From an uncultured Bacteroidales bacterium (GTDB lineage: Bacteria > Bacteroidota > Bacteroidia > Bacteroidales > WCHB1-69), in contig CAMKLG010000006.1 of assembly GCA_946413585.1 (NCBI GenBank), positions 1-64,000 of the forward strand: a DNA stretch of 64,000 nt. The letters are read 5' to 3'. Below, in pieces: positions 1 through 64,000 of the stretch. Within the stretch, counting starts at the first letter, position 1. Each line of letters starts with the position of its first letter. Both the position numbers and the translations under genes were made by a program. The notes under the pieces were generated by a model. It saw only the letters and a program-made list of their open reading frames with translations, was not told the origin of the DNA and made no database searches.

Positions 1-532
1 TCATGGCCACATTCAGCTCATAGCGTGGCGGTTCGGTGGTGCCGAGCCCTTGCGCACTGAGGTTGCTACTGCCCATAATGACCCAGCCGTCGCTGTGCTC
101 ATTGTGCTCTTTAGGCAAGCAGAGGTAAAACTTCGCGTGAAGGTCTTTCGTGGGATGGATGCGCAACTGCAAACGTCCGTCGGCGATGTCAGCGCAAAAC
201 TGGCGGATGCCTTCATCCACTTCGGAAGCGTATTCCGACTGATAGACATCGCGAAGGAAATCCTCGCAATATTGTTCGAGACTGGCCTCTTTGTCGCCGA
301 AAAATAGTTTGCCGGCGGCTTGCGATTGGCGGAAAAGGTTGTCGATGTTGATACCGACGAGAATGAGTATTTCTTGTACGTGGTCTAGCTCACGGCGCAG
401 CTTGAAGTAGCCTGATGAGCGGAAATAGCCGACCACAGCGTGGAAAAGGTCGAAGTTGGCCATCGACCGGGCGATGCCGCTGAACTTGCCGATGAGCGGC
501 GCATCGGTGTTGTTGAAGAATTTGGTGCTCAT
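1..532 (-). CDS. PLD-like domain protein, N-terminal part (cut by window edge)
   Basis: About 177 residues are visible, starting at the ATG at 532; an in-frame TGA lies 18 codons upstream. The visible part contains a phospholipase-D-like half: a strand-rich N-terminus with FHAVVGYFRSSGY, then LHAKFY and later GSSNLSAQGLG, which is the H-x-K / G-S-x-N arrangement of PLD-like nuclease domains (PLDc_2 type). In Bacteroidetes this domain commonly forms the N-terminus of long SNF2/DEAD-type helicases involved in defence or repair, so a helicase may follow beyond position 1; that part is inference because it is not in the window. No ribosome-binding site is obvious, which is usual for this phylum. 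Its transcript may start at the promoter near 959, giving an unusually long leader. Confidence 0.6.
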   Translation of the reverse strand, partial: MSTKFFNNTDAPLIGKFSGIARSMANFDLFHAVVGYFRSSGYFKLRRELDHVQEILILVGINIDNLFRQSQAAGKLFFGDKEASLEQYCEDFLRDVYQSEYASEVDEGIRQFCADIADGRLQLRIHPTKDLHAKFYLCLPKEHNEHSDGWVIMGSSNLSAQGLGTTEPPRYELNVAM

Positions 533-603
533 GGGCACAGGCAATGTCCGGCAGATTCCCTGTGCCGCAGTTGTTGGCAATCACTCGTTTCCCAAATCCA
601 CAT

Positions 604-641
604 AAAAAAAGCGCGGGAATCTGAACCATCGCTCATCCCGC
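604..641 (-). terminator. Intrinsic terminator of the candidate ncRNA
   Basis: On the minus strand GCGGGA (641-636) pairs with TCCCGC (618-613) and is followed after GC by seven T (610-604). The loop holds the inverted pair CTGAAC/GTTCAG in part, so alternative folds are possible. Confidence 0.5.
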
Positions 642-736
642 TTGTTCAGGCTCTGGTATTGCCCATCTTCCGAGGATAAGCAATGCCGAAGCCCACGCTG
701 TTGTATATATTGAACGGATGTTTGGATGATCCGTTT

Positions 737-764
737 GTAGAAACGCGCCGTGGCACGCCTCTAC
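737..764. repeat. Imperfect 28-bp palindrome, REP-like
   Basis: The 28 bases begin GTAG and end CTAC and read nearly the same on both strands (arms GTAGAAACGCGCC and GGCACGCCTCTAC). It lies inside the candidate ncRNA and would form a strong stem. Its form resembles dispersed palindromic elements of Bacteroidetes genomes; no second copy was seen in this window. Confidence 0.45.
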
Positions 765-958
765 GGGTACGGGCACAACAAACCATGCCCATACCGGGAA
801 TATACAAACCAATGGGCATTGAACATTGCCTTACCGTGCGGAAGATTGTGAATTTACCAGATTCGAACAAGCCGCAGATAAGACGTTGACTCAACGCCTT
901 TTATATGTTTCGTCGCCCGCCCGCGAACCCGCTGTCAGGCTTCGGACGTTTGACGAGG

Positions 959-989
959 CAAAAGTACAAAAAAATTATACGGTGTGCAA
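959..989 (-). promoter_or_regulatory. Bacteroidetes-type promoter reading left
   Basis: Minus strand TTG (989-987), 20-bp spacer, TACTTTTG (966-959). This fits the -33/-7 pattern of Bacteroidetes sigma-ABfr very well. Confidence 0.65.
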
Positions 990-1000
990 GATTTTTTGTT

Positions 1001-1017
1001 GCGTGCGTTCCGCACGC
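1001..1017. repeat. GC-rich perfect hairpin
   Basis: GCGTGC and GCACGC separated by five bases. A near copy of the same arms occurs at about 1085-1100 (GTGTGTTCCGCACGC), so this 100-bp stretch is a nest of inverted repeats. Confidence 0.5.
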
Positions 1018-1041
1018 TGACACACGCGCTGTATCCGCCTA

Positions 1042-1100
1042 CCCCACACTGCGGCTGGCGCCTGATGTGGGGTTATTAAGATGGCGTGTGTTCCGCACGC
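1042..1100 (+). repeat. CCCCACACTGC element, copy 1
   Basis: CCCCACA (1042-1048) and TGTGGGG (1066-1072) form a 7-bp stem followed by TTATTA and a GTGTGTTCCGCACGC stretch. The same design (CCCCACACTGC stem, then TTA, then a CTTCGTGCG/TTTTGCCTCTTC part) recurs at 34073, 34137 and 55568, so it is a dispersed repeat family. Confidence 0.5.
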
Positions 1101-1142
1101 GGAGGAGGCGGAAGGGGCATTGCAAAGCGCAAACCGCGAATT

Positions 1143-1244
1143 GTACCCAAGTAGTACCCAAGTAGCCAAGTTCACCCAAACCCTTTTAACTTGGGTAGGA
1201 CTTGGGTAAGGCTTGGGAAATACTTGGGAAATACTTGGGTGCTG
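1143..1244. repeat. Cluster of 11-bp direct repeats in two facing orientations
   Basis: On the right, five units begin with CTTGGG at 1190, 1201, 1212, 1223 and 1234, exactly 11 bp apart (variants end GTAGGA, GTAAGG, GAAATA, GAAATA, GTGCTG). On the left, units with TACCCAAGT sit at 1143 and 1154 with a decayed one at 1165, again 11 bp apart and in the opposite sense. The two blocks together form a long imperfect inverted repeat. The 11-bp step places each unit on about the same face of the helix, like iterons or operator arrays; function unknown. Confidence 0.7.
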
Positions 1245-1301
1245 GAACCTTGTCCCTGCCAAGTACGCTTTAAGGGAGCTAAAAAAAATTATTGAACAAT
1301 G

Positions 1302-1329
1302 TTTGGATATTAAAAAAAATGTATCTTTG
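1302..1329 (+). promoter_or_regulatory. Promoter of the tRNA-like unit
   Basis: TTTG at 1302-1305 and TATCTTTG at 1322-1329. The distance from the -7 element to the presumed RNA 5' end is about 14-17 nt, the same as for the tRNA-Gly gene at 49.5 kb. Confidence 0.65.
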
Positions 1330-1343
1330 CCGTTGAAACATTG

Positions 1344-1421
1344 GTTGATGGTCGCAACATGGTAGCGGGGGTGACTTGACTGCAAGCCACTATATTGAGG
1401 GTTCGACTCCCTCCGCCAGTG
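1344..1421 (+). tRNA. tRNA-like gene, probably a degenerate tRNA (identity unclear)
   Basis: A perfect T arm is present at 1397-1413: stem GAGGG/CCCTC and loop TTCGACT, matching TTCRANY. It is followed by a 7-nt CGCCAGT that pairs, with several G-U pairs and one mismatch, to GTTGATG at 1344-1350. A D-like arm CGC-AACATGGTA-GCG lies at 1353-1367. The anticodon region is abnormal: GACTT/AAGCC encloses only GACTGC (six bases) and carries an A-C mismatch, so no anticodon can be assigned; a loop read as CTGCAAG would give GCA (Cys), but then the stem does not pair. It has its own promoter and terminator. It may be a decayed tRNA, perhaps damaged by integration of an element, or a tRNA-mimic RNA. 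Confidence 0.4.
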
Positions 1422-1424
1422 CAA

Positions 1425-1452
1425 AAGAGGGTGCATCGCATCCTCTTTTTTT
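1425..1452 (+). terminator. Intrinsic terminator of the tRNA-like unit
   Basis: A ten-pair stem AAGAGG-G-TGC / GCA-T-CCTCTT (one G-U) with a three-base loop is followed by a run of T. It overlaps the end of the facing pseudogene. Confidence 0.8.
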
Positions 1453-1785
1453 ATTTGACAAGGCGGAATTGCCCACCCCGCATGTTTTCGTGTTGCACGA
1501 TTCCCCACGACTTTGCCAGGTTGACCACCGTCCCTTCAGCGCAGTCTCAATAATCCCATAGTCTTCCACGGGGATGTTGGCACCTTTGGTCGTTTTGGGG
1601 TGATTTCGATACTTGAACACCTGTCGTTGTGTTACAATGATGTCTTTTGCATGCAATTCCAGACCAGCCGTTTTCATGTCATTGATAATTGCCGATGATA
1701 TTTCGCATATCCGACACACTTCCCCTTCACCGCGTCCCTTCGCCAGCAAATCGTTCGCAAATTGATGGTCAACGGTGAATTGCAA
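1451..1785 (-). pseudogene. Frameshifted gene remnant, possible phage-type nuclease/toxin domain
   Basis: The minus strand codes in one frame from about 1785 to 1533 (residues such as GEVCRICEISSAIIND and KDIIVTQRQVFKYRNHP) and then continues sensibly in another frame, TVVNLAKSWGIVQHENMRGG, ending in QFRLVK and TAA at 1453-1451. The frame change lies at about 1531-1536, in CTGAAGGGACGG. Staying in the first frame instead runs into terminator and tRNA sequence. There is no ATG; the only candidate start is TTG at 1785, 5 codons after a TAG, so the 5' end may also be lost. The pattern of a helical start, a D-I-x-V strand, a basic HP turn and I-P-x-x-D-Y is reminiscent of the C-terminal domains of phage MuF-like proteins (PBECR type), but this is a weak inference. 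Position next to a tRNA-like gene fits an old integration site. Confidence 0.45.
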
Positions 1786-1796
1786 ATGTTTCCCTA

Positions 1797-1827
1797 TTGC
1801 CTATTGCCTAAAAAATTCGTACCTTTG
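1797..1827 (+). promoter_or_regulatory. Promoter of the chrA pair
   Basis: TTG at 1797-1799 and TACCTTTG at 1820-1827, 20 bp apart. Upstream lie two copies of CTATTGC, related to the TTGGCTATTAGC repeats seen elsewhere. Confidence 0.65.
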
Positions 1828-1849
1828 CCGCCTGATATTATCGAAGACT

Positions 1850-2401
1850 ATGGCCTCCCTGGGACAACTTTTCTGGTCGTTTTTCAAAATCGGGACCTTC
1901 ACCATCGGTGGCGGTTATGCAATGATTCCGCTGATGGAGAAGGAGTTAGTGGATCGTCACGGGTGGATTACCAGTGATGAATTCATGGAGATCATCACAC
2001 TGTCGCAAACGATGCCGGGCATCTTTGCGGCAAATATGGCCACGCACATCGGATGGAAACTGCGCGGTGTTCCCGGAGCTGTCATCTCTGTTCTCGGCAA
2101 TATTTTGGTTCCCATTCTCATCATCCTCGGGCTGGCAGCGGGGCTACATTATCTGCAAGGAAACACCATCGTGGAAGCCATTTTCAAAGGTGTGCGTCCC
2201 GTGGTAGTCGCACTGATCGCAGCTCCCGTTTTCCGTATGGCCAAAACCGCACGTATCTCCCGCTACAACTTTTGGATTCCCATACTCGCGGCACTGCTAA
2301 TCTGGCTGCTCGGTATCTCTCCCATTTGGGTGATTCTCGCAGCGGGGCTTGGCGGATTCATATATGGTAAATATCTGGAAAAGAAGGAGGTGTCTTCATG
2401 A
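1850..2401 (+). CDS. chrA: Chromate transporter, short-chain subunit 1
   Basis: This 183-residue membrane protein belongs to the CHR (ChrA) transporter family, which exports chromate or related oxyanions in proton- or sulfate-linked transport. The family signature FFKIGTFTIGGGYAM is near the N-terminus and LSQTMPGIFAANMATHIGWK follows, then three to four hydrophobic segments. It is half the length of the usual two-domain ChrA. The ATG at 1850 (MASLGQLFWSFF) is chosen because it lies about 22 nt after the -7 element; the longer frame would run through the promoter. Its stop overlaps the start of the second half gene (ATGA), so the two are translated together and presumably form a heterodimer. 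The substrate may not be chromate in a host that sees little of it. Confidence 0.9.
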   Translation: MASLGQLFWSFFKIGTFTIGGGYAMIPLMEKELVDRHGWITSDEFMEIITLSQTMPGIFAANMATHIGWKLRGVPGAVISVLGNILVPILIILGLAAGLHYLQGNTIVEAIFKGVRPVVVALIAAPVFRMAKTARISRYNFWIPILAALLIWLLGISPIWVILAAGLGGFIYGKYLEKKEVSS

Positions 2402-2988
2402 TTTTCTGGAAACTGTTCTATACTTTCTGCAAAATCGGCATCTTCAACTTCGGAGGCGGCTACGCCATGATTGCTCTCATCCAGAACGAGGTGGTGGAGA
2501 AACAGGGCTGGATGACCTCCTCAGAATTCACCGACATTGTGGCAACCAGCCAAATTACGCCTGGTCCCATCGGCATCAACGTGGCCACATACGCGGGTTA
2601 TACGTCCGTCGTAAACGCTGGATATGACCCGTTTTGGGGAGTCGTAGGTGCCTTCCTTGCCTCTTTCTCCGTGATTTTGCTTCCTTTCATCCTGATGCTG
2701 CTCATTAGCAGCTTCATCTTGAAGCACAAGGAACATTTTGTGGTAAAATCCATTATGTCGGTACTGAAACTGACGGTGATCGGATTGATTGCCGCTTCCG
2801 CCATACTGCTCATCGGTCCAAGCACTTTCGGCTCTTATGCAGACAGTCCGTTACAATTCTTCCTAAGTATCGGATTATTCGTCGCTGCTTTCTTTGCTTC
2901 CCTGAAATGGAAAATCAGCCCGATTTTGCTAATCGTGCTGGCGGGAATGATTGGATTGCTGGTGTACGGCGGGATAGTTAGCAGTTAG
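2398..2988 (+). CDS. chrA: Chromate transporter, short-chain subunit 2
   Basis: The second half of a split CHR transporter, 196 residues, starting four bases inside the end of the first gene (ATGA). It repeats the family motif as FCKIGIFNFGGGYAMI followed by TSQITPGPIGINVATYAG, the conserved PGP turn, and has about five hydrophobic segments. In the family, paired short subunits are inserted in opposite orientation and act together. The stop codon TAG lies in a GTTAGCAGTTAGCAGTT repeat that continues past the gene, so the last residues (IVSS) are encoded by an intergenic repeat. Confidence 0.9.
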   Translation: MIFWKLFYTFCKIGIFNFGGGYAMIALIQNEVVEKQGWMTSSEFTDIVATSQITPGPIGINVATYAGYTSVVNAGYDPFWGVVGAFLASFSVILLPFILMLLISSFILKHKEHFVVKSIMSVLKLTVIGLIAASAILLIGPSTFGSYADSPLQFFLSIGLFVAAFFASLKWKISPILLIVLAGMIGLLVYGGIVSS

Positions 2989-3067
2989 CAGTTGGTCGTG
3001 CACTGGCGAGAAACGGATGATTTGTCACAATGACTTAGACGTATGACTACTCCCGTGACCCGTGACC

Positions 3068-3400
3068 CTACAAATACTGCAGCACCAACTCTACGGCGAT
3101 GGCGACCAGCACGGCAACGATGGCGACCAACACGAGGCCACGTTTGCGCCAAGCCAATACCAAGGCTACCAAGGTGGCGATAACTGCGGAGAGCGATATA
3201 TGCGGCTCCGAACCTGTGGCTGTAGTGGAATATAGAACATCCGGGAACGTCATTGCTGACAGCACACTAAACGGAATGTAATAGATAAAGTCCTGAATCC
3301 AAAGGTTTTCCATCTTCTTGCGCACAAACCCGATGGGAATCACCCGAATCAGGTATGTGGTCAGAAACATCAGGAACATACAGACATATAAGTAGTTCAT
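3068..3400 (-). CDS. azlD: Branched-chain amino acid transport protein AzlD
   Basis: A 110-residue protein of the AzlD family, the small membrane subunit that works with AzlC in export of branched-chain or related amino acids. It has four hydrophobic segments, and the typical TTYLIRVIP near the N-terminus and the YYIPFSVLSAMTFP segment in the middle. It overlaps azlC by four bases (ATGA). About 80 bases of sequence without a gene separate its end from chrA subunit 2, with which it is convergent; that gap holds TTAGC and GTGACCC low-complexity repeats. Confidence 0.9.
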   Translation of the reverse strand: MNYLYVCMFLMFLTTYLIRVIPIGFVRKKMENLWIQDFIYYIPFSVLSAMTFPDVLYSTTATGSEPHISLSAVIATLVALVLAWRKRGLVLVAIVAVLVAIAVELVLQYL

Positions 3401-4134
3401 GCGACACTCCTTTCTGCCGTAGCACCTCTACGACGACGTTTCACCTCTTTAATGGATGCGCAGATTGCAGCACCTAGGATGGCGGCCGTGATAATGGCCC
3501 AACCGCCTCCACCGACTTTCGACAGTTCGTTGAGTCCAGGTACATACTTGAACATGCAGGAGAGGAATGCGGCAACTACCACTGCCAAAGCCACTTTGCG
3601 ACTCTTTCTAGCGGGTGGGATAATGATAGCAATGAACATACAGTACAAAGCAATGCCCATGCAACCTTGAACCATCGGGGAGAGAAGTCCAGAGGCAACG
3701 GCACCGAGCAAAGTACCTGAAGTCCAGCCCAATATAGGTGTCAGCATCAATCCGCCGAAGAATGGGAACGACACCTCCTCGGGCTCCATCGCTGCTAATG
3801 CGAAAACTTCATCCGTGATACAGTAAGCCATGATGGCCCGCTTGTAAAATGGCATGTCCTGCGCCACCTTCTGCGACAGTGAGAGCGACATCAAGAAATA
3901 GCGCAAATTGATGACGAACGTGGTGATTACCAATTCAATGTAGGGTGCACCACCTTCAATCAAGCGTATGCCGGCAAATTGTCCTGCGGATGCCATGTTG
4001 GTCAGGGAGATGAGCGTAGCCTGTGCCGGCGAGAATCCCATCTTCACAGCAATCAACCCGAAAGTGAAGGAAACGGGAATATAACCCAAACAGATGGGAA
4101 ATCCGCGTTTTATACCTCTAATAAACTCATTCAT
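3397..4134 (-). CDS. azlC: Branched-chain amino acid transport protein AzlC
   Basis: A 245-residue inner-membrane protein of the AzlC family. Characteristic segments are FIRGIKRGFPICLGYIPVSFTFG at the N-terminus (shown in full only as its start and end here: FIRGIK...SFTFG), SLTNMASAGQFAG, NLRYFLMS and ITDEVFA. It is the large subunit of the AzlCD exporter. The ATG at 4134 lies 30 bases after the promoter -7 element. It is the first gene of a two-gene operon with azlD. Substrate assignment rests on the family only. Confidence 0.9.
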   Translation of the reverse strand: MNEFIRGIKRGFPICLGYIPVSFTFGLIAVKMGFSPAQATLISLTNMASAGQFAGIRLIEGGAPYIELVITTFVINLRYFLMSLSLSQKVAQDMPFYKRAIMAYCITDEVFALAAMEPEEVSFPFFGGLMLTPILGWTSGTLLGAVASGLLSPMVQGCMGIALYCMFIAIIIPPARKSRKVALAVVVAAFLSCMFKYVPGLNELSKVGGGGWAIITAAILGAAICASIKEVKRRRRGATAERSVA

Positions 4135-4163
4135 AAGCAGTTAAGGTTTTCAAATAACCGCTG

Positions 4164-4171
4164 CAAAGATA
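4164..4171 (-). promoter_or_regulatory. Promoter -7 element of azlCD
   Basis: TATCTTTG on the minus strand, 30 nt before the azlC start. No clear -33 element. Confidence 0.6.
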
Positions 4172-4184
4172 TACAATATTCGTG

Positions 4185-4262
4185 AATGTTGGACGGGATT
4201 TTGATTATTCTTGATGAGGGTCGAGGGTCAGGGGTCAAGGGAATAGGGAGTAGCTAACAGCT
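4185..4262. repeat. Low-complexity intergenic repeats (GAGGGTC / TAGCTAACAG)
   Basis: GAGGGTC, GAGGGTC, GGGGTCA-type units are followed by GAATAGGGAG and TAGCTAACAGCTAACC. The last unit runs into the end of dcp and supplies its TAG stop codon. Related units recur at about 2.98, 26.8, 33.0, 44.6 and 47.0 kb. Confidence 0.6.
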
Positions 4263-6296
4263 AACCGCCAGTAGGCCGTCGCGTTCCAGTAGCGCGTCGA
4301 TTTTCGGTTCGCGCCCGCGGAAGTTGACGAACATCTCCATGGCATCCACGGAACCTCCTTTGGAAAGGATTGTCTCCAAGTAGCGTTGCGCGGTTTCTTT
4401 GTTCATCACGCCCGTCTCTTTGAAGAGGGAAAAGGCATCAGCTTCAAGCATTTCTGCCCATTTGTATCCATAATAACCAGCAGCGTATCCACCCGAGAAA
4501 AGGTGGCTGAATGTGGGACTCATGCATGTTCCAGGCACCACGGGCAGCACCTCAACCGTATCGAAAACAGAGCGTTCCAGTGCTCGCACATCTTCGACTT
4601 CCGTTGCGGGCATCGTATGCCACATCATATCAAGGTAACCGAAAGAGAGCTGTCTAACGCAAAGATAACCTGCCATGAATTGGTTCATCTTCTTAAGCTG
4701 GATAACGTATTCCTCGGGAATCAGCTCGCCCGTTTGGTAATGGCGGGCGAAAGTACGTAGGAACTCAGGTTCGGTGAGCCAATTCTCGTTCAGCTGCGAC
4801 GGAAGTTCCACAAAATCGCGGGGGGAATGCGTACCTGAGAGAGAAGCATACTTTACCTCCGACAACATGCCGTTCAGCGCGTGCCCAAACTCATGCAGGA
4901 AAGTATTTACTTCATTGAAAGTCAGCAAGGAAGGTTGCTCTGCTGTCGGCGGTGTGAAGTTCATCACCAAACTCACCCACGGACGTACATCCTCGCCATC
5001 GGCATTCACGTACTGGTCACGGAACTCGGTCATCCAAGCACCGCTACGCTTCGTGCTGCGCGGATGGAAATCCAAGTACAGCACAGCCATGAACTTTTCG
5101 CCACGATAAACCTCAAACGCTTGTACGTCAGGGTGATACACCTGGATGTCAGCAGCCTTTTCGAAACGGAGACCGTACAAAGTCGTAGCCAATCCGAAAA
5201 CTCCGTCAATCACCTGATTCAAAGGGAAATAGACTTTCAACTTTTCCATATCCAAGCTAAACTTCTGCTGACGTAGTTTTTCCATATAATAGCTCAAATC
5301 CCATCTTTCAAATGAGGCATCAAAACCTTGATTATGAGCATATTGTTTCAATTCTTCGATTTCTCGTTTGGCAGCAGGAAGCGCGGCGGCCTTCAACTCA
5401 TCCAACAAATGATATACGTGGTTGAGATCTTTCGCCATACGATTGCGCAAAGCATAGTTAGCATAATGTTCATAGCCAAGTAGATGCGCAATCTCTTCTC
5501 TACATTTCAGTATCGCCTTGATATTCTCGCAATTATCATACTCATCAAGGTAGGCCTTTTTGCTTGAGTGCAAATAGATTTCTTCGCGCAATGAGCGGTC
5601 GTCGGCATAACTCAGCACCGTGTTGACATCGGGCGCGGAAAGGTCAAAAACATAGCCTTCCAAACCTCTGTCTGCGGCTTTTTGCGCTGCAATGGCGCGT
5701 GCACTCACAGGAATACCGGAAAGTCGCGGAGAATCCTTTTCCAAGTGTACAAACCAGGCGTTCGTAGCTTTCAAACTGCGCTGCCCGAAGTCGAGCTGAC
5801 GGTTAGCCAACTCTAAACTCAGTTCGCGGAAACGCTGTTTGTCAGATTCTTGCAAATTCGCGCCGCCCGCCACAAATGCGTCATACGTCTTTTTCAACAA
5901 TAGCTTTTCCGCTCCTTGCAACGCATGGTCGCCCTGTTGCTGCTCGTAAACAGCCTTCACGCGCGCAAACAATCCAGGGTGTTGATAGACTTCGTTTTCA
6001 TAGGCAACCAACAACGGCTGCACCTTTTCCGCCACGGCATTCATTTCGTCATCTCCATTGCATTCCAGGATGTTGAAGAAAATATCCGCCACTGTGCTAA
6101 GGCGTTCTCCCGCACGGTCGAGAGCCACTATTGTGTTCTCAAAATCAGGAGATTCCGGATTATTGACAATACGCTCAATATCCTGTTTGGCTTCAATAAT
6201 AGCCTCCTCAAAAGCGGGCAAATAGTGTTCGGTTTCGATGTCATGAAACGGCGGTGTTTGCCGCGGGGTATTCCAAGGTTGACTGAAAGGGTTCAT
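4254..6296 (-). CDS. dcp: M3 family peptidyl-dipeptidase (Dcp type)
   Basis: A 680-residue zinc metallopeptidase of the thimet oligopeptidase family, the same length as E. coli Dcp (about 681). The zinc motif HEFGH is at about residues 466-470, preceded by LLTFNEVNTFL and followed by the third-ligand region and SGTHSPRDFVELPSQ, which is the Dcp form of the substrate-binding motif. GGYAAGYYGYKW near the C-terminus is also family-typical. It removes dipeptides from peptide C-termini. There is no signal peptide, so it should act in the cytoplasm on imported or degraded peptides, complementing DPP4 and DPP5 of this window. The end, LLAVSC and TAG, is encoded in a TAGCTAACAG repeat. Confidence 0.9.
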   Translation of the reverse strand: MNPFSQPWNTPRQTPPFHDIETEHYLPAFEEAIIEAKQDIERIVNNPESPDFENTIVALDRAGERLSTVADIFFNILECNGDDEMNAVAEKVQPLLVAYENEVYQHPGLFARVKAVYEQQQGDHALQGAEKLLLKKTYDAFVAGGANLQESDKQRFRELSLELANRQLDFGQRSLKATNAWFVHLEKDSPRLSGIPVSARAIAAQKAADRGLEGYVFDLSAPDVNTVLSYADDRSLREEIYLHSSKKAYLDEYDNCENIKAILKCREEIAHLLGYEHYANYALRNRMAKDLNHVYHLLDELKAAALPAAKREIEELKQYAHNQGFDASFERWDLSYYMEKLRQQKFSLDMEKLKVYFPLNQVIDGVFGLATTLYGLRFEKAADIQVYHPDVQAFEVYRGEKFMAVLYLDFHPRSTKRSGAWMTEFRDQYVNADGEDVRPWVSLVMNFTPPTAEQPSLLTFNEVNTFLHEFGHALNGMLSEVKYASLSGTHSPRDFVELPSQLNENWLTEPEFLRTFARHYQTGELIPEEYVIQLKKMNQFMAGYLCVRQLSFGYLDMMWHTMPATEVEDVRALERSVFDTVEVLPVVPGTCMSPTFSHLFSGGYAAGYYGYKWAEMLEADAFSLFKETGVMNKETAQRYLETILSKGGSVDAMEMFVNFRGREPKIDALLERDGLLAVSC

Positions 6297-6311
6297 AGGG
6301 GTTTGGGGATT

Positions 6312-6341
6312 AAAAAAAAGAGACGCAGCACGCCACGTCCC
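6312..6341 (-). terminator. Terminator of the porG-uppS-bamA-skp operon
   Basis: On the minus strand GGGACG and CGTCTC (one G-U pair) enclose ten bases and are followed by seven to eight T. It lies between the last skp gene and the start of dcp. Confidence 0.65.
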
Positions 6342-6373
6342 TATTGATATAATTACAATAAAACATCATTCAA

Positions 6374-6877
6374 CTATTTGATTCCCAGTTCGGCTTTCAC
6401 GGCGGGGGTAAGGTCGTCGGAGTCGTTGTGGAAAGCGCATAAGGTAACATCAAAGACGTAGGTATATTTGTTGGCTTCAGCCACTTTCTTAATCGCAGCC
6501 AACAGTCTGTCCTGGAAGGGTTGCAACAGTTCGAGTTGCTTACGTTGCATGTCCGCCTCACTGGAGGAGACGAAATCCTGCAAACGAGTATAAAGTTTCG
6601 ACAATTCATCTTCTTTCACTTTGAGGATGGCGGAAGACGTGGTGGTGTTTGTCAGATTGGCATATTCAGCCTGTTTGGTTTTGAACTCGTCAGCCATTTG
6701 TTTGCCAACAGCTTCCAACTCCTGCTGATATTCAACCAGTGCTTGCTGAGCCGTGTCAATGCCAGGCATCACCTTCATGATTTCGCCGTAATCTACATGA
6801 CCGAATTTCGCTTTTTGAGCGTAACCAGTTGTAAAACAGAGCAATGCAGCAGCAATAATGATAAGGAACTTTTTCAT
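6374..6877 (-). CDS. skp: OmpH/Skp family periplasmic chaperone (copy 3)
   Basis: A 167-residue OmpH/Skp family protein with a signal peptide (MKKFLIIIAAALLCFTTGYAQ). The mature part has the family start FGHVDYGEIMKVMPG, a central Gln/Glu/Lys-rich coiled coil (about residues 40-125) and the end PFQDRLLAAIKKVAEANKYTYVFD. Skp forms a trimeric jellyfish that holds unfolded outer-membrane proteins in the periplasm for BamA, encoded upstream in the same operon. It is closest to the neighbouring copy (6886-7383): both end in K-x-E-L-G-I-K. Last gene before the operon terminator. Confidence 0.9.
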   Translation of the reverse strand: MKKFLIIIAAALLCFTTGYAQKAKFGHVDYGEIMKVMPGIDTAQQALVEYQQELEAVGKQMADEFKTKQAEYANLTNTTTSSAILKVKEDELSKLYTRLQDFVSSSEADMQRKQLELLQPFQDRLLAAIKKVAEANKYTYVFDVTLCAFHNDSDDLTPAVKAELGIK

Positions 6878-6885
6878 CGCTTCAA

Positions 6886-7383
6886 TTATTTAATGCCTAA
6901 CTCTTTCTTCACCAGCGGGGTGATATCATCGGCAGTACCGTAATACAACAAGATTTTCGTGTCAAAAATGTAAGCATAACCATTCGCTTTGGCCACTTTG
7001 TTGATGGCTTCCTGAATGGCATCCTGAAAGGGTTTAGCCAGTTCGTACTGTTTGTCTTCCAAATCTTCTTGTGCGCTAGCCTGGAATTCCTGAATGCGAT
7101 TTCCAAGATCCATGAGTTCTTTTTCACGCACTTGACGCACTGCAGATGACATAGTGCCCACTTCGCGATCAAACTTCTCCTTCTTGGTTTGATATTCGTT
7201 CATCATATTCTCATACATGGACTGCAAATCCTTCTGGAAAGCCTGCAACTTAATTTGCAGTGAGTCAATGCCAGGCATCACTTCCAAAATCTCACTTGAG
7301 TTCACATGTCCGTATTTCTGGGCGTGTGCAGCCTGAACGGAGAACAATCCGGCAATAGCCAGAATCATCAATACTTTTTTCAT
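6886..7383 (-). CDS. skp: OmpH/Skp family periplasmic chaperone (copy 2)
   Basis: A 165-residue paralogue of the other two skp genes, with signal peptide MKKVLMILAIAGLFSVQAAHA, the motif YGHVNSSEILEVMPGIDS, a long coiled coil and the end PLVKKELGIK. It is separated from the third copy by eight bases, so the two are surely co-transcribed. It should help carry outer-membrane proteins to BamA. Three tandem copies is more than usual, and divergence in the coiled-coil tips suggests different clients or hetero-trimers; that is inference. Confidence 0.9.
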   Translation of the reverse strand: MKKVLMILAIAGLFSVQAAHAQKYGHVNSSEILEVMPGIDSLQIKLQAFQKDLQSMYENMMNEYQTKKEKFDREVGTMSSAVRQVREKELMDLGNRIQEFQASAQEDLEDKQYELAKPFQDAIQEAINKVAKANGYAYIFDTKILLYYGTADDITPLVKKELGIK

Positions 7384-7416
7384 CGATTTCTATTCTTTAT
7401 GTTTTTATACTATTAA

Positions 7417-7950
7417 TTAATCGTCTAAATCATTAGTTGCGGAAATGCCCATCTTTTGAAGCACTTGCTCGTTGATATCCCATTTCGGGTCCGCATAGAT
7501 GATGGTCAAGTCACCTGCGGTATCAAAAACGAAGGCATAGCCTCTCTCCTTGGCATAGTCGTTCACAGCATTAATCACGCGGTCCTGAATCGGTTTCACC
7601 AATTCTTCACGTTTCTTGAACAAATCTCCATTTTGTCCAAAACGTTTCTTTTGCAGCTCTTTAGCCGCTCTTTCTTGTGCGATGATGGCATCTTCACGGC
7701 TCTTCTTAATCTGTTCGGGCAGCGTGATGGACTCTACTTGATAACGTTTATACATAGAGTCAATCGTAGCGAATTTGGCCTCGATTTCTTTCTGCCATTG
7801 CACTGCCACTCGGTCTAATTCAGCTTGCGCCTCCTTGTATTCAGGAATTTTAGAAAGAAGATATTCGGAATTGATGTACGCATATTTCTGCGCAAATCCG
7901 AAAAACATGATGATTGTCAATAAACCTGTTAAAAAGAGTTGTTTTTTCAT
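7417..7950 (-). CDS. skp: OmpH/Skp family periplasmic chaperone (copy 1)
   Basis: A 177-residue OmpH/Skp protein, signal peptide then YAYINSEYLLSKIPEY, a coiled coil with an Arg/Lys-rich tip (AAKELQKKRFGQNGD) and the family end PIQDRVINAVNDYAKERGYAFVFD. It has a longer acidic tail (ATNDLDD) than the two downstream copies and is more distant from them. It directly follows bamA (about 50 bases), an arrangement also known from Porphyromonas and other Bacteroidales. Confidence 0.9.
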   Translation of the reverse strand: MKKQLFLTGLLTIIMFFGFAQKYAYINSEYLLSKIPEYKEAQAELDRVAVQWQKEIEAKFATIDSMYKRYQVESITLPEQIKKSREDAIIAQERAAKELQKKRFGQNGDLFKKREELVKPIQDRVINAVNDYAKERGYAFVFDTAGDLTIIYADPKWDINEQVLQKMGISATNDLDD

Positions 7951-8003
7951 CTTTACAATATTTATATAATGACGTATGGTTTGACTGTTTTTATGCGATA
8001 AGT

Positions 8004-10625
8004 TTAATCGATGGATTGATTAATGGAGATATGGAAGTGACTGCCCCAAGCGTTGGATGAAAGTCCGGGAATCGGGTCAAAGCCATAACCCCAGTCGAAG
8101 CCGAGCAAACCGAACATCGGCAAATAGACGCGGACGCCCAAGCCCGCAGACTTATACATGTCGAATGGATTATACAAGCGATTGTCGAGCCAGCCCTTAC
8201 CTGCTTCCGCGAAGGCCAACACATAGACGGTTGCTGACGGATTCAGGGTGATCGGATAACGTAACTCAGCCGTGAACTTCTGGTAGAAGGAAGCACCTAC
8301 TACAGATCCGTTCACGTTGGGTGAAAGAACTCCATCGTCGTAACCGCGCATACCAATGACCTCGCGGCCGTCGTATGACCAGTTGGACATACCGTCACCA
8401 CCAAGATAGAATCGACCGAACGGAGAAATACCGATAGTTTTGTTATAGCAACCCATGAAGCCGAACTTCAATCGGACATTCAACACCAGGTTGTCCACAA
8501 TGCGCGTAAACCAAGACATGTGGATTTTCCATTTGTGGAACTCCAACATCTTGTACTTCTCCTGATCTGTGGCGTAAGTATAGTCTTTGTTCGAAAAGAG
8601 GGAGTACGGCGGAGTCAACTGCATGGAGAACATGATGTCGGAACCTTCGCGCGGGTAAATCGGCGCGTTGATAGAGTTTCTGCTCAATGTGAATATGTAA
8701 CTGATACTGTGGGAGTAACCCGTCGGGAAAATGAAATAGCCACTCCAATTCTTCACCTTGTAATACTCGTAAGAGAGCGTGTGCGACATCTGGAAATAGT
8801 CGTCAGGCCACTTGAGTTTGTTTGCCAAGGAGACGGAAGCACCCGTAATGCTACTGAAGGCATATTTATCTACATCCTGACGGCTGTAACCGTTGTTTTG
8901 TCGTTGATAATAAACGCCTATTGTGAGTGCATTGGGCTTCTTGCCTCCCAACCACGGCTCGGTGAAGGAGAAGTTGTAATATTGATAGTATTTGGTACTC
9001 ACGGATGCGTTGAGGGAGATACGTTGGCCGTCACCACCAGGAATCGGAGTCCAAGCATCTTTCTTGAACAACTTCTTGGTAGAGAAGTTATTAAAAGTAA
9101 TACCAGCGGTAAGCATAAAGCCTGTAGCACCATAACCGGCGGAAAGCGAAAGTTGGTCGGAGGAGGTTTCTTCCACCACATAGTTGATGTCAACCGTTCC
9201 GTCCGCTTCGTTCGGGCGAGGCTGCACATCCATCTTCTCTTGGTTGAAGTAACCCATAGACATCAACACCTGTTGAGAACGGATGATGTCGGCGCGATTG
9301 AACAGCTGGCCGGGAATGGTGGTAAGCTCGCGCAAAATCACGTGGTCGTTGGTTTTCGTGTTACCTTCCACTGTGATGGTATTATAAGTGGCCTGCTTGC
9401 CCTCACGAATACGAATCTCAATATCAATGGAGTCGCCATCAACCGCCACCTCTACAGGATTGGCACTGAAAAACAGATAACCATTGTTCATGTATAGGGA
9501 AGCCAAATCCTCCCCGTCTTCTTTCATAGTCAGGTTCTTATTGAGAAGAGTCTGATTATATACATCTCCTTTGTTGATTCCCAACAACTGTTTCAACAAA
9601 GTGGTCGGATATATCGTATTACCCACAAACGTGATATTCCGGAAATAGTATTGCGGTCCCTCATAGACATCCAAATCGATGTACATGTTTTTGTTTTTCA
9701 CGTAGAACGTGTCGTGCAAAATCACCGCATCACGATATCCCAATTCATTGTAACGGTTAATCAAATTCACCTTGTCTTGATCATAACTTTCCTTGATGAA
9801 TTTGGATTGTTTGAAGATTCTGAGTTTGACTCGATCGGCGAAATAGTTGTCCAAATGATCTTTGATATCCTTGGATTGATAGTATCCTTTATGTTTGAAG
9901 AGATAAGCGATAGCTGTATCTGCCTTGTAGAAAGGCATAAAGCGGAACTTTTCCTTAGTTTCCTTCATGGAACGGAGCAACACGGCATCCGTCACCTCTT
10001 TATTTCCATTAATGGTAATCTTATCAATCTTGACTTTCTTGGATTTTCGGATATCGAAAAGCAGATTGACGGCGTTTTTGATTTTCTCATCCGGAATCTC
10101 CTTGATATCAACTTCGCAGGAAAAGTAACCTTTTTCGATGTAATATTTTCGGATAATATTCTGGCAAGTGATTTTCATGTTATCATTCACGATATTACCC
10201 TGCGAAATATTCAATTTTTCTCGAAGGTCGTTCTCCTCACTTTTCGTAGTGCCTTTGAAGCCGAATGCACTCAGTCGGGCGCGGTCTTCAAGACGAATAT
10301 CCAAGAAGATGAGATTGCCCTGCACACGAGTGGCATAAATCTCCACATCCTCGAACAAGCCTGTGCTCCAGAGGCTTTTAACAGCCTTGGAAATCTTATC
10401 ACCAGGCACTTCTATTACATCGCCAACGTGGAAAGGCAGTAGTCGCTGGTCCAATGCCGCTGTACCAGAAGAGGTGATACCTCCGATTTCATAGGTTCTG
10501 GGGGAGGCATAGTCAACCTTCACAGGTCCACCGATACTATCGCCACCAAGCACTATCTGAGCTCGGGTGACGATTGTACAGAGGCATAAAACCGTCATTA
10601 TCAATATGTTTCGCAACAAATGCAT
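8004..10625 (-). CDS. bamA: Outer membrane protein assembly factor BamA
   Basis: An 873-residue Omp85 protein that inserts beta-barrels into the outer membrane. The start at 10625 (MHLLRNILIMTVLCLCTIVTRAQ) gives a signal peptide and avoids overlap with uppS; the longer frame to 10724 does not. After it come POTRA domains (about residues 60-440; motifs such as VKVDYASPRTYEIGG, KIDKITINGNKEVTD, TVEGNTKTNDHVILREL) and a 16-strand barrel with GYGATGFMLTAG, FTEPWLGGKKP and RGYDDGVL (the VRGF-like lid motif). The C-terminus ends SHFHISINQSID, so the usual terminal aromatic residue is replaced by a short tail. It lies in an operon with porG, uppS and three skp genes. Confidence 0.95.
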   Translation of the reverse strand: MHLLRNILIMTVLCLCTIVTRAQIVLGGDSIGGPVKVDYASPRTYEIGGITSSGTAALDQRLLPFHVGDVIEVPGDKISKAVKSLWSTGLFEDVEIYATRVQGNLIFLDIRLEDRARLSAFGFKGTTKSEENDLREKLNISQGNIVNDNMKITCQNIIRKYYIEKGYFSCEVDIKEIPDEKIKNAVNLLFDIRKSKKVKIDKITINGNKEVTDAVLLRSMKETKEKFRFMPFYKADTAIAYLFKHKGYYQSKDIKDHLDNYFADRVKLRIFKQSKFIKESYDQDKVNLINRYNELGYRDAVILHDTFYVKNKNMYIDLDVYEGPQYYFRNITFVGNTIYPTTLLKQLLGINKGDVYNQTLLNKNLTMKEDGEDLASLYMNNGYLFFSANPVEVAVDGDSIDIEIRIREGKQATYNTITVEGNTKTNDHVILRELTTIPGQLFNRADIIRSQQVLMSMGYFNQEKMDVQPRPNEADGTVDINYVVEETSSDQLSLSAGYGATGFMLTAGITFNNFSTKKLFKKDAWTPIPGGDGQRISLNASVSTKYYQYYNFSFTEPWLGGKKPNALTIGVYYQRQNNGYSRQDVDKYAFSSITGASVSLANKLKWPDDYFQMSHTLSYEYYKVKNWSGYFIFPTGYSHSISYIFTLSRNSINAPIYPREGSDIMFSMQLTPPYSLFSNKDYTYATDQEKYKMLEFHKWKIHMSWFTRIVDNLVLNVRLKFGFMGCYNKTIGISPFGRFYLGGDGMSNWSYDGREVIGMRGYDDGVLSPNVNGSVVGASFYQKFTAELRYPITLNPSATVYVLAFAEAGKGWLDNRLYNPFDMYKSAGLGVRVYLPMFGLLGFDWGYGFDPIPGLSSNAWGSHFHISINQSID

Positions 10626-10659
10626 TCTTTCCAAAAAGTCGGCAAAGATAGTGAAAAAA

Positions 10660-11388
10660 TCAATGTGAACGCACTTGTTCTCCAGTTTGACCAAAACGAC
10701 GTTCGCGGGAGCCGAATTGTTCAACGATTTCCTTAAGGTGCGTTTTCCTAAAGTCCGGCCACATGACGGGAGAAAAGAAGAGTTCCGCGTACGCGATTTG
10801 CCACAGCAAGAAGTTGCTGATGCGCATATCGCCGCCAGTGCGAATCATCAGATCCACATCTGGGATTTCGGGATGATAGAGATGTTGTTGGATGGTTTTT
10901 TCGTCCACCTCAGCTGGGTTGATTCGTCCGTCAGCCACTTCCTGAGCAATACGGCGGGTAGTGTCCACCAATTCCGAACGACCGCTGTAGCTGAGAGCCA
11001 ACACGAGGTTAAGATCCTTGTTATGAGCTGTTTGTGCCATTGCTTTATGCAGATATTCCTGGCACTCTTCGGGAAGCGTCTCCAAACGGCCGGTAGTCAG
11101 CAGCCGCACACCGTTCTTGTCCAATTCCGGCACTTCATCTATAATCGCCTTGACGAGCAACCGCATCAGCAGGTCAATTTCCTCTTTGGGACGGTTCCAG
11201 TTCTCAGTGGAGAATGTATAAAGCGTAAGGTAAGGAATCTCCAATTCACGGGTGCCCTCCACAACGCTACGGACAGCCTCGATACCGTTTTGGTGGCCGA
11301 AGCTACGATCGTGGCCCCGCTGTTGCGCCCAACGCCCGTTACCATCCATGATGATGGCAATATGTTTGATGGCTTGTTCTTTATTCAT
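10660..11388 (-). CDS. uppS: Isoprenyl transferase (undecaprenyl diphosphate synthase)
   Basis: A 242-residue cis-prenyltransferase that condenses isopentenyl diphosphate onto farnesyl diphosphate to give the C55 carrier for peptidoglycan and other glycans. The catalytic motif IAIIMDGNGRWA (Asp at about 15) is followed by GH, FSTENWNRP and the C-terminal DLMIRTGGDMRISNFLLWQIAYAE region (given here by its parts DLMIRTGGDMR and SNFLLWQ). Length is normal. It is six bases from the end of porG and 35 bases before bamA, so the cytoplasmic lipid-carrier enzyme is expressed with envelope assembly genes. Confidence 0.95.
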   Translation of the reverse strand: MNKEQAIKHIAIIMDGNGRWAQQRGHDRSFGHQNGIEAVRSVVEGTRELEIPYLTLYTFSTENWNRPKEEIDLLMRLLVKAIIDEVPELDKNGVRLLTTGRLETLPEECQEYLHKAMAQTAHNKDLNLVLALSYSGRSELVDTTRRIAQEVADGRINPAEVDEKTIQQHLYHPEIPDVDLMIRTGGDMRISNFLLWQIAYAELFFSPVMWPDFRKTHLKEIVEQFGSRERRFGQTGEQVRSH

Positions 11389-11393
11389 ATAGG

Positions 11394-12260
11394 TTATCTT
11401 CTTTTACGTGATTTCTTCAATTCGCAAGTTTTATCGTCATTTCCGAACTTGACAGTCAACGTTGCGCCTGCGAAGGAATAGATGTCATGGGTGGTACTAT
11501 TGCCGCGTTGTTCACCCTCCTGATGCAGAGGCAATGGATTTCCCTTATCGTCAAGCAACTCTGGGGTACGATCGGCCATATCGGCGATGATGTCACCGCG
11601 TTGCTCGCGCAAGAGGTCGTTGTCATAATAACGACCGCCCACATCGTCCAAATAGTCGGTAAAGGTGTAGCGGAAGCTCCATTCAACCCCCAGACAGACA
11701 TACCTGCCGATATTCACGCGCATACCGATGCCAAACGGAATGGCAACGTGGGTTAGGGAATATTTCTTCGGCATACCTTCCAAGCCTTGCCCTTCCGTAC
11801 CCAAACTCTGTAACTCATAGATAGTTCCATCTTTGTATTGAGCCATTGGATTAAAGGAGAAAACCGTCAATCCAGTGAAAATGTAAGGAGTGAAATGGTT
11901 CTTACCCACAGAATTGTAGAGTCTAAGGAAGTTCAGTTCCCCGACCACAGAAAATTCCGTGATGGGAGAATAGAAACTGAGATTCCGCTCGTACCCACCG
12001 TTGGTGAGTTGGTCACTGCCCGCTACTTTTCCAAACAGGAAGTCGGCCTTAATGGCCCAGCGTGGCGAGAGGTTATAGCGATAAACAAGACCCGCCGCCA
12101 GCTTCGGTTGCGCGAAGAGACGTGTTGGATTCAGCTCTCCGAGGTAGAAAGTGGTACCCACACACGCACCCACTTCCGAGTTTTGCGCACACAGAGTATG
12201 TGTCGGCGATTGCAGTATCAATAAGCCCAAAACGAATATGCCAATCAGTGTTTTTCTCAT
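11394..12260 (-). CDS. porG: DUF6089 outer-membrane barrel, PorG-like T9SS component
   Basis: A 288-residue exported protein (from the ATG at 12260; another ATG lies at 12269). The signal peptide MRKTLIGIFVLGLLILQSPT is followed by VGACVGTTFYLGELNP and LAAGLVYRYNLSPRWAIKADFLFG, the start of an 8-strand outer-membrane barrel of the DUF6089/PorG family. In Porphyromonas gingivalis PorG is an outer-membrane partner of the PorK/PorN ring of the type IX secretion system and is encoded beside uppS, bamA and ompH genes, exactly as here. The C-terminal tail KTCELKKSRKRR is strongly basic. The upstream extension of the frame is rejected because the promoter lies inside it. Confidence 0.75.
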   Translation of the reverse strand: MRKTLIGIFVLGLLILQSPTHTLCAQNSEVGACVGTTFYLGELNPTRLFAQPKLAAGLVYRYNLSPRWAIKADFLFGKVAGSDQLTNGGYERNLSFYSPITEFSVVGELNFLRLYNSVGKNHFTPYIFTGLTVFSFNPMAQYKDGTIYELQSLGTEGQGLEGMPKKYSLTHVAIPFGIGMRVNIGRYVCLGVEWSFRYTFTDYLDDVGGRYYDNDLLREQRGDIIADMADRTPELLDDKGNPLPLHQEGEQRGNSTTHDIYSFAGATLTVKFGNDDKTCELKKSRKRR

Positions 12261-12285
12261 AATATCCATACATATTAAAAGGCTG

Positions 12286-12293
12286 CAAAAATA
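12286..12293 (-). promoter_or_regulatory. Promoter -7 element of the porG operon
   Basis: TATTTTTG on the minus strand, about 25 nt before the porG start, back to back with the infC promoter. Confidence 0.6.
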
Positions 12294-12332
12294 AAAAAAA
12301 TGAGAAAACGAATTATACAATAAAAAATTGTG

Positions 12333-12340
12333 TATTTTTG
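12333..12340 (+). promoter_or_regulatory. Promoter -7 element of infC-rpmI-rplT
   Basis: TATTTTTG followed by CCGCC, about 48 nt before infC, giving a short leader. Confidence 0.65.
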
Positions 12341-12378
12341 CCGCCCAAAAAATTATAAATAAAGTTATTACATAAAAA

Positions 12379-12386
12379 AGAAAGGA
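12379..12386 (+). promoter_or_regulatory. Strong Shine-Dalgarno site of infC that points to an AUC start
   Basis: AGAAAGGA is fully complementary to the 3' end of 16S rRNA (CCTCCTTTCT). It ends only one base before the TTG at 12388, but four and seven bases before the ATC codons at 12391 and 12394, the normal distance. An in-frame TAA at 12373-12375 excludes any earlier start and no ATG is available for more than 70 codons. Confidence 0.6.
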
Positions 12387-12387
12387 T

Positions 12388-12954
12388 TTGATCATCGCTC
12401 AAAACAACCGGCCCAACAGGTCTTTCGGACCGAAAAACAAGAAAGACGCTCAACATCGCATCAACGAGAACATTACGGCGCAAGTCGTACGCGTTGTTGG
12501 AGATAACATTGAACCTCAAATCGTGTCGCTTCGCGAAGCACTTGCTATTGCGGATGAACATGGTGTTGATCTTGTGGAAATCTCCCCACAGGCCAATCCG
12601 CCTGTGTGCAAGGTAATGGATTACCAAAAGTACCTGTATGAGCAAAAGAAGAAACTGAAAGAAATCAAGGCTAACAGTGCCAAAACGGAAATCAAGGAGA
12701 TTCGCCTGAGTCCGCAAATCAGCGAACATGACGTGGAATTCAAATGCAACCACGCTATCCGCTTTTTGCAAGACGGCTATAAAGTCAAGATTATCATGAC
12801 ATTCCGTGGACGCTCAATCATTTACAAGGACAACGGCGAACTGGAGCTGCTCAAATTTGCTGAACGCCTGCAGGAATACGGCAAAGTGGATCAGATGCCC
12901 GTCCTTACTGGCCGCAACATGACCATCCTGATGGTACCTAAATCTAAAAAGTAA
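12388..12954 (+). CDS. infC: Translation initiation factor IF-3
   Basis: IF-3 binds the 30S subunit, keeps it apart from 50S and proofreads the initiator tRNA and start codon. The N-domain motif HRINENITAQVVRVV and the linker VDLVEISPQANPPVCKVMDY are present, then the basic linker helix EQKKKLKEIKANS and the C-domain IRLSPQISEHDVEFK and GRSI. It has no ATG start: the frame given begins with TTG at 12388, but the ATC at 12391 or better at 12394 has the better spacing from a perfect Shine-Dalgarno site. A rare start codon in infC is known from E. coli (AUU), where it makes the gene self-regulating. rpmI follows after 46 bases. Confidence 0.95.
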   Translation: MIIAQNNRPNRSFGPKNKKDAQHRINENITAQVVRVVGDNIEPQIVSLREALAIADEHGVDLVEISPQANPPVCKVMDYQKYLYEQKKKLKEIKANSAKTEIKEIRLSPQISEHDVEFKCNHAIRFLQDGYKVKIIMTFRGRSIIYKDNGELELLKFAERLQEYGKVDQMPVLTGRNMTILMVPKSKK

Positions 12955-13000
12955 TATATAACAAGTACTTATATATAAACCTTTAAAAAATCAAGTAGAA

Positions 13001-13198
13001 ATGCCGAAAATTAAAACTAAGTCCGCTGCTAAGAAAAGATTCACTCTGACCGGCACCGGCAAAATCAAGAGACATCACGCTTACCACAGCCACATTCTCA
13101 CCAAAAAAACCAAAAAGAGAAAACGTAACTTGGCTTACAGCGCTATTGTCGAACAAAATTTGGATCGCACCGTTAAGCAAATGCTGGGACAGTGCTAG
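13001..13198 (+). CDS. rpmI: 50S ribosomal protein L35
   Basis: A 65-residue very basic protein ([14 protein letters not shown], then [25 protein letters not shown] in two pieces [12 protein letters not shown] and [11 protein letters not shown]). L35 is a late-assembly component of the large subunit. It is the second gene of the conserved infC-rpmI-rplT operon. Length and start are standard. Confidence 0.97.
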
Positions 13199-13220
13199 TT
13201 TAATTCATTAAAAAAACAAT

Positions 13221-13264
13221 GTTTACGCTCAGTTCCCGAAGTGCTCCATGCCACTGACGTAAAC
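13221..13264 (+). promoter_or_regulatory. Hairpin in front of rplT, possible L20 autoregulatory site
   Basis: GTTTACG-c-TCAGT (13221-13233) pairs with ACTGACGTAAAC (13253-13264): 12 base pairs with one bulged C and a 19-base loop. A Shine-Dalgarno sequence GGAAAGG follows immediately at 13265-13271, nine bases before the rplT ATG. In other bacteria L20 binds a structured RNA in this operon and represses it. The position just before rplT is different from E. coli, where the operator precedes rpmI. Confidence 0.5.
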
Positions 13265-13280
13265 GGAAAGGAAAAAAATT

Positions 13281-13625
13281 ATGTCAAGATCAGTCAATCA
13301 CGTTGCTTCTAGAGCAAGAAGAAAAAAGATTTTAAAACGTACCCGCGGTTATTTCGGAAAACGCAAAAACGTCTGGACCGTGGCGGTCAACTCGTGGGAG
13401 AAAGGCCAGCAATATGCTTACCGCGACAGAAAAGCGAAAAAGAGAAATTTCAGAAGCTTGTGGATCACCCGTATCAACGCAGGTGCCCGCGAGTATGGAA
13501 TGTCTTACTCTGTTCTGATGGGTAGCTTAGCAAAGAAGAACGTTGCGCTTAACCGCAAAGCTCTCGCCGACCTCGCGATGAATAATCCTGAGGCATTCAA
13601 GGCTATTGTTGATTTGGTAAAATAA
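13281..13625 (+). CDS. rplT: 50S ribosomal protein L20
   Basis: A 114-residue protein, start [20 protein letters not shown], then [13 protein letters not shown] and [19 protein letters not shown] (parts [11 protein letters not shown] and WITRINAG). L20 is essential in the first steps of 50S assembly and in several bacteria represses its own operon. It is the last gene before a strong bidirectional terminator. Confidence 0.97.
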
Positions 13626-13672
13626 ATCAGTAAAACGCCAGTTTTTTTAGTTCATTAGTATTTGTTATATAG

Positions 13673-13700
13673 AAAAAGGGAGCCGAAAAGCTCCCTTTTT
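13673..13700. terminator. Bidirectional terminator between rplT and coaE
   Basis: AAAAAGGGAGC and GCTCCCTTTTT form an 11-bp perfect stem around a CGAAAA loop. The A and T tracts serve both convergent operons. Confidence 0.9.
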
Positions 13701-13720
13701 CATTCTCTAATTATAGATTT

Positions 13721-14278
13721 TTAACACTCCTTCCTCATCTCTTGATACGTCTCGCCCGTGCATACGACCAAGTCTGCCCGCGCACACTTTTCCGACTGTG
13801 GCATCTGCCTCGACATGCGCTGCCGAATATCCGCTTCTGTCAAATGCGGATTACGTGACTTTATCCGCTTGATTCTCAACGATTCAGAAGCATCCGCCAC
13901 AATAATCTTGTCGAAATAGGAAACTAAATCGTACTCGAAAATAATAGCAGATTCCATGATGACGGACGGTGCGTTTTGCTCCGCCGCCCAACGCTCGAAA
14001 TCGCGCATGACGTATGGGTGTACAAAATGGCTTAATCGTTGCAAAAACGCCTCGTCTTCAAAGGATTTCGAAAGCTGAACCATATTAAGTGAGCCGTCGG
14101 GAAACCATAACCGCTCGTCAGGAAAAGCCTTCCGCATCTCCTCCAAAAAAACAGGCTGACGATAAAGCTTCTTCGCCTCATCGTCAGCATAATAGACAGG
14201 AATACCCATATCCACAAAATGGGTTGAAAGGTACGTTTTCCCCGTTCCTATTCCACCGGTCAGCCCGATTTTAACCAT
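13721..14278 (-). CDS. coaE: Dephospho-CoA kinase
   Basis: Phosphorylates the 3'-OH of the ribose of dephospho-CoA, the last step of coenzyme A synthesis. The 185-residue protein has a P-loop LTGGIGTGKT (residues 6-15), the CoA-domain segments YYADDEAKKLY and SHFVHP, and the lid motif RIKSRNPHLTEADIRQRMSRQ split as RIKSRNPHLTEADI and RMSRQ. The frame ends with EMRKEC. It is the last gene of the minus-strand cluster and starts two bases after the stop codon of the YbbR-like gene. Confidence 0.93.
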   Translation of the reverse strand: MVKIGLTGGIGTGKTYLSTHFVDMGIPVYYADDEAKKLYRQPVFLEEMRKAFPDERLWFPDGSLNMVQLSKSFEDEAFLQRLSHFVHPYVMRDFERWAAEQNAPSVIMESAIIFEYDLVSYFDKIIVADASESLRIKRIKSRNPHLTEADIRQRMSRQMPQSEKCARADLVVCTGETYQEMRKEC

Positions 14279-14280
14279 TT

Positions 14281-14697
14281 TTAACGTAAGTAAAAGGTGA
14301 TGACTTCCGGTGCAGAAACGGCCACCAATTCAGGACCGAAATTGTGAGAAACCAGGTATTCGTACAATTCCTTGTTGGTGAACGTATAAACCGTCACCTT
14401 GTTCTTCGGCTTAATCAGGTCATTAATGGAAATAGTGACCACTTTCTCTTTCTCAGAGAAAGGTTTCATCAAATAGCCGAAACCGTTTTGGTTGAAAGTC
14501 AGGGTCAAAACCGTATCGGAAGCAGTGACCGACTTGCGACCTTCCGGCAGATTATCGCACACCAACTTATACTCGTAAGACATCTTGTAATCTTTTGAAA
14601 ACGAAACCAAAACCCAGCAGGCAATCGAAATCAAAAGACATACTATGAAGGCTAACGATGGAAGCTTCACAGGTATCCGAGATTTGTTATCCGCCAT
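14281..14697 (-). CDS. YbbR-like membrane protein
   Basis: A 138-residue protein with one N-terminal membrane segment (about residues 14-33, LAFIVCLLISIACWVLVSF) and an exterior beta-rich domain. The segment LVCDNLPEGRKSVTASDTVL resembles the repeats of YbbR proteins, of which only one is present here. In Bacteroidetes such proteins lie, as here, between yajC and coaE. Function is not established; YbbR (CdaR) of Firmicutes regulates c-di-AMP synthesis but no DisA-type partner is in the window. Confidence 0.6.
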   Translation of the reverse strand: MADNKSRIPVKLPSLAFIVCLLISIACWVLVSFSKDYKMSYEYKLVCDNLPEGRKSVTASDTVLTLTFNQNGFGYLMKPFSEKEKVVTISINDLIKPKNKVTVYTFTNKELYEYLVSHNFGPELVAVSAPEVITFYLR

Positions 14698-14700
14698 GGC

Positions 14701-15075
14701 TTACTCGTTTTCTTTCTTTTCTTCGATCTTTTCCTCTTTCTTGTTGTCAGATTTCTGATTCAAAGCAGCCTCATTGAAGGATATAGCAGCCTTATCGACC
14801 TCAATACGCACATCGTGAGCAATTTCAATCGTGAAGGTGTTGTCTTTGATGTCCGTGATTTTGCCATGAATACCGCCAATCGTGACGACTTTATCGCCCT
14901 TTTGCAGGCTATTGCGCGCTTCTTCTATCTTTTTCTGCTTTTTCTGCTGCGGACGAATCATGAAAAAGTAGAAAATGATAATCATCAACAGAATGAAAAT
15001 AAGCATAGAAGAGCCGCCACCGGCAGGAGAAGCAGCAGGAGCCGCGTCCAAAATAGGTAAAAAGATATTCATCAT
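14701..15075 (-). CDS. yajC: Preprotein translocase subunit YajC
   Basis: A 124-residue single-pass membrane protein of the YajC family, accessory to the SecDF complex. The membrane segment (about 24-42) runs into the conserved FFMIRPQQKKQKK, then GDKVVTIGGIHGKITDI. The tail is a long charged Lys/Glu stretch (from about 105), longer than in E. coli. Two adjacent ATG codons (15075 and 15072) are possible starts. Confidence 0.93.
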   Translation of the reverse strand: MMNIFLPILDAAPAASPAGGGSSMLIFILLMIIIFYFFMIRPQQKKQKKIEEARNSLQKGDKVVTIGGIHGKITDIKDNTFTIEIAHDVRIEVDKAAISFNEAALNQKSDNKKEEKIEEKKENE

Positions 15076-15098
15076 AACTATAAAATTTTGATTATTAA

Positions 15099-15566
15099 TT
15101 ATTTACTTGAAGAAACGTTAGCAGTAATCATCAGGATAGTTTCTGCCGGATAGGTGTTTGCGCCCACTAATATGCGTTTTTGAACCTTCCCTTTCTGACC
15201 CTCGGAGTTGAAGGTCACGGTGATTTCGCCACTCTCGCCCGGACGCACAGGTGCTTTAGGCGGCTGCGAAGTCGTACAACCGCAAGTGGCTTCCGAAGAA
15301 TAGATAATCAAGTTTGATTTGCCCGTGTTTTTGAACTTGAAGGCATACGTAAGCTTTTCGCCTTCCACCACATCGCCGAAATCGTAGGTTTTGGTCTCAA
15401 ATTCAATGACAGGCATTTTCTCCGCATCTTTAGCGGACAATCCTTCTGCCGTCTGCGGAATATGCACATCTTTTACCGTGAAGTCTCCCTCTTTCGCTGG
15501 TTTCTTGTGACAGCCACAGAACATCAAACCGATGGCTAATACCGTAATTATCGTGATTCTATTCAT
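15099..15566 (-). CDS. DUF1573 lipoprotein
   Basis: A 155-residue lipoprotein: hydrophobic N-terminus and lipobox LMFCGC (Cys at about 19). The mature part is the DUF1573 immunoglobulin-like fold with YDFGDVVEGEKLTYAFKFKNTG (parts YDFGDVVEGE and FKFKNTG), SSEATCGCTTSQPPKAP and PGESGEITVTFNS. Such proteins are abundant on the Bacteroidetes surface or periplasm and probably act in protein contacts; the CGC pair after ATC is conserved. In the same operon as nusB and yajC. Confidence 0.85.
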   Translation of the reverse strand: MNRITIITVLAIGLMFCGCHKKPAKEGDFTVKDVHIPQTAEGLSAKDAEKMPVIEFETKTYDFGDVVEGEKLTYAFKFKNTGKSNLIIYSSEATCGCTTSQPPKAPVRPGESGEITVTFNSEGQKGKVQKRILVGANTYPAETILMITANVSSSK

Positions 15567-15621
15567 TTATTTTATTGTTTTTTTACCAAACTCTTGCCCC
15601 TACGGGGCTGCTCAAGGAATT

Positions 15622-16569
15622 TTAATTTTGATACAGTCCGCGGCCCGTTTTTTCAATTTTTCCACTGTCGCGCAAATCCACAATCAGACGATCTAAGATG
15701 CCGTTGATGAACACTTTACTCTTGTCAGAGCTATACCATTTGGCAATTTCAATGTATTCGTTCAAGGTCACTTTGATGGGAATAGACGGGAATTCTAAGA
15801 GTTCGCACAGCGCCATCTGCATAAGAAGCATATCAAGGTTGATAACCCGCTCAAGCTCCCAATTTTGCAGTTTACCCTCGATCATCTCCGTATATTCTTT
15901 GGTGTGTTCAAGCGTTTTTCGGAACAACTGTCTGATAAATTGCTCATCTTCAATACTTTTGAAAATACTGTCAATTTTGCAATCATCTCCCTTGGACTCT
16001 TTGAATTCTTTCACGTTCTGATAAAACATCAGCATCGCCTCATTGTAGTCATCAATCCAATGGGTATTTTTTTCACCTAAGTACCAATGTAACAAGTCGT
16101 TATTAGCGAATACCTTCTCGATAATAACTAACACAAGTTTCTTGTCCTCTGCGTAATTGTTCTCGCGCGTGGACATGTAAACTTCGTACTCGGGCAATTG
16201 TTCAATCTCACGGAACAACTTGGCTATCAGGTCAGTATCGTCTTCCCAAAGAATGTGGTATTTAGGCCATAGGATCTTGAGCGTCTGGTTGGTTTCAATC
16301 TGACGAATCACCGCATTATTGATGAATTTGGTGTTCGGGTTCAGATCTTCTTCCGTTGGATTGTACTTTTCTTTCAGACTATCAAGCTTTTTCATCCGAT
16401 AGAAGGCGATTTCTGGCAGCAAGGCAAAGAGCCACAAGAAGAGTTCGTAACATCCTTGGACGTTCTTCACCAGACCGAGCTCGTAACTGCGAACATCAGC
16501 TTCTGGGTTGGCATGGTAGGCGTAGAGCGCCTGCATAGTCTTGATTCTTAAAAAATGCCTGCTAACCAT
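15622..16569 (-). CDS. nusB: Transcription antitermination factor NusB, elongated form
   Basis: A 315-residue version of NusB (the usual length is about 140). The N-terminus MVSRHFLRIKTMQALYAYHA resembles a NusB start, then about 150 residues form an inserted or added helical region, and the C-terminal part carries NWELERVINLDMLLMQMALCELL followed by IPIKVTLNEYIEIAKWYSS (shown in parts RVINLDMLLMQMALCE and IPIKVTLNEYIEIAK), the classic NusB core. NusB with NusE binds boxA in rRNA leaders. The long form is common in Bacteroidetes. Confidence 0.9.
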   Translation of the reverse strand: MVSRHFLRIKTMQALYAYHANPEADVRSYELGLVKNVQGCYELFLWLFALLPEIAFYRMKKLDSLKEKYNPTEEDLNPNTKFINNAVIRQIETNQTLKILWPKYHILWEDDTDLIAKLFREIEQLPEYEVYMSTRENNYAEDKKLVLVIIEKVFANNDLLHWYLGEKNTHWIDDYNEAMLMFYQNVKEFKESKGDDCKIDSIFKSIEDEQFIRQLFRKTLEHTKEYTEMIEGKLQNWELERVINLDMLLMQMALCELLEFPSIPIKVTLNEYIEIAKWYSSDKSKVFINGILDRLIVDLRDSGKIEKTGRGLYQN

Positions 16570-16601
16570 AATAACAAGTTGTATATTAGATTTTTACAAC
16601 A

Positions 16602-17543
16602 TTATCTCAATGTGAAATAGGTCTCACCGAGGAATTGATCGTCGGTATAAATTTGCACGCTATATTGTCCTTTAATCGCTTTGTCGTCGGACATCAAATC
16701 CCAATTCAGGGTGATGTTTTCGGCTTTGCCCTTGTAATTGACAACGGTCTTACAAGAGTATTGCAGACGCTGGCCGTTGTGCACAAAAGAGTAGGTGTCA
16801 CCAGAGCCCATGGTCAGCACTTTGCCCGTTTCAGGGATAGCGATACGGCAATAAACATTCACGGGACCGGGCTCAATTAAGGAGTTTTCACCCAACATCA
16901 AGGTCGTTTTGATGCGTTTCACCTTGTTAGCTTTTTCCGTGGGTTCTTCAGTGCCCTTATTGCGCACCAGGTAGCCTGCACTCTTGAGGTTATAGGCTTT
17001 GAACGTTGCCGCATTGCTTATTTTCTGCGACAAATTATCGTTGGCTTGTTGGATGTTGCGGGTCACTTCACGCTCCTGCTCCAAACTAGCGCGTACCTGT
17101 TGGTTCTCTTCTTTCAAAGCTTGATTCTCTTGATAGAGCTTGTCCATCTCCTTCACATATTCCTGAGAAATGTTCTGGAGACGAGCCAATTGCTTCTTAA
17201 TACGATTATAGTCAGCCTGTGAGTTGATCAACTTCTCAATTTCAGCGGCTCCAGCCATAATAATGCTGTCCTTTTCACTCAATTGCTCAGAAAGTTCGCC
17301 ATATTGCTCTTTGATGCGCTCATGTTCCGCCAAAAGTGCATCCAGCTCGCCTTGCAACTCAACATTTTTCGTTTCCACCTCCGTATAAACTTTGTTCATG
17401 GTCGGTTTGGCAAAACGTGCAAAATAGATGGTTGTGCAAAGGAAAACCCCTGCCAAAACACCTAATATAATCACCCATTTCTTCAAAGGATTCTCTTGGT
17501 TCGTCGATTGACCTGCATAATTCATTGAATTCGTGCTTTCCAT
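16602..17543 (-). CDS. Single-pass membrane coiled-coil protein, unknown function
   Basis: 313 residues: a short cytoplasmic start (MESTNSMNYAGQ), one membrane segment (about 23-45, WVIILGVLAGVFLCTTIYF), a long coiled coil rich in Glu, Gln, Lys (about 55-185) and a C-terminal beta-rich domain of about 110 residues with LMLGENSLIEPGPVNVYCRI and YTDDQFLGETYFTLR. I do not recognise the family. The topology (anchor, rod, extracytoplasmic head) fits an envelope sensor or scaffold. It is first in the nusB cluster with a short gap to nusB (32 bases); no clear TAnnTTTG element was found upstream. Confidence 0.75.
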   Translation of the reverse strand: MESTNSMNYAGQSTNQENPLKKWVIILGVLAGVFLCTTIYFARFAKPTMNKVYTEVETKNVELQGELDALLAEHERIKEQYGELSEQLSEKDSIIMAGAAEIEKLINSQADYNRIKKQLARLQNISQEYVKEMDKLYQENQALKEENQQVRASLEQEREVTRNIQQANDNLSQKISNAATFKAYNLKSAGYLVRNKGTEEPTEKANKVKRIKTTLMLGENSLIEPGPVNVYCRIAIPETGKVLTMGSGDTYSFVHNGQRLQYSCKTVVNYKGKAENITLNWDLMSDDKAIKGQYSVQIYTDDQFLGETYFTLR

Positions 17544-17610
17544 TTTAGTCTGTTTTTTGAATTTTAACGATAATAACGTATGAAGTGGAAATAAATTTTA
17601 CTTTTTGAAA

Positions 17611-19257
17611 TTATTTTGTTTCTAAATATTGTCTTAACTCCTTCGGCAGATAGAACGTGTTGTTCTTGGGCATATAAACCACTACAGAGTTAAGGTCGAT
17701 TCTCTTTTTATTAACCGTAATGTAGTTGTCATAACTGTTGACCACCAACACATTTTTCTTGTTTTTGACAGTCAAACGGTAATTGTCTTTGTCCAAACTG
17801 TCGATTTGCACTTGAAAACCGTCAAAAACTTGTTGATGTGGAGCATAAATGTCTGCCGTTAGCTGATCCAACTGTCCGGTCAGTCCCATTTGACGACACA
17901 AGTATTTGTGAACATCCACGTTGGTAGGGATGCCCGTAAGTCTATCATTATTAGGATGATAGACTGCTAAAAAGACATTCTCTCCCGTGTGTCCGAAAGT
18001 GGTGAAACCGAAATAGGTGCGGTTATACAGCACTTGGCTAAGCATCTTACAGATTGAGAGATTGCCTTTACGTTCTTCTTTTGGGGTGGAGGACTTGTCG
18101 TAATCTTGAGCGGTAGAAAGGTAGGTGATTTCGGCGGGTTGCGGGGTGAAGCCGAAATAAGTTTCAAAGAGTTGCGGCCATTCGGAAGTCTCCACTGCTT
18201 TGAGTTTTTCGCCCATCGTCCAGTTGGAAAGCTGGTATTTGTCAATGGGGCTCATGAGTTGTTGCAGTGACAGTTTGTCATAGTTGTCGCGACTAGCTTT
18301 GGGGTTCCCTAGGGTCACCGCGCCAGTGCCGTGGTCGGGCAGAATCACGATCACGGTTTCGCCGTTCTTCTTGGCAAAATCGAAAGCCACGCCGCACGCC
18401 TTGTCGAATTCAATAAACTCAATAATGGCATTTTTGGCATCATTATCGTGGGCGGCCCAATCGACTTTGCTACCTTCTACCATCAAGAAGAATCCGTTTT
18501 CGTTTTTGGAGAGCAGGTCAATGGCCTTTTGAGTCATTTCGGCTAAGGATGGAGTTTGCTGCTTATCGGCTTCCAGCCAGTAGGGCATGGAGGTTTCGCC
18601 AAACAGAGCCCAGACGGGAGCTTTGGAGCAGCTTCTAAATCCTTGTATATCATCAAGATAAACATTGTATCCTGTCTCTTTCAGATCATTCTGAAGATTC
18701 TCGGAGAGATATTTAACACCGCCACCCATCACCACATCAAGGTGATTATGAGCCATTTGCGGGGCAATCATGCCATATTTGCTACGCTTGTAGGTGTGTG
18801 CAGAGCAATCAGCGGGAGTGGCATGCGGGAACTCACATGTGAAGACGAGTCCGGTGGCCTTGTGTTGCAGGATTTTGGCTGCTTCGAGTACGGTGGCCAA
18901 AGGCTGGTAGGCGCGAGTGGCATCCACTGGCACGAGGTCGTGGTCAGTGGCAACAGGATAGGTGGAGATGAACCCCGTTTGGGAGGGTTGCCCTGAGACG
19001 TAGCAAGAGGTCGTCGGAGCCGAATCGCCGATAGGTGCGTCAGAGGAGTGCGTGCGTACGAGACCGCACACGTAAGGGTCTATGTTTAAGGTCGTTTGGG
19101 TGGAATCCAGATAGGTTTGGTACCAACGGGCGGCGGAGAGCAGACTCGTAGAGGTGCCGTCCGGAATCATAAGAATCACGTTCTTGATGGGCTTGGGCTG
19201 CGCCATCGCACATAATAATGTGATACTCAATAAACTGTAAAGAACGAAACGTTTCAT
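17611..19257 (-). CDS. Exported alkaline phosphatase
   Basis: A 548-residue alkaline phosphatase of the PhoA superfamily that releases phosphate from monoesters in the periplasm or at the surface. The start at 19257 (MKRFVLYSLLSITLLCAMAQ) gives a signal peptide; a longer frame runs through the promoter. Metal and catalytic motifs: IPDGTS, the nucleophile region GDSAPTTSCYVSGQ, DWAAHDND, PDHGTGA and FGHTGENV. The C-terminus has a beta-rich extension of about 90 residues. Transcribed alone from the TATCTTTG promoter. Confidence 0.88.
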   Translation of the reverse strand: MKRFVLYSLLSITLLCAMAQPKPIKNVILMIPDGTSTSLLSAARWYQTYLDSTQTTLNIDPYVCGLVRTHSSDAPIGDSAPTTSCYVSGQPSQTGFISTYPVATDHDLVPVDATRAYQPLATVLEAAKILQHKATGLVFTCEFPHATPADCSAHTYKRSKYGMIAPQMAHNHLDVVMGGGVKYLSENLQNDLKETGYNVYLDDIQGFRSCSKAPVWALFGETSMPYWLEADKQQTPSLAEMTQKAIDLLSKNENGFFLMVEGSKVDWAAHDNDAKNAIIEFIEFDKACGVAFDFAKKNGETVIVILPDHGTGAVTLGNPKASRDNYDKLSLQQLMSPIDKYQLSNWTMGEKLKAVETSEWPQLFETYFGFTPQPAEITYLSTAQDYDKSSTPKEERKGNLSICKMLSQVLYNRTYFGFTTFGHTGENVFLAVYHPNNDRLTGIPTNVDVHKYLCRQMGLTGQLDQLTADIYAPHQQVFDGFQVQIDSLDKDNYRLTVKNKKNVLVVNSYDNYITVNKKRIDLNSVVVYMPKNNTFYLPKELRQYLETK

Positions 19258-19279
19258 TTCACCTATTTTTTTAAACGCG

Positions 19280-19287
19280 CAAAGATA
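19280..19287 (-). promoter_or_regulatory. Promoter -7 element of the alkaline phosphatase gene
   Basis: TATCTTTG on the minus strand, 22 nt before the ATG. It sits 24 bases past the meaB stop codon. Confidence 0.65.
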
Positions 19288-19310
19288 CAATTTTTTAGGA
19301 TGCACGCGAA

Positions 19311-20369
19311 CTATTCCGTCAATTTCGCTGCAGCCATATAAGGCGAAATCTGCTTCGACTGAATCTTCGGAAGCAATTCATCAATGCGCGCTTGCGTGGC
19401 TTCGTTATTGTAGAAACGATTGTGTAAGGTATATTCTATCCAATGATAGAATATGTTGACTAACTGTTCGTTACGTGTTTTTTCAAAGCTGCCGTTGCCG
19501 CGGGTTAGAGTAACAAAATCCTGGATGATCTGCCATACTTTGTCCAAGGCGAAACATTCACGGGCGGAGCAGACCTCCACAGGCACGTCCCAGCCGTTGT
19601 CGCTCTTGGGGAAGAGTTTCAGAGCAGCACGATATTGCGATGCGGCACCCTTTGCCTTGGGCAAGTTGTCGCCGTCAGCTTTGTTAATCACCAATGCATC
19701 AGCCATTTCCATAATACCGCGCTTGATGCCCTGCAATTCGTCGCCAGCACCAGCCAACATCAGCAGCAGGAAGAAATCTACCATGGACTTGACCACTGTT
19801 TCCGACTGTCCCACTCCCACAGTTTCCACAATGATGGTATCGAAGCCGGCGGCCTCACAGAGAATGATGGACTCGCGGGTTTTGCGAGCCACCCCGCCCA
19901 ATGCGGAACCGGAGGGCGAAGGCCGGATGAAGGCGTTGGGATCGACGGAAAGCGTCTCCATGCGGGTTTTGTCGCCCAAAATGCTGCCTTTTGTGCGCTC
20001 GCTCGACGGGTCGATGGCCAAAACTGCCAACTTGTGCCCCTGTGCGGTCAGCATTCCGCCGAACGACTCGATGAAGGTGCTCTTGCCCACGCCCGGAACG
20101 CCCGTGATGCCGATGCGCAACGAGTTGCCAGAGTGCGGTAGGCAACGCTCGATAATATCCTGCGCCATCACAATGTGAGAGGGATTCTCGCTCTCAATCA
20201 TGGTAATCGCCCGGCTAAGGATGGTGCGGTTGCCTTCTAAAATCCCTTTGACGTAATCATCCACTGTGAGTTCCGATTTTTTCTGCCGTCTGAAATTCGG
20301 GTTCACCTGCATGGGCTGTTCCACACCTGCACGCTCGGTCAATGCTGATTCGTAATAGGGATTTGCCAT
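19311..20369 (-). CDS. meaB: Methylmalonyl-CoA mutase-associated GTPase MeaB
   Basis: A 352-residue G3E-family GTPase (ArgK/MeaB) that guards and reloads the B12-dependent methylmalonyl-CoA mutase. The P-loop GVPGVGKST is at residues 90-98; AIDPSSERTKGSILGDKTRM follows and the base-recognition motif NKAD is in VINKADGD. ETVGVGQSE is the switch region. The mutase itself is not in the window. It is two bases from the end of lon, so the two are co-transcribed. Its presence implies a succinate-propionate pathway. Confidence 0.93.
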   Translation of the reverse strand: MANPYYESALTERAGVEQPMQVNPNFRRQKKSELTVDDYVKGILEGNRTILSRAITMIESENPSHIVMAQDIIERCLPHSGNSLRIGITGVPGVGKSTFIESFGGMLTAQGHKLAVLAIDPSSERTKGSILGDKTRMETLSVDPNAFIRPSPSGSALGGVARKTRESIILCEAAGFDTIIVETVGVGQSETVVKSMVDFFLLLMLAGAGDELQGIKRGIMEMADALVINKADGDNLPKAKGAASQYRAALKLFPKSDNGWDVPVEVCSARECFALDKVWQIIQDFVTLTRGNGSFEKTRNEQLVNIFYHWIEYTLHNRFYNNEATQARIDELLPKIQSKQISPYMAAAKLTE

Positions 20370-20371
20370 AA

Positions 20372-22795
20372 TTATTGCTGATTGAAGTTGAATTTTACAG
20401 CGTCTTTCATCTCCTCGAAGTAATGGAAATGCATTCCTTCGATGAAATTCTCCTTGATGTCGTCTATATCTTTTTTATTCTCTTTGGACATCACAATGTC
20501 GAAGATGCCGCAACGTTTGGCTGCCAGAATCTTCTCCTTGATGCCGCCCACGGGGAGGAGTTTTCCACGCAAGGTGATCTCACCTGTCATAGCAACTTTC
20601 TCACGCACAGGCTTTTTCGTAAAAGCGGAGACCAATGCTGTGAGGATGGTGATGCCCGCCGAAGGACCATCTTTCGGGGTCGCGCCCTCAGGCACGTGGA
20701 TGTGTACCTTCTTGCTGTTGAAATCCTCGGGGTTGACACCATACTCTTCTGCGTGCGCCTTCAGGAATTCGTAGGCGATGGTAGCCGATTCCTTCATTAC
20801 GTCGCCAAGGTTACCGGTGAGGGTCATTTCGCCTTTGCCTGCACTCGTGAGGGCCTCAACGAAAAGGATTTCGCCACCCACTGCCGTCCAAGCCAAACCA
20901 GTGGCTACGCCATAGACATCCTTGTCTAACGCCTTCTCCAACTGGAAGATAGGCGAGCCCAAAATCTCTTTCAAGTCCTCGGGTTTCACAACGGGTGGCA
21001 TAGTTCCGTCTTGTACCAACTGTGCAGCACGTTTGCGAATGATTTTCGCAAGGGTGCGCTCCAGTCCGCGCACGCCCGACTCGCGGGTGTAGTCGCTGAT
21101 GACCGCTTTCACTGTTTCCTCCGGAATAGTCAGTTGTTCGTCGGTCAATCCGTTGTCTTTCAGTTGTTTCGGAATGAGATGTCGAGTGGCAATTGCTAAT
21201 TTCTCCTCTGCCAAATATCCTGGAATATCGATGATTTCCATGCGGTCGAGCAGAGCCGGATGGATGCTGTTGAGGTTGTTTGCGGTAGCGATGAAGAGCA
21301 CTTTCGAGAGATCGTAAGGAGTTTCGAGGTAGTTGTCATTGAAGGTGCTGTTCTGCTCAGGGTCCATCACTTCGAGCAATGCCGCCGACGGGTCGCCATT
21401 GACGGTCATGCCGGAGACTTTGTCGATTTCGTCGAGCACAAAGACGGGGTTGGAATAACCCACCTTGCGCATATTTTGGATGATGCGGCCTGGCATCGCG
21501 CCGATGTAGGTTTTGCGGTGACCACGGATTTCGGACTCGTCGTGCACGCCACCGAGGGAGATGCGGACGTACTTGCGTCCGATAGCCTCAGCAATGGAAC
21601 GGCCGAGGGAGGTTTTACCGACACCCGGAGGGCCTGCCAAGCAGAGAATTGGCGATTTCATATCGCCCTTCAGCTTCAACACTGCCAAATATTCAATGAT
21701 GCGCTCCTTCACTTTCTCCAAGCCGTAATGGTCTTTGTCGAGAATTTCGCGCGTCTTTTTCAAGTCGAAATTGTCCTCGCTATATTCGTTCCACGGAAGA
21801 TCCAACAGTAACTCTAAGTAGTTGAGTTGCACGGAGTAATCGGGAGACATATAGTTAGTACGCTGCAGTTTTTTGAACTCTTTTTCGAAGAGATCGGCGG
21901 TTTCTTGGTTCCAATTTTTCTTGGCAGCACGTTCGCGCAACTCATCGAAATCCTTCTCCGTGGAAGGTCCGCCTAATTCCTCCTGAATCGTCTTCATCTG
22001 TTGATTCAGGATATATTCGCGCTGCTGCTTTTCCATCTCCTGGCTCGATTTGGTGTGGATTTGGTGTTTGATCTCCACCACCTGCAGTTCGTGGGTCAAG
22101 AGAGCGATTACCTTGTCGGCACGAACCATAATATCCTGAGTTTCAAGAATTTCCTGTTTCTCTTCTACTGCAATGGAGAGATTGGAGACGATGAAATTGA
22201 GCAGGAAAGTATTACTTTCGATATTATTGACAGCAGTGATCGCATCGCGAGGCGTTCCTGGCGTGAGTTGCAGAATGTTGCCCATCGTCTCGCGAATCAT
22301 AATCATCTTAGCCTTAAACTCCTCTGTATCAGTTACATCTGTATCAAGATCATTGGTAGGATAAGGATGAACCTCACAACGATAGTAAGGGCGCGATTGC
22401 AAAACACGGCCAATCTCAAACACTTTCACACCTTGCACCACCATCATGATGTTGCCGTCGGGGATGTTGAGGGTTTTGAGGATACGAGCGATAGTACCCA
22501 CACGGTACATATCTTTGATAGTAGGATCTTCCACGTTATTGTCGCGCTGCGCCACCACACCAATCGGACTGTCATTGTTGGAACAATCGCGAGCCAACTT
22601 CAACGATTTTTCCCGTCCGATGGTAATAGGAATCACCATCCCTGGGAAAAGCACGGTGTTGCGCAAAGGTAAAAGGGGCACCTCGTCGGGCAGGCCCTCT
22701 TCGCTCAATTTGATTTCATCATCTATGGAAAGAATAGGAATGACGTTGGATTCGCCACTCAGAAAACCGCCTGCAGCAAAGATATCTTTAATCAT
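20372..22795 (-). CDS. lon: ATP-dependent protease Lon (endopeptidase La)
   Basis: 807 residues with the N-terminal substrate domain ([16 protein letters not shown]), the AAA+ module (Walker [10 protein letters not shown] at about 385, VLDEIDKV, sensor region ATANNL) and the Ser-Lys protease domain (PKDGPSAG with Ser at about 708, and Lys in GGIKEK). It degrades misfolded and regulatory proteins in the cytoplasm. The start has an N-terminal extension of about 35 residues ([16 protein letters not shown]) as in other Bacteroidetes. Transcription starts within a hairpin that also ends rpmE2. Confidence 0.95.
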
Positions 22796-22818
22796 TTCAA
22801 GAAGTTACCATAAAAAAA

Positions 22819-22849
22819 CTGACCTTTTTCGGGTTACAAAAAAGGTCAG
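22819..22849 (-). terminator. Terminator of rpmE2, overlapping the lon start site
   Basis: CTGACCTTTTT and AAAAAGGTCAG form a perfect 11-bp stem with a nine-base loop; on the minus strand it is followed by seven T. The lon -7 element TACTTTTG (22857-22850) abuts it, so lon transcripts start in the upstream arm. Confidence 0.75.
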
Positions 22850-22857
22850 CAAAAGTA
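22850..22857 (-). promoter_or_regulatory. Promoter -7 element of lon-meaB
   Basis: TACTTTTG on the minus strand, 55 nt before lon, directly followed by the terminator hairpin of the upstream gene. Confidence 0.6.
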
Positions 22858-22870
22858 CAAAATATATGGA

Positions 22871-23140
22871 TTATTTCGTCTTGCCAGCATCAAAATGACG
22901 GGCATATTTGTTGCGGAATTTATCCACACGGCCAGCGGTGTCAACCAACTTCATCTTACCGGTGAAAAAGGGGTGAGAGGTGCTGGAAATCTCTAATTTT
23001 ACGAGCGGATATTCATTTCCGTCTTCCCATACAATCGTGTCTTTCGTGTTGACCGTTGACTTGGTAAGGAAAGCATAGTCATTAGACATGTCCTTGAAAA
23101 CCACGGTTCTATACTCCTTAGGATGGATGTCTTTTTTCAT
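22871..23140 (-). CDS. rpmE2: 50S ribosomal protein L31 type B
   Basis: An 89-residue L31 of the zinc-independent type: [31 protein letters not shown] and [14 protein letters not shown], with no cysteines at all. L31 bridges the subunits. The start at 23140 follows from homology; the longer frame crosses the promoter. Type B usually replaces the zinc form under zinc starvation, but in Bacteroidetes it is often the only form, so Zur control cannot be assumed. Confidence 0.95.
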
Positions 23141-23177
23141 ATTTTTTGATATTTTTTTGTCGTTAAAATTTGGACGG

Positions 23178-23185
23178 CAAAAATA
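23178..23185 (-). promoter_or_regulatory. Promoter -7 element of rpmE2
   Basis: TATTTTTG on the minus strand with TTG-TTG about 15-18 bases upstream, overlapping the end of thpR. Confidence 0.6.
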
Positions 23186-23199
23186 CACTTTTTTTAATA

Positions 23200-23790
23200 T
23201 CAACAAGTTCCGTTTGGAAATTTTTTTTCATCACCTAAATGGTGCCTGCTCAAAACTTTGTATTCGGGACCTTCTTTATGCAGAAAACTCTGATATAGAA
23301 TAAGTTCTGAAATATCAATCGTTTGCTTGAAAGAGGAAGGTACCGATTCGATACTCTCCCAGAATTTGCGCTTATCGTGCAAGCTTTTGATGCGGCCCAA
23401 CGTGATGTGCGGCACGAAATTGCCGTAGTTGGGCTCGAAACCTATACCTTGCAACTTCGGCTCCAAATCCTCGAACAATTTCTGGAACGGCTCGAAATGG
23501 TCGAAGCCCAACCAGATAACTTCGGGATGGTAATGGCTACCGAAGACTCCTATCTTGTTGATGTTCAATGTGAACGGTTGGTTTTGCGCACACGCCTCAT
23601 CTAATGCTCTGCGGATGGCAGGTACTTGTTGCGGGGGAGTTGCGCCCAAAAAGCGTAAAGTCAAGTGCCGCACCTCGTCCTTCACCCACACGATGTCATC
23701 GTGGCGCAGACGAAAACGTAAATCGGCAGAGATCTTTTGGATCTCCGCCGAAAGCGTAATTATGGGTGTGGCGACAAAGAGTCGTTTCAT
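23200..23790 (-). CDS. thpR: RNA 2',3'-cyclic phosphodiesterase
   Basis: A 196-residue member of the 2H phosphoesterase family (LigT/ThpR). The two catalytic motifs are HLTL at residue 42 and HITL at residue 128, spaced as expected. It opens 2',3'-cyclic phosphates of RNA ends and has weak ligase activity in vitro. Its start overlaps the end of the DPP4 gene by four bases (ATGA), so it is translationally coupled to an exported peptidase, which has no clear functional reason. Confidence 0.88.
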
Positions 23791-25907
23791 TCGCCCTTGG
23801 TGTTCTGGTTGTGGAAACGCAACAACTTGTTGTAGAGATGCCTGCGTTCAGGTCCGATGACGTTGTGGTCGTGGACAGTATAGACGAAGTATTCGAGTTC
23901 TATATCGTCAGAGACGGCCTGGCGGAGCAGTTCCAACGTATGTTGTTGAACCACCGTATGGTCCTGCGCACCGTGCATCACCAACAGCGGGCATTTCACG
24001 TTCTTGATTTTCGGGATGATGTTGGCGTTGGCATAGCCCGACGGGTTCTCCTGCGGGGTGTCCATGTAGCGTTCACCGTACATCACCTCGTACCATTCCC
24101 AATTGACGACCGGGCCACCACAAGAGGCCGCCTTGAAGACATCGGGGTGCGCAGTAATCAGCGACAACACCATGAAACCGCCATAGCTCCAACCATCCAA
24201 ACCGATGCGGTTGGCATCCACGTAAGGCAGTGATTTCAAATACTCTACGCCGCACATCTGGTCTTCCACCTCGCGCACGCCCAAGTTGCGGTGGATGCAC
24301 TTTTCGAATTCTGCACCACGATTGTCCGTGCCTCGGTTATCCAACGTGAAGACGATGTAGCCCTGTTGCGCCATAAATTCGAGGAAAAGTCCGCCGGAGA
24401 GGTACTGGTTGGTCACCAATTGTGAATGCGGACCGCCGTAAACGTACATAAACACAGGGTATTTTTTGCTCTTGTCCATGTTTGGAGGCGTAATCATGCG
24501 GCACCAAAGGGAGTCGCCCTCTTTGTTCACGATGGGGAAAATCTGGGTGTCGCCCAACTTCATCACGCCAAACGGACTTTTCGCGGTAAGTAACGTCTTG
24601 AGTGTCTTACCTTTATTATCTACCAGAGAGATAGTGCGAGGCGTGGTCGGATTGCTGAAATAGTCGATGAAATAGTTTTTTGATTCGCTGAAGACGGGGC
24701 GATGAACACCATCGGCGTGAGCCAAGCAGGTGAGCGTGCCCTTTTCCAAACTTACTTTGCAAACATATTGATTCACAGGTTTTTCCAAAGATGCAGTGAA
24801 ATAGATATTTTTCTCGTCTTTGTCCATGCCGTAATATTCGGCAATGTCAAATCTGCCATCCACCACCTTCTTAATCAGTTTTCCATCTGCTTGGTATGTA
24901 TAAAGATGGTTCCAGCCGTCGCGGTCACTGAACCAGAGGAAATCGCCGTTTTTCATGAATATCATGCGCTGAGTCGGTTCCACGTAACGGTTATCACGCT
25001 CTTCAATGAGGGTGGACAGTTTCTTACCGGTTTGCAGGTCGTATCGAATCAGTTTGGAGTGGTTCTGCTCGCGGTTGAGGTGCGAAATGTAGATGTATTG
25101 TTCGTCAGGTGAGAAGGTTACGTTGGTCAGGAACTCGCCGTCGGCTTTGTCGGTGTTGATGTAGTGGTAAACGGGAACGCCTTTCTCAGCGGATTTGGCC
25201 ACGTCGAAGATGCCGAGGGTCACCACGTGCGAGGTGCGGCCGGCCATCGGGTACTTGATGTTCTCGACCGTTGCGATGGGCGTGCCGGTGTTCACGAGCG
25301 GGTAATCCTCCACCATGCTCTCGTCCATCCGGTAGAACGCGATGAAGTTGCCGTTCGGGGAGATGTACTGTCCCTCGTTGATGCCCCACTCACTGCGGTG
25401 CACCGACTCGCCGAATACAATGTTTTTGCCCGTATCGGGACAAAGCAGCACCGGTTTATAGCCGTTCAGCGCACTCTCCACAAACACGCCTTTGTCGTTT
25501 TTGATGACAAACACTTTGTTTTTTACATCCTGGTCGATCACATCATCCCAATCCACTTTGTCGAACTCAGCGGTGGTGATTTTGCCTTTCAGCACGTTGA
25601 CGGTTTTGTGGTCGCGAGGGAAGTAGAGGGTGTTGGCATCCAGCCATTCGTAGCCGTAAGGGCTGGAGATTTCGTGCGCTTTTTGCGAAGCAGCAGCAAG
25701 AAATGTGGTCTCCTTACCGCTTTTGGCATTCACCAGCATGATGTTCTGGTCGTCATCAATGTAGGAATACTGGTCCGCGCCGGGTTGCCACGCAATGCCA
25801 TAGATGTTTTCAATAACGTAACGTTTGGTAAAATCAATGGTCTGTCCGAATACAGGAGCCAAAAACATTACGCAAAAGATGCTTAATAACAGTGTTAACT
25901 TTTTCAT
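23787..25907 (-). CDS. Dipeptidyl peptidase IV family protein (S9B)
   Basis: A 706-residue exported serine peptidase. The ATG at 25907 begins a signal peptide (MKKLTLLLSIFCVMFLAPVFGQ); TTG at 25913 is less likely. An eight-blade beta-propeller (about 50-440) precedes the alpha/beta hydrolase domain with the nucleophile GWSYGGFM, Asp in GAQDHTV and His in VHDHNV. The double-Glu type substrate site is suggested by the DESMVEDYP stretch. It releases N-terminal X-Pro dipeptides in the periplasm. Together with DPP5 and Dcp this suggests a peptide-fermenting life. Confidence 0.9.
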   Translation of the reverse strand: MKKLTLLLSIFCVMFLAPVFGQTIDFTKRYVIENIYGIAWQPGADQYSYIDDDQNIMLVNAKSGKETTFLAAASQKAHEISSPYGYEWLDANTLYFPRDHKTVNVLKGKITTAEFDKVDWDDVIDQDVKNKVFVIKNDKGVFVESALNGYKPVLLCPDTGKNIVFGESVHRSEWGINEGQYISPNGNFIAFYRMDESMVEDYPLVNTGTPIATVENIKYPMAGRTSHVVTLGIFDVAKSAEKGVPVYHYINTDKADGEFLTNVTFSPDEQYIYISHLNREQNHSKLIRYDLQTGKKLSTLIEERDNRYVEPTQRMIFMKNGDFLWFSDRDGWNHLYTYQADGKLIKKVVDGRFDIAEYYGMDKDEKNIYFTASLEKPVNQYVCKVSLEKGTLTCLAHADGVHRPVFSESKNYFIDYFSNPTTPRTISLVDNKGKTLKTLLTAKSPFGVMKLGDTQIFPIVNKEGDSLWCRMITPPNMDKSKKYPVFMYVYGGPHSQLVTNQYLSGGLFLEFMAQQGYIVFTLDNRGTDNRGAEFEKCIHRNLGVREVEDQMCGVEYLKSLPYVDANRIGLDGWSYGGFMVLSLITAHPDVFKAASCGGPVVNWEWYEVMYGERYMDTPQENPSGYANANIIPKIKNVKCPLLVMHGAQDHTVVQQHTLELLRQAVSDDIELEYFVYTVHDHNVIGPERRHLYNKLLRFHNQNTKGE

Positions 25908-25942
25908 ATTCAATTGTTTATTATTTAATCAAAAGAGAGTGG

Positions 25943-25950
25943 CAAATGTA
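25943..25950 (-). promoter_or_regulatory. Promoter -7 element of the DPP4-thpR pair
   Basis: TACATTTG on the minus strand, 36 nt before the ATG. Confidence 0.6.
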
Positions 25951-26001
25951 CATTAATTTCGAATATGTAATACCACCGAAGAGACGCGATTAATCACGAC
26001 A

Positions 26002-26793
26002 CTACTGGAAATCATAATAGTCGAAACGCAGATGTTTCACAGAAATACCCTTATTTTGTAGCTCCTGCAACGATTGGATGCCAATTTTAAGATGCAAGAG
26101 GGCGTAATTTTCGGTCACTATTTTGTCTGACGCAGCGGTTTTCACCCCGTCGGAAAGCATCGGCTGGTCAGAGACCATCAGCAACGCACCCGTGGGGATA
26201 CGGTTGTAAAATCCGACGGAGAAGAGAGTGGCAGTTTCCATATCAACGGCAGTGGCACGGATGCTGCGAAGGTAGTCTTTGAACTTCTCGTCGTGTTCCC
26301 ACACGCGGCGGTTGGTAGTATAGACGGTACCCGTCCAATACTCTAATCCATGGCTACTTATGGTCGCGGAGATAGCTTTCTCCAAGTTGAATGCCGGAAG
26401 CGCGGGCACCTCATCGGGGAAATAGTCGCGGGAGGTACCTTCGCCGCGAATTCCCGCAATGGGTAAGAGCATGGCACCCAACCCGATGTAGGATTTCAGG
26501 CTACCGCATTTACCTAGAAAGAGCACGGCTTTGGGCTTCACCGCCGTCAACAGATCCATAATGGTGGCCGCATTCGGGCTGCCCATCATGAAATCGATGA
26601 TGGTGATGTTGTTGCTGGTAGCGCACCGCATCGATTTTTCCATACCATAGATGGTTGCACCTGTCAGGTCGGCAAAATTGCGCACATATTCCTGGAAGTT
26701 TGTCAATAATATATATTGCCCGAATTCTTCGAGCGGCATCCCTGTGTATCGCGGGAGCCAGTTTCTTACGATGTCATCTTTGGATTTCAGCAT
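26002..26793 (-). CDS. amn: AMP nucleosidase, short form
   Basis: A 263-residue member of the nucleoside phosphorylase superfamily, matching the Bacteroidetes AMP nucleosidases that cleave AMP to adenine and ribose 5-phosphate. Key segments are VLFLGKCGSLKSYIGLGAMLLP in parts (FLGKCGSL, LGAMLLP), IRGEGTSRDYFP and AVDMETATLFS, the latter carrying the purine-site Asp-Met-Glu. E. coli Amn (484) has an extra N-terminal regulatory half that is missing here. It follows aroB with a 26-base gap containing GAGGGTCAAGGGT repeats and is probably in the folB-aroB operon. Confidence 0.88.
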   Translation of the reverse strand: MLKSKDDIVRNWLPRYTGMPLEEFGQYILLTNFQEYVRNFADLTGATIYGMEKSMRCATSNNITIIDFMMGSPNAATIMDLLTAVKPKAVLFLGKCGSLKSYIGLGAMLLPIAGIRGEGTSRDYFPDEVPALPAFNLEKAISATISSHGLEYWTGTVYTTNRRVWEHDEKFKDYLRSIRATAVDMETATLFSVGFYNRIPTGALLMVSDQPMLSDGVKTAASDKIVTENYALLHLKIGIQSLQELQNKGISVKHLRFDYYDFQ

Positions 26794-26819
26794 ATTGGTT
26801 GAAGGTTGAGGGTCAAGGG

Positions 26820-27839
26820 TTATGTCAATAGTAAGTTTTGGATTTCAGATATGGGGATTTGGAAATTAGGTGAAGCGTGGCCGATATGGTCAAGGAAGGT
26901 GAAATTGATAAGATTGCCGGTGTTTTTCTTGTCGTTTTGCATAAAAACAACAAGTTTTAACAAGACATCTTCGGTAAGAGTCAGGATTTGGAAATGTTTA
27001 GGCAGAAATTCGGCAATTTGTTGCCATTCGTTTTGCGGGAGATGACCGCGTTTTGCGGAAAGAAGGCTTTCATAGTAGAGTCCTTGCGCCACGGCAAGAC
27101 CGTGCGCGATGGGCGTACCCGCTTCCGCGCAATAGCTCTCAATCGCATGTCCAATTGTATGACCAAAGTTCAGAATATGCCGCAGACCATTGTCTTTGGG
27201 GTCTTTTTCCACGATATTTCGCTTGAAATTAATACAGAACTCTAAAGAATCGGTCTCTAAATCGTTAATAGATTTCAATTTGCACAATTTTTGGAACAAC
27301 TCTTCGGAACCGATGAGGGCATATTTTACCAACTCCCCGAATCCACTGCGAAGCTCTTCATCGGGTAGGGTTTTCAACAGAGAACTATCCACAGGAAGCT
27401 GAATGTCAGAAAAATAGAAGGTTCCGACACCGTTCTTTAGGTATTGCAGATTGATACCCGTTTTTCCGCCGACGGCCGCATCAATCATGGCAAGCAAAGT
27501 GGTGGGGTGGTTCGCAAAACGGATGCCGCGCTTGTAGGTGGAAGCCACAAATCCGCCGAGGTCGCATACCATACCACCGCCAAAATTCAACAGAAAAACG
27601 TTCCTGTCATATTGCTTTTCGGCAAGATAATCCCAAATCTTTACGGCAGTTTCTATGGACTTGGAGGATTCACCTGCGGGAAGCACATAATGGTCCAATT
27701 GACAAAACTCCTGTAAACCAGAGAAATAGTCTGGATAAAGTCTGTTCACATTTTCATCGGTCAAAATCACCACATTTCGGATGTTTTCCCGTTGAAAATA
27801 GGCTGTCAACTGTTTTATGGCTTCCTTATCACTCATCAT
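26820..27839 (-). CDS. aroB: 3-dehydroquinate synthase
   Basis: Converts DAHP to 3-dehydroquinate, the second step of the shikimate pathway, with NAD and a divalent metal. The 339-residue protein has GGGMVCDLGGFVASTYKRG, HPTTLLAMIDAAVGGKTGIN in parts (PTTLLAMIDA, VGGKTGIN), GFGELVKYALI and the metal-binding NFGHTIGHAIE. The start at 27839 overlaps the folB stop (ATGA); a second ATG follows at once (27836). The longer frame to 27899 is rejected as it lies in folB. Confidence 0.93.
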   Translation of the reverse strand: MMSDKEAIKQLTAYFQRENIRNVVILTDENVNRLYPDYFSGLQEFCQLDHYVLPAGESSKSIETAVKIWDYLAEKQYDRNVFLLNFGGGMVCDLGGFVASTYKRGIRFANHPTTLLAMIDAAVGGKTGINLQYLKNGVGTFYFSDIQLPVDSSLLKTLPDEELRSGFGELVKYALIGSEELFQKLCKLKSINDLETDSLEFCINFKRNIVEKDPKDNGLRHILNFGHTIGHAIESYCAEAGTPIAHGLAVAQGLYYESLLSAKRGHLPQNEWQQIAEFLPKHFQILTLTEDVLLKLVVFMQNDKKNTGNLINFTFLDHIGHASPNFQIPISEIQNLLLT

Positions 27840-28192
27840 CCTTCCATTTCCACGGCTACGTATTCGGTTTTTCCATCCAAAGGCGGGTTCAGTTTGCACA
27901 ATTTCACAACCACCTTTTGCACTTGTGGAAAATCTTGCTTGATTTTGCGGATAATGCGGTCTGCAACGGTTTCAATGAGGTGACGAGGTTCGTTCATCAC
28001 TTCCTGAATAGCCTTATAAACCAGTTGATAATTAACGGATTTCTCCACGTCATCATCGGCAATGGCCGCTTCTGCATCGTAGGTAAGTCTCAAATCCACA
28101 GTAAAATGCGTTCCAATACGTTGTTCTTCTTCAAAACAGCCATGGAAAGCGTAAAACCGCATGTCTTTCAAATATATAGTGGTAATATTCAT
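27836..28192 (-). CDS. folB: Dihydroneopterin aldolase
   Basis: A 118-residue enzyme of folate synthesis that splits dihydroneopterin into glycolaldehyde and 6-hydroxymethyl-dihydropterin. Motifs are YLKDMRFYAFHGCFEEEQRIG split as MRFYAFHGC and EEEQRIG, then VNYQLVYKAI and the catalytic-end KLNPPL. The start MNITTIYLKDM at 28192 is 33 bases after the -7 element. It overlaps aroB by four bases; pairing of folate and chorismate genes is sensible because both feed folate. Confidence 0.9.
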   Translation of the reverse strand: MNITTIYLKDMRFYAFHGCFEEEQRIGTHFTVDLRLTYDAEAAIADDDVEKSVNYQLVYKAIQEVMNEPRHLIETVADRIIRKIKQDFPQVQKVVVKLCKLNPPLDGKTEYVAVEMEG

Positions 28193-28224
28193 CGTTTGAT
28201 ATTTATATTTCACAAAAGAAAAGG

Positions 28225-28232
28225 CAAAAATA
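28225..28232 (-). promoter_or_regulatory. Promoter -7 element of folB-aroB-amn
   Basis: TATTTTTG on the minus strand, divergent from the purA promoter 70 bases away. Confidence 0.6.
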
Positions 28233-28302
28233 CAATTTTTACACATTCACTTCCATATTTTGGCAAAGTGCATTATGATTTTTTAGGAGTCTTAAATTTT
28301 TG

Positions 28303-28310
28303 TATCTTTG
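28303..28310 (+). promoter_or_regulatory. Promoter -7 element of purA
   Basis: TATCTTTG followed by CGCCG, 26 nt before the purA start. Confidence 0.65.
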
Positions 28311-28335
28311 CGCCGATTTTCGAAAAACTGAAAAT

Positions 28336-29607
28336 ATGAAAATGGATATTCTGCTCGGCCTACAATGGGGCGACGAAGGTAAAGGTAAAATTGTGGACGT
28401 ATTGACGCCCAAATATGATGTTATTGCGCGTTTCCAAGGCGGTCCAAACGCGGGTCATTCGCTGGAATTCAATGGTTTGCGCCATGTGTTGCACATCATC
28501 CCGTCTGGTATTTTCCACAAAAGCAAAATCAACATCATCGGTAACGGTGTCGTCATCGACCCAATCATCTTTGAAGAAGAGATTAACGCCCTGATTAATA
28601 TGGGGTTAACCCCAACTGACAACCTCTATATTTCCCGCAAGGCGCACCTGATTCTGCCCACGCACAAGCTTTTGGATGCCGCTCAGGAAGCGCACAAGGG
28701 CAACATGAAGATTGGTTCCACACTCAAGGGCATCGGCCCTACCTATACGGACAAAACCGCTCGCTCAGGCTTGCGCGTTTGCGACCTTGAATCTCCTGAT
28801 TTTGAGGCAAAATACCAGCAAAAAATCCAAGAACATATCGAAATGCTGAAACACTACCATTTCGATTATGAGGAAAAATTGAAAGTATTAGACGCACAAT
28901 GGCGTAACTCATTAGCCACCATACGTAAATTCACGTTTATCGATAGTGAATACGTTGTGCATGAATATCTTACGGAAGAAAAAACCGTCCTGGCAGAAGG
29001 TGCGCAAGGTACGTTACTGGATGTTGAATTTGGCGCATACCCTTTCGTCACCTCTTCCAACACCATCGCCGCTGGCGCATTCACCGGACTCGGTCTGGCT
29101 CCGCATTACGCCGGTCGCGTATTCGGCATCGTGAAAGCCTACTGCACACGCGTGGGCAGCGGTCCCTTCCCAACGGAACTGTTTGACGAGACGGGTGAAT
29201 TTCTGCGCAAAGAAGGCAACGAATACGGTGCAACTACCGGAAGACCAAGACGTTGCGGATGGCTTGACTTGGTAGCTCTGCGTTACGCTCTGATGATTAA
29301 CGGCGTGACAGATATCGCACTCACCAAGGCTGACGTGCTCTCCAAATTGGACGAAATCAAGGTTTGCACGGCTTACCGTGTGAACGGCGAGCTCACCGAC
29401 CGTATGCCATCAGCCAACGATGTGACGATTGAACCCATTTATACCACCGTTCCTGGCTGGAAAGAGGACATCTCAGGCTGCAAAACCTACGAAGAACTTC
29501 CTCAGATATTCAAAGACTATATCAAATTTATCGAAGATAAGACAAATACGAAAGTCTCCATTATCTCTGTGAGCCCTGACCGCGAGGCTACGATTTTCAG
29601 ATATTGA
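28336..29607 (+). CDS. purA: Adenylosuccinate synthetase
   Basis: Joins IMP and aspartate with GTP in the first committed step to AMP. 423 residues; N-terminal LLGLQWGDEGKGKIVD, then GGPNAGHSLEFNG, IGSTLKGIGPTYTDK and ATTGRPRRCGWLD. The start at 28336 is set by the promoter and by homology. The stop TGA is followed eight bases later by the ATG of the TldD-like gene. AMP nucleosidase, 1.5 kb away on the other strand, acts on the end product of this pathway. Confidence 0.96.
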   Translation: MKMDILLGLQWGDEGKGKIVDVLTPKYDVIARFQGGPNAGHSLEFNGLRHVLHIIPSGIFHKSKINIIGNGVVIDPIIFEEEINALINMGLTPTDNLYISRKAHLILPTHKLLDAAQEAHKGNMKIGSTLKGIGPTYTDKTARSGLRVCDLESPDFEAKYQQKIQEHIEMLKHYHFDYEEKLKVLDAQWRNSLATIRKFTFIDSEYVVHEYLTEEKTVLAEGAQGTLLDVEFGAYPFVTSSNTIAAGAFTGLGLAPHYAGRVFGIVKAYCTRVGSGPFPTELFDETGEFLRKEGNEYGATTGRPRRCGWLDLVALRYALMINGVTDIALTKADVLSKLDEIKVCTAYRVNGELTDRMPSANDVTIEPIYTTVPGWKEDISGCKTYEELPQIFKDYIKFIEDKTNTKVSIISVSPDREATIFRY

Positions 29608-29615
29608 GTCGATTT

Positions 29616-32600
29616 ATGAGAAAGATTCGGTTCTTTTGGCTATGCTGTTTGCTGTTTTTTGCGGGCAGCACGACTTTGTATGCCCAAAAAGAGGCCGAAA
29701 ATGATGCTCTTTTGCAGCTGCTGCGTCAGGAAATGCAACAGCAGTTCGATTCTTTGCAGAAAACCGATCATCCGCCCTATTACATGGCCTATCGAGTCAA
29801 CGAGACTACAGAGCACCTGATAACCGCCAATTTTGGACAAATCTATGCGAATAATTCCTCAAAAACGGCCTTTCTGACCATAGAAATCCGCGTTGGGAGC
29901 CCTGAAACAGACAATTACCACTACTTCAACAATAGGAACACCTACCTCAAGCAAATTCCGCTGCCTATTGAGGAGAATGAGTCGTTGATTCGAAAAATAA
30001 TCCGGACAGAGACTCATCATGCGCTGCAAGAGGCTATTTTGCAAAGTATTGAAAATCAATCAATAGTGAAAGCTCTTGACCCAAATGAGAATCAGGAGAA
30101 ATTGATTTTTATGAGTTATGATAGGGATGGTTACTATGAGTTGCCGATGATGGATTCTCGATGGAATGCGGAGGAGTGGGAAACCCGTTTGAGGCATTGT
30201 ACGCTTGAAGATGTGTTTCAGCTTACGTCTAAATCTGCTCAGTTGAAATATCAGACTACACGAAAATACTTGGTTAACAGTGAAAAAAGTTTCTTCGTGG
30301 AAAATCAATCCTCTGCAATGCTGAGCCTGCATGTAGAGGGTTTAACACAAGATGCTATCCCAGAACATATTGAAAGACAATATTTTGCACTTTATCCTGA
30401 CCAACTTCCTGATGCGGATGCATTGTACAATGAGATGACGGATATGGAGATTGCGTTGTCTTTTGTATTTTTTGCTGAGAATCCTGCTCCCTTTCATTGC
30501 CCTGTCCTTTTTTCCTCCGATGCTGCATCTGTCCTGATGCACAATCTATTAGGTCATGAGTTGGAAAATTCAGAGAATAGTGTTTTTCGGGGTAAGTTGA
30601 AACAACAAGTGCTTCCGAGATCTTTTTCTGTGTACAGCGATCCAACTCTATCAAGTGCGGATGGCTATTATTATGGAGGTTATTATATGTTTGATGATGA
30701 GGGTGTTATAGCTGAACGTGTGATGCACATATCCAATGGAGAGCTCCAAAAGATGCTGGCCTCGCGCACGCAACAGCCGAATGCCTACCACTCTAACGGT
30801 CACGCACGCGGAAACCATCAGTTGCCGAAAGCCAGACAATCCAATCTTTTTGTGGAATCATCTACGGTGTTGAATGAAAGCCAGTTGTTTGAATTACTTG
30901 AAAAAGAAGCGGCTCAACAAAAGGTGGATTATGTCTTATATGTGCAAGAGGTGGAATTACGCTGTGATACAAATAATATAGTGACTATCTATCCGACATT
31001 TTGTCGTAAAATCTATCCTAAAAATCAAAAAGACGAAGTTGTCAGAGATGTGATACTGACAGGAAGCAAGCAGCAGTGGATCGACAATTTGATCGCTGCT
31101 GGAAATGTTAAGGGAAACGTGACATTGACTTGCCACAGTCAACAGGACGATTTGCTTACCAGTTGTGCGTCGCCGGCGTTGCTTTTCCGCTCTGTAGAGG
31201 TTCAGCAGCTGATGAAAACACCACAAGCTGCGATTCCGAGAATGCTGACAGGCACAGGTTCCAGCTCTCCCATGAGCACGGAGGAACTTTTCCAACTGTC
31301 GGCGCAAAATGAATGGGAACTGGATTTGGAACATCTTAAATTGGAAAATGAGAACGCACCCTACTATGAGGATTTCCTGATGACTGATGCGCGTGTTTTC
31401 ACCGTCGAAGCATCTGAAGGCAGCTTGCTTTATACTAACGAAAAGCCTGTAAAACAGTTTGTTCCGAAGGTTTTATTGGGCAATAATACATTCAACAATG
31501 AAAATTTATATGAAGAAAATGCAGCGTTAACCACTCTATATTCATTACCGTTTGGCAACCATTACTCATTTGCTCAGGATTTCTGGGCAGCGGCTGAAAA
31601 TGAATATCTGAAAGCACTCCGTCAATTGAAGACCAAGCAAGCGGTTGTAGGACAAAATGTTAGAAATTTGCTACCCGACCGTTCCAGCCTCAAGGCGACC
31701 CAAACCTATCAAGCGCAATCCATAGATTTCCCTTCGTTGAATAATCTGGAGCACCTTGCCCGCGAAACCTCATCCGAGCTGGCCAAACACACCTTCCTGA
31801 GCCGCTCTGGGGTCCATATATATATATTGTCGGGGAATGCCTATTATTGGAGCAGCGAAAAAACATCTTACAGCAAACCGATTTCCATTGTCGCCGTTCA
31901 AATGTATGGAGCTGTGGAGACCATGAATGGGGGTGAATATATGGATGGAAAAACGATTTTCCTGCCCTGCACCGATTCTCTCTTTTCTTCGCAAAACATT
32001 CAAAATGAGATAGATAAGTTGGTTTCTCACTTACGCATGGTAAAGCAAAAAAGTCAACCTATCACCGAATTTTATGTGGGTCCCATCTTAGTGGAAGGCG
32101 AGGCGGTCGGACAAATGTTGGCTTCCGCGTTGTTAGAAAACAAACCTAATTTGCTGGCATATAGAACTCCCCTTTTGACCTCGGAGAAAGAAAGTCTCCA
32201 AAACGATAATGCTTTTGAAAATCAATTAGACCAGCTTGTGACCTCTAAGAAGATCTCCGTCACAGCGAACAAATCTGGAGATACCTTTAATTCGTCGCCG
32301 TTCTGCCGTAAGGAAAAAATCGATGCAGAAGGAGCCGAAGTATCTGAAATGGAAATCGTCAAAAATGGCGAGCTCATCACCCTTATGGGCAACAGAACTG
32401 TCACGAAATCAACACCTTATAGCAATGGATTTCAACAACTAGCCATCCACAACGAAGGCTGTATAGCCACTCGTGGTGCCTCCCGGCTGGATGTGGAGTG
32501 CAAAGCATCGGTTCCGCATCAGAAACTCAAGCAAATGCTGATGAGCGAAGCGAAAAAACAGGGCTGCCGATATGCGTACATCATCCGTCAACTCGACAAC

Positions 32601-32894
32601 GGCAGTCTTCAAAATGTACTTGGCAACAACTCGCAATGCACTGAAATACTGCAACTTTATCGTGTGGATGTACAAAACGGAAAGGAAATTCCCGTCACAG
32701 GCGGCCTGATGGTGGACGGTAACTTCGGGATGTTGCAAGACCTCGTCGCGGCCTCCAATACCAGCACCGCCTACCCTGTCATGGTGCGCGTAAACGGCAC
32801 CACTGCCAGCCGCGATTTCCCATTCGCCGGCGTCCCCACCTGCATCATCGCACCAGATGGGATGTTGCTGAGAAGAGGAGTTGTTGGAAAATAG
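29616..32894 (+). CDS. Exported TldD-TldE-like fusion with degenerate metal motif
   Basis: 1092 residues starting with a signal peptide (MRKIRFFWLCCLLFFAGS). Two TldD/PmbA-like copies are joined head to tail. Copy 1 begins with HPPYYMAYRVNE at about residue 53 and carries CPVLFSSDAASVLMHNLLGHELE, given as PVLFSSDAA and HNLLGHELE (His 309, His 314), then DDEGVIAERV and RGNHQLPKARQSNL. The family motif is HExxxH, so the catalytic Glu is Asn here. Copy 2 begins with NAPYYEDFLMTD at about 580 and has GPILVEGEAVGQML, without any His motif, like TldE/PmbA. TldD-TldE of E. coli form one heterodimeric peptidase; a single exported chain of both is unusual. It is probably not a normal metalloprotease. 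Operon with purA. Confidence 0.7.
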   Translation: MRKIRFFWLCCLLFFAGSTTLYAQKEAENDALLQLLRQEMQQQFDSLQKTDHPPYYMAYRVNETTEHLITANFGQIYANNSSKTAFLTIEIRVGSPETDNYHYFNNRNTYLKQIPLPIEENESLIRKIIRTETHHALQEAILQSIENQSIVKALDPNENQEKLIFMSYDRDGYYELPMMDSRWNAEEWETRLRHCTLEDVFQLTSKSAQLKYQTTRKYLVNSEKSFFVENQSSAMLSLHVEGLTQDAIPEHIERQYFALYPDQLPDADALYNEMTDMEIALSFVFFAENPAPFHCPVLFSSDAASVLMHNLLGHELENSENSVFRGKLKQQVLPRSFSVYSDPTLSSADGYYYGGYYMFDDEGVIAERVMHISNGELQKMLASRTQQPNAYHSNGHARGNHQLPKARQSNLFVESSTVLNESQLFELLEKEAAQQKVDYVLYVQEVELRCDTNNIVTIYPTFCRKIYPKNQKDEVVRDVILTGSKQQWIDNLIAAGNVKGNVTLTCHSQQDDLLTSCASPALLFRSVEVQQLMKTPQAAIPRMLTGTGSSSPMSTEELFQLSAQNEWELDLEHLKLENENAPYYEDFLMTDARVFTVEASEGSLLYTNEKPVKQFVPKVLLGNNTFNNENLYEENAALTTLYSLPFGNHYSFAQDFWAAAENEYLKALRQLKTKQAVVGQNVRNLLPDRSSLKATQTYQAQSIDFPSLNNLEHLARETSSELAKHTFLSRSGVHIYILSGNAYYWSSEKTSYSKPISIVAVQMYGAVETMNGGEYMDGKTIFLPCTDSLFSSQNIQNEIDKLVSHLRMVKQKSQPITEFYVGPILVEGEAVGQMLASALLENKPNLLAYRTPLLTSEKESLQNDNAFENQLDQLVTSKKISVTANKSGDTFNSSPFCRKEKIDAEGAEVSEMEIVKNGELITLMGNRTVTKSTPYSNGFQQLAIHNEGCIATRGASRLDVECKASVPHQKLKQMLMSEAKKQGCRYAYIIRQLDNGSLQNVLGNNSQCTEILQLYRVDVQNGKEIPVTGGLMVDGNFGMLQDLVAASNTSTAYPVMVRVNGTTASRDFPFAGVPTCIIAPDGMLLRRGVVGK

Positions 32895-33060
32895 GGTTGA
32901 GAGTTTATAGTTTATGAGTTATGGGTTAGAGTTTATGGGTTATGGGTTAGAGTTTATGGGAATAGGTTTACGGTTTACAGTTTATAAGTTTAAGAAAAAG
33001 ATTAAACTCATAATTCTTACGTCTTACGTCTATTCAAAGTTCAAAGCCAATAGCTAATAG
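32895..33060. repeat. Low-complexity repeat block (TTATGGGTTAGAG and TAGCTAATAGC units)
   Basis: Starts with several GTTTATGGGTTATGGGTTAGA-like units (6-8 bp steps), then TTTACGGTTTACAGTTTATAAG, then ACGTCTTACGTCT and finally CCAATAGC, TAATAGC, TAACAGC, CAATAGC units running into lplA, whose stop codon TAG is in the repeat. No gene is present. Confidence 0.65.
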
Positions 33061-34056
33061 CTAACAGCCAATAGCCAACAGCTCCAACAGTTCCTCTTTC
33101 GTCGTGTTGTTGAAATACCGTTTCACGTCAATTTCAGCCAATTTCTTTTGCAGTTCTTGCTTGCTAAAAGGCATTCCAACAAGTTGGTTGACAAAGTTTT
33201 GGACATCGTCTTCAGAGAAGAAATCCCCATAAAAACGGATGTCTTGGATAATGCCTTTGCGAATGTCGGCGGTCATTTGGATGGAACCGCCTTTGGTACG
33301 TATCTTGTTGTTTGTCGAATAGTTAGGTGAGTTGCCGTAGTTCCATTCCCAAGTCTCGTATTTCTGTTGGGCCAAATGGTTGACAATGGTCTCTTCCTCA
33401 TCCGTAAGATTCTGCAATTCAGTCATTTGATTCTGCTTCATAATGAAGTCCATCAGGTAATCCTTGAACTGCAAAACGGTCATGGGCTCAGGAAGATGAT
33501 CGGAGATGTTCGTCACGCGGCTGCGCACGGATTTCACTGCCTTGTCGTCGAATTTACTCGGATCGACCTTGAGGGCGTTCGCCACATCCGCCATTTGCGA
33601 CGAAAACAGCAACGTGCCATGTTCCAACACACGGTTTTCGTAAAACATCATGGCATTGCCGGAGATTTTCTTGCCGTCAATCACTAAATCGTTGCGCCCG
33701 GAAAACTCCGCCGGCACGCCCAACGACCGCAGCGCATCCACAATCGGTTGCAGATACTTCAAGAAATCAATCTCTTTGCTGCCAGGCTCGATGTTTTGGA
33801 TAAACGAGAAGTTGAGATTCCCGATGTCGTGGAAGACCGCACCGCCGCCGGTCTGTCTTCTCACTACGTTAACATGGTGACTGTCAACGTATTCTTGGTT
33901 GATTTCCGCGACCGTGTTCTGATGACGACCAATGACAATCGTGTTGTCATTTTGCCACAGCATAAAGATATTGTCTTTGGTTTGCTGCAGCAGATACTCC
34001 TCCGCCGCGAGGTTGTGGTAGGGGGAGGTGCTGTTGAGGGAGATGTATCGGATCAT
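33061..34056 (-). CDS. lplA: Lipoate-protein ligase A
   Basis: A 331-residue enzyme that activates lipoate with ATP and attaches it to the lipoyl domains of 2-oxoacid dehydrogenases and GcvH. Motifs are RRQTGGGAVFHDIGNLNFSF (RRxxGGGAVxHD) and GKKISGNAM with the catalytic Lys, and HGTLLF. The C-terminal accessory domain is present. MIRYISL at 34056 is preferred to the ATG seven codons upstream. The last residues (LLAIGC) are encoded by the intergenic TTGGCTATTGGCTGTTAG repeat. Confidence 0.9.
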   Translation of the reverse strand: MIRYISLNSTSPYHNLAAEEYLLQQTKDNIFMLWQNDNTIVIGRHQNTVAEINQEYVDSHHVNVVRRQTGGGAVFHDIGNLNFSFIQNIEPGSKEIDFLKYLQPIVDALRSLGVPAEFSGRNDLVIDGKKISGNAMMFYENRVLEHGTLLFSSQMADVANALKVDPSKFDDKAVKSVRSRVTNISDHLPEPMTVLQFKDYLMDFIMKQNQMTELQNLTDEEETIVNHLAQQKYETWEWNYGNSPNYSTNNKIRTKGGSIQMTADIRKGIIQDIRFYGDFFSEDDVQNFVNQLVGMPFSKQELQKKLAEIDVKRYFNNTTKEELLELLAIGC

Positions 34057-34072
34057 ATTATTTCTTTTGATA

Positions 34073-34204
34073 TCCACACTGCGCTTGTGTGAGGTTAGTT
34101 TGATTTCGTTCGTTTTGCCTCTTCGGGTTGTTCCTGCCCCACACTGCGCTGCGCTTGTGTGGGGTTACCTGCACTTCGTGCGTTTTGCCTCTTCGAGGCT
34201 GCTC
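34073..34204 (+). repeat. Two tandem copies of the CCCCACACTGC element
   Basis: Copy A (34073-34134) has CCACACTGCGCTTGTGTGAGG, read as arms CCACAC and GTGTGAGG, then GTTCGTTTTGCCTCTTCGGG. Copy B (34137-34204) has CCCCACACTGCGC, CTTGTGTGGGG, then CTTCGTGCG and TTTTGCCTCTTCGAGG. Each copy is two hairpins in a row. Located between lplA and the radical SAM gene. Related elements are at 1042 and 55568. Confidence 0.65.
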
Positions 34205-34206
34205 CT

Positions 34207-35103
34207 TTACCCTCTCAGGTTCAGCCCCGCCATCAGCGTGTCGGGCCGGAAATCCATGACGGAACGCATTTCCCCGGCCATGCAGAAACCGCATTGGTCG
34301 CAGACACCTGCGCTCTTACCTACGCATTCGGGCAGGCGCATGCCGTCGGGCAGTATATAGTTGCACATCCAACAGGCTTTCTCGAATGAGAGGTCTTTCA
34401 TCCGCTTCAGTCCAGAGACAGAGTTCATAATTGGCATACGCTTCTTTTTCTGTTCTATCAGTTTGTCAATCAATTCAATACGATTATCCCAATCCAAAAT
34501 AAGCGGGTCTTCGTCTTTGAAGAAGGCGGGCGTATAGAAGTTGAATGCGATGCTTTTGAAGGTGGGATGCTCTTTCACGAATTGCAGCGTGTCCATCACG
34601 TTTACATAGTTGTTAGAGTCTATGACCATGTTGGCACTCAGAGCTTTATGTCCGCAACTATCGACGTTTTTCACCAATTTGTCGAAGGTGCCTGCGCCGC
34701 GCACCGCGTCGTGGTATTCGTGGATGCCGTCCATGCTAACCCAAATCGAGTTGGCCTTGAGTCCAGCAAAAGGCTGTTGAGCGTTAGTCGTCACTGTAGT
34801 GGTGAAAAAGCCTATTACGTGCGCGAGGTCGATGAGGTCGTTGAGCCGCCGGTCGCCATCGCGCCACAGAGTCGGTTCGCCGCCTTCGAAATCCACGAAA
34901 CGAGAGCCCAACTGGTAGGAGTAGAGCAGTTCCTCGCGGATCTGGTCGTAACTTTTGACGGTCGGATGTTCATGGTCATACACGCTGCAGTGCGAACACG
35001 ACAGGTTGCACTGGTTGGTGATGAACAGCACCGTCTGCAGCGGTTTGCGCCGTTTCAGGAATTTGGTCTGGAAGTACCAATTACCGAGGTAGAAGAGCAT
35101 CAT
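34207..35103 (-). CDS. Radical SAM protein with C-terminal Cys cluster
   Basis: A 298-residue radical SAM enzyme. The SAM-cluster motif CNLSCSHC (Cys 32, 36, 39) and GGEPTLW identify it. The C-terminal 60 residues contain seven cysteines, including CWMC and CDQCGFC, which suggests one or two extra iron-sulfur clusters, as in SPASM/twitch enzymes or enzymes that use auxiliary clusters. The central YHDAVRGAGTFDKLVKNV resembles the HxxxRG segment of peptide-modifying and lipid-radical SAM families. No obvious substrate peptide is beside it. The N-terminus starts with two Met codons. Its promoter lies in a repeat module shared with the gene at 39.2 kb. Confidence 0.8.
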   Translation of the reverse strand: MMLFYLGNWYFQTKFLKRRKPLQTVLFITNQCNLSCSHCSVYDHEHPTVKSYDQIREELLYSYQLGSRFVDFEGGEPTLWRDGDRRLNDLIDLAHVIGFFTTTVTTNAQQPFAGLKANSIWVSMDGIHEYHDAVRGAGTFDKLVKNVDSCGHKALSANMVIDSNNYVNVMDTLQFVKEHPTFKSIAFNFYTPAFFKDEDPLILDWDNRIELIDKLIEQKKKRMPIMNSVSGLKRMKDLSFEKACWMCNYILPDGMRLPECVGKSAGVCDQCGFCMAGEMRSVMDFRPDTLMAGLNLRG

Positions 35104-35124
35104 TTTTTTCTAAAATTTGAGCGG

Positions 35125-35199
35125 CAAAGATAGACTTTTTTCGGGTTAGAAAGACAATGGAGTTGTTTTTTGGACGACAACTAGGACAACTGGGACAAC
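35125..35199 (-). promoter_or_regulatory. Promoter module copy 1 (GTTGTC repeats plus TATCTTTG)
   Basis: Read on the minus strand: three GTTGTC units at 9-bp steps (35199-35176), then CGTCCAAAAAACAAC, a CTTTCTAACCCGAAAA stretch and TATCTTTG (35132-35125). The order and sequence match the plus-strand module at 39130-39206 over about 75 bases. It drives the radical SAM gene. Confidence 0.7.
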
Positions 35200-35222
35200 A
35201 TTAAGGGATTTGAAAATATTTG

Positions 35223-35230
35223 TATCTTTG
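35223..35230 (+). promoter_or_regulatory. Promoter -7 element, TATCTTTGCGGCATGAAA type
   Basis: TATCTTTG at 35223-35230 is followed after four bases by ATGAAA (35235). The same string recurs at 37963 and, with one change, at 35993. Transcription would begin at or next to this ATG, so either the mRNA is leaderless or the real start is the ATG at 35280. Confidence 0.6.
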
Positions 35231-35279
35231 CGGCATGAAATCCACTATCGCATCTGACCAAGCTCAAACACCATCAAAG

Positions 35280-35939
35280 ATGAAATCAAACGAAAAGGAC
35301 AACTGTTTGTATGAGAGCAATTTGCCTATCTCACAATGTTTCTTAGGCATAGTATTGGCAATTGGACTAAGTATGCCTGCATTGTATCTTTCGGCAAACC
35401 CAATTTCCTCATACTTTTTGACAGTAGCGATATTGTCAATTATTGGATGGTCGTTATTTTTGAGGAAAAGTTTCTTTTATCAAGACCACATGGTCATCAC
35501 TTACCCTCTTCGTTTTATCCAGCGCCAAATCCGAATCCAATATGATGAAATCGAGGCTTTCATGTTCAGGGAAACGGGTCTTGAAGGAGAATTTCTTGAC
35601 ATCATCCCTAAAGAAGAAGCGAGTGTCCTAAGAAAACTGTACGTCAAATATTTTTGTTCTTCTATGGTTCGCTCTCGAGACAGGCACAAAAGAATGAGCT
35701 TTTTCTTTTTATTGAAATTTTTGAAGTCAGAAGGCTATTGGATAAAGATAATTGACAGGTCGTATGGTTTCACTACTCTTGAGAAGCGTGTTGAATTAGC
35801 GTTCGGTTCTGGCAATTCCGATTATGTGAGAAAATCACCTTCCGAAAGACGAAAAAGAAGGAAAAAAGACATTATAATAACTATTATCGCAATTTTGATA
35901 GGACTTGCGTTAGGTGTACTCCTCCCAATCCGCCGTTGA
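35280..35939 (+). CDS. Membrane protein of unknown function
   Basis: 219 residues from the ATG at 35280 (an ATG at 35235 would add 15 residues and have almost no leader). Two hydrophobic segments near the N-terminus (LGIVLAIGLSMPALYL and YFLTVAILSIIGWSLFL), a cytosolic or exterior domain with QDHMVITYPLRFIQRQIRI, which looks like the start of a PH-like fold, a basic stretch (SERRKRRKKD) and one C-terminal segment (IIITIIAILIGLALGVLLP). I do not recognise a family. A GTTGTC triple repeat follows ten bases after the stop. Confidence 0.65.
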   Translation: MKSNEKDNCLYESNLPISQCFLGIVLAIGLSMPALYLSANPISSYFLTVAILSIIGWSLFLRKSFFYQDHMVITYPLRFIQRQIRIQYDEIEAFMFRETGLEGEFLDIIPKEEASVLRKLYVKYFCSSMVRSRDRHKRMSFFFLLKFLKSEGYWIKIIDRSYGFTTLEKRVELAFGSGNSDYVRKSPSERRKRRKKDIIITIIAILIGLALGVLLPIRR

Positions 35940-35948
35940 TAACAAAGT

Positions 35949-35972
35949 GTTGTCCTAGTTGTCCCAGTTGTC
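35949..35972 (+). repeat. GTTGTC triple repeat, island copy
   Basis: Three GTTGTC units at 35949, 35958 and 35967, spacers CTA and CCA. It lies after one gene and 20 bases before the next promoter. Confidence 0.8.
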
Positions 35973-35992
35973 TTCCAAAACTGAAAAAATCC

Positions 35993-36000
35993 TATCTTCG
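35993..36000 (+). promoter_or_regulatory. Promoter -7 element, TATCTTCG variant
   Basis: TATCTTCG is followed by CGGC and ATGAAA, the gene start at 36005. The T to C change is the only departure from the motif at 35223 and 37963. Confidence 0.5.
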
Positions 36001-36004
36001 CGGC

Positions 36005-37264
36005 ATGAAATATCGCTGTTACAATTCATTTGTTCTTGCAATGCACCTTTTGCAGCTGCCCGTCATATTGATATGGCCCAGTACAACAACGGCTCAGTCG
36101 GTTAAATTAGCTGTATTCGCCACAGACTCTTTAACGGAAGAGAACGTGACAGATTGTTATGTTTATATCAATGACTCTGTTTTTCACCATTCACTTGATG
36201 GGGCCAATGTCGCATATTTCGTGTTGGATAATGCCAGAGACAACACATACAGAATCAGTGTTCACAAAACCCATTACCATGACAAAATCTTTGACTTAAA
36301 GGTGCCCAAAAACACACTGGATACGACTGTTTATGTCAAAATGAATTACATTTTTTCAGAGCCTCAGTTGCCTATCTTTTTTTTCGACAGTACAAGTACG
36401 TACCCTGACACCAATTTCAACCCTGTTTATACAGAGCCGGTCTTGTGGTTGGGGAAAATTCAGAAAGCCAACGATTTCACTGTACAGATAAATGCCTATT
36501 GTTCCTCTGGAAACAACATACAAGACCCAACACTGTGCGAGCAAAGAATACATTGCGTGAAAAATATGTTGATACAACATGGTGTCGATACTTCAAAAAT
36601 CGAGGTCCTGATGCATCAGTTTGAACCTTATCAAATATTATACCCACAGGAATTCGACCAGTATTTTCATTTCAAGGATATACTGAACGAGGGTTTTATA
36701 CGGAATCTTCCCGCCAGTGAAAAACGTAAAGCGATGAAGTACAACAGCCGCATAACGGTGACGGTTGCCGATGGCCGTTCGTCCACTAAAAGAAGTGTGC
36801 CAACGGCTTTGCATGACGATTCCATCCCCGTGGTCAAAACCGTAAACGAGTTGGCTCATTCTGATGCTAAAAAGGTGATGCTCAGAACGAACAATATTTG
36901 TTTTCAGTTTGTGACTCTGCATTTGGACACTATTGACTATCAAAATCGCGTTTTTTTGGATTCGATCGCGGATTACTTATTGTCACATAATAATGTGAAA
37001 TCTGTTGAAGTTAACATACACCTGTCACTTAAAGAATGGTATGAAGAATACTCCATAAGCAAGTTGTTATATATGTACGAAGAAATTATTTCCTATTTGG
37101 GAAATAAGGGTGTGGACACAACCTATATTACAGGAAAGCAATGCTATGATTACTATCCCATAATCGATTGCAACAAATTGTCAGGTGAAGAATGTCGGAA
37201 ATGTTTCGACAATGATGACTTCAGACTGAACCGGCGGGTGGAATTTGTGATAACCAAACGATGA
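36005..37264 (+). CDS. Exported protein with two OmpA-like segments
   Basis: 419 residues with an N-terminal hydrophobic signal (MKYRCYNSFVLAMHLLQLP). The first part (about 50-115) looks like a carboxypeptidase-regulatory-type beta domain. Then two OmpA-like C-terminal domains appear to follow: one around FTVQINAYCSS, EQRIHCVKNMLIQHGVDTSKIEV and YNSRITVTV (about 160-260), and one at the end with LYMYEEIISYLGNKGVDTTYI and the family-typical end LNRRVEFVITKR. The peptidoglycan-binding Asp and Arg are only partly kept. It may tie the outer membrane to the wall. Start at 36005 is four bases from the -7 element, so the mRNA would be nearly leaderless. Confidence 0.6.
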   Translation: MKYRCYNSFVLAMHLLQLPVILIWPSTTTAQSVKLAVFATDSLTEENVTDCYVYINDSVFHHSLDGANVAYFVLDNARDNTYRISVHKTHYHDKIFDLKVPKNTLDTTVYVKMNYIFSEPQLPIFFFDSTSTYPDTNFNPVYTEPVLWLGKIQKANDFTVQINAYCSSGNNIQDPTLCEQRIHCVKNMLIQHGVDTSKIEVLMHQFEPYQILYPQEFDQYFHFKDILNEGFIRNLPASEKRKAMKYNSRITVTVADGRSSTKRSVPTALHDDSIPVVKTVNELAHSDAKKVMLRTNNICFQFVTLHLDTIDYQNRVFLDSIADYLLSHNNVKSVEVNIHLSLKEWYEEYSISKLLYMYEEIISYLGNKGVDTTYITGKQCYDYYPIIDCNKLSGEECRKCFDNDDFRLNRRVEFVITKR

Positions 37265-37308
37265 TGATAATGTAAAACAAATAAGCAGGCACTAATAATT
37301 GAAGAAAA

Positions 37309-37917
37309 ATGAATCGACTCCCTAAAATTATCGTCCTGTCAATACTGATTGTCATAGGTGTCGTAGGTATAGCTTATGTGGCAATCATGGCGTACATACA
37401 CTATGATGTGTTCGGAAAAAGTCCGTCGTATGAAGGGACCAGACAGAATTTCATCAATAATGAGTTATATTTTCAGAAAACAGAAGATTGTTTTCAGAAA
37501 ATTGTCCAATGCTGTTTACCTGATTCATCGCAGGGTTCTCTTCTTTTCAGTATTCAGGAATCCGGTAACGAGTTTTTGTTTCGTTTGTTCTTTTCTACGG
37601 AAAACGAGACAGAACTTGTATTTCCGATAAGAAATTCAGACATTGAAATAAGCCAAGACCATAAGAAGATATTACAATCAAGGGGAATTGATTATAAATT
37701 AGTGAAAGCACTCTACTCGAATCTGAAAAAAACAAATTGTCGTTCGGTGGAGAAAGATAAACTAAATTCTAACAATGCGATATTTATGACCTTTAAAATA
37801 CTCGATTATTGTTCTATTAATTATTTGTTTTATCCTCAACCTTTTGAAGAAGATTCCATCAAGAGACATATATCCAACACGCCGCTCGGTCAGCGAGTAA
37901 GGATTTATGTCGAATGA
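37309..37917 (+). CDS. Membrane-anchored protein of unknown function
   Basis: 202 residues with one N-terminal membrane segment (about 7-29, IVLSILIVIGVVGIAYVAI). The rest is mixed alpha/beta, rich in Asn, Glu and Phe; Cys pair QCCL. I recognise no family. It follows the OmpA-like protein by 45 bases and could be co-transcribed with it. AT content is clearly higher than in the core genes around it, as expected for recently acquired DNA (by eye). Confidence 0.6.
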   Translation: MNRLPKIIVLSILIVIGVVGIAYVAIMAYIHYDVFGKSPSYEGTRQNFINNELYFQKTEDCFQKIVQCCLPDSSQGSLLFSIQESGNEFLFRLFFSTENETELVFPIRNSDIEISQDHKKILQSRGIDYKLVKALYSNLKKTNCRSVEKDKLNSNNAIFMTFKILDYCSINYLFYPQPFEEDSIKRHISNTPLGQRVRIYVE

Positions 37918-37962
37918 TTCTACAAATGTTTTCTAAGTTGTCTCCCAACCAGAAAAAAATCC

Positions 37963-37970
37963 TATCTTTG
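37963..37970 (+). promoter_or_regulatory. Promoter -7 element, TATCTTTGCGGCATGAAA type
   Basis: TATCTTTG with CGGC and ATGAAA (37975) directly after. A single GTTGTC unit is at 37937. Confidence 0.6.
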
Positions 37971-37974
37971 CGGC

Positions 37975-38037
37975 ATGAAACTCACCGCCAATTCTTTTGA
38001 GATAAGTTCTAACCTTTTCAACAGCCTTGAATCATGA
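37975..38037 (+). CDS. Mini-ORF of 20 codons overlapping the next gene
   Basis: ATGAAACTCACC... reads MKLTANSFEISSNLFNSLES and stops at TGA (38035-38037) inside the ATG of the next gene (ATGA). The ATG is four bases behind the -7 element. It could be a leader peptide that delivers ribosomes to the downstream start. Whether it is translated is unknown. Confidence 0.35.
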   Translation: MKLTANSFEISSNLFNSLES

Positions 38038-38279
38038 GCCGCAAACGGCATAGTACATCCAAGTCGAAGTACCGCAAAAGGACATCGTACGCTCAGAAGC
38101 ATCCTCGGGCTCGGGCCAATAGTGAGCGCCCCTCGCCTCAAGAAGTGGAGAATGAGAAGGGTAGGATAATCTTTATAATCATTTTGATTATCGCCATCGT
38201 TGGCCTATTGTTATACTTGATTCAAGGGGGTGTGCCCGCATACGATTGGTATCCTGGTAGAGCTTTTTACGATAGATAA
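38034..38279 (+). CDS. Small basic single-pass membrane protein
   Basis: 81 residues: a strongly basic first 40 (SRKRHSTSKSKYRKRTSYAQ) and one membrane segment (about 45-65, IIFIIILIIAIVGLLLYLI), ending YDWYPGRAFYDR. Topology by the positive-inside rule places the basic part in the cytoplasm. The family is unknown. The start overlaps a 20-codon mini-ORF by four bases, so translation is probably coupled. A GTTGTC triple repeat follows ten bases after the stop. Confidence 0.6.
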   Translation: MSRKRHSTSKSKYRKRTSYAQKHPRARANSERPSPQEVENEKGRIIFIIILIIAIVGLLLYLIQGGVPAYDWYPGRAFYDR

Positions 38280-38289
38280 CAACTATAAT

Positions 38290-38313
38290 GTTGTCTTAGT
38301 TGTCCAAGTTGTC
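38290..38313 (+). repeat. GTTGTC triple repeat, island copy
   Basis: Units at 38290, 38299 and 38308 with spacers TTA and CAA. No TAnnTTTG element follows it; the next gene starts 22 bases later. Confidence 0.75.
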
Positions 38314-38334
38314 GTTTCCCCAAACAATCCCAAT

Positions 38335-39114
38335 ATGAACAAGCTCCGCATCCTGCTCATCCTTTTCCTCCAAGCGACTTTTGCCGTTTCGCTGAACGGG
38401 CAGAACGGCCCCTGCTTCCGATTCGTTGACACGCTGTATCTGAAAGCGAACGTGTTGCACGTATGGCATGCCACCTGCGTCTGTCCATCCCTGAGTTGCG
38501 TAGTTCGTGACGACTCCGAAAAAGAGATCGCCCTCTCTTTGTTCAGCGGGGAATCGCATTTCCCGGAAGAGGCTATGCCGCCGCTGCTCAACCATACGCT
38601 TGCGGACAGACAGTTCGTCTTGATGCGGAATTATCTCGAAGACAGCCTCTCCAACCGGTTCACCTGGAAGCAGATCCGACATTCGTTGGAAGATGGAATA
38701 CATATTGACACAACGGAGAAGATGGACCATTTCCGCGAGGAAGTGATCATGAAACGCGAGAATCCAGACCATCAGTTTTATGATTCCATCCATGATGTCA
38801 TGATAGAATGGCTTGACAGAATCTTGGAATTTTCCGAAGAGGAGCTAAGCATTGGTAATTTACTTTTCGAAGAGAAAGGGAAACTCAATCCGCGACCCTC
38901 TGACGACGCGCCTATTGACACCATAGTCTGCAACGGCGACACCTATTGTTTGAAGGAGTCCCCCTTCGAATCATGGGGAATCTTGGTGGAAGTACAAAAT
39001 GAGTGCAACTTCTTCAATTACGACACGGCGGAAATGGATCTCCTGCAGCATCACAAATTCAAGAAGATCACATTATTTGTCCCTTTGAAGAAGAAAGAAT
39101 CTGTGCAGGAGTAG
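38335..39114 (+). CDS. Exported protein of unknown function
   Basis: 259 residues with a signal peptide (MNKLRILLILFLQATFAVSLNGQ). The start at 38335 is chosen for the signal peptide; the longer frame covers the repeat. The mature part has paired cysteines (CVCPSLSC) and helices rich in Glu, ending in KKITLFVPLKKKESVQE. No family recognised. It has no promoter of its own directly upstream, so it is probably transcribed with the basic membrane protein. Confidence 0.65.
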   Translation: MNKLRILLILFLQATFAVSLNGQNGPCFRFVDTLYLKANVLHVWHATCVCPSLSCVVRDDSEKEIALSLFSGESHFPEEAMPPLLNHTLADRQFVLMRNYLEDSLSNRFTWKQIRHSLEDGIHIDTTEKMDHFREEVIMKRENPDHQFYDSIHDVMIEWLDRILEFSEEELSIGNLLFEEKGKLNPRPSDDAPIDTIVCNGDTYCLKESPFESWGILVEVQNECNFFNYDTAEMDLLQHHKFKKITLFVPLKKKESVQE

Positions 39115-39129
39115 TTTTCCATAATAATT

Positions 39130-39206
39130 GTTGTCTTTGTTGTCCCAGTTGTCGTCCCAAAAAACAACACTCTTGCCTTTCTAACCCGAAAATAATTGTA
39201 TTTTTG
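39130..39206 (+). promoter_or_regulatory. Promoter module copy 2 (GTTGTC repeats plus TATTTTTG)
   Basis: GTTGTC units at 39130, 39139 and 39148, then CGTCCCAAAAAACAACAC, CTTTCTAACCCGAAAA and TATTTTTG at 39199-39206. This matches the inverted copy at 35125-35199 and drives the AAA-ATPase gene. The two copies point outward and flank the 35.2-39.1 kb genes. Confidence 0.7.
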
Positions 39207-39226
39207 CACCGCAAACCTTACCGTAT

Positions 39227-40771
39227 ATGAAATACCCTATCGGCATACAGACATTCGCGAAAATCAGAGAAGAAAATTTCCTCTATGTTGATAAAACAAA
39301 AGATGTTTATCAATTGGCAAAGGACGGCGGCTACTATTTCATCAGTCGTCCCCGCAGGTTCGGTAAAAGTCTGCTTATCACCACGTTGGAGGCTTACTTC
39401 CAAGGGCGGAAGGAACTGTTCGATGGGTTGGCCATCAGCGAGTTGGAGAAGGAATGGAAGCAATATCCCGTGTTGCATATCGACCTCAACGCAGCAAAAT
39501 ACACAGATCCTCAAGCTCTTGTTTCCATTATTAACAGGCATATCCGGCAATTCGAAAGCATCTATGGCGGAAGTACCGAAGACATGGCTTTGTCAGACCG
39601 CTTCGTGGGAGTTATCCAAAGAGCCTACGAGCAAACAGGGCAGCAGGTGGTCATTCTGGTGGACGAATACGACAAACCACTGTCGGAGGCAATCGGCAAT
39701 GACGAGCTGCAAAACGAATACCGAAAAGTTCTGAAATCGATATATGGCGTGGGCAAGACGATGGATGCTTGTATCCGTTTTGCACTGTTCACAGGCGTAA
39801 CCAAATTCTCGAAAGTGAGCGTATTTAGCGATCTCAACAACCTGAAAGACATATCTTTAGACCATCGATATAATGAGATTTGCGGCGTTACCGAGCAAGA
39901 AATCCGTGCCAATCTCGATGTGCAAGTCGGAGAGATGGCAGAGGCGAACGGGATGAGTAAGGAAGAGTGCTATGAACAGCTGAAAAAACAGTACGACGGC
40001 TACCATTTCAGCAAGAGTGGCGTGGGGATTTACAATCCTTTCAGTCTGCTCAATGCGCTTGACAGTCAAGACTTTGGAGATTACTGGTTCGCATCGGGCA
40101 CCCCCACCTTTTTGGTGGAAACCATGAAGCGTAACCACTACGACCTGGAACGACTCACCTGCGAGGATGCCACTGCCGATCTGTTGGGTAGTCTGGACTC
40201 CATCGACACCAACCCGATACCGTTGGTTTACCAAAGCGGTTACTTAACCATAAAGGGATATGATCCTCGGTTTATGACCTATCGGTTGGGCTTTCCCAAC
40301 GAAGAGGTGGAAAGAGGTTTCTCCCGTTTCTTGTTCAGATATTACACCCCAGCAAGTCAAGGTAGGGACAGCTTCATTAAGGATTTCGTAATGGCGATTG
40401 AGGCTGGACAGATTGAGAAGTTCATGTCTTTATTGGAAACACTTTTCGCCGGACAAGACTACCAATTGGCGGGTGATGCCGAACTTTACTTCCACAACGC
40501 AGTGGCGCTCATATTCAAGATGGTGGGCTTCTACACTGACACCGAGCGGCACACCAGTGACGGTCGCATGGACATGGTGGTGCAAACCGCCGACTATATC
40601 TACCTTTTCGAGTTCAAGTTGGACAAATCCGCCGACGAGGCGTTGGCCCAGATTGAAGAGAAGCAGTACGCCGCGCCGTTCGCCCAAGATCCGCGCAAAC
40701 TCTACAAAATCGGGGTGAACTTATCCTCCGAAACCCGTCGGATCGAGAGTTGGAAAGTGGTGGAACGGTAA
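39227..40771 (+). CDS. AAA-ATPase-like protein with PD-(D/E)XK nuclease domain
   Basis: A 514-residue protein of a very common Bacteroidetes family (AAA-ATPase_like plus DUF1703). N-terminal MKYPIGIQTFAKIREENFLYVDKT (parts YPIGIQTF and YVDKT), the P-loop-like RPRRFGKSLL, Walker B ILVDEYDKPL, and at the C-terminus GRMDMVV...YLFEFKLDK, the PD-(D/E)XK nuclease signature. Physiological function is unknown; many copies per genome and high variability suggest a role in genome conflict or mobile elements. Length is complete. Confidence 0.85.
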   Translation: MKYPIGIQTFAKIREENFLYVDKTKDVYQLAKDGGYYFISRPRRFGKSLLITTLEAYFQGRKELFDGLAISELEKEWKQYPVLHIDLNAAKYTDPQALVSIINRHIRQFESIYGGSTEDMALSDRFVGVIQRAYEQTGQQVVILVDEYDKPLSEAIGNDELQNEYRKVLKSIYGVGKTMDACIRFALFTGVTKFSKVSVFSDLNNLKDISLDHRYNEICGVTEQEIRANLDVQVGEMAEANGMSKEECYEQLKKQYDGYHFSKSGVGIYNPFSLLNALDSQDFGDYWFASGTPTFLVETMKRNHYDLERLTCEDATADLLGSLDSIDTNPIPLVYQSGYLTIKGYDPRFMTYRLGFPNEEVERGFSRFLFRYYTPASQGRDSFIKDFVMAIEAGQIEKFMSLLETLFAGQDYQLAGDAELYFHNAVALIFKMVGFYTDTERHTSDGRMDMVVQTADYIYLFEFKLDKSADEALAQIEEKQYAAPFAQDPRKLYKIGVNLSSETRRIESWKVVER

Positions 40772-40778
40772 ATGCCCT

Positions 40779-40786
40779 TATCTTTG
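40779..40786 (+). promoter_or_regulatory. Promoter -7 element of the 40.8 kb lipoprotein gene
   Basis: TATCTTTG followed by CGCC and an ATG (40791) that opens a seven-codon frame MIFSKTE ending TAA at 40814; the real gene starts six bases later. Confidence 0.6.
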
Positions 40787-40819
40787 CGCCATGATATTCT
40801 CCAAAACTGAATAATACAA

Positions 40820-41488
40820 ATGTTCCATAAGATTGTTTGGCTGCGTTTTCTTTTTGGCGTGTTGTTCTGTAGCACGTCAATCTTGTTGCTTGTTTCGTGT
40901 GGACGGTCTGACAAACAGGTAGTTAACCCAATATTGGTTGACACCTTATCTGAAGAGAAGTCGTTGAACGAAACGAACAACAATCTTCAAAGCAAGAGTC
41001 GGACAAACTTGCCTTACGTGCTGCCCATCGACAGCTTGTGGGAATATTATGATGCAGCTTGGACAACGTCCGGCAGATGCAACAGACCCGAGATATTTGA
41101 TGACGACAGCAGTAAAAACTTGATGTGCGGCTTTTATACTGTGTTAGATTCTCGTTCAAGTTCTTCACCGCCTATAGTTGCAAGCATTATTGTCTCCTAT
41201 CGCAAGAACAAGTCCTGGAAAAGTTCAGACACTACGCAAAAAATCAGGATGATTCACGTCAAGGACAGATTGTTTACCCTGCCCATCGCCCCTTTTCACG
41301 TAGGAGAGCCCATCAGATGCATAAAAGACAAGGCTGTGTTTAAGAAAGACTGCTACCTTTGTTACTCCGGTGAAAAATACCGTTATGTGGTTCAGTCTTC
41401 TAAAGACACCATCCAACAGTTTTATGTTCTGCCTCATGATCTGACGAGCGACTGGCCACGGATTTTAAAATATGTTGAAACTTACTAA
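40820..41488 (+). CDS. Lipoprotein of unknown function
   Basis: 222 residues with a hydrophobic N-terminus and lipobox LLVSCG (Cys at about 27). The mature region is soluble, rich in Ser, Asp and Lys, with no motif I recognise (SSSSPPIVASIIVSYRKN in the middle, CYLCYSGEKYRYVV later). Outer-membrane attachment is expected. The next gene begins two bases after the stop. Confidence 0.65.
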   Translation: MFHKIVWLRFLFGVLFCSTSILLLVSCGRSDKQVVNPILVDTLSEEKSLNETNNNLQSKSRTNLPYVLPIDSLWEYYDAAWTTSGRCNRPEIFDDDSSKNLMCGFYTVLDSRSSSSPPIVASIIVSYRKNKSWKSSDTTQKIRMIHVKDRLFTLPIAPFHVGEPIRCIKDKAVFKKDCYLCYSGEKYRYVVQSSKDTIQQFYVLPHDLTSDWPRILKYVETY

Positions 41489-41490
41489 AA

Positions 41491-41802
41491 ATGAATGCTA
41501 TAATAAATTGGTTCGTCATCTTGGTAGTCGTTGTTTTGCAATTAGACAGGCTATTAGTGTGTTATAAAGTGACGGATTTGATACAAAACGAAAATGCAGA
41601 TGTGTATAAACACTATAAAGGCCCATATAGCTTGATCAAGAAGAAACGTCTTGTACTGAATTCCATCTGGTTCACCAAAAAAGATCGTGAAAAACTCTCC
41701 TCTGAATGCAAAAGACTTTTTTTACGACAACGAATAGACATTATAGGCTCTGTTTTGGTCGTCATTCTATGGATTGTTTTGATTGTTGCCATTAATTATT
41801 GA
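41491..41802 (+). CDS. Two-segment membrane protein of unknown function
   Basis: 103 residues with membrane segments at both ends (INWFVILVVVVLQLDRLLV and IIGSVLVVILWIVLIVAIN) and a basic cytoplasmic loop (YSLIKKKRLVLNSIW). It follows the lipoprotein gene by two bases and is presumably translated with it. No family recognised. Confidence 0.6.
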   Translation: MNAIINWFVILVVVVLQLDRLLVCYKVTDLIQNENADVYKHYKGPYSLIKKKRLVLNSIWFTKKDREKLSSECKRLFLRQRIDIIGSVLVVILWIVLIVAINY

Positions 41803-41864
41803 TTCAAGTTTCGGAAGTCCCAATATATTGCAAGACACAGGGTCAGTGGTTATGCTTTTTTTGC

Positions 41865-41872
41865 TATTTTTG
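41865..41872 (+). promoter_or_regulatory. Promoter -7 element of the CdiI-like gene
   Basis: TATTTTTG, 11 bases before an ATG (41884) opening the six-codon frame MKKFLL, whose TGA overlaps the ATG of the real gene at 41901. Confidence 0.55.
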
Positions 41873-41900
41873 TCGTGTTTTCTATGAAAAAGTTTCTGCT

Positions 41901-42365
41901 ATGAAAAAGCCTAAAAGTCTGAACAAAAATTACATGAGAAGTATCTGCCAGTTAGAAGGATGGGATTGGAAAGGCGAGACAATAACCGAAGATGACGGTA
42001 TGGTTGTCTACCGCTCTTACCAACTCACCCAAAAACCGCTTAAGGCTCTCTCTCCCGAGGATATTCGTTTTTTGATCGGTCAACAATGTGGACTCCCCTA
42101 TCTAGTGCCAATGGCATTGGAAATTTTGGAAAGGGATTTTTTCATTGAAACAGAATACTACAAAGGCGATTTAGTCGAGGCTTTGCTGCAAATTAAGGAT
42201 GACAACAAATACGATTATTGGCCAAGTCACCCTATGGAAAAAGCAAGATTCTGTGAAATGTACAAGAAAAATCAAGAAAACATGGAGGAGGTTCTAGATG
42301 TGTCTGTGTCTGGGCATATCATCAAAGAAATCAGAAAGCAATTCGATAAATTCTGTATGCAATAA
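41901..42365 (+). CDS. CdiI-type contact-dependent inhibition immunity protein (orphan)
   Basis: 154 residues. The core LSPEDIRFLIGQQCGLPYLVP followed by MALEILERDFFIETEYYKGDL, cited here as DIRFLIGQQ, GLPYLVPMALEIL and YYKGDL, is the signature of the CdiI_3-type immunity family of contact-dependent growth inhibition systems. Such proteins bind the toxin tip of a neighbouring cell. No CdiA, Rhs or toxin gene is in the window, so it is an orphan that may protect against siblings. The start at 41901 overlaps a six-codon upstream frame (ATGA). Confidence 0.75.
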   Translation: MKKPKSLNKNYMRSICQLEGWDWKGETITEDDGMVVYRSYQLTQKPLKALSPEDIRFLIGQQCGLPYLVPMALEILERDFFIETEYYKGDLVEALLQIKDDNKYDYWPSHPMEKARFCEMYKKNQENMEEVLDVSVSGHIIKEIRKQFDKFCMQ

Positions 42366-42398
42366 GATAATACGATCAGTCAACTATTGTGCTAGATT

Positions 42399-42422
42399 GT
42401 TGTCCTAGTTGTCCAAATTGTC
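42399..42422 (+). repeat. GTTGTC triple repeat, island copy at the right edge
   Basis: Units at 42399, 42408 and a changed one (ATTGTC) at 42417, spacers CTA and CAA, followed by GTTC. It is the last copy, next to the dpp5 promoter. Confidence 0.75.
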
Positions 42423-42463
42423 GTTCAAATAAAAATCCACAGCGGTTGAACGGACAAAAAGTG

Positions 42464-42471
42464 TATTTTTG
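42464..42471 (+). promoter_or_regulatory. Promoter -7 element of dpp5
   Basis: TATTTTTG with TTG at 42446-42448, about 44 nt before the start. Confidence 0.6.
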
Positions 42472-42514
42472 CCCTCCGTTTGTCGGAAATATTAAACAAG
42501 CATAATAAGCTAAA

Positions 42515-44596
42515 ATGAAGAAAACTTTTTTCTGTTTATCATTGGTTATGATAATGGTAAGTGGTTGTAAACAAGCAAAAAACGAGAACAACAGCGCGGC
42601 AATATGCAAAGAGAACCGCGAGACGCCCGACTTCTCGAAGGGCGTGATGGATGAGAAAATCCTTTGGTATTTGGGACGGTTGGGCGACGTGCAGGTTTCG
42701 CCCGACGGCAAAACGTTGCTCTACGCAGTGACCTACTATGACTACCGCGTAAACAAAGGCAATACAGAACTTTACACCATGCCGGCTACGGGCGGCGAAC
42801 CTACTCGTATCACCGTTTCCGAAGAGAACGAGATGCAACCGATTTGGCGTCCCGATGGCAAAAAAATCGCCTACCTCCGCGCCAACGACAAGGGGATGCA
42901 GATTTGGGAATCCGATCCCGATGGCAAAAACGCCAAGACCATCAGCAATGTGGATGGCGACATCAACGGTTTCAGCTATGCGCCTGATATGAAACACATT
43001 TGCTATTTCCAAAATGTGCAATTAGAGCAAACCATTGCGGAACGTTATCCAGACCTGCCTGATGCCGACGCGATGATTTACGACGACCTGATGTACCGCC
43101 ACTGGAACTACTGGGCCGACGGCACTTACAGCCATCTTATCGTGATTGACTACCCCTCCATGGACAACGCCGTGGATTTGCTGGAGAATCAGAAGTTCCA
43201 CTGTCCGAACCCGCCGTTCGGAGGTATGGAGGAGGTGGCCTGGCTTCCCGATGGCAGCAAACTAGTTTATTGCTGTAAGAAGCTGACAGGTAAGGAGTTC
43301 GCAGAGAGCACCAACACCGATATTTATCTCTATGATTTGAACACGAAGACCACCCAGAATCTGACGGAGTTCAACAAGGGTTACGATATGGACCCGGTAA
43401 TCTCTCCCGACGGCAAGAAGATGGTGTGGTGGAACATGAAAACCGATGGGTTTGAATCGGAAAAGCACAGTTTGATGATTTATGACTTCCAAACAGGCAC
43501 TGCGGACGACTATAGTACTGATTTTGACCAAGATGCGACTGGCTTTGCATGGAGTGAGGACAGCAAAACCGTTTATTTCATCAGTTGCATTGAAGCCACG
43601 CATCATGTTTATAAGATGAATGTTGAATCGCGCATCATCGAGCAAATCACGAATGGTGATTACGACTACAACACCGTGCAAGTAGATGGCAATCAGCTGA
43701 TTGTCACGCGCACCACACACGCCGATCCCTCCGAAATCTACGCAGTACAACTCAACAACAAGTCGGTGAAGCAGCTCAGTTTCATTAACAAAGATGTTTT
43801 AGACAAGATTACACCTGCCAAGACGGTAAAACGTTGGGTAAAAACCACCGACGGCAAGCAGATGCTCGTGTGGGTAATTCTGCCCCCGAACTTCGATTCC
43901 ACTAAGAAATATCCCGCTTTGCTGTATTGTCAAGGCGGACCGCAATCCTCTGTAAGCCAATTCTTCTCCTACCGTTGGAACTTCCAGATGATGGCCGCGC
44001 ACGACTACATCATCGTGGCTCCGAATCGCCGCGGCGTGCCTGGTTTCGGAAGCAAATGGAATGACCAAATCAGCGGCGACTACGCTGGTCAAAACATGAA
44101 GGACTACCTCTCTGCCATCGATGATGTGGCGAAAGAACCTTATGTGGATGAGAACCGATTGGGCTGTGTAGGAGCAAGTTACGGTGGATTCAGTGTCTAT
44201 TGGCTCGCCGGGCACCACGAAAAACGCTTCAAGGCGTTCATCGCACACTGCGGTATGTTCAACTTAATAAGTTGGTACGGCACTACCGAGGAACTCTTCT
44301 TCGCCAACCATGACATCGGAGGCCCTTATTGGGCAAAACAGGTACCCAACACCTACAACTTCTCGCCACACAAATTCGTGGGTCTTTGGGACACCCCGAT
44401 TTTGGTCATCCACGGCGGCAAGGACTTCCGCATCCCCTACACCGAGGGTATGCAGGCTTTCGACGCTGCTCAAATGCAGGGCATTCCGAGTCGTTTCCTC
44501 TTCTTTCCAGAAGAGTGCCACTTCGTCTCGAAACCTCAAAACTCCATGTTGTGGCAGAGAGAGTTCTTTAGGTGGCTGGATCAGTGGCTGAAATAG
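42515..44596 (+). CDS. S9 family dipeptidyl peptidase, DPP5-like
   Basis: A 693-residue exported serine peptidase, lipobox VSGCKQ with Cys at about 18. A WD-like propeller (GDVQVSPDGKTLLYAV and SPDGKKMVWW repeats) precedes the hydrolase domain: nucleophile GASYGGFS, Asp in GGKDFRIP and His in EECHFV. The spacing fits DPP5 of Porphyromonas, which releases dipeptides after hydrophobic residues at P1. It is not closely related to the DPP4 copy at 24 kb. The TAG stop lies in a TAGCTGTTGGC repeat. Confidence 0.88.
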   Translation: MKKTFFCLSLVMIMVSGCKQAKNENNSAAICKENRETPDFSKGVMDEKILWYLGRLGDVQVSPDGKTLLYAVTYYDYRVNKGNTELYTMPATGGEPTRITVSEENEMQPIWRPDGKKIAYLRANDKGMQIWESDPDGKNAKTISNVDGDINGFSYAPDMKHICYFQNVQLEQTIAERYPDLPDADAMIYDDLMYRHWNYWADGTYSHLIVIDYPSMDNAVDLLENQKFHCPNPPFGGMEEVAWLPDGSKLVYCCKKLTGKEFAESTNTDIYLYDLNTKTTQNLTEFNKGYDMDPVISPDGKKMVWWNMKTDGFESEKHSLMIYDFQTGTADDYSTDFDQDATGFAWSEDSKTVYFISCIEATHHVYKMNVESRIIEQITNGDYDYNTVQVDGNQLIVTRTTHADPSEIYAVQLNNKSVKQLSFINKDVLDKITPAKTVKRWVKTTDGKQMLVWVILPPNFDSTKKYPALLYCQGGPQSSVSQFFSYRWNFQMMAAHDYIIVAPNRRGVPGFGSKWNDQISGDYAGQNMKDYLSAIDDVAKEPYVDENRLGCVGASYGGFSVYWLAGHHEKRFKAFIAHCGMFNLISWYGTTEELFFANHDIGGPYWAKQVPNTYNFSPHKFVGLWDTPILVIHGGKDFRIPYTEGMQAFDAAQMQGIPSRFLFFPEECHFVSKPQNSMLWQREFFRWLDQWLK

Positions 44597-44684
44597 CTGT
44601 TGGCTAAGACATAGACTTAATCTTAGACCCTTTAACCCCTAACCCCTAAACCTTAAACCCTAAACCCTAAACCTTAACCCACAA
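44597..44684. repeat. Telomere-like CCCTAAA repeat block
   Basis: After TAGCTGTTGGCTAAG comes a run of CCCCTAAC, CCCTAAAC, CTTAAACC, CCTAAACC and CCTTAACC units, seven to eight bases each, from 44628 to the LptF/G start. No gene. The AACCC end lies seven bases from the ATG. Confidence 0.75.
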
Positions 44685-45818
44685 ATGAACCCACTCTCTC
44701 GTATAAAGGAGCTGAACGAACGTTTTAAGGAGAAGATCGGCTGGAAAATTCTGGACAGCTATCTACTCAAGAAGATGTTGGGTTCGGTGTTATTCTCCAT
44801 TTCGCTGTTGATGATTGTTGTGATTGTTTTCGACGTCTCCGAAAACATCCATCGCTTCATGGGTCACGATATTCCTGCAAAAGAGGTAATTACGGGTTAT
44901 TACTTCAATTTCATCCCCTATTTCATTAATCTTTTCATACCTCTATTCACCTTTATCAGTGTCATTTGGTTCACTTCAAAACTCTCGTCACGCAACGAAA
45001 TCATCTCCATTTTCGATAACGGCATCAGTTTCAACCGAATGCTGGTACCCTACATCGCTGGCGCGGTCATTATCATGATACTCTCCTTGATATTGTCCAA
45101 CTTCATCGTGCCCAACACCAACCGAAAATTGAACGATTTTAAGTACAAGTATTTCGGGAAACACCATGTATCAACCTCTTATCAGCATGTCAAAAATTCT
45201 AAAAACAGCTACGTTTTCGTAGAACGATGGGACAAAATGGAGGACATAGGCTATAATTTCACATACGAAGAATTTTCCAACAACGCCATTCGGAAAAAAA
45301 TATCTGCACAGACAATTGATTACGATGAAGAGCAGCAAGTATGGCATTTGCACCAATTTATAAATCGTGAAATCACTGAAGACGGGGATGAGCTTATTAT
45401 TACAGGCGAAGAGATGGATACCACGTTTAATCTCAAGCCCATGAACCTCTATCAAGATGCATTTATCAGTGAGACAATGTCCTACACGGAATTACGACAG
45501 TTTATCAAGGAAGAGAAGATGCGCGGTTCGTCGCTGCTGGCAAATTACCAAATTGAACAGCACAAACGTTTGGCAAATCCATTGGGCATACTGATAATGA
45601 CGCTGTTAGGTCTAAGCGTGTCGTGTCGGAAAAACACACGCGGGGTCGGCGTGCACATCTTTATCGGAATGGGACTGGCTTTTACGTTCATCTTTTTACA
45701 ACAGATTTCCACGGTATTCTCCGTCTCCGGCGGATTGCCTCCCATTCTTGGCACTTGGCTTCCGAATCTTATTTACTTGGCCATCACCATCGTGATGCTG
45801 AAATGGACACCCAAATAA
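44685..45818 (+). CDS. LptF/LptG family lipopolysaccharide export permease
   Basis: A 377-residue YjgP/YjgQ protein: part of the LptBFG transporter that extracts LPS from the inner membrane. First membrane helices YLLKKMLGSVLFSISLLMIV, cited as KKMLGSVLF and SLLMIVVIVF, then FINLFIPLFTFISVIWF, a periplasmic beta-jellyroll domain (about 140-265) and three helices at the end (HKRLANPLGILIMTLLGLSVSC in parts). Family position alone does not tell LptF from LptG. The ABC partner and the second permease are not in the window. Confidence 0.9.
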   Translation: MNPLSRIKELNERFKEKIGWKILDSYLLKKMLGSVLFSISLLMIVVIVFDVSENIHRFMGHDIPAKEVITGYYFNFIPYFINLFIPLFTFISVIWFTSKLSSRNEIISIFDNGISFNRMLVPYIAGAVIIMILSLILSNFIVPNTNRKLNDFKYKYFGKHHVSTSYQHVKNSKNSYVFVERWDKMEDIGYNFTYEEFSNNAIRKKISAQTIDYDEEQQVWHLHQFINREITEDGDELIITGEEMDTTFNLKPMNLYQDAFISETMSYTELRQFIKEEKMRGSSLLANYQIEQHKRLANPLGILIMTLLGLSVSCRKNTRGVGVHIFIGMGLAFTFIFLQQISTVFSVSGGLPPILGTWLPNLIYLAITIVMLKWTPK

Positions 45819-45947
45819 TAGTAAAGAGTGAAAAAATGCGAAAATCGGGGAAATTTATTTACAATTAATAGTAAATATTTTCTGAAACATTTAGTTTTCA
45901 AGGAGATATTTTTCTGAGGAAAGTCACAACTGAGTAGAAAAAAAGCG

Positions 45948-45955
45948 TACCTTTG
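45948..45955 (+). promoter_or_regulatory. Promoter -7 element of recA
   Basis: TACCTTTG, 28 nt before the ATG. No LexA-type operator (palindrome) was recognised in the 164-base gap. Confidence 0.6.
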
Positions 45956-45982
45956 CGACCTCATTTTATAAATTACATCAAA

Positions 45983-47005
45983 ATGGAAAAAGAAGAAATT
46001 AAAAACAATGTGAATGCTGAGAAACTGAAAGTACTCAATTCCACACTCGAAAAACTTGAAAAAACTTTCGGAAAAGGCTCTATCATGCGCATGGGTGAGA
46101 CCCATATCGAAGAGATGGACGTGATTTCCACCGGTTCCATCGGCTTGGATACCGCGCTGGGCGTGGGCGGCTTTCCGAAAGGCAGAATCGTAGAGATTTA
46201 CGGACCTGAATCTTCCGGTAAAACCACGTTGGCCATCCATGCCATCGCGGAAGCGCAGAAACAGGGTGGAATCGCTGCGTTCATTGACGCGGAACATGCC
46301 TTCGACCGTTTCTATGCCGAAAAACTGGGCGTGAACACTGCCGAACTGCTTATTTCACAACCCGACAACGGTGAACAAGCCCTCGAAATCGCGGATAATT
46401 TGATTCGCTCCGGTGCCATTGACATCATCGTCATCGACTCCGTGGCAGCTCTTACCCCAAAGAGCGAAATAGAAGGTGACATGGGCGACTCCAAAGTTGG
46501 CCTGCAAGCGCGTTTGATGTCACAAGCATTGCGTAAACTTACCGCAACTATCAATAAAACAGGCTGTTGCTGTATCTTCATCAACCAATTGCGTGAAAAG
46601 ATAGGTATTCTGTTCGGCAATCCCGAAACGACCACTGGCGGTAACGCGCTGAAGTTCTACGCTTCTGTGCGTCTGGATATTCGCCGTCAGACCCAAATCA
46701 AAGATGGGGACACAGCCATCGGCAACCACGTGAAAGTCAAAGTGGTGAAAAACAAGGTCGCGCCTCCATTCCGCACCGCAGAGTTTGACATCATGTTCGG
46801 CGAAGGTATCTCCAAAGCTGGCGAAATCGTGGACTTAGGTGTTGAATACAACATCATCAAAAAGTCCGGTTCCTGGTTCTCCTACGGCGACTCCAAACTG
46901 GCGCAAGGTCGTGATAGTGTGAAGCAGCTTCTAAACGACAATCCCGAGCTCTCCGACGAAATCGAAGCGAAAATCCGCGAAGCGATCAAGGAAAATATGA
47001 AATAA
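45983..47005 (+). CDS. recA: Recombinase RecA
   Basis: 340 residues. Walker [12 protein letters not shown] at about 75, [29 protein letters not shown] in parts ([18 protein letters not shown]), loop L2 NQLREKIG...NPETTTGG and the C-domain are intact. RecA pairs and exchanges DNA strands and activates LexA. The start MEKEEIKNN at 45983 is given by the promoter. The usual Bacteroidetes form; the stop is followed by an inverted repeat that may act as terminator. Confidence 0.96.
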
Positions 47006-47094
47006 TGGCTGTTGGCCGTTGGCTATTGGCTTTTCGCCTATTTCGACCCAAAGCCAATAGCTAATAGCCAAAAGCTAAAAGCTAAAATAACAGA
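47006..47094. repeat. TTGGCTATTGGC inverted repeat between recA and the TPR gene
   Basis: TGGCTGTTGGCCGTTGG starts the block. GCTATTGGCTTT and AAAGCCAATAGC form a perfect 12-bp stem with a 16-base loop, then TAATAGCC, AAAAGCT and AAAAGCT units lead to the next start. It probably folds in the recA 3' end. Confidence 0.7.
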
Positions 47095-48093
47095 ATGAAA
47101 AAAACGATCACCATCCTACTGGCACTGTTGTTAGTCTTCGGTTACGGCTGCAAAAACAAAAATCAATATGCGGATTTGCCAGAAGAACTGGCGGAACTTT
47201 GCATCAACATCGACAAACACCCGAAAAAGTCCGAGAATTATTACAAAAGGGCTCAATATTATTACCTTCATGAAGATATTGACAAGGGCATTGCTGATAT
47301 GCAGACGGCCATCAAACTGGCACCTGACAGCAGCAAGTATTATGTGATGCTTTCCGACCTCTATTTCGCACAGCATGAAACCGACCTGACGGAAGAGATG
47401 TTATTGAAAGCCATTTCCAAGGACAAAAGTAACAACGAAGCTCGTTTGAAACTGGCTGAGCTTCAGTTCCATACACGTCAATTTGAAGATTGCGAAAAAA
47501 CAATTGACGAAGCAGTGCAACGTCAGCCGCACAATCCGAAAGCATACTTAATTAAGGCTTTTATGCTGAAAGACATGCAAGACACCATCGGTTATCTGCG
47601 TATGTTGCAATTAGTTATAGACCAAGATCCCACAGAGACGAAAGCTTTCTTGGAACTTGGCTACTTCTATCAGCAACAAAACGACCCCATTGCGGTGTCT
47701 TATTATCAGAATGGCTTGAAAGCAGATCCGAACAACGTGGAACTGCATTACAATTTGGGCAAAATGTTCCAAGATATGGATAAAATCGAGGAAGCGGAGC
47801 AAGAATACAAAACGGCCATTGCCATCGATTCCACCCATATCCCCTCCCTTAACAACTTGGGGTACTTATACTTGGATGACAATATCAAGAAATACGACGA
47901 GGCTGTGAAACTCTTCACGCAGGTGCTGCAAATCAACCCGAAATTCGTGTATGCGCTCTGCAATCGCGGGGTGGCATACGAGTATTTGGGCAACTATCCT
48001 GCCGCACGCAAAGACTATGAAGAGACCTTAAAGCTCTCCACCAATTTCGAACCGGCCATCAAAGGGCTGAATCGTTTGGACAAACTTCAATAG
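47095..48093 (+). CDS. TPR lipoprotein
   Basis: 332 residues, lipobox FGYGCKN (Cys at about 19), then eight or so TPR helix pairs; repeated motif such as YYKRAQYYYLHEDIDKGIADM and AYLIKAFMLKDMQD, NLGYLYLDDNIKKYDEAVKLF and NRGVAYEYLGNYPAARKDYEE (given by pieces). TPRs bind partner proteins. A periplasmic or outer-membrane adaptor is likely; the client is unknown. It starts after the recA repeat and is 12 bases upstream of ruvB. Confidence 0.85.
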   Translation: MKKTITILLALLLVFGYGCKNKNQYADLPEELAELCINIDKHPKKSENYYKRAQYYYLHEDIDKGIADMQTAIKLAPDSSKYYVMLSDLYFAQHETDLTEEMLLKAISKDKSNNEARLKLAELQFHTRQFEDCEKTIDEAVQRQPHNPKAYLIKAFMLKDMQDTIGYLRMLQLVIDQDPTETKAFLELGYFYQQQNDPIAVSYYQNGLKADPNNVELHYNLGKMFQDMDKIEEAEQEYKTAIAIDSTHIPSLNNLGYLYLDDNIKKYDEAVKLFTQVLQINPKFVYALCNRGVAYEYLGNYPAARKDYEETLKLSTNFEPAIKGLNRLDKLQ

Positions 48094-48105
48094 TGAGTAA
48101 CTACT

Positions 48106-49131
48106 ATGAACGAGAATTTAGATCCCACCCAACAGCATCTATCGGCTTCTGACAAGGAGTTTGAACGCGCGATACGCCCTGCGCAATTCACTGATTTCCA
48201 AGGTCAACAGCAGGTTTTGGAAAATCTGATGGTTTTCGTACACGCGGCAAAAGGGCGTGGCGAGGCGCTGGATCACGTCCTGCTGCACGGGCCTCCAGGA
48301 TTAGGTAAAACGACCCTTTCGCACATTATCGGAAACGAAATGGGCGTGAACGTGCGCGTCACCTCCGGACCTGTCATCGACAAACCCGGCGATTTAGCTG
48401 GACTACTGACTAACTTAGAGCCTCACGATGTGCTGTTTATCGATGAGATTCACCGACTTTCGCCCGTGGTGGAGGAGTATCTTTACTCGGCAATGGAGGA
48501 TTATAAAATTGACATCATGATCGATAGCGGTCCAAGTGCACGAAGCGTGCAAATCTCTATCAACCCGTTCACACTGGTGGGAGCCACCACACGTTCTGGC
48601 TTGTTAACGGCACCGTTGCGTTCTCGCTTCGGCATCAATTTGCGTTTGCAATATTATGATGCTCAGACACTTGGCAACATCATCAAACGTTCCGCATCCA
48701 TTTTGGGCATCCCTATTGACGAAGATGCGGCCTACGAAATAGCGAGCCGCAGTCGTGGCACACCACGTATCGCCAATTTGCTATTGCGCCGCGTGCGGGA
48801 CTTCGCCCAAATCAAGGGCGACGGCACAATCACGTTGCCTATCACGCAAATCGCCTTAACCGCATTGAATGTTGACAGGCACGGTTTAGACGAGATGGAT
48901 AACCGTATATTGAGTACTATTATCGAGAAATTCAAGGGTGGTCCGGTAGGATTGAGCACCATTGCCACAGCGGTGGGTGAGGATTCTGGTACCATTGAAG
49001 AGGTCTATGAACCATTCCTGATTCAGGAAGGCTACCTCATGCGCACTCCGCGCGGTCGCGAAGCCACCGACTTGGCATTTGCACATTTGGGGAAATCTCG
49101 GTACGTATCAGGGCAGGGAGAATTGTTCTAG
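48106..49131 (+). CDS. ruvB: Holliday junction ATP-dependent helicase RuvB
   Basis: 341 residues: N-terminal [14 protein letters not shown], Walker [12 protein letters not shown] (about 61), Walker [12 protein letters not shown], sensor GATTRSG and the C-terminal winged helix ([16 protein letters not shown]). RuvB drives branch migration with RuvA. ruvA and ruvC are not in the window. Proximity to recA is a functional match. Terminal [10 protein letters not shown] is typical of the family. Confidence 0.95.
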
Positions 49132-49371
49132 GGAAAGCAATTGTATCTCTTAAGCTTGAGATAGGAGAATTTGGTTCATATATAAATCATTGCACAGGAT
49201 GCCGTTTCCGACGAAAGACCCGCGGAAGTACCACCCGTATTTGGATAAGAACAAGTTGCGTAAATTAGGATAGAAAGAGCTATCCTATTCGATGAATTTG
49301 ACATTTTTTTTTGGTCTTCGGCTGCGAATACCAAAAAATCGGTTTGTCTCAATACTGTCTCAGTTTTAACG
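49132..49371. other. Gap between ruvB and tRNA-Gly, no convincing gene
   Basis: Three hairpins are visible: TATCTC/GAGATA at 49144-49163, TAGGATA/TATCCTA at 49266-49287 and TTTTTTGGT/ACCAAAAAA at 49307-49338. A 24-codon frame at 49199 reads MPFPTKDPRKYHPYLDKN, then KLRKLG and TAG; it is too short to judge. No TAnnTTTG promoter precedes it. Confidence 0.4.
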
Positions 49372-49410
49372 AAAAAAATCAGCAACCTACCTTCGTAATT
49401 TGCTGATTTT
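49372..49410. terminator. Terminator of tRNA-Gly, possibly bidirectional
   Basis: AATCAGCAA (49377-49385) and TTGCTGATT (49400-49408) form a perfect 9-bp stem. On the minus strand it is followed by seven T, on the plus strand by TTTATT. Confidence 0.85.
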
Positions 49411-49430
49411 TATTGTTTTGTAAGACTTTG

Positions 49431-49503
49431 AGCGGAAAACGAGACTCGAACTCGCGACCCCAACCTTGGCAAGGTTGTGCTCTACCAACTGAGCTACTTC
49501 CGC
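49431..49503 (-). tRNA. tRNA-Gly (anticodon GCC)
   Basis: 73 nt cloverleaf: acceptor GCGGAAG/TTTCCGC (one G-U), D arm with GCTC...GAGC, anticodon arm with loop TTGCCAA (anticodon GCC), T arm GCGAG-TTCGAGT-CTCGT and discriminator T. CCA is not encoded. A canonical tRNA, unlike the one at 1.35 kb. Confidence 0.95.
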
Positions 49504-49519
49504 TTGCTGAATTCGGCGG

Positions 49520-49527
49520 CAAAAATA
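49520..49527 (-). promoter_or_regulatory. Promoter -7 element of tRNA-Gly
   Basis: TATTTTTG on the minus strand, 16 bases before the tRNA 5' end, divergent from the surface-protein promoter. Confidence 0.65.
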
Positions 49528-49595
49528 CAATTTTTTTTGATTCCACCAACACTTCTAATTTTTTTTTCTTTTGTTCAACATTGACAATTATTTTG

Positions 49596-49603
49596 TACAT
49601 TTG
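49596..49603 (+). promoter_or_regulatory. Promoter -7 element of the T9SS surface-protein gene
   Basis: TACATTTG with TTG at 49571-49573, 42 nt before the ATG at 49646. Confidence 0.6.
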
Positions 49604-49645
49604 CCGCATCTTTGTATCTTATTGATTATTAACACCTACAGTATT

Positions 49646-55266
<5,621 letters not shown>

Positions 55267-55272
55267 GGAGTT

Positions 55273-55509
55273 ATGAAATTAGAAATTATCACTCCTGCAA
55301 GCACTTTGTTCTCCGGAGAAGTCTCACTAGTACAACTTCCTGGCATCGATGGATTGTTTGAGATTCTGAAATCACACGCACCTCTGGTATCTGCATTAAA
55401 AGAAGGTCGCGTAAAAGTGATGGACGATCAAAACCAAGAACAATTCTTCGATATTCGCGGCGGCATAGTCGAAGTCAGCAACGACAAAGTCCTGCTGCTG
55501 GCAGAATAG
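55273..55509 (+). CDS. atpC: F-type ATP synthase subunit epsilon
   Basis: 78 residues, only the N-terminal beta-sandwich of epsilon: MKLEIITPASTLFSGEVSLVQLPGIDGLFEIL (parts MKLEIITPASTLFSGEV and PGIDGLFEIL), SHAPLVSALKEGRV and FDIRGGIVEV. The C-terminal helical hairpin that inhibits ATP hydrolysis is absent, as in other Bacteroidetes. Six bases after atpD. Confidence 0.93.
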   Translation: MKLEIITPASTLFSGEVSLVQLPGIDGLFEILKSHAPLVSALKEGRVKVMDDQNQEQFFDIRGGIVEVSNDKVLLLAE

Positions 55510-55533
55510 AACTTATGGTGTAAGATAAATTAT

Positions 55534-55563
55534 AAGGCGACTTCCGAAGAGGTCGCCTTTTTT
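55534..55563 (+). terminator. Terminator of atpDC
   Basis: AAGGCGACTTC-CGAA-GAGGTCGCCTT: 11-bp stem with one G-U pair, followed by T tract TTTTT. Confidence 0.9.
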
Positions 55564-55567
55564 GAAT

Positions 55568-55643
55568 CCCCACACTGCACTCCTGCGTCGCTTGTATGGG
55601 TTATTAGCACTTCTTGTGTTTTGCCTCTTCTTCAAGGCCACTT
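55568..55643 (+). repeat. CCCCACACTGC element, degenerate copy
   Basis: CCCCACACTGCACTCC, CTTGTATGGG, then TTATTAGCACTTCTTGTG and TTTTGCCTCTTCTTCAAGG. The stem arms are more diverged than at 34137. It fills the gap between the convergent atpC and truB genes. Confidence 0.55.
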
Positions 55644-55659
55644 AAGAAATGATATTCAA

Positions 55660-56382
55660 TTAGTTGTCTGATCTTTCCCGAATTTCCGGTTTTATCGCGT
55701 CCTCCACGCACAAACTCCCAATTCGTGTTCTCCGCAGAGCAGTGAGGTGGGCACCGCTGTTGAGGGCTGCGCCAAAGTCGCGGGCAATGGCACGGATGTA
55801 TGTACCTTTGGAACAGCGGATTCGGAAGTCAATTTCCGGTAGTGCGAATCGGGTAATCTCGAACTCATAGATGGTGATATTCTTGGCAGACAAGGGTGCA
55901 TCTTCGCCCCTGCGAGCAATCTCGTAAGAACGCTCGCCTTGGTGCTTCACAGCAGAAAACATCGGCGGAACTTGCTGAATATCGCCAGTGAATTGCTTGG
56001 CAACCTCCTCTGCCATCTCGTGCGTGATATGCTCGTAAGGATAGGTGGCATCCACCGGTTTTTCCAAATCGAAACTTGGGGTCGTCGCGCCCATCATGAA
56101 CGTGCCCGTATAGGTTTTTTCCTGCGCTTGCAACGTATCCACTTGCTTGGTCATCTTGCCGACACAAATCAGTAGCAAACCCGTGGCCAAAGGATCCAAT
56201 GTACCAGCATGACCCACTTTAACACGGTGACCAACAGCGCGTTGCACTTGTTTGCGCACCTTACCCACCACATCAAACGAGGTACATTTGTAAGGTTTAT
56301 CGAAAAGCAGTAAATCGCCCTCCGCATTGATGTTCAGCTCCGGCAATTCGAAGGTGACATCATGTATCATTTTCTTTAGCAT
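55660..56382 (-). CDS. truB: tRNA pseudouridine(55) synthase TruB
   Basis: Makes pseudouridine 55 in the T loop of tRNAs. 240 residues from MLKKMIHDV at 56382 (an ATG at 56370, five bases after the uppP stop, is about equally likely). Motifs are [32 protein letters not shown] with the catalytic Asp ([10 protein letters not shown]), [16 protein letters not shown] and [16 protein letters not shown]. The fragment upstream of 56382 belongs to another frame of uppP. It is the last gene of the ftsX operon. Confidence 0.93.
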
Positions 56383-57203
56383 AATTGGCTGTAAACGATA
56401 GCGAAAATGCCGACAATCAAGCAGTAAATGGCGAACCAAATCAGCTTGCCTTTCTTCACGATATTAATCATCCACTTGCAGGCCAGACAACCCGTAATGA
56501 AGGCAGCCAGGAAACCCACGATCATGGAACCGGCGGAGATACCATTCATGGCGGTGCTGAAACCTTGCTCGGCAATGTCCATGACATCCAGAAGTGCCTC
56601 ACCCAACACGGGAGGGATGACCATTAAGAATGAAAATTGCGCTATCTTTTCTTTCTTGTTACCCAAGAGAAGACCCGTAGCAATGGTGGAACCAGAACGG
56701 GAAAGGCCTGGCATGACAGCTACGGCTTGCGCGATACCTATGACGAAAGCGTGCAGCGGCGAGATTTCTTCGCGCTGACGAGGTTTGGCAAAGTAGGAAA
56801 ATGCCAGTAACGCCGCTGTCACCAGCAACATGATGCCGACAATCAGCAAACCTGAACCGAAAATTTCCTCCACCGTATCTTTGAAGAAAAATCCGACAAT
56901 ACCCACAGGAATCATCGAAATCAAGATGTTGATAGCGTAACGAGTACCCTTGTTCAATCCAGAATAGCTCTTCCAGGATTGCTTGGTAAAGAAATCTTTG
57001 AAAATCCACACAACCTCTTTCCATAGGATGCACAGCGTGCTCAGCACGGTGGCCACGTGAAGGACAACAATCATCGTCAGGTTGGACTCACCTTCCAAAC
57101 CGAAAAGGTTGGACAATATGGTGAGGTGTCCGCTGCTACTCACGGGTAGGAACTCTGTAAGACCTTGTACGATACCCAAGATCAAGGCTTCTAACCAGCT
57201 CAT
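56376..57203 (-). CDS. uppP: Undecaprenyl-diphosphatase (UppP/BacA)
   Basis: A 275-residue membrane protein that removes a phosphate from undecaprenyl diphosphate so the carrier can be used again. Conserved segments [21 protein letters not shown], cited as [14 protein letters not shown], and the second half [17 protein letters not shown] (PGxSRSGxT) are intact, with eight membrane helices. It overlaps truB by seven bases. It acts on the product of UppS made at 11 kb. Confidence 0.95.
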
Positions 57204-57213
57204 TGTAAGTAAG

Positions 57214-57486
57214 TTATTCGTTTTCCGTTTTATTTGCTTTCGGATGCCACATGATAGCCACGACTTCGGTCAACAGACCTAAGAAAATCAAAATTGGAGC
57301 CACCACGATACGACGGGTGTTGAAAATTTCACCGTCAAAAACCTCATCCGGGACTTTTCCACCACTCAGACAGATGTAACCGATGAGCAGAAGCAGAATG
57401 CCGACACCCATCAGAATGTAATTCATTTTGCGAAACAAAGGCGGACGATTGCCTTTTCTGTTTTCAGTATTTTCAGATAAACTCAT
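57214..57486 (-). CDS. DUF3098 small membrane protein
   Basis: 90 residues, a soluble charged N-terminus, then two membrane segments: [23 protein letters not shown] (part [16 protein letters not shown]) and [19 protein letters not shown], ending in KANKTENE. Matches the small DUF3098 family of Bacteroidetes, which is usually encoded between ftsX and uppP as here. No function known; probably related to cell-envelope division. Confidence 0.8.
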
Positions 57487-57505
57487 ATTGTTGATTATTA
57501 ATTAT

Positions 57506-58390
57506 TTACAAATACAATCTTTCGTCATCAATGCGGATGTATCTGTTGACCGAGATGGCGGAAATCAGCATCGTGAACAACATGCTGAAAAGCAGAATAC
57601 CACCTAAAATGATGACAATATAAAGCATAGCCGAGAAATCGATGAAATCGGGTGCCGCGTTATTGCCGAAAATCAGCAACAATGCCAGCAGGATGACGGC
57701 TATCAGCCCTCCCCAAATACCTTGCAACAAACCTTTGGTGACAAAAGGCCGACGCACGAACTTCGGAGTTGCTCCAACCAATAGCATACTCTTGATATTG
57801 AAACGCTTAGCGAAAATATTCAGTCGTATGCAGTTGGCCACCAACAGCATGGAAATAAACATAAAAATAGCGCAGATGCAGAATATCACCCATTGTATTT
57901 TCTTAAAGTTATTGCTGATGGATTTAACAATAAAGTCCGGGTAATCAACATCTTGCACGATAGGATTTCGTTTCAGTTCCTTGGAAATTTTGTTAAGGGA
58001 GTCGGTGTTTGCATATTCTGGCTTCACATTGATGATGATGGAGGCATTGATCGGATTACTGATGACTTCTGTGAAATTGCTACCGATGATTTTCTGCGCG
58101 GTGCGGGTGTTCTCCTCACGCGACGAGACCCGCGAATTTTCAATATAAGGTTTCAGTTTGATCTGTTTTTCCAACGCATCAATGTCCGCTTCTTTGATAT
58201 CTGTATAGAAAAGGACTTCCATTTCGATTTTTTGCGACAAATTTTGTAGATATCTCATCGAAAAAAACGCGAAAAAGCAAAGCGCCCCAATGAAAAACAT
58301 GGTCAGCGCGATGCTGAAAATAGAACCAAAAGTCGATAGCCTTAGCCGAGCTTTTGTTATTCTGTCAATGGAATCCGGGTAGTTTGCCAT
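57506..58390 (-). CDS. ftsX: Cell division protein FtsX
   Basis: A 294-residue membrane protein of the FtsEX complex, which controls peptidoglycan hydrolases at the septum. The start at 58390 (MANYPDSIDRITK) is chosen since the frame above covers the promoter. Topology: four membrane segments with a periplasmic domain of about 120 residues (VLFYTDIKEADIDALEKQIK, VSSREENTRTAQKIIGSNF). Typical FtsX motifs such as MLLVGATPKFVRRPFVTKG are present. FtsE is not in the window. Confidence 0.88.
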   Translation of the reverse strand: MANYPDSIDRITKARLRLSTFGSIFSIALTMFFIGALCFFAFFSMRYLQNLSQKIEMEVLFYTDIKEADIDALEKQIKLKPYIENSRVSSREENTRTAQKIIGSNFTEVISNPINASIIINVKPEYANTDSLNKISKELKRNPIVQDVDYPDFIVKSISNNFKKIQWVIFCICAIFMFISMLLVANCIRLNIFAKRFNIKSMLLVGATPKFVRRPFVTKGLLQGIWGGLIAVILLALLLIFGNNAAPDFIDFSAMLYIVIILGGILLFSMLFTMLISAISVNRYIRIDDERLYL

Positions 58391-58408
58391 AATAAATTTT
58401 TTGCGCCG

Positions 58409-58416
58409 CAAAAGTA
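58409..58416 (-). promoter_or_regulatory. Promoter -7 element of ftsX-uppP-truB
   Basis: TACTTTTG on the minus strand, 18 nt before the ftsX ATG. Confidence 0.6.
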
Positions 58417-58474
58417 CAAAAAATGTGAAAGGGAAAATCATCAATATTTTGAATATCCAATGACGAATAAAATG

Positions 58475-58482
58475 TAACTTTG
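58475..58482 (+). promoter_or_regulatory. Promoter -7 element of the ABC exporter gene
   Basis: TAACTTTG, 19 nt before the ATG at 58502. Confidence 0.6.
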
Positions 58483-58501
58483 CACCCGATTTGAAGACGG
58501 T

Positions 58502-60340
58502 ATGGAATATCTTGTCCGAATTTTGAAATGCCTGAAAAACTACAAGTTACAAATAGTATTGATACTGTTTGTACAATTACTCTATGCTCTTTTTTCTATA
58601 TTCACCCTCACTTTGCTGGTACCTTTCCTGCAGGTTCTGTTTCGTCAAGTGGAACCTGTGACAGCCATGCCGGACTTTTCCTTCTCATCACGTTATATCA
58701 TTGACACTTTTTATTATTTAATGAACACAGTGATAGAACGTTATGGTCAAGGAGCCGCACTTTTCCTCATCGCGGGCACCATGATTGTCCTCTCACTGTT
58801 GTCGAATCTGTGCCGATATGCAGGCACTTTCTGGCTGGCAAGCATTCGATCCGGTATTCTTTTCAACATCCGGGACGAATTCTACCGAAAACTGATTCAG
58901 TTGCCACTCTCGTTTTACGAAAAACAACGTGCGGGCGACGTGGTAAGCCGCATAGGCGCAGACGTACAGGAGGTGGAGTGGACCATCGTTTCCTCCCTGC
59001 TGACCCTCTGCCGCGACCCATTCCTCATCATCGTCTATTTAATCACCCTTTTCACTATCAGCGTGAAACTCAGCTTGGTAACCCTCATCATCATCCCGCT
59101 CATGGGAATACTTCTATCCACGATAAGCAAAAATATCCGCAACTATTCACTTAAGAGTCAGCAACTTATTGGAAGAATGACCTCCTATTTCGAAGAAGCG
59201 GTGGATGGATTGCGCATCATCAAAGGCTATAACGCGCAAAAATATGTTTCGGAACAGTTTCAGAAAGAAAACTTCAATTTTTATAGATTAAACAAGAAAA
59301 TTTACAGAATTCAGGAGTTAGGTTCTCCTTTAATAGAATTTCTGTGCATTTTTTCCATGCTTGCCATCATGTTAATTGGGTTGGTGGCATTTCCGGAGAA
59401 TTTTATGGCTCGCGGGTCCGTGCTTATGCTCTTTTTTGTGGTGTTCGCCCGCATGATGCCGCCCGCTAAATCACTGACTACCACATTCTATCAAGTACGG
59501 AAAGGCGCGAGTGCAGCCAGTAGAATCTACGAAATCATTGATGCCGACGAGCAGATAAAAGAGATTCCGAACCCTTACCATATCTCTGATTTTCAAGATA
59601 TTCTGGAAGTAAAAAACGTATCATTCTCCTACAATCCTCTTGAGGAGGAAGAAAATTGCGAAGTGCTGCATCATGTCAGCTTTTCATTGAAAAAGGGAGA
59701 AACGATTGCCATTGTGGGGCCCTCAGGCAGTGGCAAATCGACTCTCGTCGATCTTTTACCCAGATTTTACGACATCCGTTTCGGGGAGATTTTGGTGGAC
59801 GGTGTTCCTCATAATCAGTATGCCATTTCCGATTTAAGAAGTTTATTCGGAACTGTCAATCAAGATGTTATATTATTCGATGATACCGTGTATGAAAACA
59901 TTGCCTTTGGTATGGAGGGGGTGACGGAAGAGCAAGTGATAGCGGCTACAAAAATCGCCCAAGCGCACGACTTCATCATGGAGCTGGAAGAGGGGTATCA
60001 AACGCGAATCGGCAACCGTGGTATGCGACTTTCGGGCGGACAACGACAACGTATCAGTATCGCACGCGCCATCCTGCGCAACCCGCAAATCTTCATCCTC
60101 GACGAGGCCACCTCCGCCCTCGACAATGAATCCGAACATCTTTTCCAAGAAGCACTGATGCCCTACATCCAACAACATACCGGCATCATCATCGCCCACA
60201 GACTCAGCACAATACGTTTCGCCGACCGCATCATTTTCCTGAAAGAAGGGCGCATTTTGGAGCAAGGATCACACCAAGAGTTGATGGAGAAAAAAGGGGA
60301 ATATTATCGTTTTTATACGATTCAACAGCTGTCAGAATAA
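58502..60340 (+). CDS. msbA: ABC exporter, MsbA-like
   Basis: 612 residues: six membrane helices (residues 20-320) fused to one ATP-binding domain (Walker A GPSGSGKST, signature LSGGQRQRISIARA, Walker B IFILDEATSALD, H-loop AHRLST). It belongs to the MsbA/lipid-exporter family which flips lipid A core or related lipids. The long linker DADEQIKEIPNP before the nucleotide domain is usual. The loop between helices IV and V carries EKQRAGDVVSRIGADVQEVE in parts. Substrate is not proven. Confidence 0.85.
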   Translation: MEYLVRILKCLKNYKLQIVLILFVQLLYALFSIFTLTLLVPFLQVLFRQVEPVTAMPDFSFSSRYIIDTFYYLMNTVIERYGQGAALFLIAGTMIVLSLLSNLCRYAGTFWLASIRSGILFNIRDEFYRKLIQLPLSFYEKQRAGDVVSRIGADVQEVEWTIVSSLLTLCRDPFLIIVYLITLFTISVKLSLVTLIIIPLMGILLSTISKNIRNYSLKSQQLIGRMTSYFEEAVDGLRIIKGYNAQKYVSEQFQKENFNFYRLNKKIYRIQELGSPLIEFLCIFSMLAIMLIGLVAFPENFMARGSVLMLFFVVFARMMPPAKSLTTTFYQVRKGASAASRIYEIIDADEQIKEIPNPYHISDFQDILEVKNVSFSYNPLEEEENCEVLHHVSFSLKKGETIAIVGPSGSGKSTLVDLLPRFYDIRFGEILVDGVPHNQYAISDLRSLFGTVNQDVILFDDTVYENIAFGMEGVTEEQVIAATKIAQAHDFIMELEEGYQTRIGNRGMRLSGGQRQRISIARAILRNPQIFILDEATSALDNESEHLFQEALMPYIQQHTGIIIAHRLSTIRFADRIIFLKEGRILEQGSHQELMEKKGEYYRFYTIQQLSE

Positions 60341-60399
60341 CACACATTTTATTGTTAAAAAACAATTTCCGTTCTAAAATATGGGGTCGATAATAACCC

Positions 60400-60407
60400 T
60401 ATATTTG
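60400..60407 (+). promoter_or_regulatory. Promoter -7 element of ddl
   Basis: TATATTTG, 17 nt before the ATG at 60425. Confidence 0.6.
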
Positions 60408-60424
60408 CAATTTGTATATAATTA

Positions 60425-61414
60425 ATGAATAATATGTATAAAGTAGCATTAATAGCAGGCGGTGATTCCGGTGAATATGAAGTTTCTTTGAAAACAGGTG
60501 ACAACATTTTCAATCAATTGGACAAGGAACTATTCGAACCGTATCTTATTCATTTTAAGGGAAGTGACTGGCACTACAAAGCTGAGGATGGCCGGATTTT
60601 CCAAATAGACAAGAATGATTTTTCGCTGACCATAGATGGTCAAAAAATCGTTTTTGACGTGGCCTTTATCGCCATTCACGGAACACCCGGCGAGAACGGC
60701 AAATTGCAAAGCTATTTCGAAATGATTAATATGCCATACGTGGGGTGCAAAAGTTTTCCTTCTGCACTGACTTTCAATAAGTTCTACTGCAATTTAGCGG
60801 TAGCCCAATTGGGCATTCCTATCTCCCCTTCCTTGCATTATTATGCAGGCGATTCGATTGATTACGAACAGATTGAGAAAGTTTGCGGCTATCCTTGCTT
60901 CGTAAAATCCTGTAACTCAGGTTCCAGCGTCGGCGTGACGAAAGTGCACGGGCGCGAAGAACTCGATGCCGCTATTGAAGAGGCACTAAAGTACGACAAT
61001 CAGCTGATAGTGGAGAAAATGGTGCACGGTCGTGAGCTGGCATGCGGCGTAACCTCAGCTTACGGCGATGTTAAAATGCTGGCCATCACTGAAATCGTGG
61101 CTCATAATGAGTTTTACGATTATGATGCCAAATATACGGATATCGGGCACAGCCTGATCACTCCTGCCGACATCGCTCCCGATATGCAAGCACTTGTGAA
61201 ACAATATGCTGAAACCGTTTTCCGCCAACTCGACTGCAAAGGCATCGTGCGCGTGGACTTTATCCTCGACGAAAAAGCCAAAACACCTTACTTCCTGGAA
61301 GTCAACACGATACCTGGTCAAACAGCGTTGAGCATCATCCCCGCGCAGGTAAAAAGCCAAGGTTTGGACGTTAAACAATTCTACACCAACTTGGTCATGG
61401 AAGTATTAAATTAA
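60425..61414 (+). CDS. ddl: D-alanine--D-alanine ligase
   Basis: 329 residues, ATP-grasp enzyme making the D-Ala-D-Ala of peptidoglycan. Motifs: IAGGDSGEYEVSLKTG, HGTPGENGKLQSYFE, SCNSGSSVGVTKVHG, RVDFILDE and EVNTIPGQTALSIIP. The start at 60425 has a second ATG at 60434. Together with uppS, uppP and the GH73 genes it places cell-wall synthesis in this part of the chromosome. Confidence 0.94.
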   Translation: MNNMYKVALIAGGDSGEYEVSLKTGDNIFNQLDKELFEPYLIHFKGSDWHYKAEDGRIFQIDKNDFSLTIDGQKIVFDVAFIAIHGTPGENGKLQSYFEMINMPYVGCKSFPSALTFNKFYCNLAVAQLGIPISPSLHYYAGDSIDYEQIEKVCGYPCFVKSCNSGSSVGVTKVHGREELDAAIEEALKYDNQLIVEKMVHGRELACGVTSAYGDVKMLAITEIVAHNEFYDYDAKYTDIGHSLITPADIAPDMQALVKQYAETVFRQLDCKGIVRVDFILDEKAKTPYFLEVNTIPGQTALSIIPAQVKSQGLDVKQFYTNLVMEVLN

Positions 61415-61510
61415 ACTCCTCCCTAAGAAGCCCATAGGGCTGCTATCCCAATAACAGGGTCGTAAGCCACTGTATGATGAGACAAATAATTATTTGAATA
61501 TAAGTATTTT

Positions 61511-62533
61511 ATGATAAAAAAAACATTGACGATAGTATGTTTGGTTGGGATGATGTTGATGCCAACAAAAACGGTTTTTGCGCAGTACAACGAGCAGGAC
61601 ATCCGCGATTATATTGCACAATATGCCGAAGTGGCCATCCAAAAGATGCAGGAGTACAAGATTCCAGCCAGCATCACCATTGCGCAGGGCATTTTCGAGA
61701 GCGCTTGTGGTAAAAGTCGTTTGGCCGTGGAGGGCAACAACCATTTCGGCATCAAATGCCACACCGAATGGACGGGCGACACCATTCTGATTGACGATGA
61801 TGAACTCCAAGAGTGTTTCCGCAAATACCCCTCTGTATCAGATTCCTATACTGACCATTCGCTCTTCCTCACCTCCCGAAAACGCTATTCCAATCTCTTT
61901 GAACTGGACATCATGGACTACAAAGCTTGGGCACGGACGCTGAAACAGGACGGCTACGCCACCAATCCGCAGTACGCTGATCGTCTTATCAGCCTCATTG
62001 AGCGATTCAACATTGCCCGCTTAGATACGTTGTGGAAAAACAAGGAACATCCTGATTTATTAACTGTTACCACTACGAAACCCGTGACACAAACTACCCA
62101 ACCCACGTCAAAACCCTCTCCTTCCGTCAACAATTCCAACAAAATCGTTTTCACGGCCATTGGTAGCGATTATCCCACGGATGCCAGCCCTTTCACTTAT
62201 CGCAAAGTGTTCAAAAACAACAACACCTATTTCGTGATTGCGGAGAAAGGCGACACCTACGAAAAAATCGCGCAAGACATTTTGGTGATGTCTGACAATC
62301 TGCGCAAATTCAACGATGCAGGTCCCAACGATGAACCTGTTGAGAATGAGATTGTTTACGTAGAGGCAAAAGCGCGTGGAAACGCAGCTCGTATTCATAC
62401 TGTACAATCTGGCGAAACCCTTCGATATATCTCCCAACGTTACGGAGTTCAGCTCCGCTACATACTGAAATACAATATGTTAGAAGAAAATTCGATAATT
62501 CATCCAGGTGACCAAATTTTATTAAGAAGATAA
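61511..62533 (+). CDS. GH73 glucosaminidase with two LysM domains
   Basis: 340 residues, signal peptide (MIKKTLTIVCLVGMMLM), then a glucosaminidase domain of the GH73 family (about 27-170) with the catalytic Glu 63 in IAQGIFESACGKSRL and EGNNHFGIKCH, then a Thr/Pro/Ser linker and two C-terminal LysM modules (IAEKGDTYEKIAQD; HTVQSGETLRYISQRYG). It should cut the glycan backbone of peptidoglycan. It stands 97 bases behind ddl and seven bases before a paralogue. Confidence 0.88.
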   Translation: MIKKTLTIVCLVGMMLMPTKTVFAQYNEQDIRDYIAQYAEVAIQKMQEYKIPASITIAQGIFESACGKSRLAVEGNNHFGIKCHTEWTGDTILIDDDELQECFRKYPSVSDSYTDHSLFLTSRKRYSNLFELDIMDYKAWARTLKQDGYATNPQYADRLISLIERFNIARLDTLWKNKEHPDLLTVTTTKPVTQTTQPTSKPSPSVNNSNKIVFTAIGSDYPTDASPFTYRKVFKNNNTYFVIAEKGDTYEKIAQDILVMSDNLRKFNDAGPNDEPVENEIVYVEAKARGNAARIHTVQSGETLRYISQRYGVQLRYILKYNMLEENSIIHPGDQILLRR

Positions 62534-62540
62534 TTTTAGA

Positions 62541-63941
62541 ATGATGAAAAAAATATTCAGCTTTTTGGCAGGCCTTTGCCTGATGTCCGTCGGTTTTGCA
62601 CAATACACGATGGAGGACAAGATTTACGACTATATCGATGAATATAAGGATTTTGCGATGCGTGAGATGGAGCTTTACGGGGTACCGGCGAGCATCACGT
62701 TAGCACAAGCCATTTATTCATCGCAAGCCGGCACAAACGATTTGGTGCGCGAATGCCACAACCATTTCGCCATCATGTGCCACACGCAAGAATGGAAAGG
62801 CGAGACTTACTATCGTCCGAGCGACAAAAAGCAGGAGAGTTGCTATCGGAAATATGCGACCGATGAGGAGTCCTACCGTGACCACTCCCTCTTTTTATCA
62901 ACACGCAGCCGATACGTGAAGCTGTTCTATTATCCCATAACAGACTACAAATCATGGGCTAACGGACTTTTAGAGGCAGGTTTTTCAAGCAATCCGAAAT
63001 ATGCCGACACGCTGATTTCCATCATCGAAAAATACTATCTGATGCACTACGATCGCAAGGTAGCACAAAAACTGGGCGATACGGTTGCTTTGCGCGCCAT
63101 GCAGAAACCTCAACCCGAACGCGTGAACGACGCTAACAAGGTTGTCGCTGCGAATACACCTACTCCCAAACCTACGCAAGTGGCCGAACCCGAAAGAAAA
63201 ATTGATACACAACCCGTTGCGGAAGTAAAAACAGAACCTAAGGCTGAAATGAAAGTCGAAACAAAGCAAGAACCCAAACCTGAAACAAAACAAGAACCTA
63301 AACAGGAACCAAAACAAGAGCCAAAACAGGAAACCACTAAAAAGGCTGCAAAATCCGATACCATGGAAGTAAATGGTATTCAGGTGATTGTAGAGAAAAA
63401 CAAAGAGAAAACGCAACCCGAAGAAAAACCCGCAGAACAACGGAAACCGAAGCAAGAGGCTAAGCAAAAACAGGAATCGCAACCCACTCCTCCCACCTCT
63501 TCTGCACCTGAGGTGACGAAGCAGCCTGAAAAGGTTAACGGTTTGAACGTTTTCGTGTTAGATCCTTATTCCATCCCTTATAAATCAGCATATTACCCTT
63601 ACACAAGCCGCCCCGTTTACGAGAACAACAAAACCAAATTCATCTTGGCACGCCCAGGAGACACCTATCAAAAGTTGGCTGCCGCTTTGCAGATGACCGA
63701 AAAGAACCTCCGATTATATAACGATGTTTATGACGGTTCAGAACCTATTGAAGATGAGGTGATTTACTTAGAAATGAAAAGCACCAAATCCTCCGTGCCT
63801 TACCATACGTTGCAAGAGGGCGACACCTATCGCTACATCGCACAAAGATATGGCATCCAGCTGAAGATTCTCATCAAACGGAACAGCGGAAACATTAACA
63901 GTTACGGAGTCGGCGACAAAATCTGCATCGGCTGTAATTAA
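62541..63941 (+). CDS. GH73-like protein with LysM domains, catalytic Glu replaced
   Basis: 466 residues, signal peptide, GH73 fold (VPASITLAQAIYSSQAGTND, then ECHNHFAIMCH) and two LysM modules at the end (LARPGDTYQKLAAAL; HTLQEGDTYRYIAQRYG). At the place of Glu 63 in the neighbour it has Ser (about residue 60), so it is probably not an active glycosidase. The domains are joined by a long Lys/Glu/Pro/Gln linker (about 205-335) with KQEP repeats. Might bind the wall and guide or regulate the active neighbour. Confidence 0.85.
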   Translation: MMKKIFSFLAGLCLMSVGFAQYTMEDKIYDYIDEYKDFAMREMELYGVPASITLAQAIYSSQAGTNDLVRECHNHFAIMCHTQEWKGETYYRPSDKKQESCYRKYATDEESYRDHSLFLSTRSRYVKLFYYPITDYKSWANGLLEAGFSSNPKYADTLISIIEKYYLMHYDRKVAQKLGDTVALRAMQKPQPERVNDANKVVAANTPTPKPTQVAEPERKIDTQPVAEVKTEPKAEMKVETKQEPKPETKQEPKQEPKQEPKQETTKKAAKSDTMEVNGIQVIVEKNKEKTQPEEKPAEQRKPKQEAKQKQESQPTPPTSSAPEVTKQPEKVNGLNVFVLDPYSIPYKSAYYPYTSRPVYENNKTKFILARPGDTYQKLAAALQMTEKNLRLYNDVYDGSEPIEDEVIYLEMKSTKSSVPYHTLQEGDTYRYIAQRYGIQLKILIKRNSGNINSYGVGDKICIGCN

Positions 63942-63946
63942 GCAAA

Positions 63947-64000
63947 ATGAACAAGGTTTTTTATCACTTTAATCCTAAAACCCTCACTTACGAGAAGGTA
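63947..64000 (+). CDS. Start of a probable M23 family metallopeptidase (cut by window edge)
   Basis: 18 codons are visible from the ATG at 63947, beginning MNKVFYHFNPKTLTYEK. This form (VFYHxNPKTxxYE) is typical of the N-terminus of Bacteroidetes M23 (LysM-less) endopeptidases that follow cell-wall genes, but identity rests on a short match. Distance from the preceding stop is five bases, so it is the next gene of the same cell-wall cluster. Confidence 0.45.
   Translation, partial: MNKVFYHFNPKTLTYEKV

Follow-up and report, generated by a model that had tools for sequence, protein, structure and literature searches.

GTTGTC repeat arrays at the joints of a variable, cassette-like island in an uncultured Bacteroidales genus

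In integrons, each gene cassette carries one joint at its 3' end, cassettes are gained and lost as units, and the core of the attC joint reads GTTRRRY. The ways in which gut Bacteroidales collect and exchange orphan immunity genes are still being worked out. The rAID arrays described from these bacteria consist of co-oriented, mostly short genes below 41% GC that include orphan immunity genes, carry an intergenic motif at their joints and have a linked tyrosine recombinase, and the mechanism of their biogenesis is presented as an area of active research (PMC12247911). Toxin/immunity modules are also described at orphan rhs genes (Koskiniemi 2014, PMC3967940). Among short intergenic repeats, TAACTGA repeats are 7-bp units set head to tail in patchy lineages that include a few Bacteroidetes, mostly just before start codons in the main host, and their description gives the function as unknown (MacGregor 2015, PMC4679880); GTAG/CGTC REPs, described as flanking RAYT genes, are intergenic palindromes of 20–40 bp, often behind genes, one end of which bears a tetranucleotide tag (PMC3733652); and BrickBuilt, a MITE of Porphyromonas gingivalis, comprises intergenic tandem repeats of a 23-bp unit without spacers and small inverted ends (PMC4596501).

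Here, we analyzed a 64,000-nt stretch of DNA (the window) from an uncultured rumen-type Bacteroidales genus. Its host and that of BrickBuilt are both members of the Bacteroidales. The window contains an accessory island of nine genes, all on the plus strand, seven of which encode proteins of 81–259 aa. On the left, it is bordered by a conserved radical SAM gene (34,207–35,103, minus strand; PF04055), which was matched in 22 of 40 genomes of the genus at E ≤ 1e-60, and on the right by the gene for a DPP-type S9 peptidase (42,515–44,596, plus strand; PF00326), which has a match of at least 73% in 32 of the 40 genomes, only a 43–46% paralogue in seven, and none in one. Gene A (35,235–35,939, 234 aa) matched no family in profile searches and has an 85% homologue in another array, at locus L139. 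Gene B (36,005–37,264), at 419 aa one of the two longer genes, gave weak matches to OmpA-like NCBIfam models, far under their cut-offs; in other arrays it adjoins Rhs-tip-like genes, identified by Rhs_assc_core in L138 and by eye in L141 and L152. Homologues were found for gene D (38,034–38,279, 81 aa) in L047, L138, L142, L143, L153, and L155; for gene E (38,335–39,114, 259 aa) in L047, L048, L144, L155, L156, and L157; for gene G (40,820–41,488, 222 aa) in L139, L140, L142, and L143; and for gene H (41,491–41,802, 103 aa) in 8 of the 22 loci searched. Gene F (39,227–40,771, 514 aa), the other exception in length, combines AAA-ATPase_like and PDDEXK_9 domains (PF09820, PF08011) and is present in many copies across the genus.

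Two of the nine genes have support for a role in immunity: gene I (41,883–42,365) is predicted to be immunity-type because of its CdiI_3 domain (PF18616, E 1.1e-20), and gene C (37,309–37,917, 202 aa) because its homologue in L141 sits behind a toxin gene, starting 3 bp after an Ntox44 gene. Extrapolating from these two sequences, we read the island as mostly orphan immunity-type cassettes. PADLOC returned nothing for the nine genes, no toxin family was matched by the nine proteins in Pfam or by eight of them (all but D) in NCBIfam, and Rhs_assc_core was not found among the same eight; in relatives' arrays, Rhs_assc_core was also detected at L179, under its cut-off. Predicted structures of E and C, built from two-sequence alignments, reached a mean pLDDT of 33.3 and 48.0, respectively, and were set aside. 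The island resembles rAID arrays, as far as these are described, in its co-oriented, mostly short genes, its predicted orphan immunity genes, and the presence of a motif at its joints (PMC12247911). It departs from them in its 514-aa ATPase and in base composition, with five genes below 0.41 GC (A, B, C, H, and I) and four above (D, E, F, and G). A possible further difference concerns the recombinase: a Pfam scan of 20 window proteins (54 ORFs of at least 110 aa were listed) showed no tyrosine recombinase, integrase, or other recombinase.

The first-pass annotation of this DNA had noted five GTTGTC arrays with a 9-bp step and a single additional unit, and all of these were recovered. Array 1 (35,176–35,199) has three units and is reversed; arrays 2 (35,949–35,972), 3 (38,290–38,313), and 4 (39,130–39,153) have three units on the plus strand; and array 5 (42,399–42,422, plus strand) has two exact units and ATTGTC. 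The single unit (37,937–37,942) proved, with one mismatch allowed, to be part of a degenerate plus-strand array that begins with GTTTTC (37,928–37,942). Array 1 and its outer flank resemble array 4 and its flank, with 82% identity over about 85 bp. With at most one mismatch, the two-unit pattern occurs 13 times in the 64 kb, against 0.35 expected and a maximum of 3 in 100 shuffles. The annotation saw no repeat outside the island, which holds for the nine exact matches in the window; two of the four one-mismatch matches, however, lie outside (14,839 and 18,274), and the host genome has 23 exact two-unit matches, of which nine are in the island. By a coding filter, arrays on contigs C10, C64, C87, and C117 lie outside reading frames, whereas C41, C82, and C86 have theirs inside. 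With the second C87 hairpin counted as intergenic even though the filter put it inside a 66-aa ORF, about five more sites are intergenic: C10, C64, C87 twice, and C117. The repeat is unevenly spread: five of ten sites fall within 7.4 kb of 2.98 Mb (binomial chance 2e-11).

Within the island, arrays occupy six of the nine gaps of at least 44 bp. The proposed succession of gene, repeat, promoter, and gene has exceptions, since the B–C, F–G, and H–I gaps and the 2-bp G–H gap are repeat-free. Its promoter component is ordinary: of 39 intervals from a repeat to the next start codon, 23 contain a TAnnTT[T/C]G box, as do 68 of 116 repeat-free gaps of 40–200 bp. Without an excess of promoter boxes at repeats, we rejected the repeat as part of a promoter.

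Across 40 genomes of the genus, the pattern matched 317 times, compared to 39 for the reversed pattern. Among 160 unique arrays, 96 are intergenic, comprising 78 half-sites and 18 hairpins (62 bp, with inverted arms); the unit is 6 bp followed by a spacer of 3–4 bp. The upstream gene is co-oriented with the half-site in 53 cases, opposed in 22, and absent in 3. The arrays share with TAACTGA repeats their nature as short intergenic direct repeats in patchy lineages, and differ from the described form in unit and spacing, in lying mostly after stop codons, and in having a hairpin form (PMC4679880). As with REPs, palindromes occur in intergenic positions often behind genes, but here they are 62-bp hairpins or non-palindromic halves (PMC3733652); intergenic tandem repeats and inverted ends recall BrickBuilt, from which the unit length and the spacers set the arrays apart (PMC4596501). 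A literature search found neither a paper with GTTGTCCCAGTTGTC nor, among the papers listed, a description of this GTTGTC repeat. In viral contigs there was one match, L304, read as lying inside an open frame.

Among relatives, the same gap holds all, part, or none of the island, homologues of its genes lie reshuffled at other loci, and most joints carry an array. The gap between the radical SAM and DPP genes measures 144–166 bp and holds no GTTGTC array in all five empty relatives, contains one unrelated gene in four, and carries the island in whole or in part in three genomes (the window's own, G051, and G003), which supports the cassette-like assembly that the first-pass annotation proposed. 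Compared with the window, G051 lacks a 3,270-bp block, genes F to I, whose left and right joints are arrays 4 and 5; the island shared by the two is 95–100% identical in 36 of 41 hundred-base bins. Elsewhere, homologues of island genes recur in other orders among Rhs-tip toxin genes (Tae4, Ntox44), and genes between repeats are not syntenic in relatives. Neither of the observations that the annotation named as refuting its proposal, an even spread of the repeat or synteny in all relatives, was thus made. Across its array, C is followed by a B-type gene (L140), E (L048), Ntox44 (L141), or Tae4 (L179); E by F (window), the DPP gene (L047, L048), or a 284-aa gene (L144, L157); and D by E (window, L155) or a 192-aa gene (L153). 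A 0.92-kb unit, a gene between two hairpin arrays, is about 90% alike in G021 and in G050 and G055, which share one site while G021 has it at another, and the G021–G050 alignment ends at arrays on both sides. Shared spacers hint at crossovers within arrays, in numbers too few and too variable for proof. The similarity to orphan rhs modules as described lies in these homologues among Rhs-tip toxin fragments; unlike in those modules, no Rhs tip was found among the scanned window genes (PMC3967940), and 16 Rhs loci of the genus, picked by TIGR03696 among the Rhs_assc_core matches listed, have no GTTGTC array, so Rhs arrays were rejected as the home of the repeat.

The annotation further proposed the repeat as a recombination or binding site; the first of these is only consistent with our data. 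Alignments between loci ended within 30 bp of an array at 202 of 1,898 ends, against 31.6 expected from position alone, and at an array in both loci at 112, although these ends are non-independent, as pairs were counted from both sides and several loci overlap in content. When only intergenic ends are considered, the excess shrinks (156 of 722 near an array versus 108.9 expected). An array directly after a stop codon can mimic a homology end at a gene end. In a control over 17 genomes, repeat joints were kept in 101 of 312 comparisons, against 146 of 570 for repeat-free joints (a one-sided permutation test for "less conserved" gave p = 0.999). This test has a bias towards repeat joints, as the repeat served to fetch most of the loci; in it, the repeats are not associated with more breakage. 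The joints with a repeat were kept slightly more often, and the idea that they are hot spots of breakage is unsupported. Downstream of trmA, seven repeat-free clade genomes have six different next genes and six with a hairpin have three, and the lptG–recA joint also varies without a repeat. We could not show that arrays drive cassette swapping.

Taken together, we see about an even chance that this is a variable island of accessory cassettes whose arrays are lineage-specific intergenic repeats riding at cassette ends and lending short homology. These cassettes, among which I and C, at least, are of immunity type, would have been placed between conserved chromosomal genes, and the arrays, as short MITE- or REP-like repeats specific to the lineage, would have settled just after stop codons and traveled along with the cassettes. 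Ordinary recombination, through RecA exchange or replication slippage, may use array copies as short homologies; because the same array recurs at many joints, cassettes could sometimes be gained, lost, or re-joined there, leaving one array per joint. A more doubtful possibility sees the arrays as elements at the 3' ends of accessory genes (bidirectional terminators, RNA-processing sites, or protein-binding sites), copied with those genes and playing no part in recombination. This would fit the position of co-oriented half-sites, which lie a median of 22 nt after the stop codon and start within 50 nt of it in 41 of 53 cases, the strong folding of four full hairpins (−31.6 to −43.9 kcal/mol), the A or T runs bordering several hairpins, the mostly convergent or tandem hairpin gaps (1 of 18 is divergent), and the unexceptional breakage at repeat joints. 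Half-sites, however, make up 78 of the 96 intergenic entries, and folding was weak in the four tested (−4.2 to −9.9 kcal/mol across 61 nt), which argues that half-sites are not intrinsic terminators; both the array-free empty gaps and the difference of G051 at two arrays also speak against this possibility. That the arrays are chance or low-complexity sequence has next to nothing to recommend it: of the 160 unique arrays, 64 fall within reading frames, and some of these are 42-bp coding repeats, so part of the matches have another origin, but for intergenic arrays the counts in the window and in the genus refute it.

A reading that we consider unlikely takes the GTTGTC triplet as the joint in a cassette system specialized for toxin/immunity genes that is integrase-less or served by an unlinked recombinase, with half-sites at 3' ends, the 62-bp hairpin as two joints tip to tip, and capture and shedding at the repeat. 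Improbable, too, are non-autonomous MITE- or REP-like elements moved by a transposase in trans, in which a half-site would be one end and a hairpin two ends tip to tip. Their inverted arms, their expansion in one clade (287 of 317 matches in 17 of 40 genomes), and their identical architecture in G119, a genome of another Bacteroidales family whose three searched congeners have no match, would suit such an element, but no transposase of the Y1 family, the one searched, could be tied to them. This family (Y1_Tnp) is represented in 36 of the 40 genomes, among them repeat-poor ones, and arrays were absent from 19 of the 20 Y1_Tnp loci examined (24 fetched; the exception is L261), so we rejected a RAYT transposase as the mover, and the link described for REPs (PMC3733652) was not found here. 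Small CTGTTGTCCC-N-GGGACA hairpins near some Y1 genes have letters in common with the unit; with only one in the window's genome, we did not link them to it. Less probable still is a dedicated system in which each array is an attC-like 3' joint where cassettes are inserted and excised by an unlinked recombinase, so that n cassettes come with n+1 arrays. The window, with five blocks and six joints (one a single unit), nine co-oriented genes, and arrays after stops, would match this layout, as would the F–I difference that runs from repeat to repeat and the hairpin-bounded unit at two sites. It is countered by the reversed first array, by gene E in L155 with an array on one side only, by repeat joints that are not unusually unstable, and by the lack of a recombinase in the 20 scanned proteins. 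The GTTGTC unit also falls outside GTTRRRY, and no integrase was found in that scan. A dedicated integron-like system is possible but unproven, and the first-pass interpretation is, overall, partly supported.

A short repeat at cassette joints, in a clade where no recombinase is obvious, presents a testable alternative route for immunity-gene exchange. If the repeat is passive, it would still be of use in marking accessory islands among uncultured rumen species; if the cassette-joint reading is true, gut Bacteroidales would have an integron-like store of immunity genes.

A pattern search of the window confirmed GTTGTC triplets with a 9-bp step at 35176–35199 (minus strand), 35949, 38290, 39130 and 42399, where the first-pass annotation had placed them; the nine plus-strand genes A to I of the island span 35235–42365. 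With up to one mismatch, the two-unit pattern has 13 matches in the window, where 0.35 would be expected, and scanning the whole genome, G000 (2.98 Mb, 125 contigs), which belongs to an uncultured Bacteroidales genus, for the exact pattern gave 23 matches, 9 of them inside the island. The same annotation had seen no arrays outside the island; the clustering stands, as the island holds half of the intergenic array sites in 0.25% of the genome, far from chance, but a genome-wide absence does not, as about five further intergenic sites (our own count) lie on other contigs. Among 40 genomes of the genus, GTTGTC-Y-N(2-3)-GTTGTC gave 317 matches in 30 genomes, compared with 39 for the reversed control. 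Most (287) fall in the 17 genomes that make up the clade of the window, which we delimited from the identities of border-gene matches, at 6–30 each; the other 23 genomes have 0–8 each. The repeat is thus unevenly distributed across the genus as well as within G000. The exact three-unit pattern was found in 14 of 40 relatives, these being G000 and 13 members of its genus, while the 16 from other families gave 0; a narrower three-unit pattern, searched over 393 genomes of the order, recovered G000 and one other, G119, with the same triplet and hairpin architecture. At one locus of G119 (L298, contig C3), which belongs to another Bacteroidales family, GTTGTC triplet hairpins alternate with TTCCTCGCGAGGCTCGGAA-type repeats.

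We studied a chosen part of the matches listed, among which 160 unique arrays comprised 96 in intergenic positions and 64 in reading frames. Half-sites (78 entries) lie behind a co-oriented gene in 53 cases, at a median of 22 nt past its stop codon, and 18 entries are inverted-arm hairpins of about 62 bp, of which the four tested fold at −31.6 to −43.9 kcal/mol (RNA parameters). In loci L009, L010, L019, L028 and L032, GTTGTC triplets recur with a 42-bp period inside open frames of 219–564 codons; this is a coding repeat, distinct from the intergenic arrays. Small hairpins of the form GTTGTCCC-N-GGGACA occur near Y1 transposase genes (L245, L253, L255, G005 contig C1 and G044 contig C24), on both sides in G005.

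The island is bordered by a radical-SAM gene on the left and a DPP-type peptidase gene on the right. Among relatives that have the two genes on the same contig, the SAM–DPP gap is 144–166 bp in five (G010, G012, G017, G050 and G055) and 847–850 bp in four (G006, G009, G014 and G021), where it contains a single gene, by eye similar to a hexapeptide acyltransferase; the gap measures 4,146 bp in G051 versus 7,411 bp in the window. No GTTGTC array was found in the gap of these nine relatives (all nine contigs, L058–L068 minus L063 and L064, were scanned, and the five short gaps inspected whole). In G003, the order C-array-E-array-DPP is found at a contig end. Because the neighbouring joints are stable, with DPP–lptG kept in 11/11 clade contigs (L058–L068) and lplA–SAM in 10/11 (L064 gave no SAM match), the SAM–DPP gap stands out as a local hot spot. 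Next in line, the lptG–recA joint, which is without any array, is kept in 1/11 (G051 only). The empty gap of G017 (L041) contains a perfect palindrome whose 15-bp arms are TGTAGAGACGTGCCA and the complementary sequence, and in L038–L040, L045 and L046 the gap carries other short tandem repeats, by eye of AGTTAG type and similar to the TAACTGA class.

Comparison with G051 showed that 36 of the 41 hundred-base bins in the shared island part are 95–100% identical, and that genes F, G, H and I are absent from G051. The 3,270-bp difference lies between arrays 39130 and 42399: at the G051 joint, array 39130 runs straight into the sequence that flanks array 42399 on the right, and the two genomes differ here in a single block bounded by repeats. 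Segments of gene A (35504–35703; its two 100-bp bins are 77% and 91% identical) and gene C (37504–37703; 63% and 66%) have diverged from their counterparts in L047, and such sharp divergence within an otherwise mostly 95–100% identical island would fit mosaic or diversifying immunity genes. The DPP gene (42515–44596) shares 94% identity with the one in G051, and 87% at the DNA level over its first 300 bases, whereas lplA and recA are 100% identical; the right border of the island may therefore have undergone replacement.

Pieces of island DNA were found in 29/40 genus genomes, the window's own counted, and in many cases the piece is a copy of F, the ATPase gene; homologues of A–I occur in other orders and on other strands (22 loci examined, 19 mapped). 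Across the array, the right partner of C is a B-type gene (L140), E (L048), or an Rhs-tip gene with Ntox44 (L141) or Tae4 (L179); E is followed by F, DPP or a 284-aa gene, and D by E or a 192-aa gene. In L138 the halves of gene B (36005–37264; residues 16–261 and 263–419) each match a gene of their own, which suggests that B encodes two domains that can occur apart. At a second locus, behind a gene we take to be trmA, the gene across the hairpin is NAGLU (G010, G014 and G020), a 254-aa gene (G050 and G055) or a PDDEXK_3 gene (G000). The 254-aa gene and its two hairpins form a unit of 0.92 kb; the G021 copy, which sits at another site, is about 90% alike to those of G050 and G055. However, the seven further clade genomes in which the trmA flank could be read have no repeat and a next gene of six kinds (of the remaining four, G051 ends at the contig, G007 was left out, and G012 and G040 gave no match).

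Alignments among 128 loci gave 1,898 ends, of which 202 fall no more than 30 bp from an intergenic array, where 31.6 would be expected; 112 do so in both partners. Of intergenic ends only, 156/722 are near an array (108.9 expected), although these ends are not independent events because pairs were counted both ways and the loci are related. An adjacency control in the 17 clade genomes goes the opposite way, with repeat joints kept in 101/312 comparisons (60 junctions) and repeat-free joints in 146/570 (162 junctions), and does not support a hot spot at the repeats; this control leans toward repeat-joint stability because most loci were fetched via the repeat and Rhs arrays are part of the repeat-free set. 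We read the repeat as a site that can take part in exchange, not as its proven cause. Of the initial proposal, the cassette-like assembly of the island is supported by the empty or partial gaps, the missing F–I block and the reshuffled homologues, and a role of the repeat as a recombination site is possible. The nearest known kinds are rAID, orphan Rhs modules, TAACTGA repeats, REP/RAYT and BrickBuilt MITEs, none of which, in the accessible parts of their descriptions, matches the island and repeat in full. Searches of the open literature, judged from their listings, showed no description of the GTTGTC repeat, though one may exist in print.

As for cassette function, gene I carries a CdiI_3 domain, and the C homologue in L141 begins 3 bp downstream of an Ntox44 gene, a place directly behind a toxin gene being the usual one for immunity genes. 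Neighbouring arrays encode Rhs-core fragments and Tae4, Ntox44, DUF3990/DUF3791, AbiEii, AAA_14/DUF4143 and PDDEXK_3 proteins. The product of F is an AAA-ATPase_like/PDDEXK_9 protein and B has weak OmpA-like matches; domain and defence-gene searches gave no family assignment for A, D, E, G and H. On the same contig, L262 (G000:C6:67156–77777), which begins roughly 3 kb beyond the window's right end, contains an array of Rhs-tip-like and small genes without GTTGTC arrays. Because two genes, I and C, and their company carry this reading, we can only infer that the island consists mostly of orphan immunity-type cassettes.
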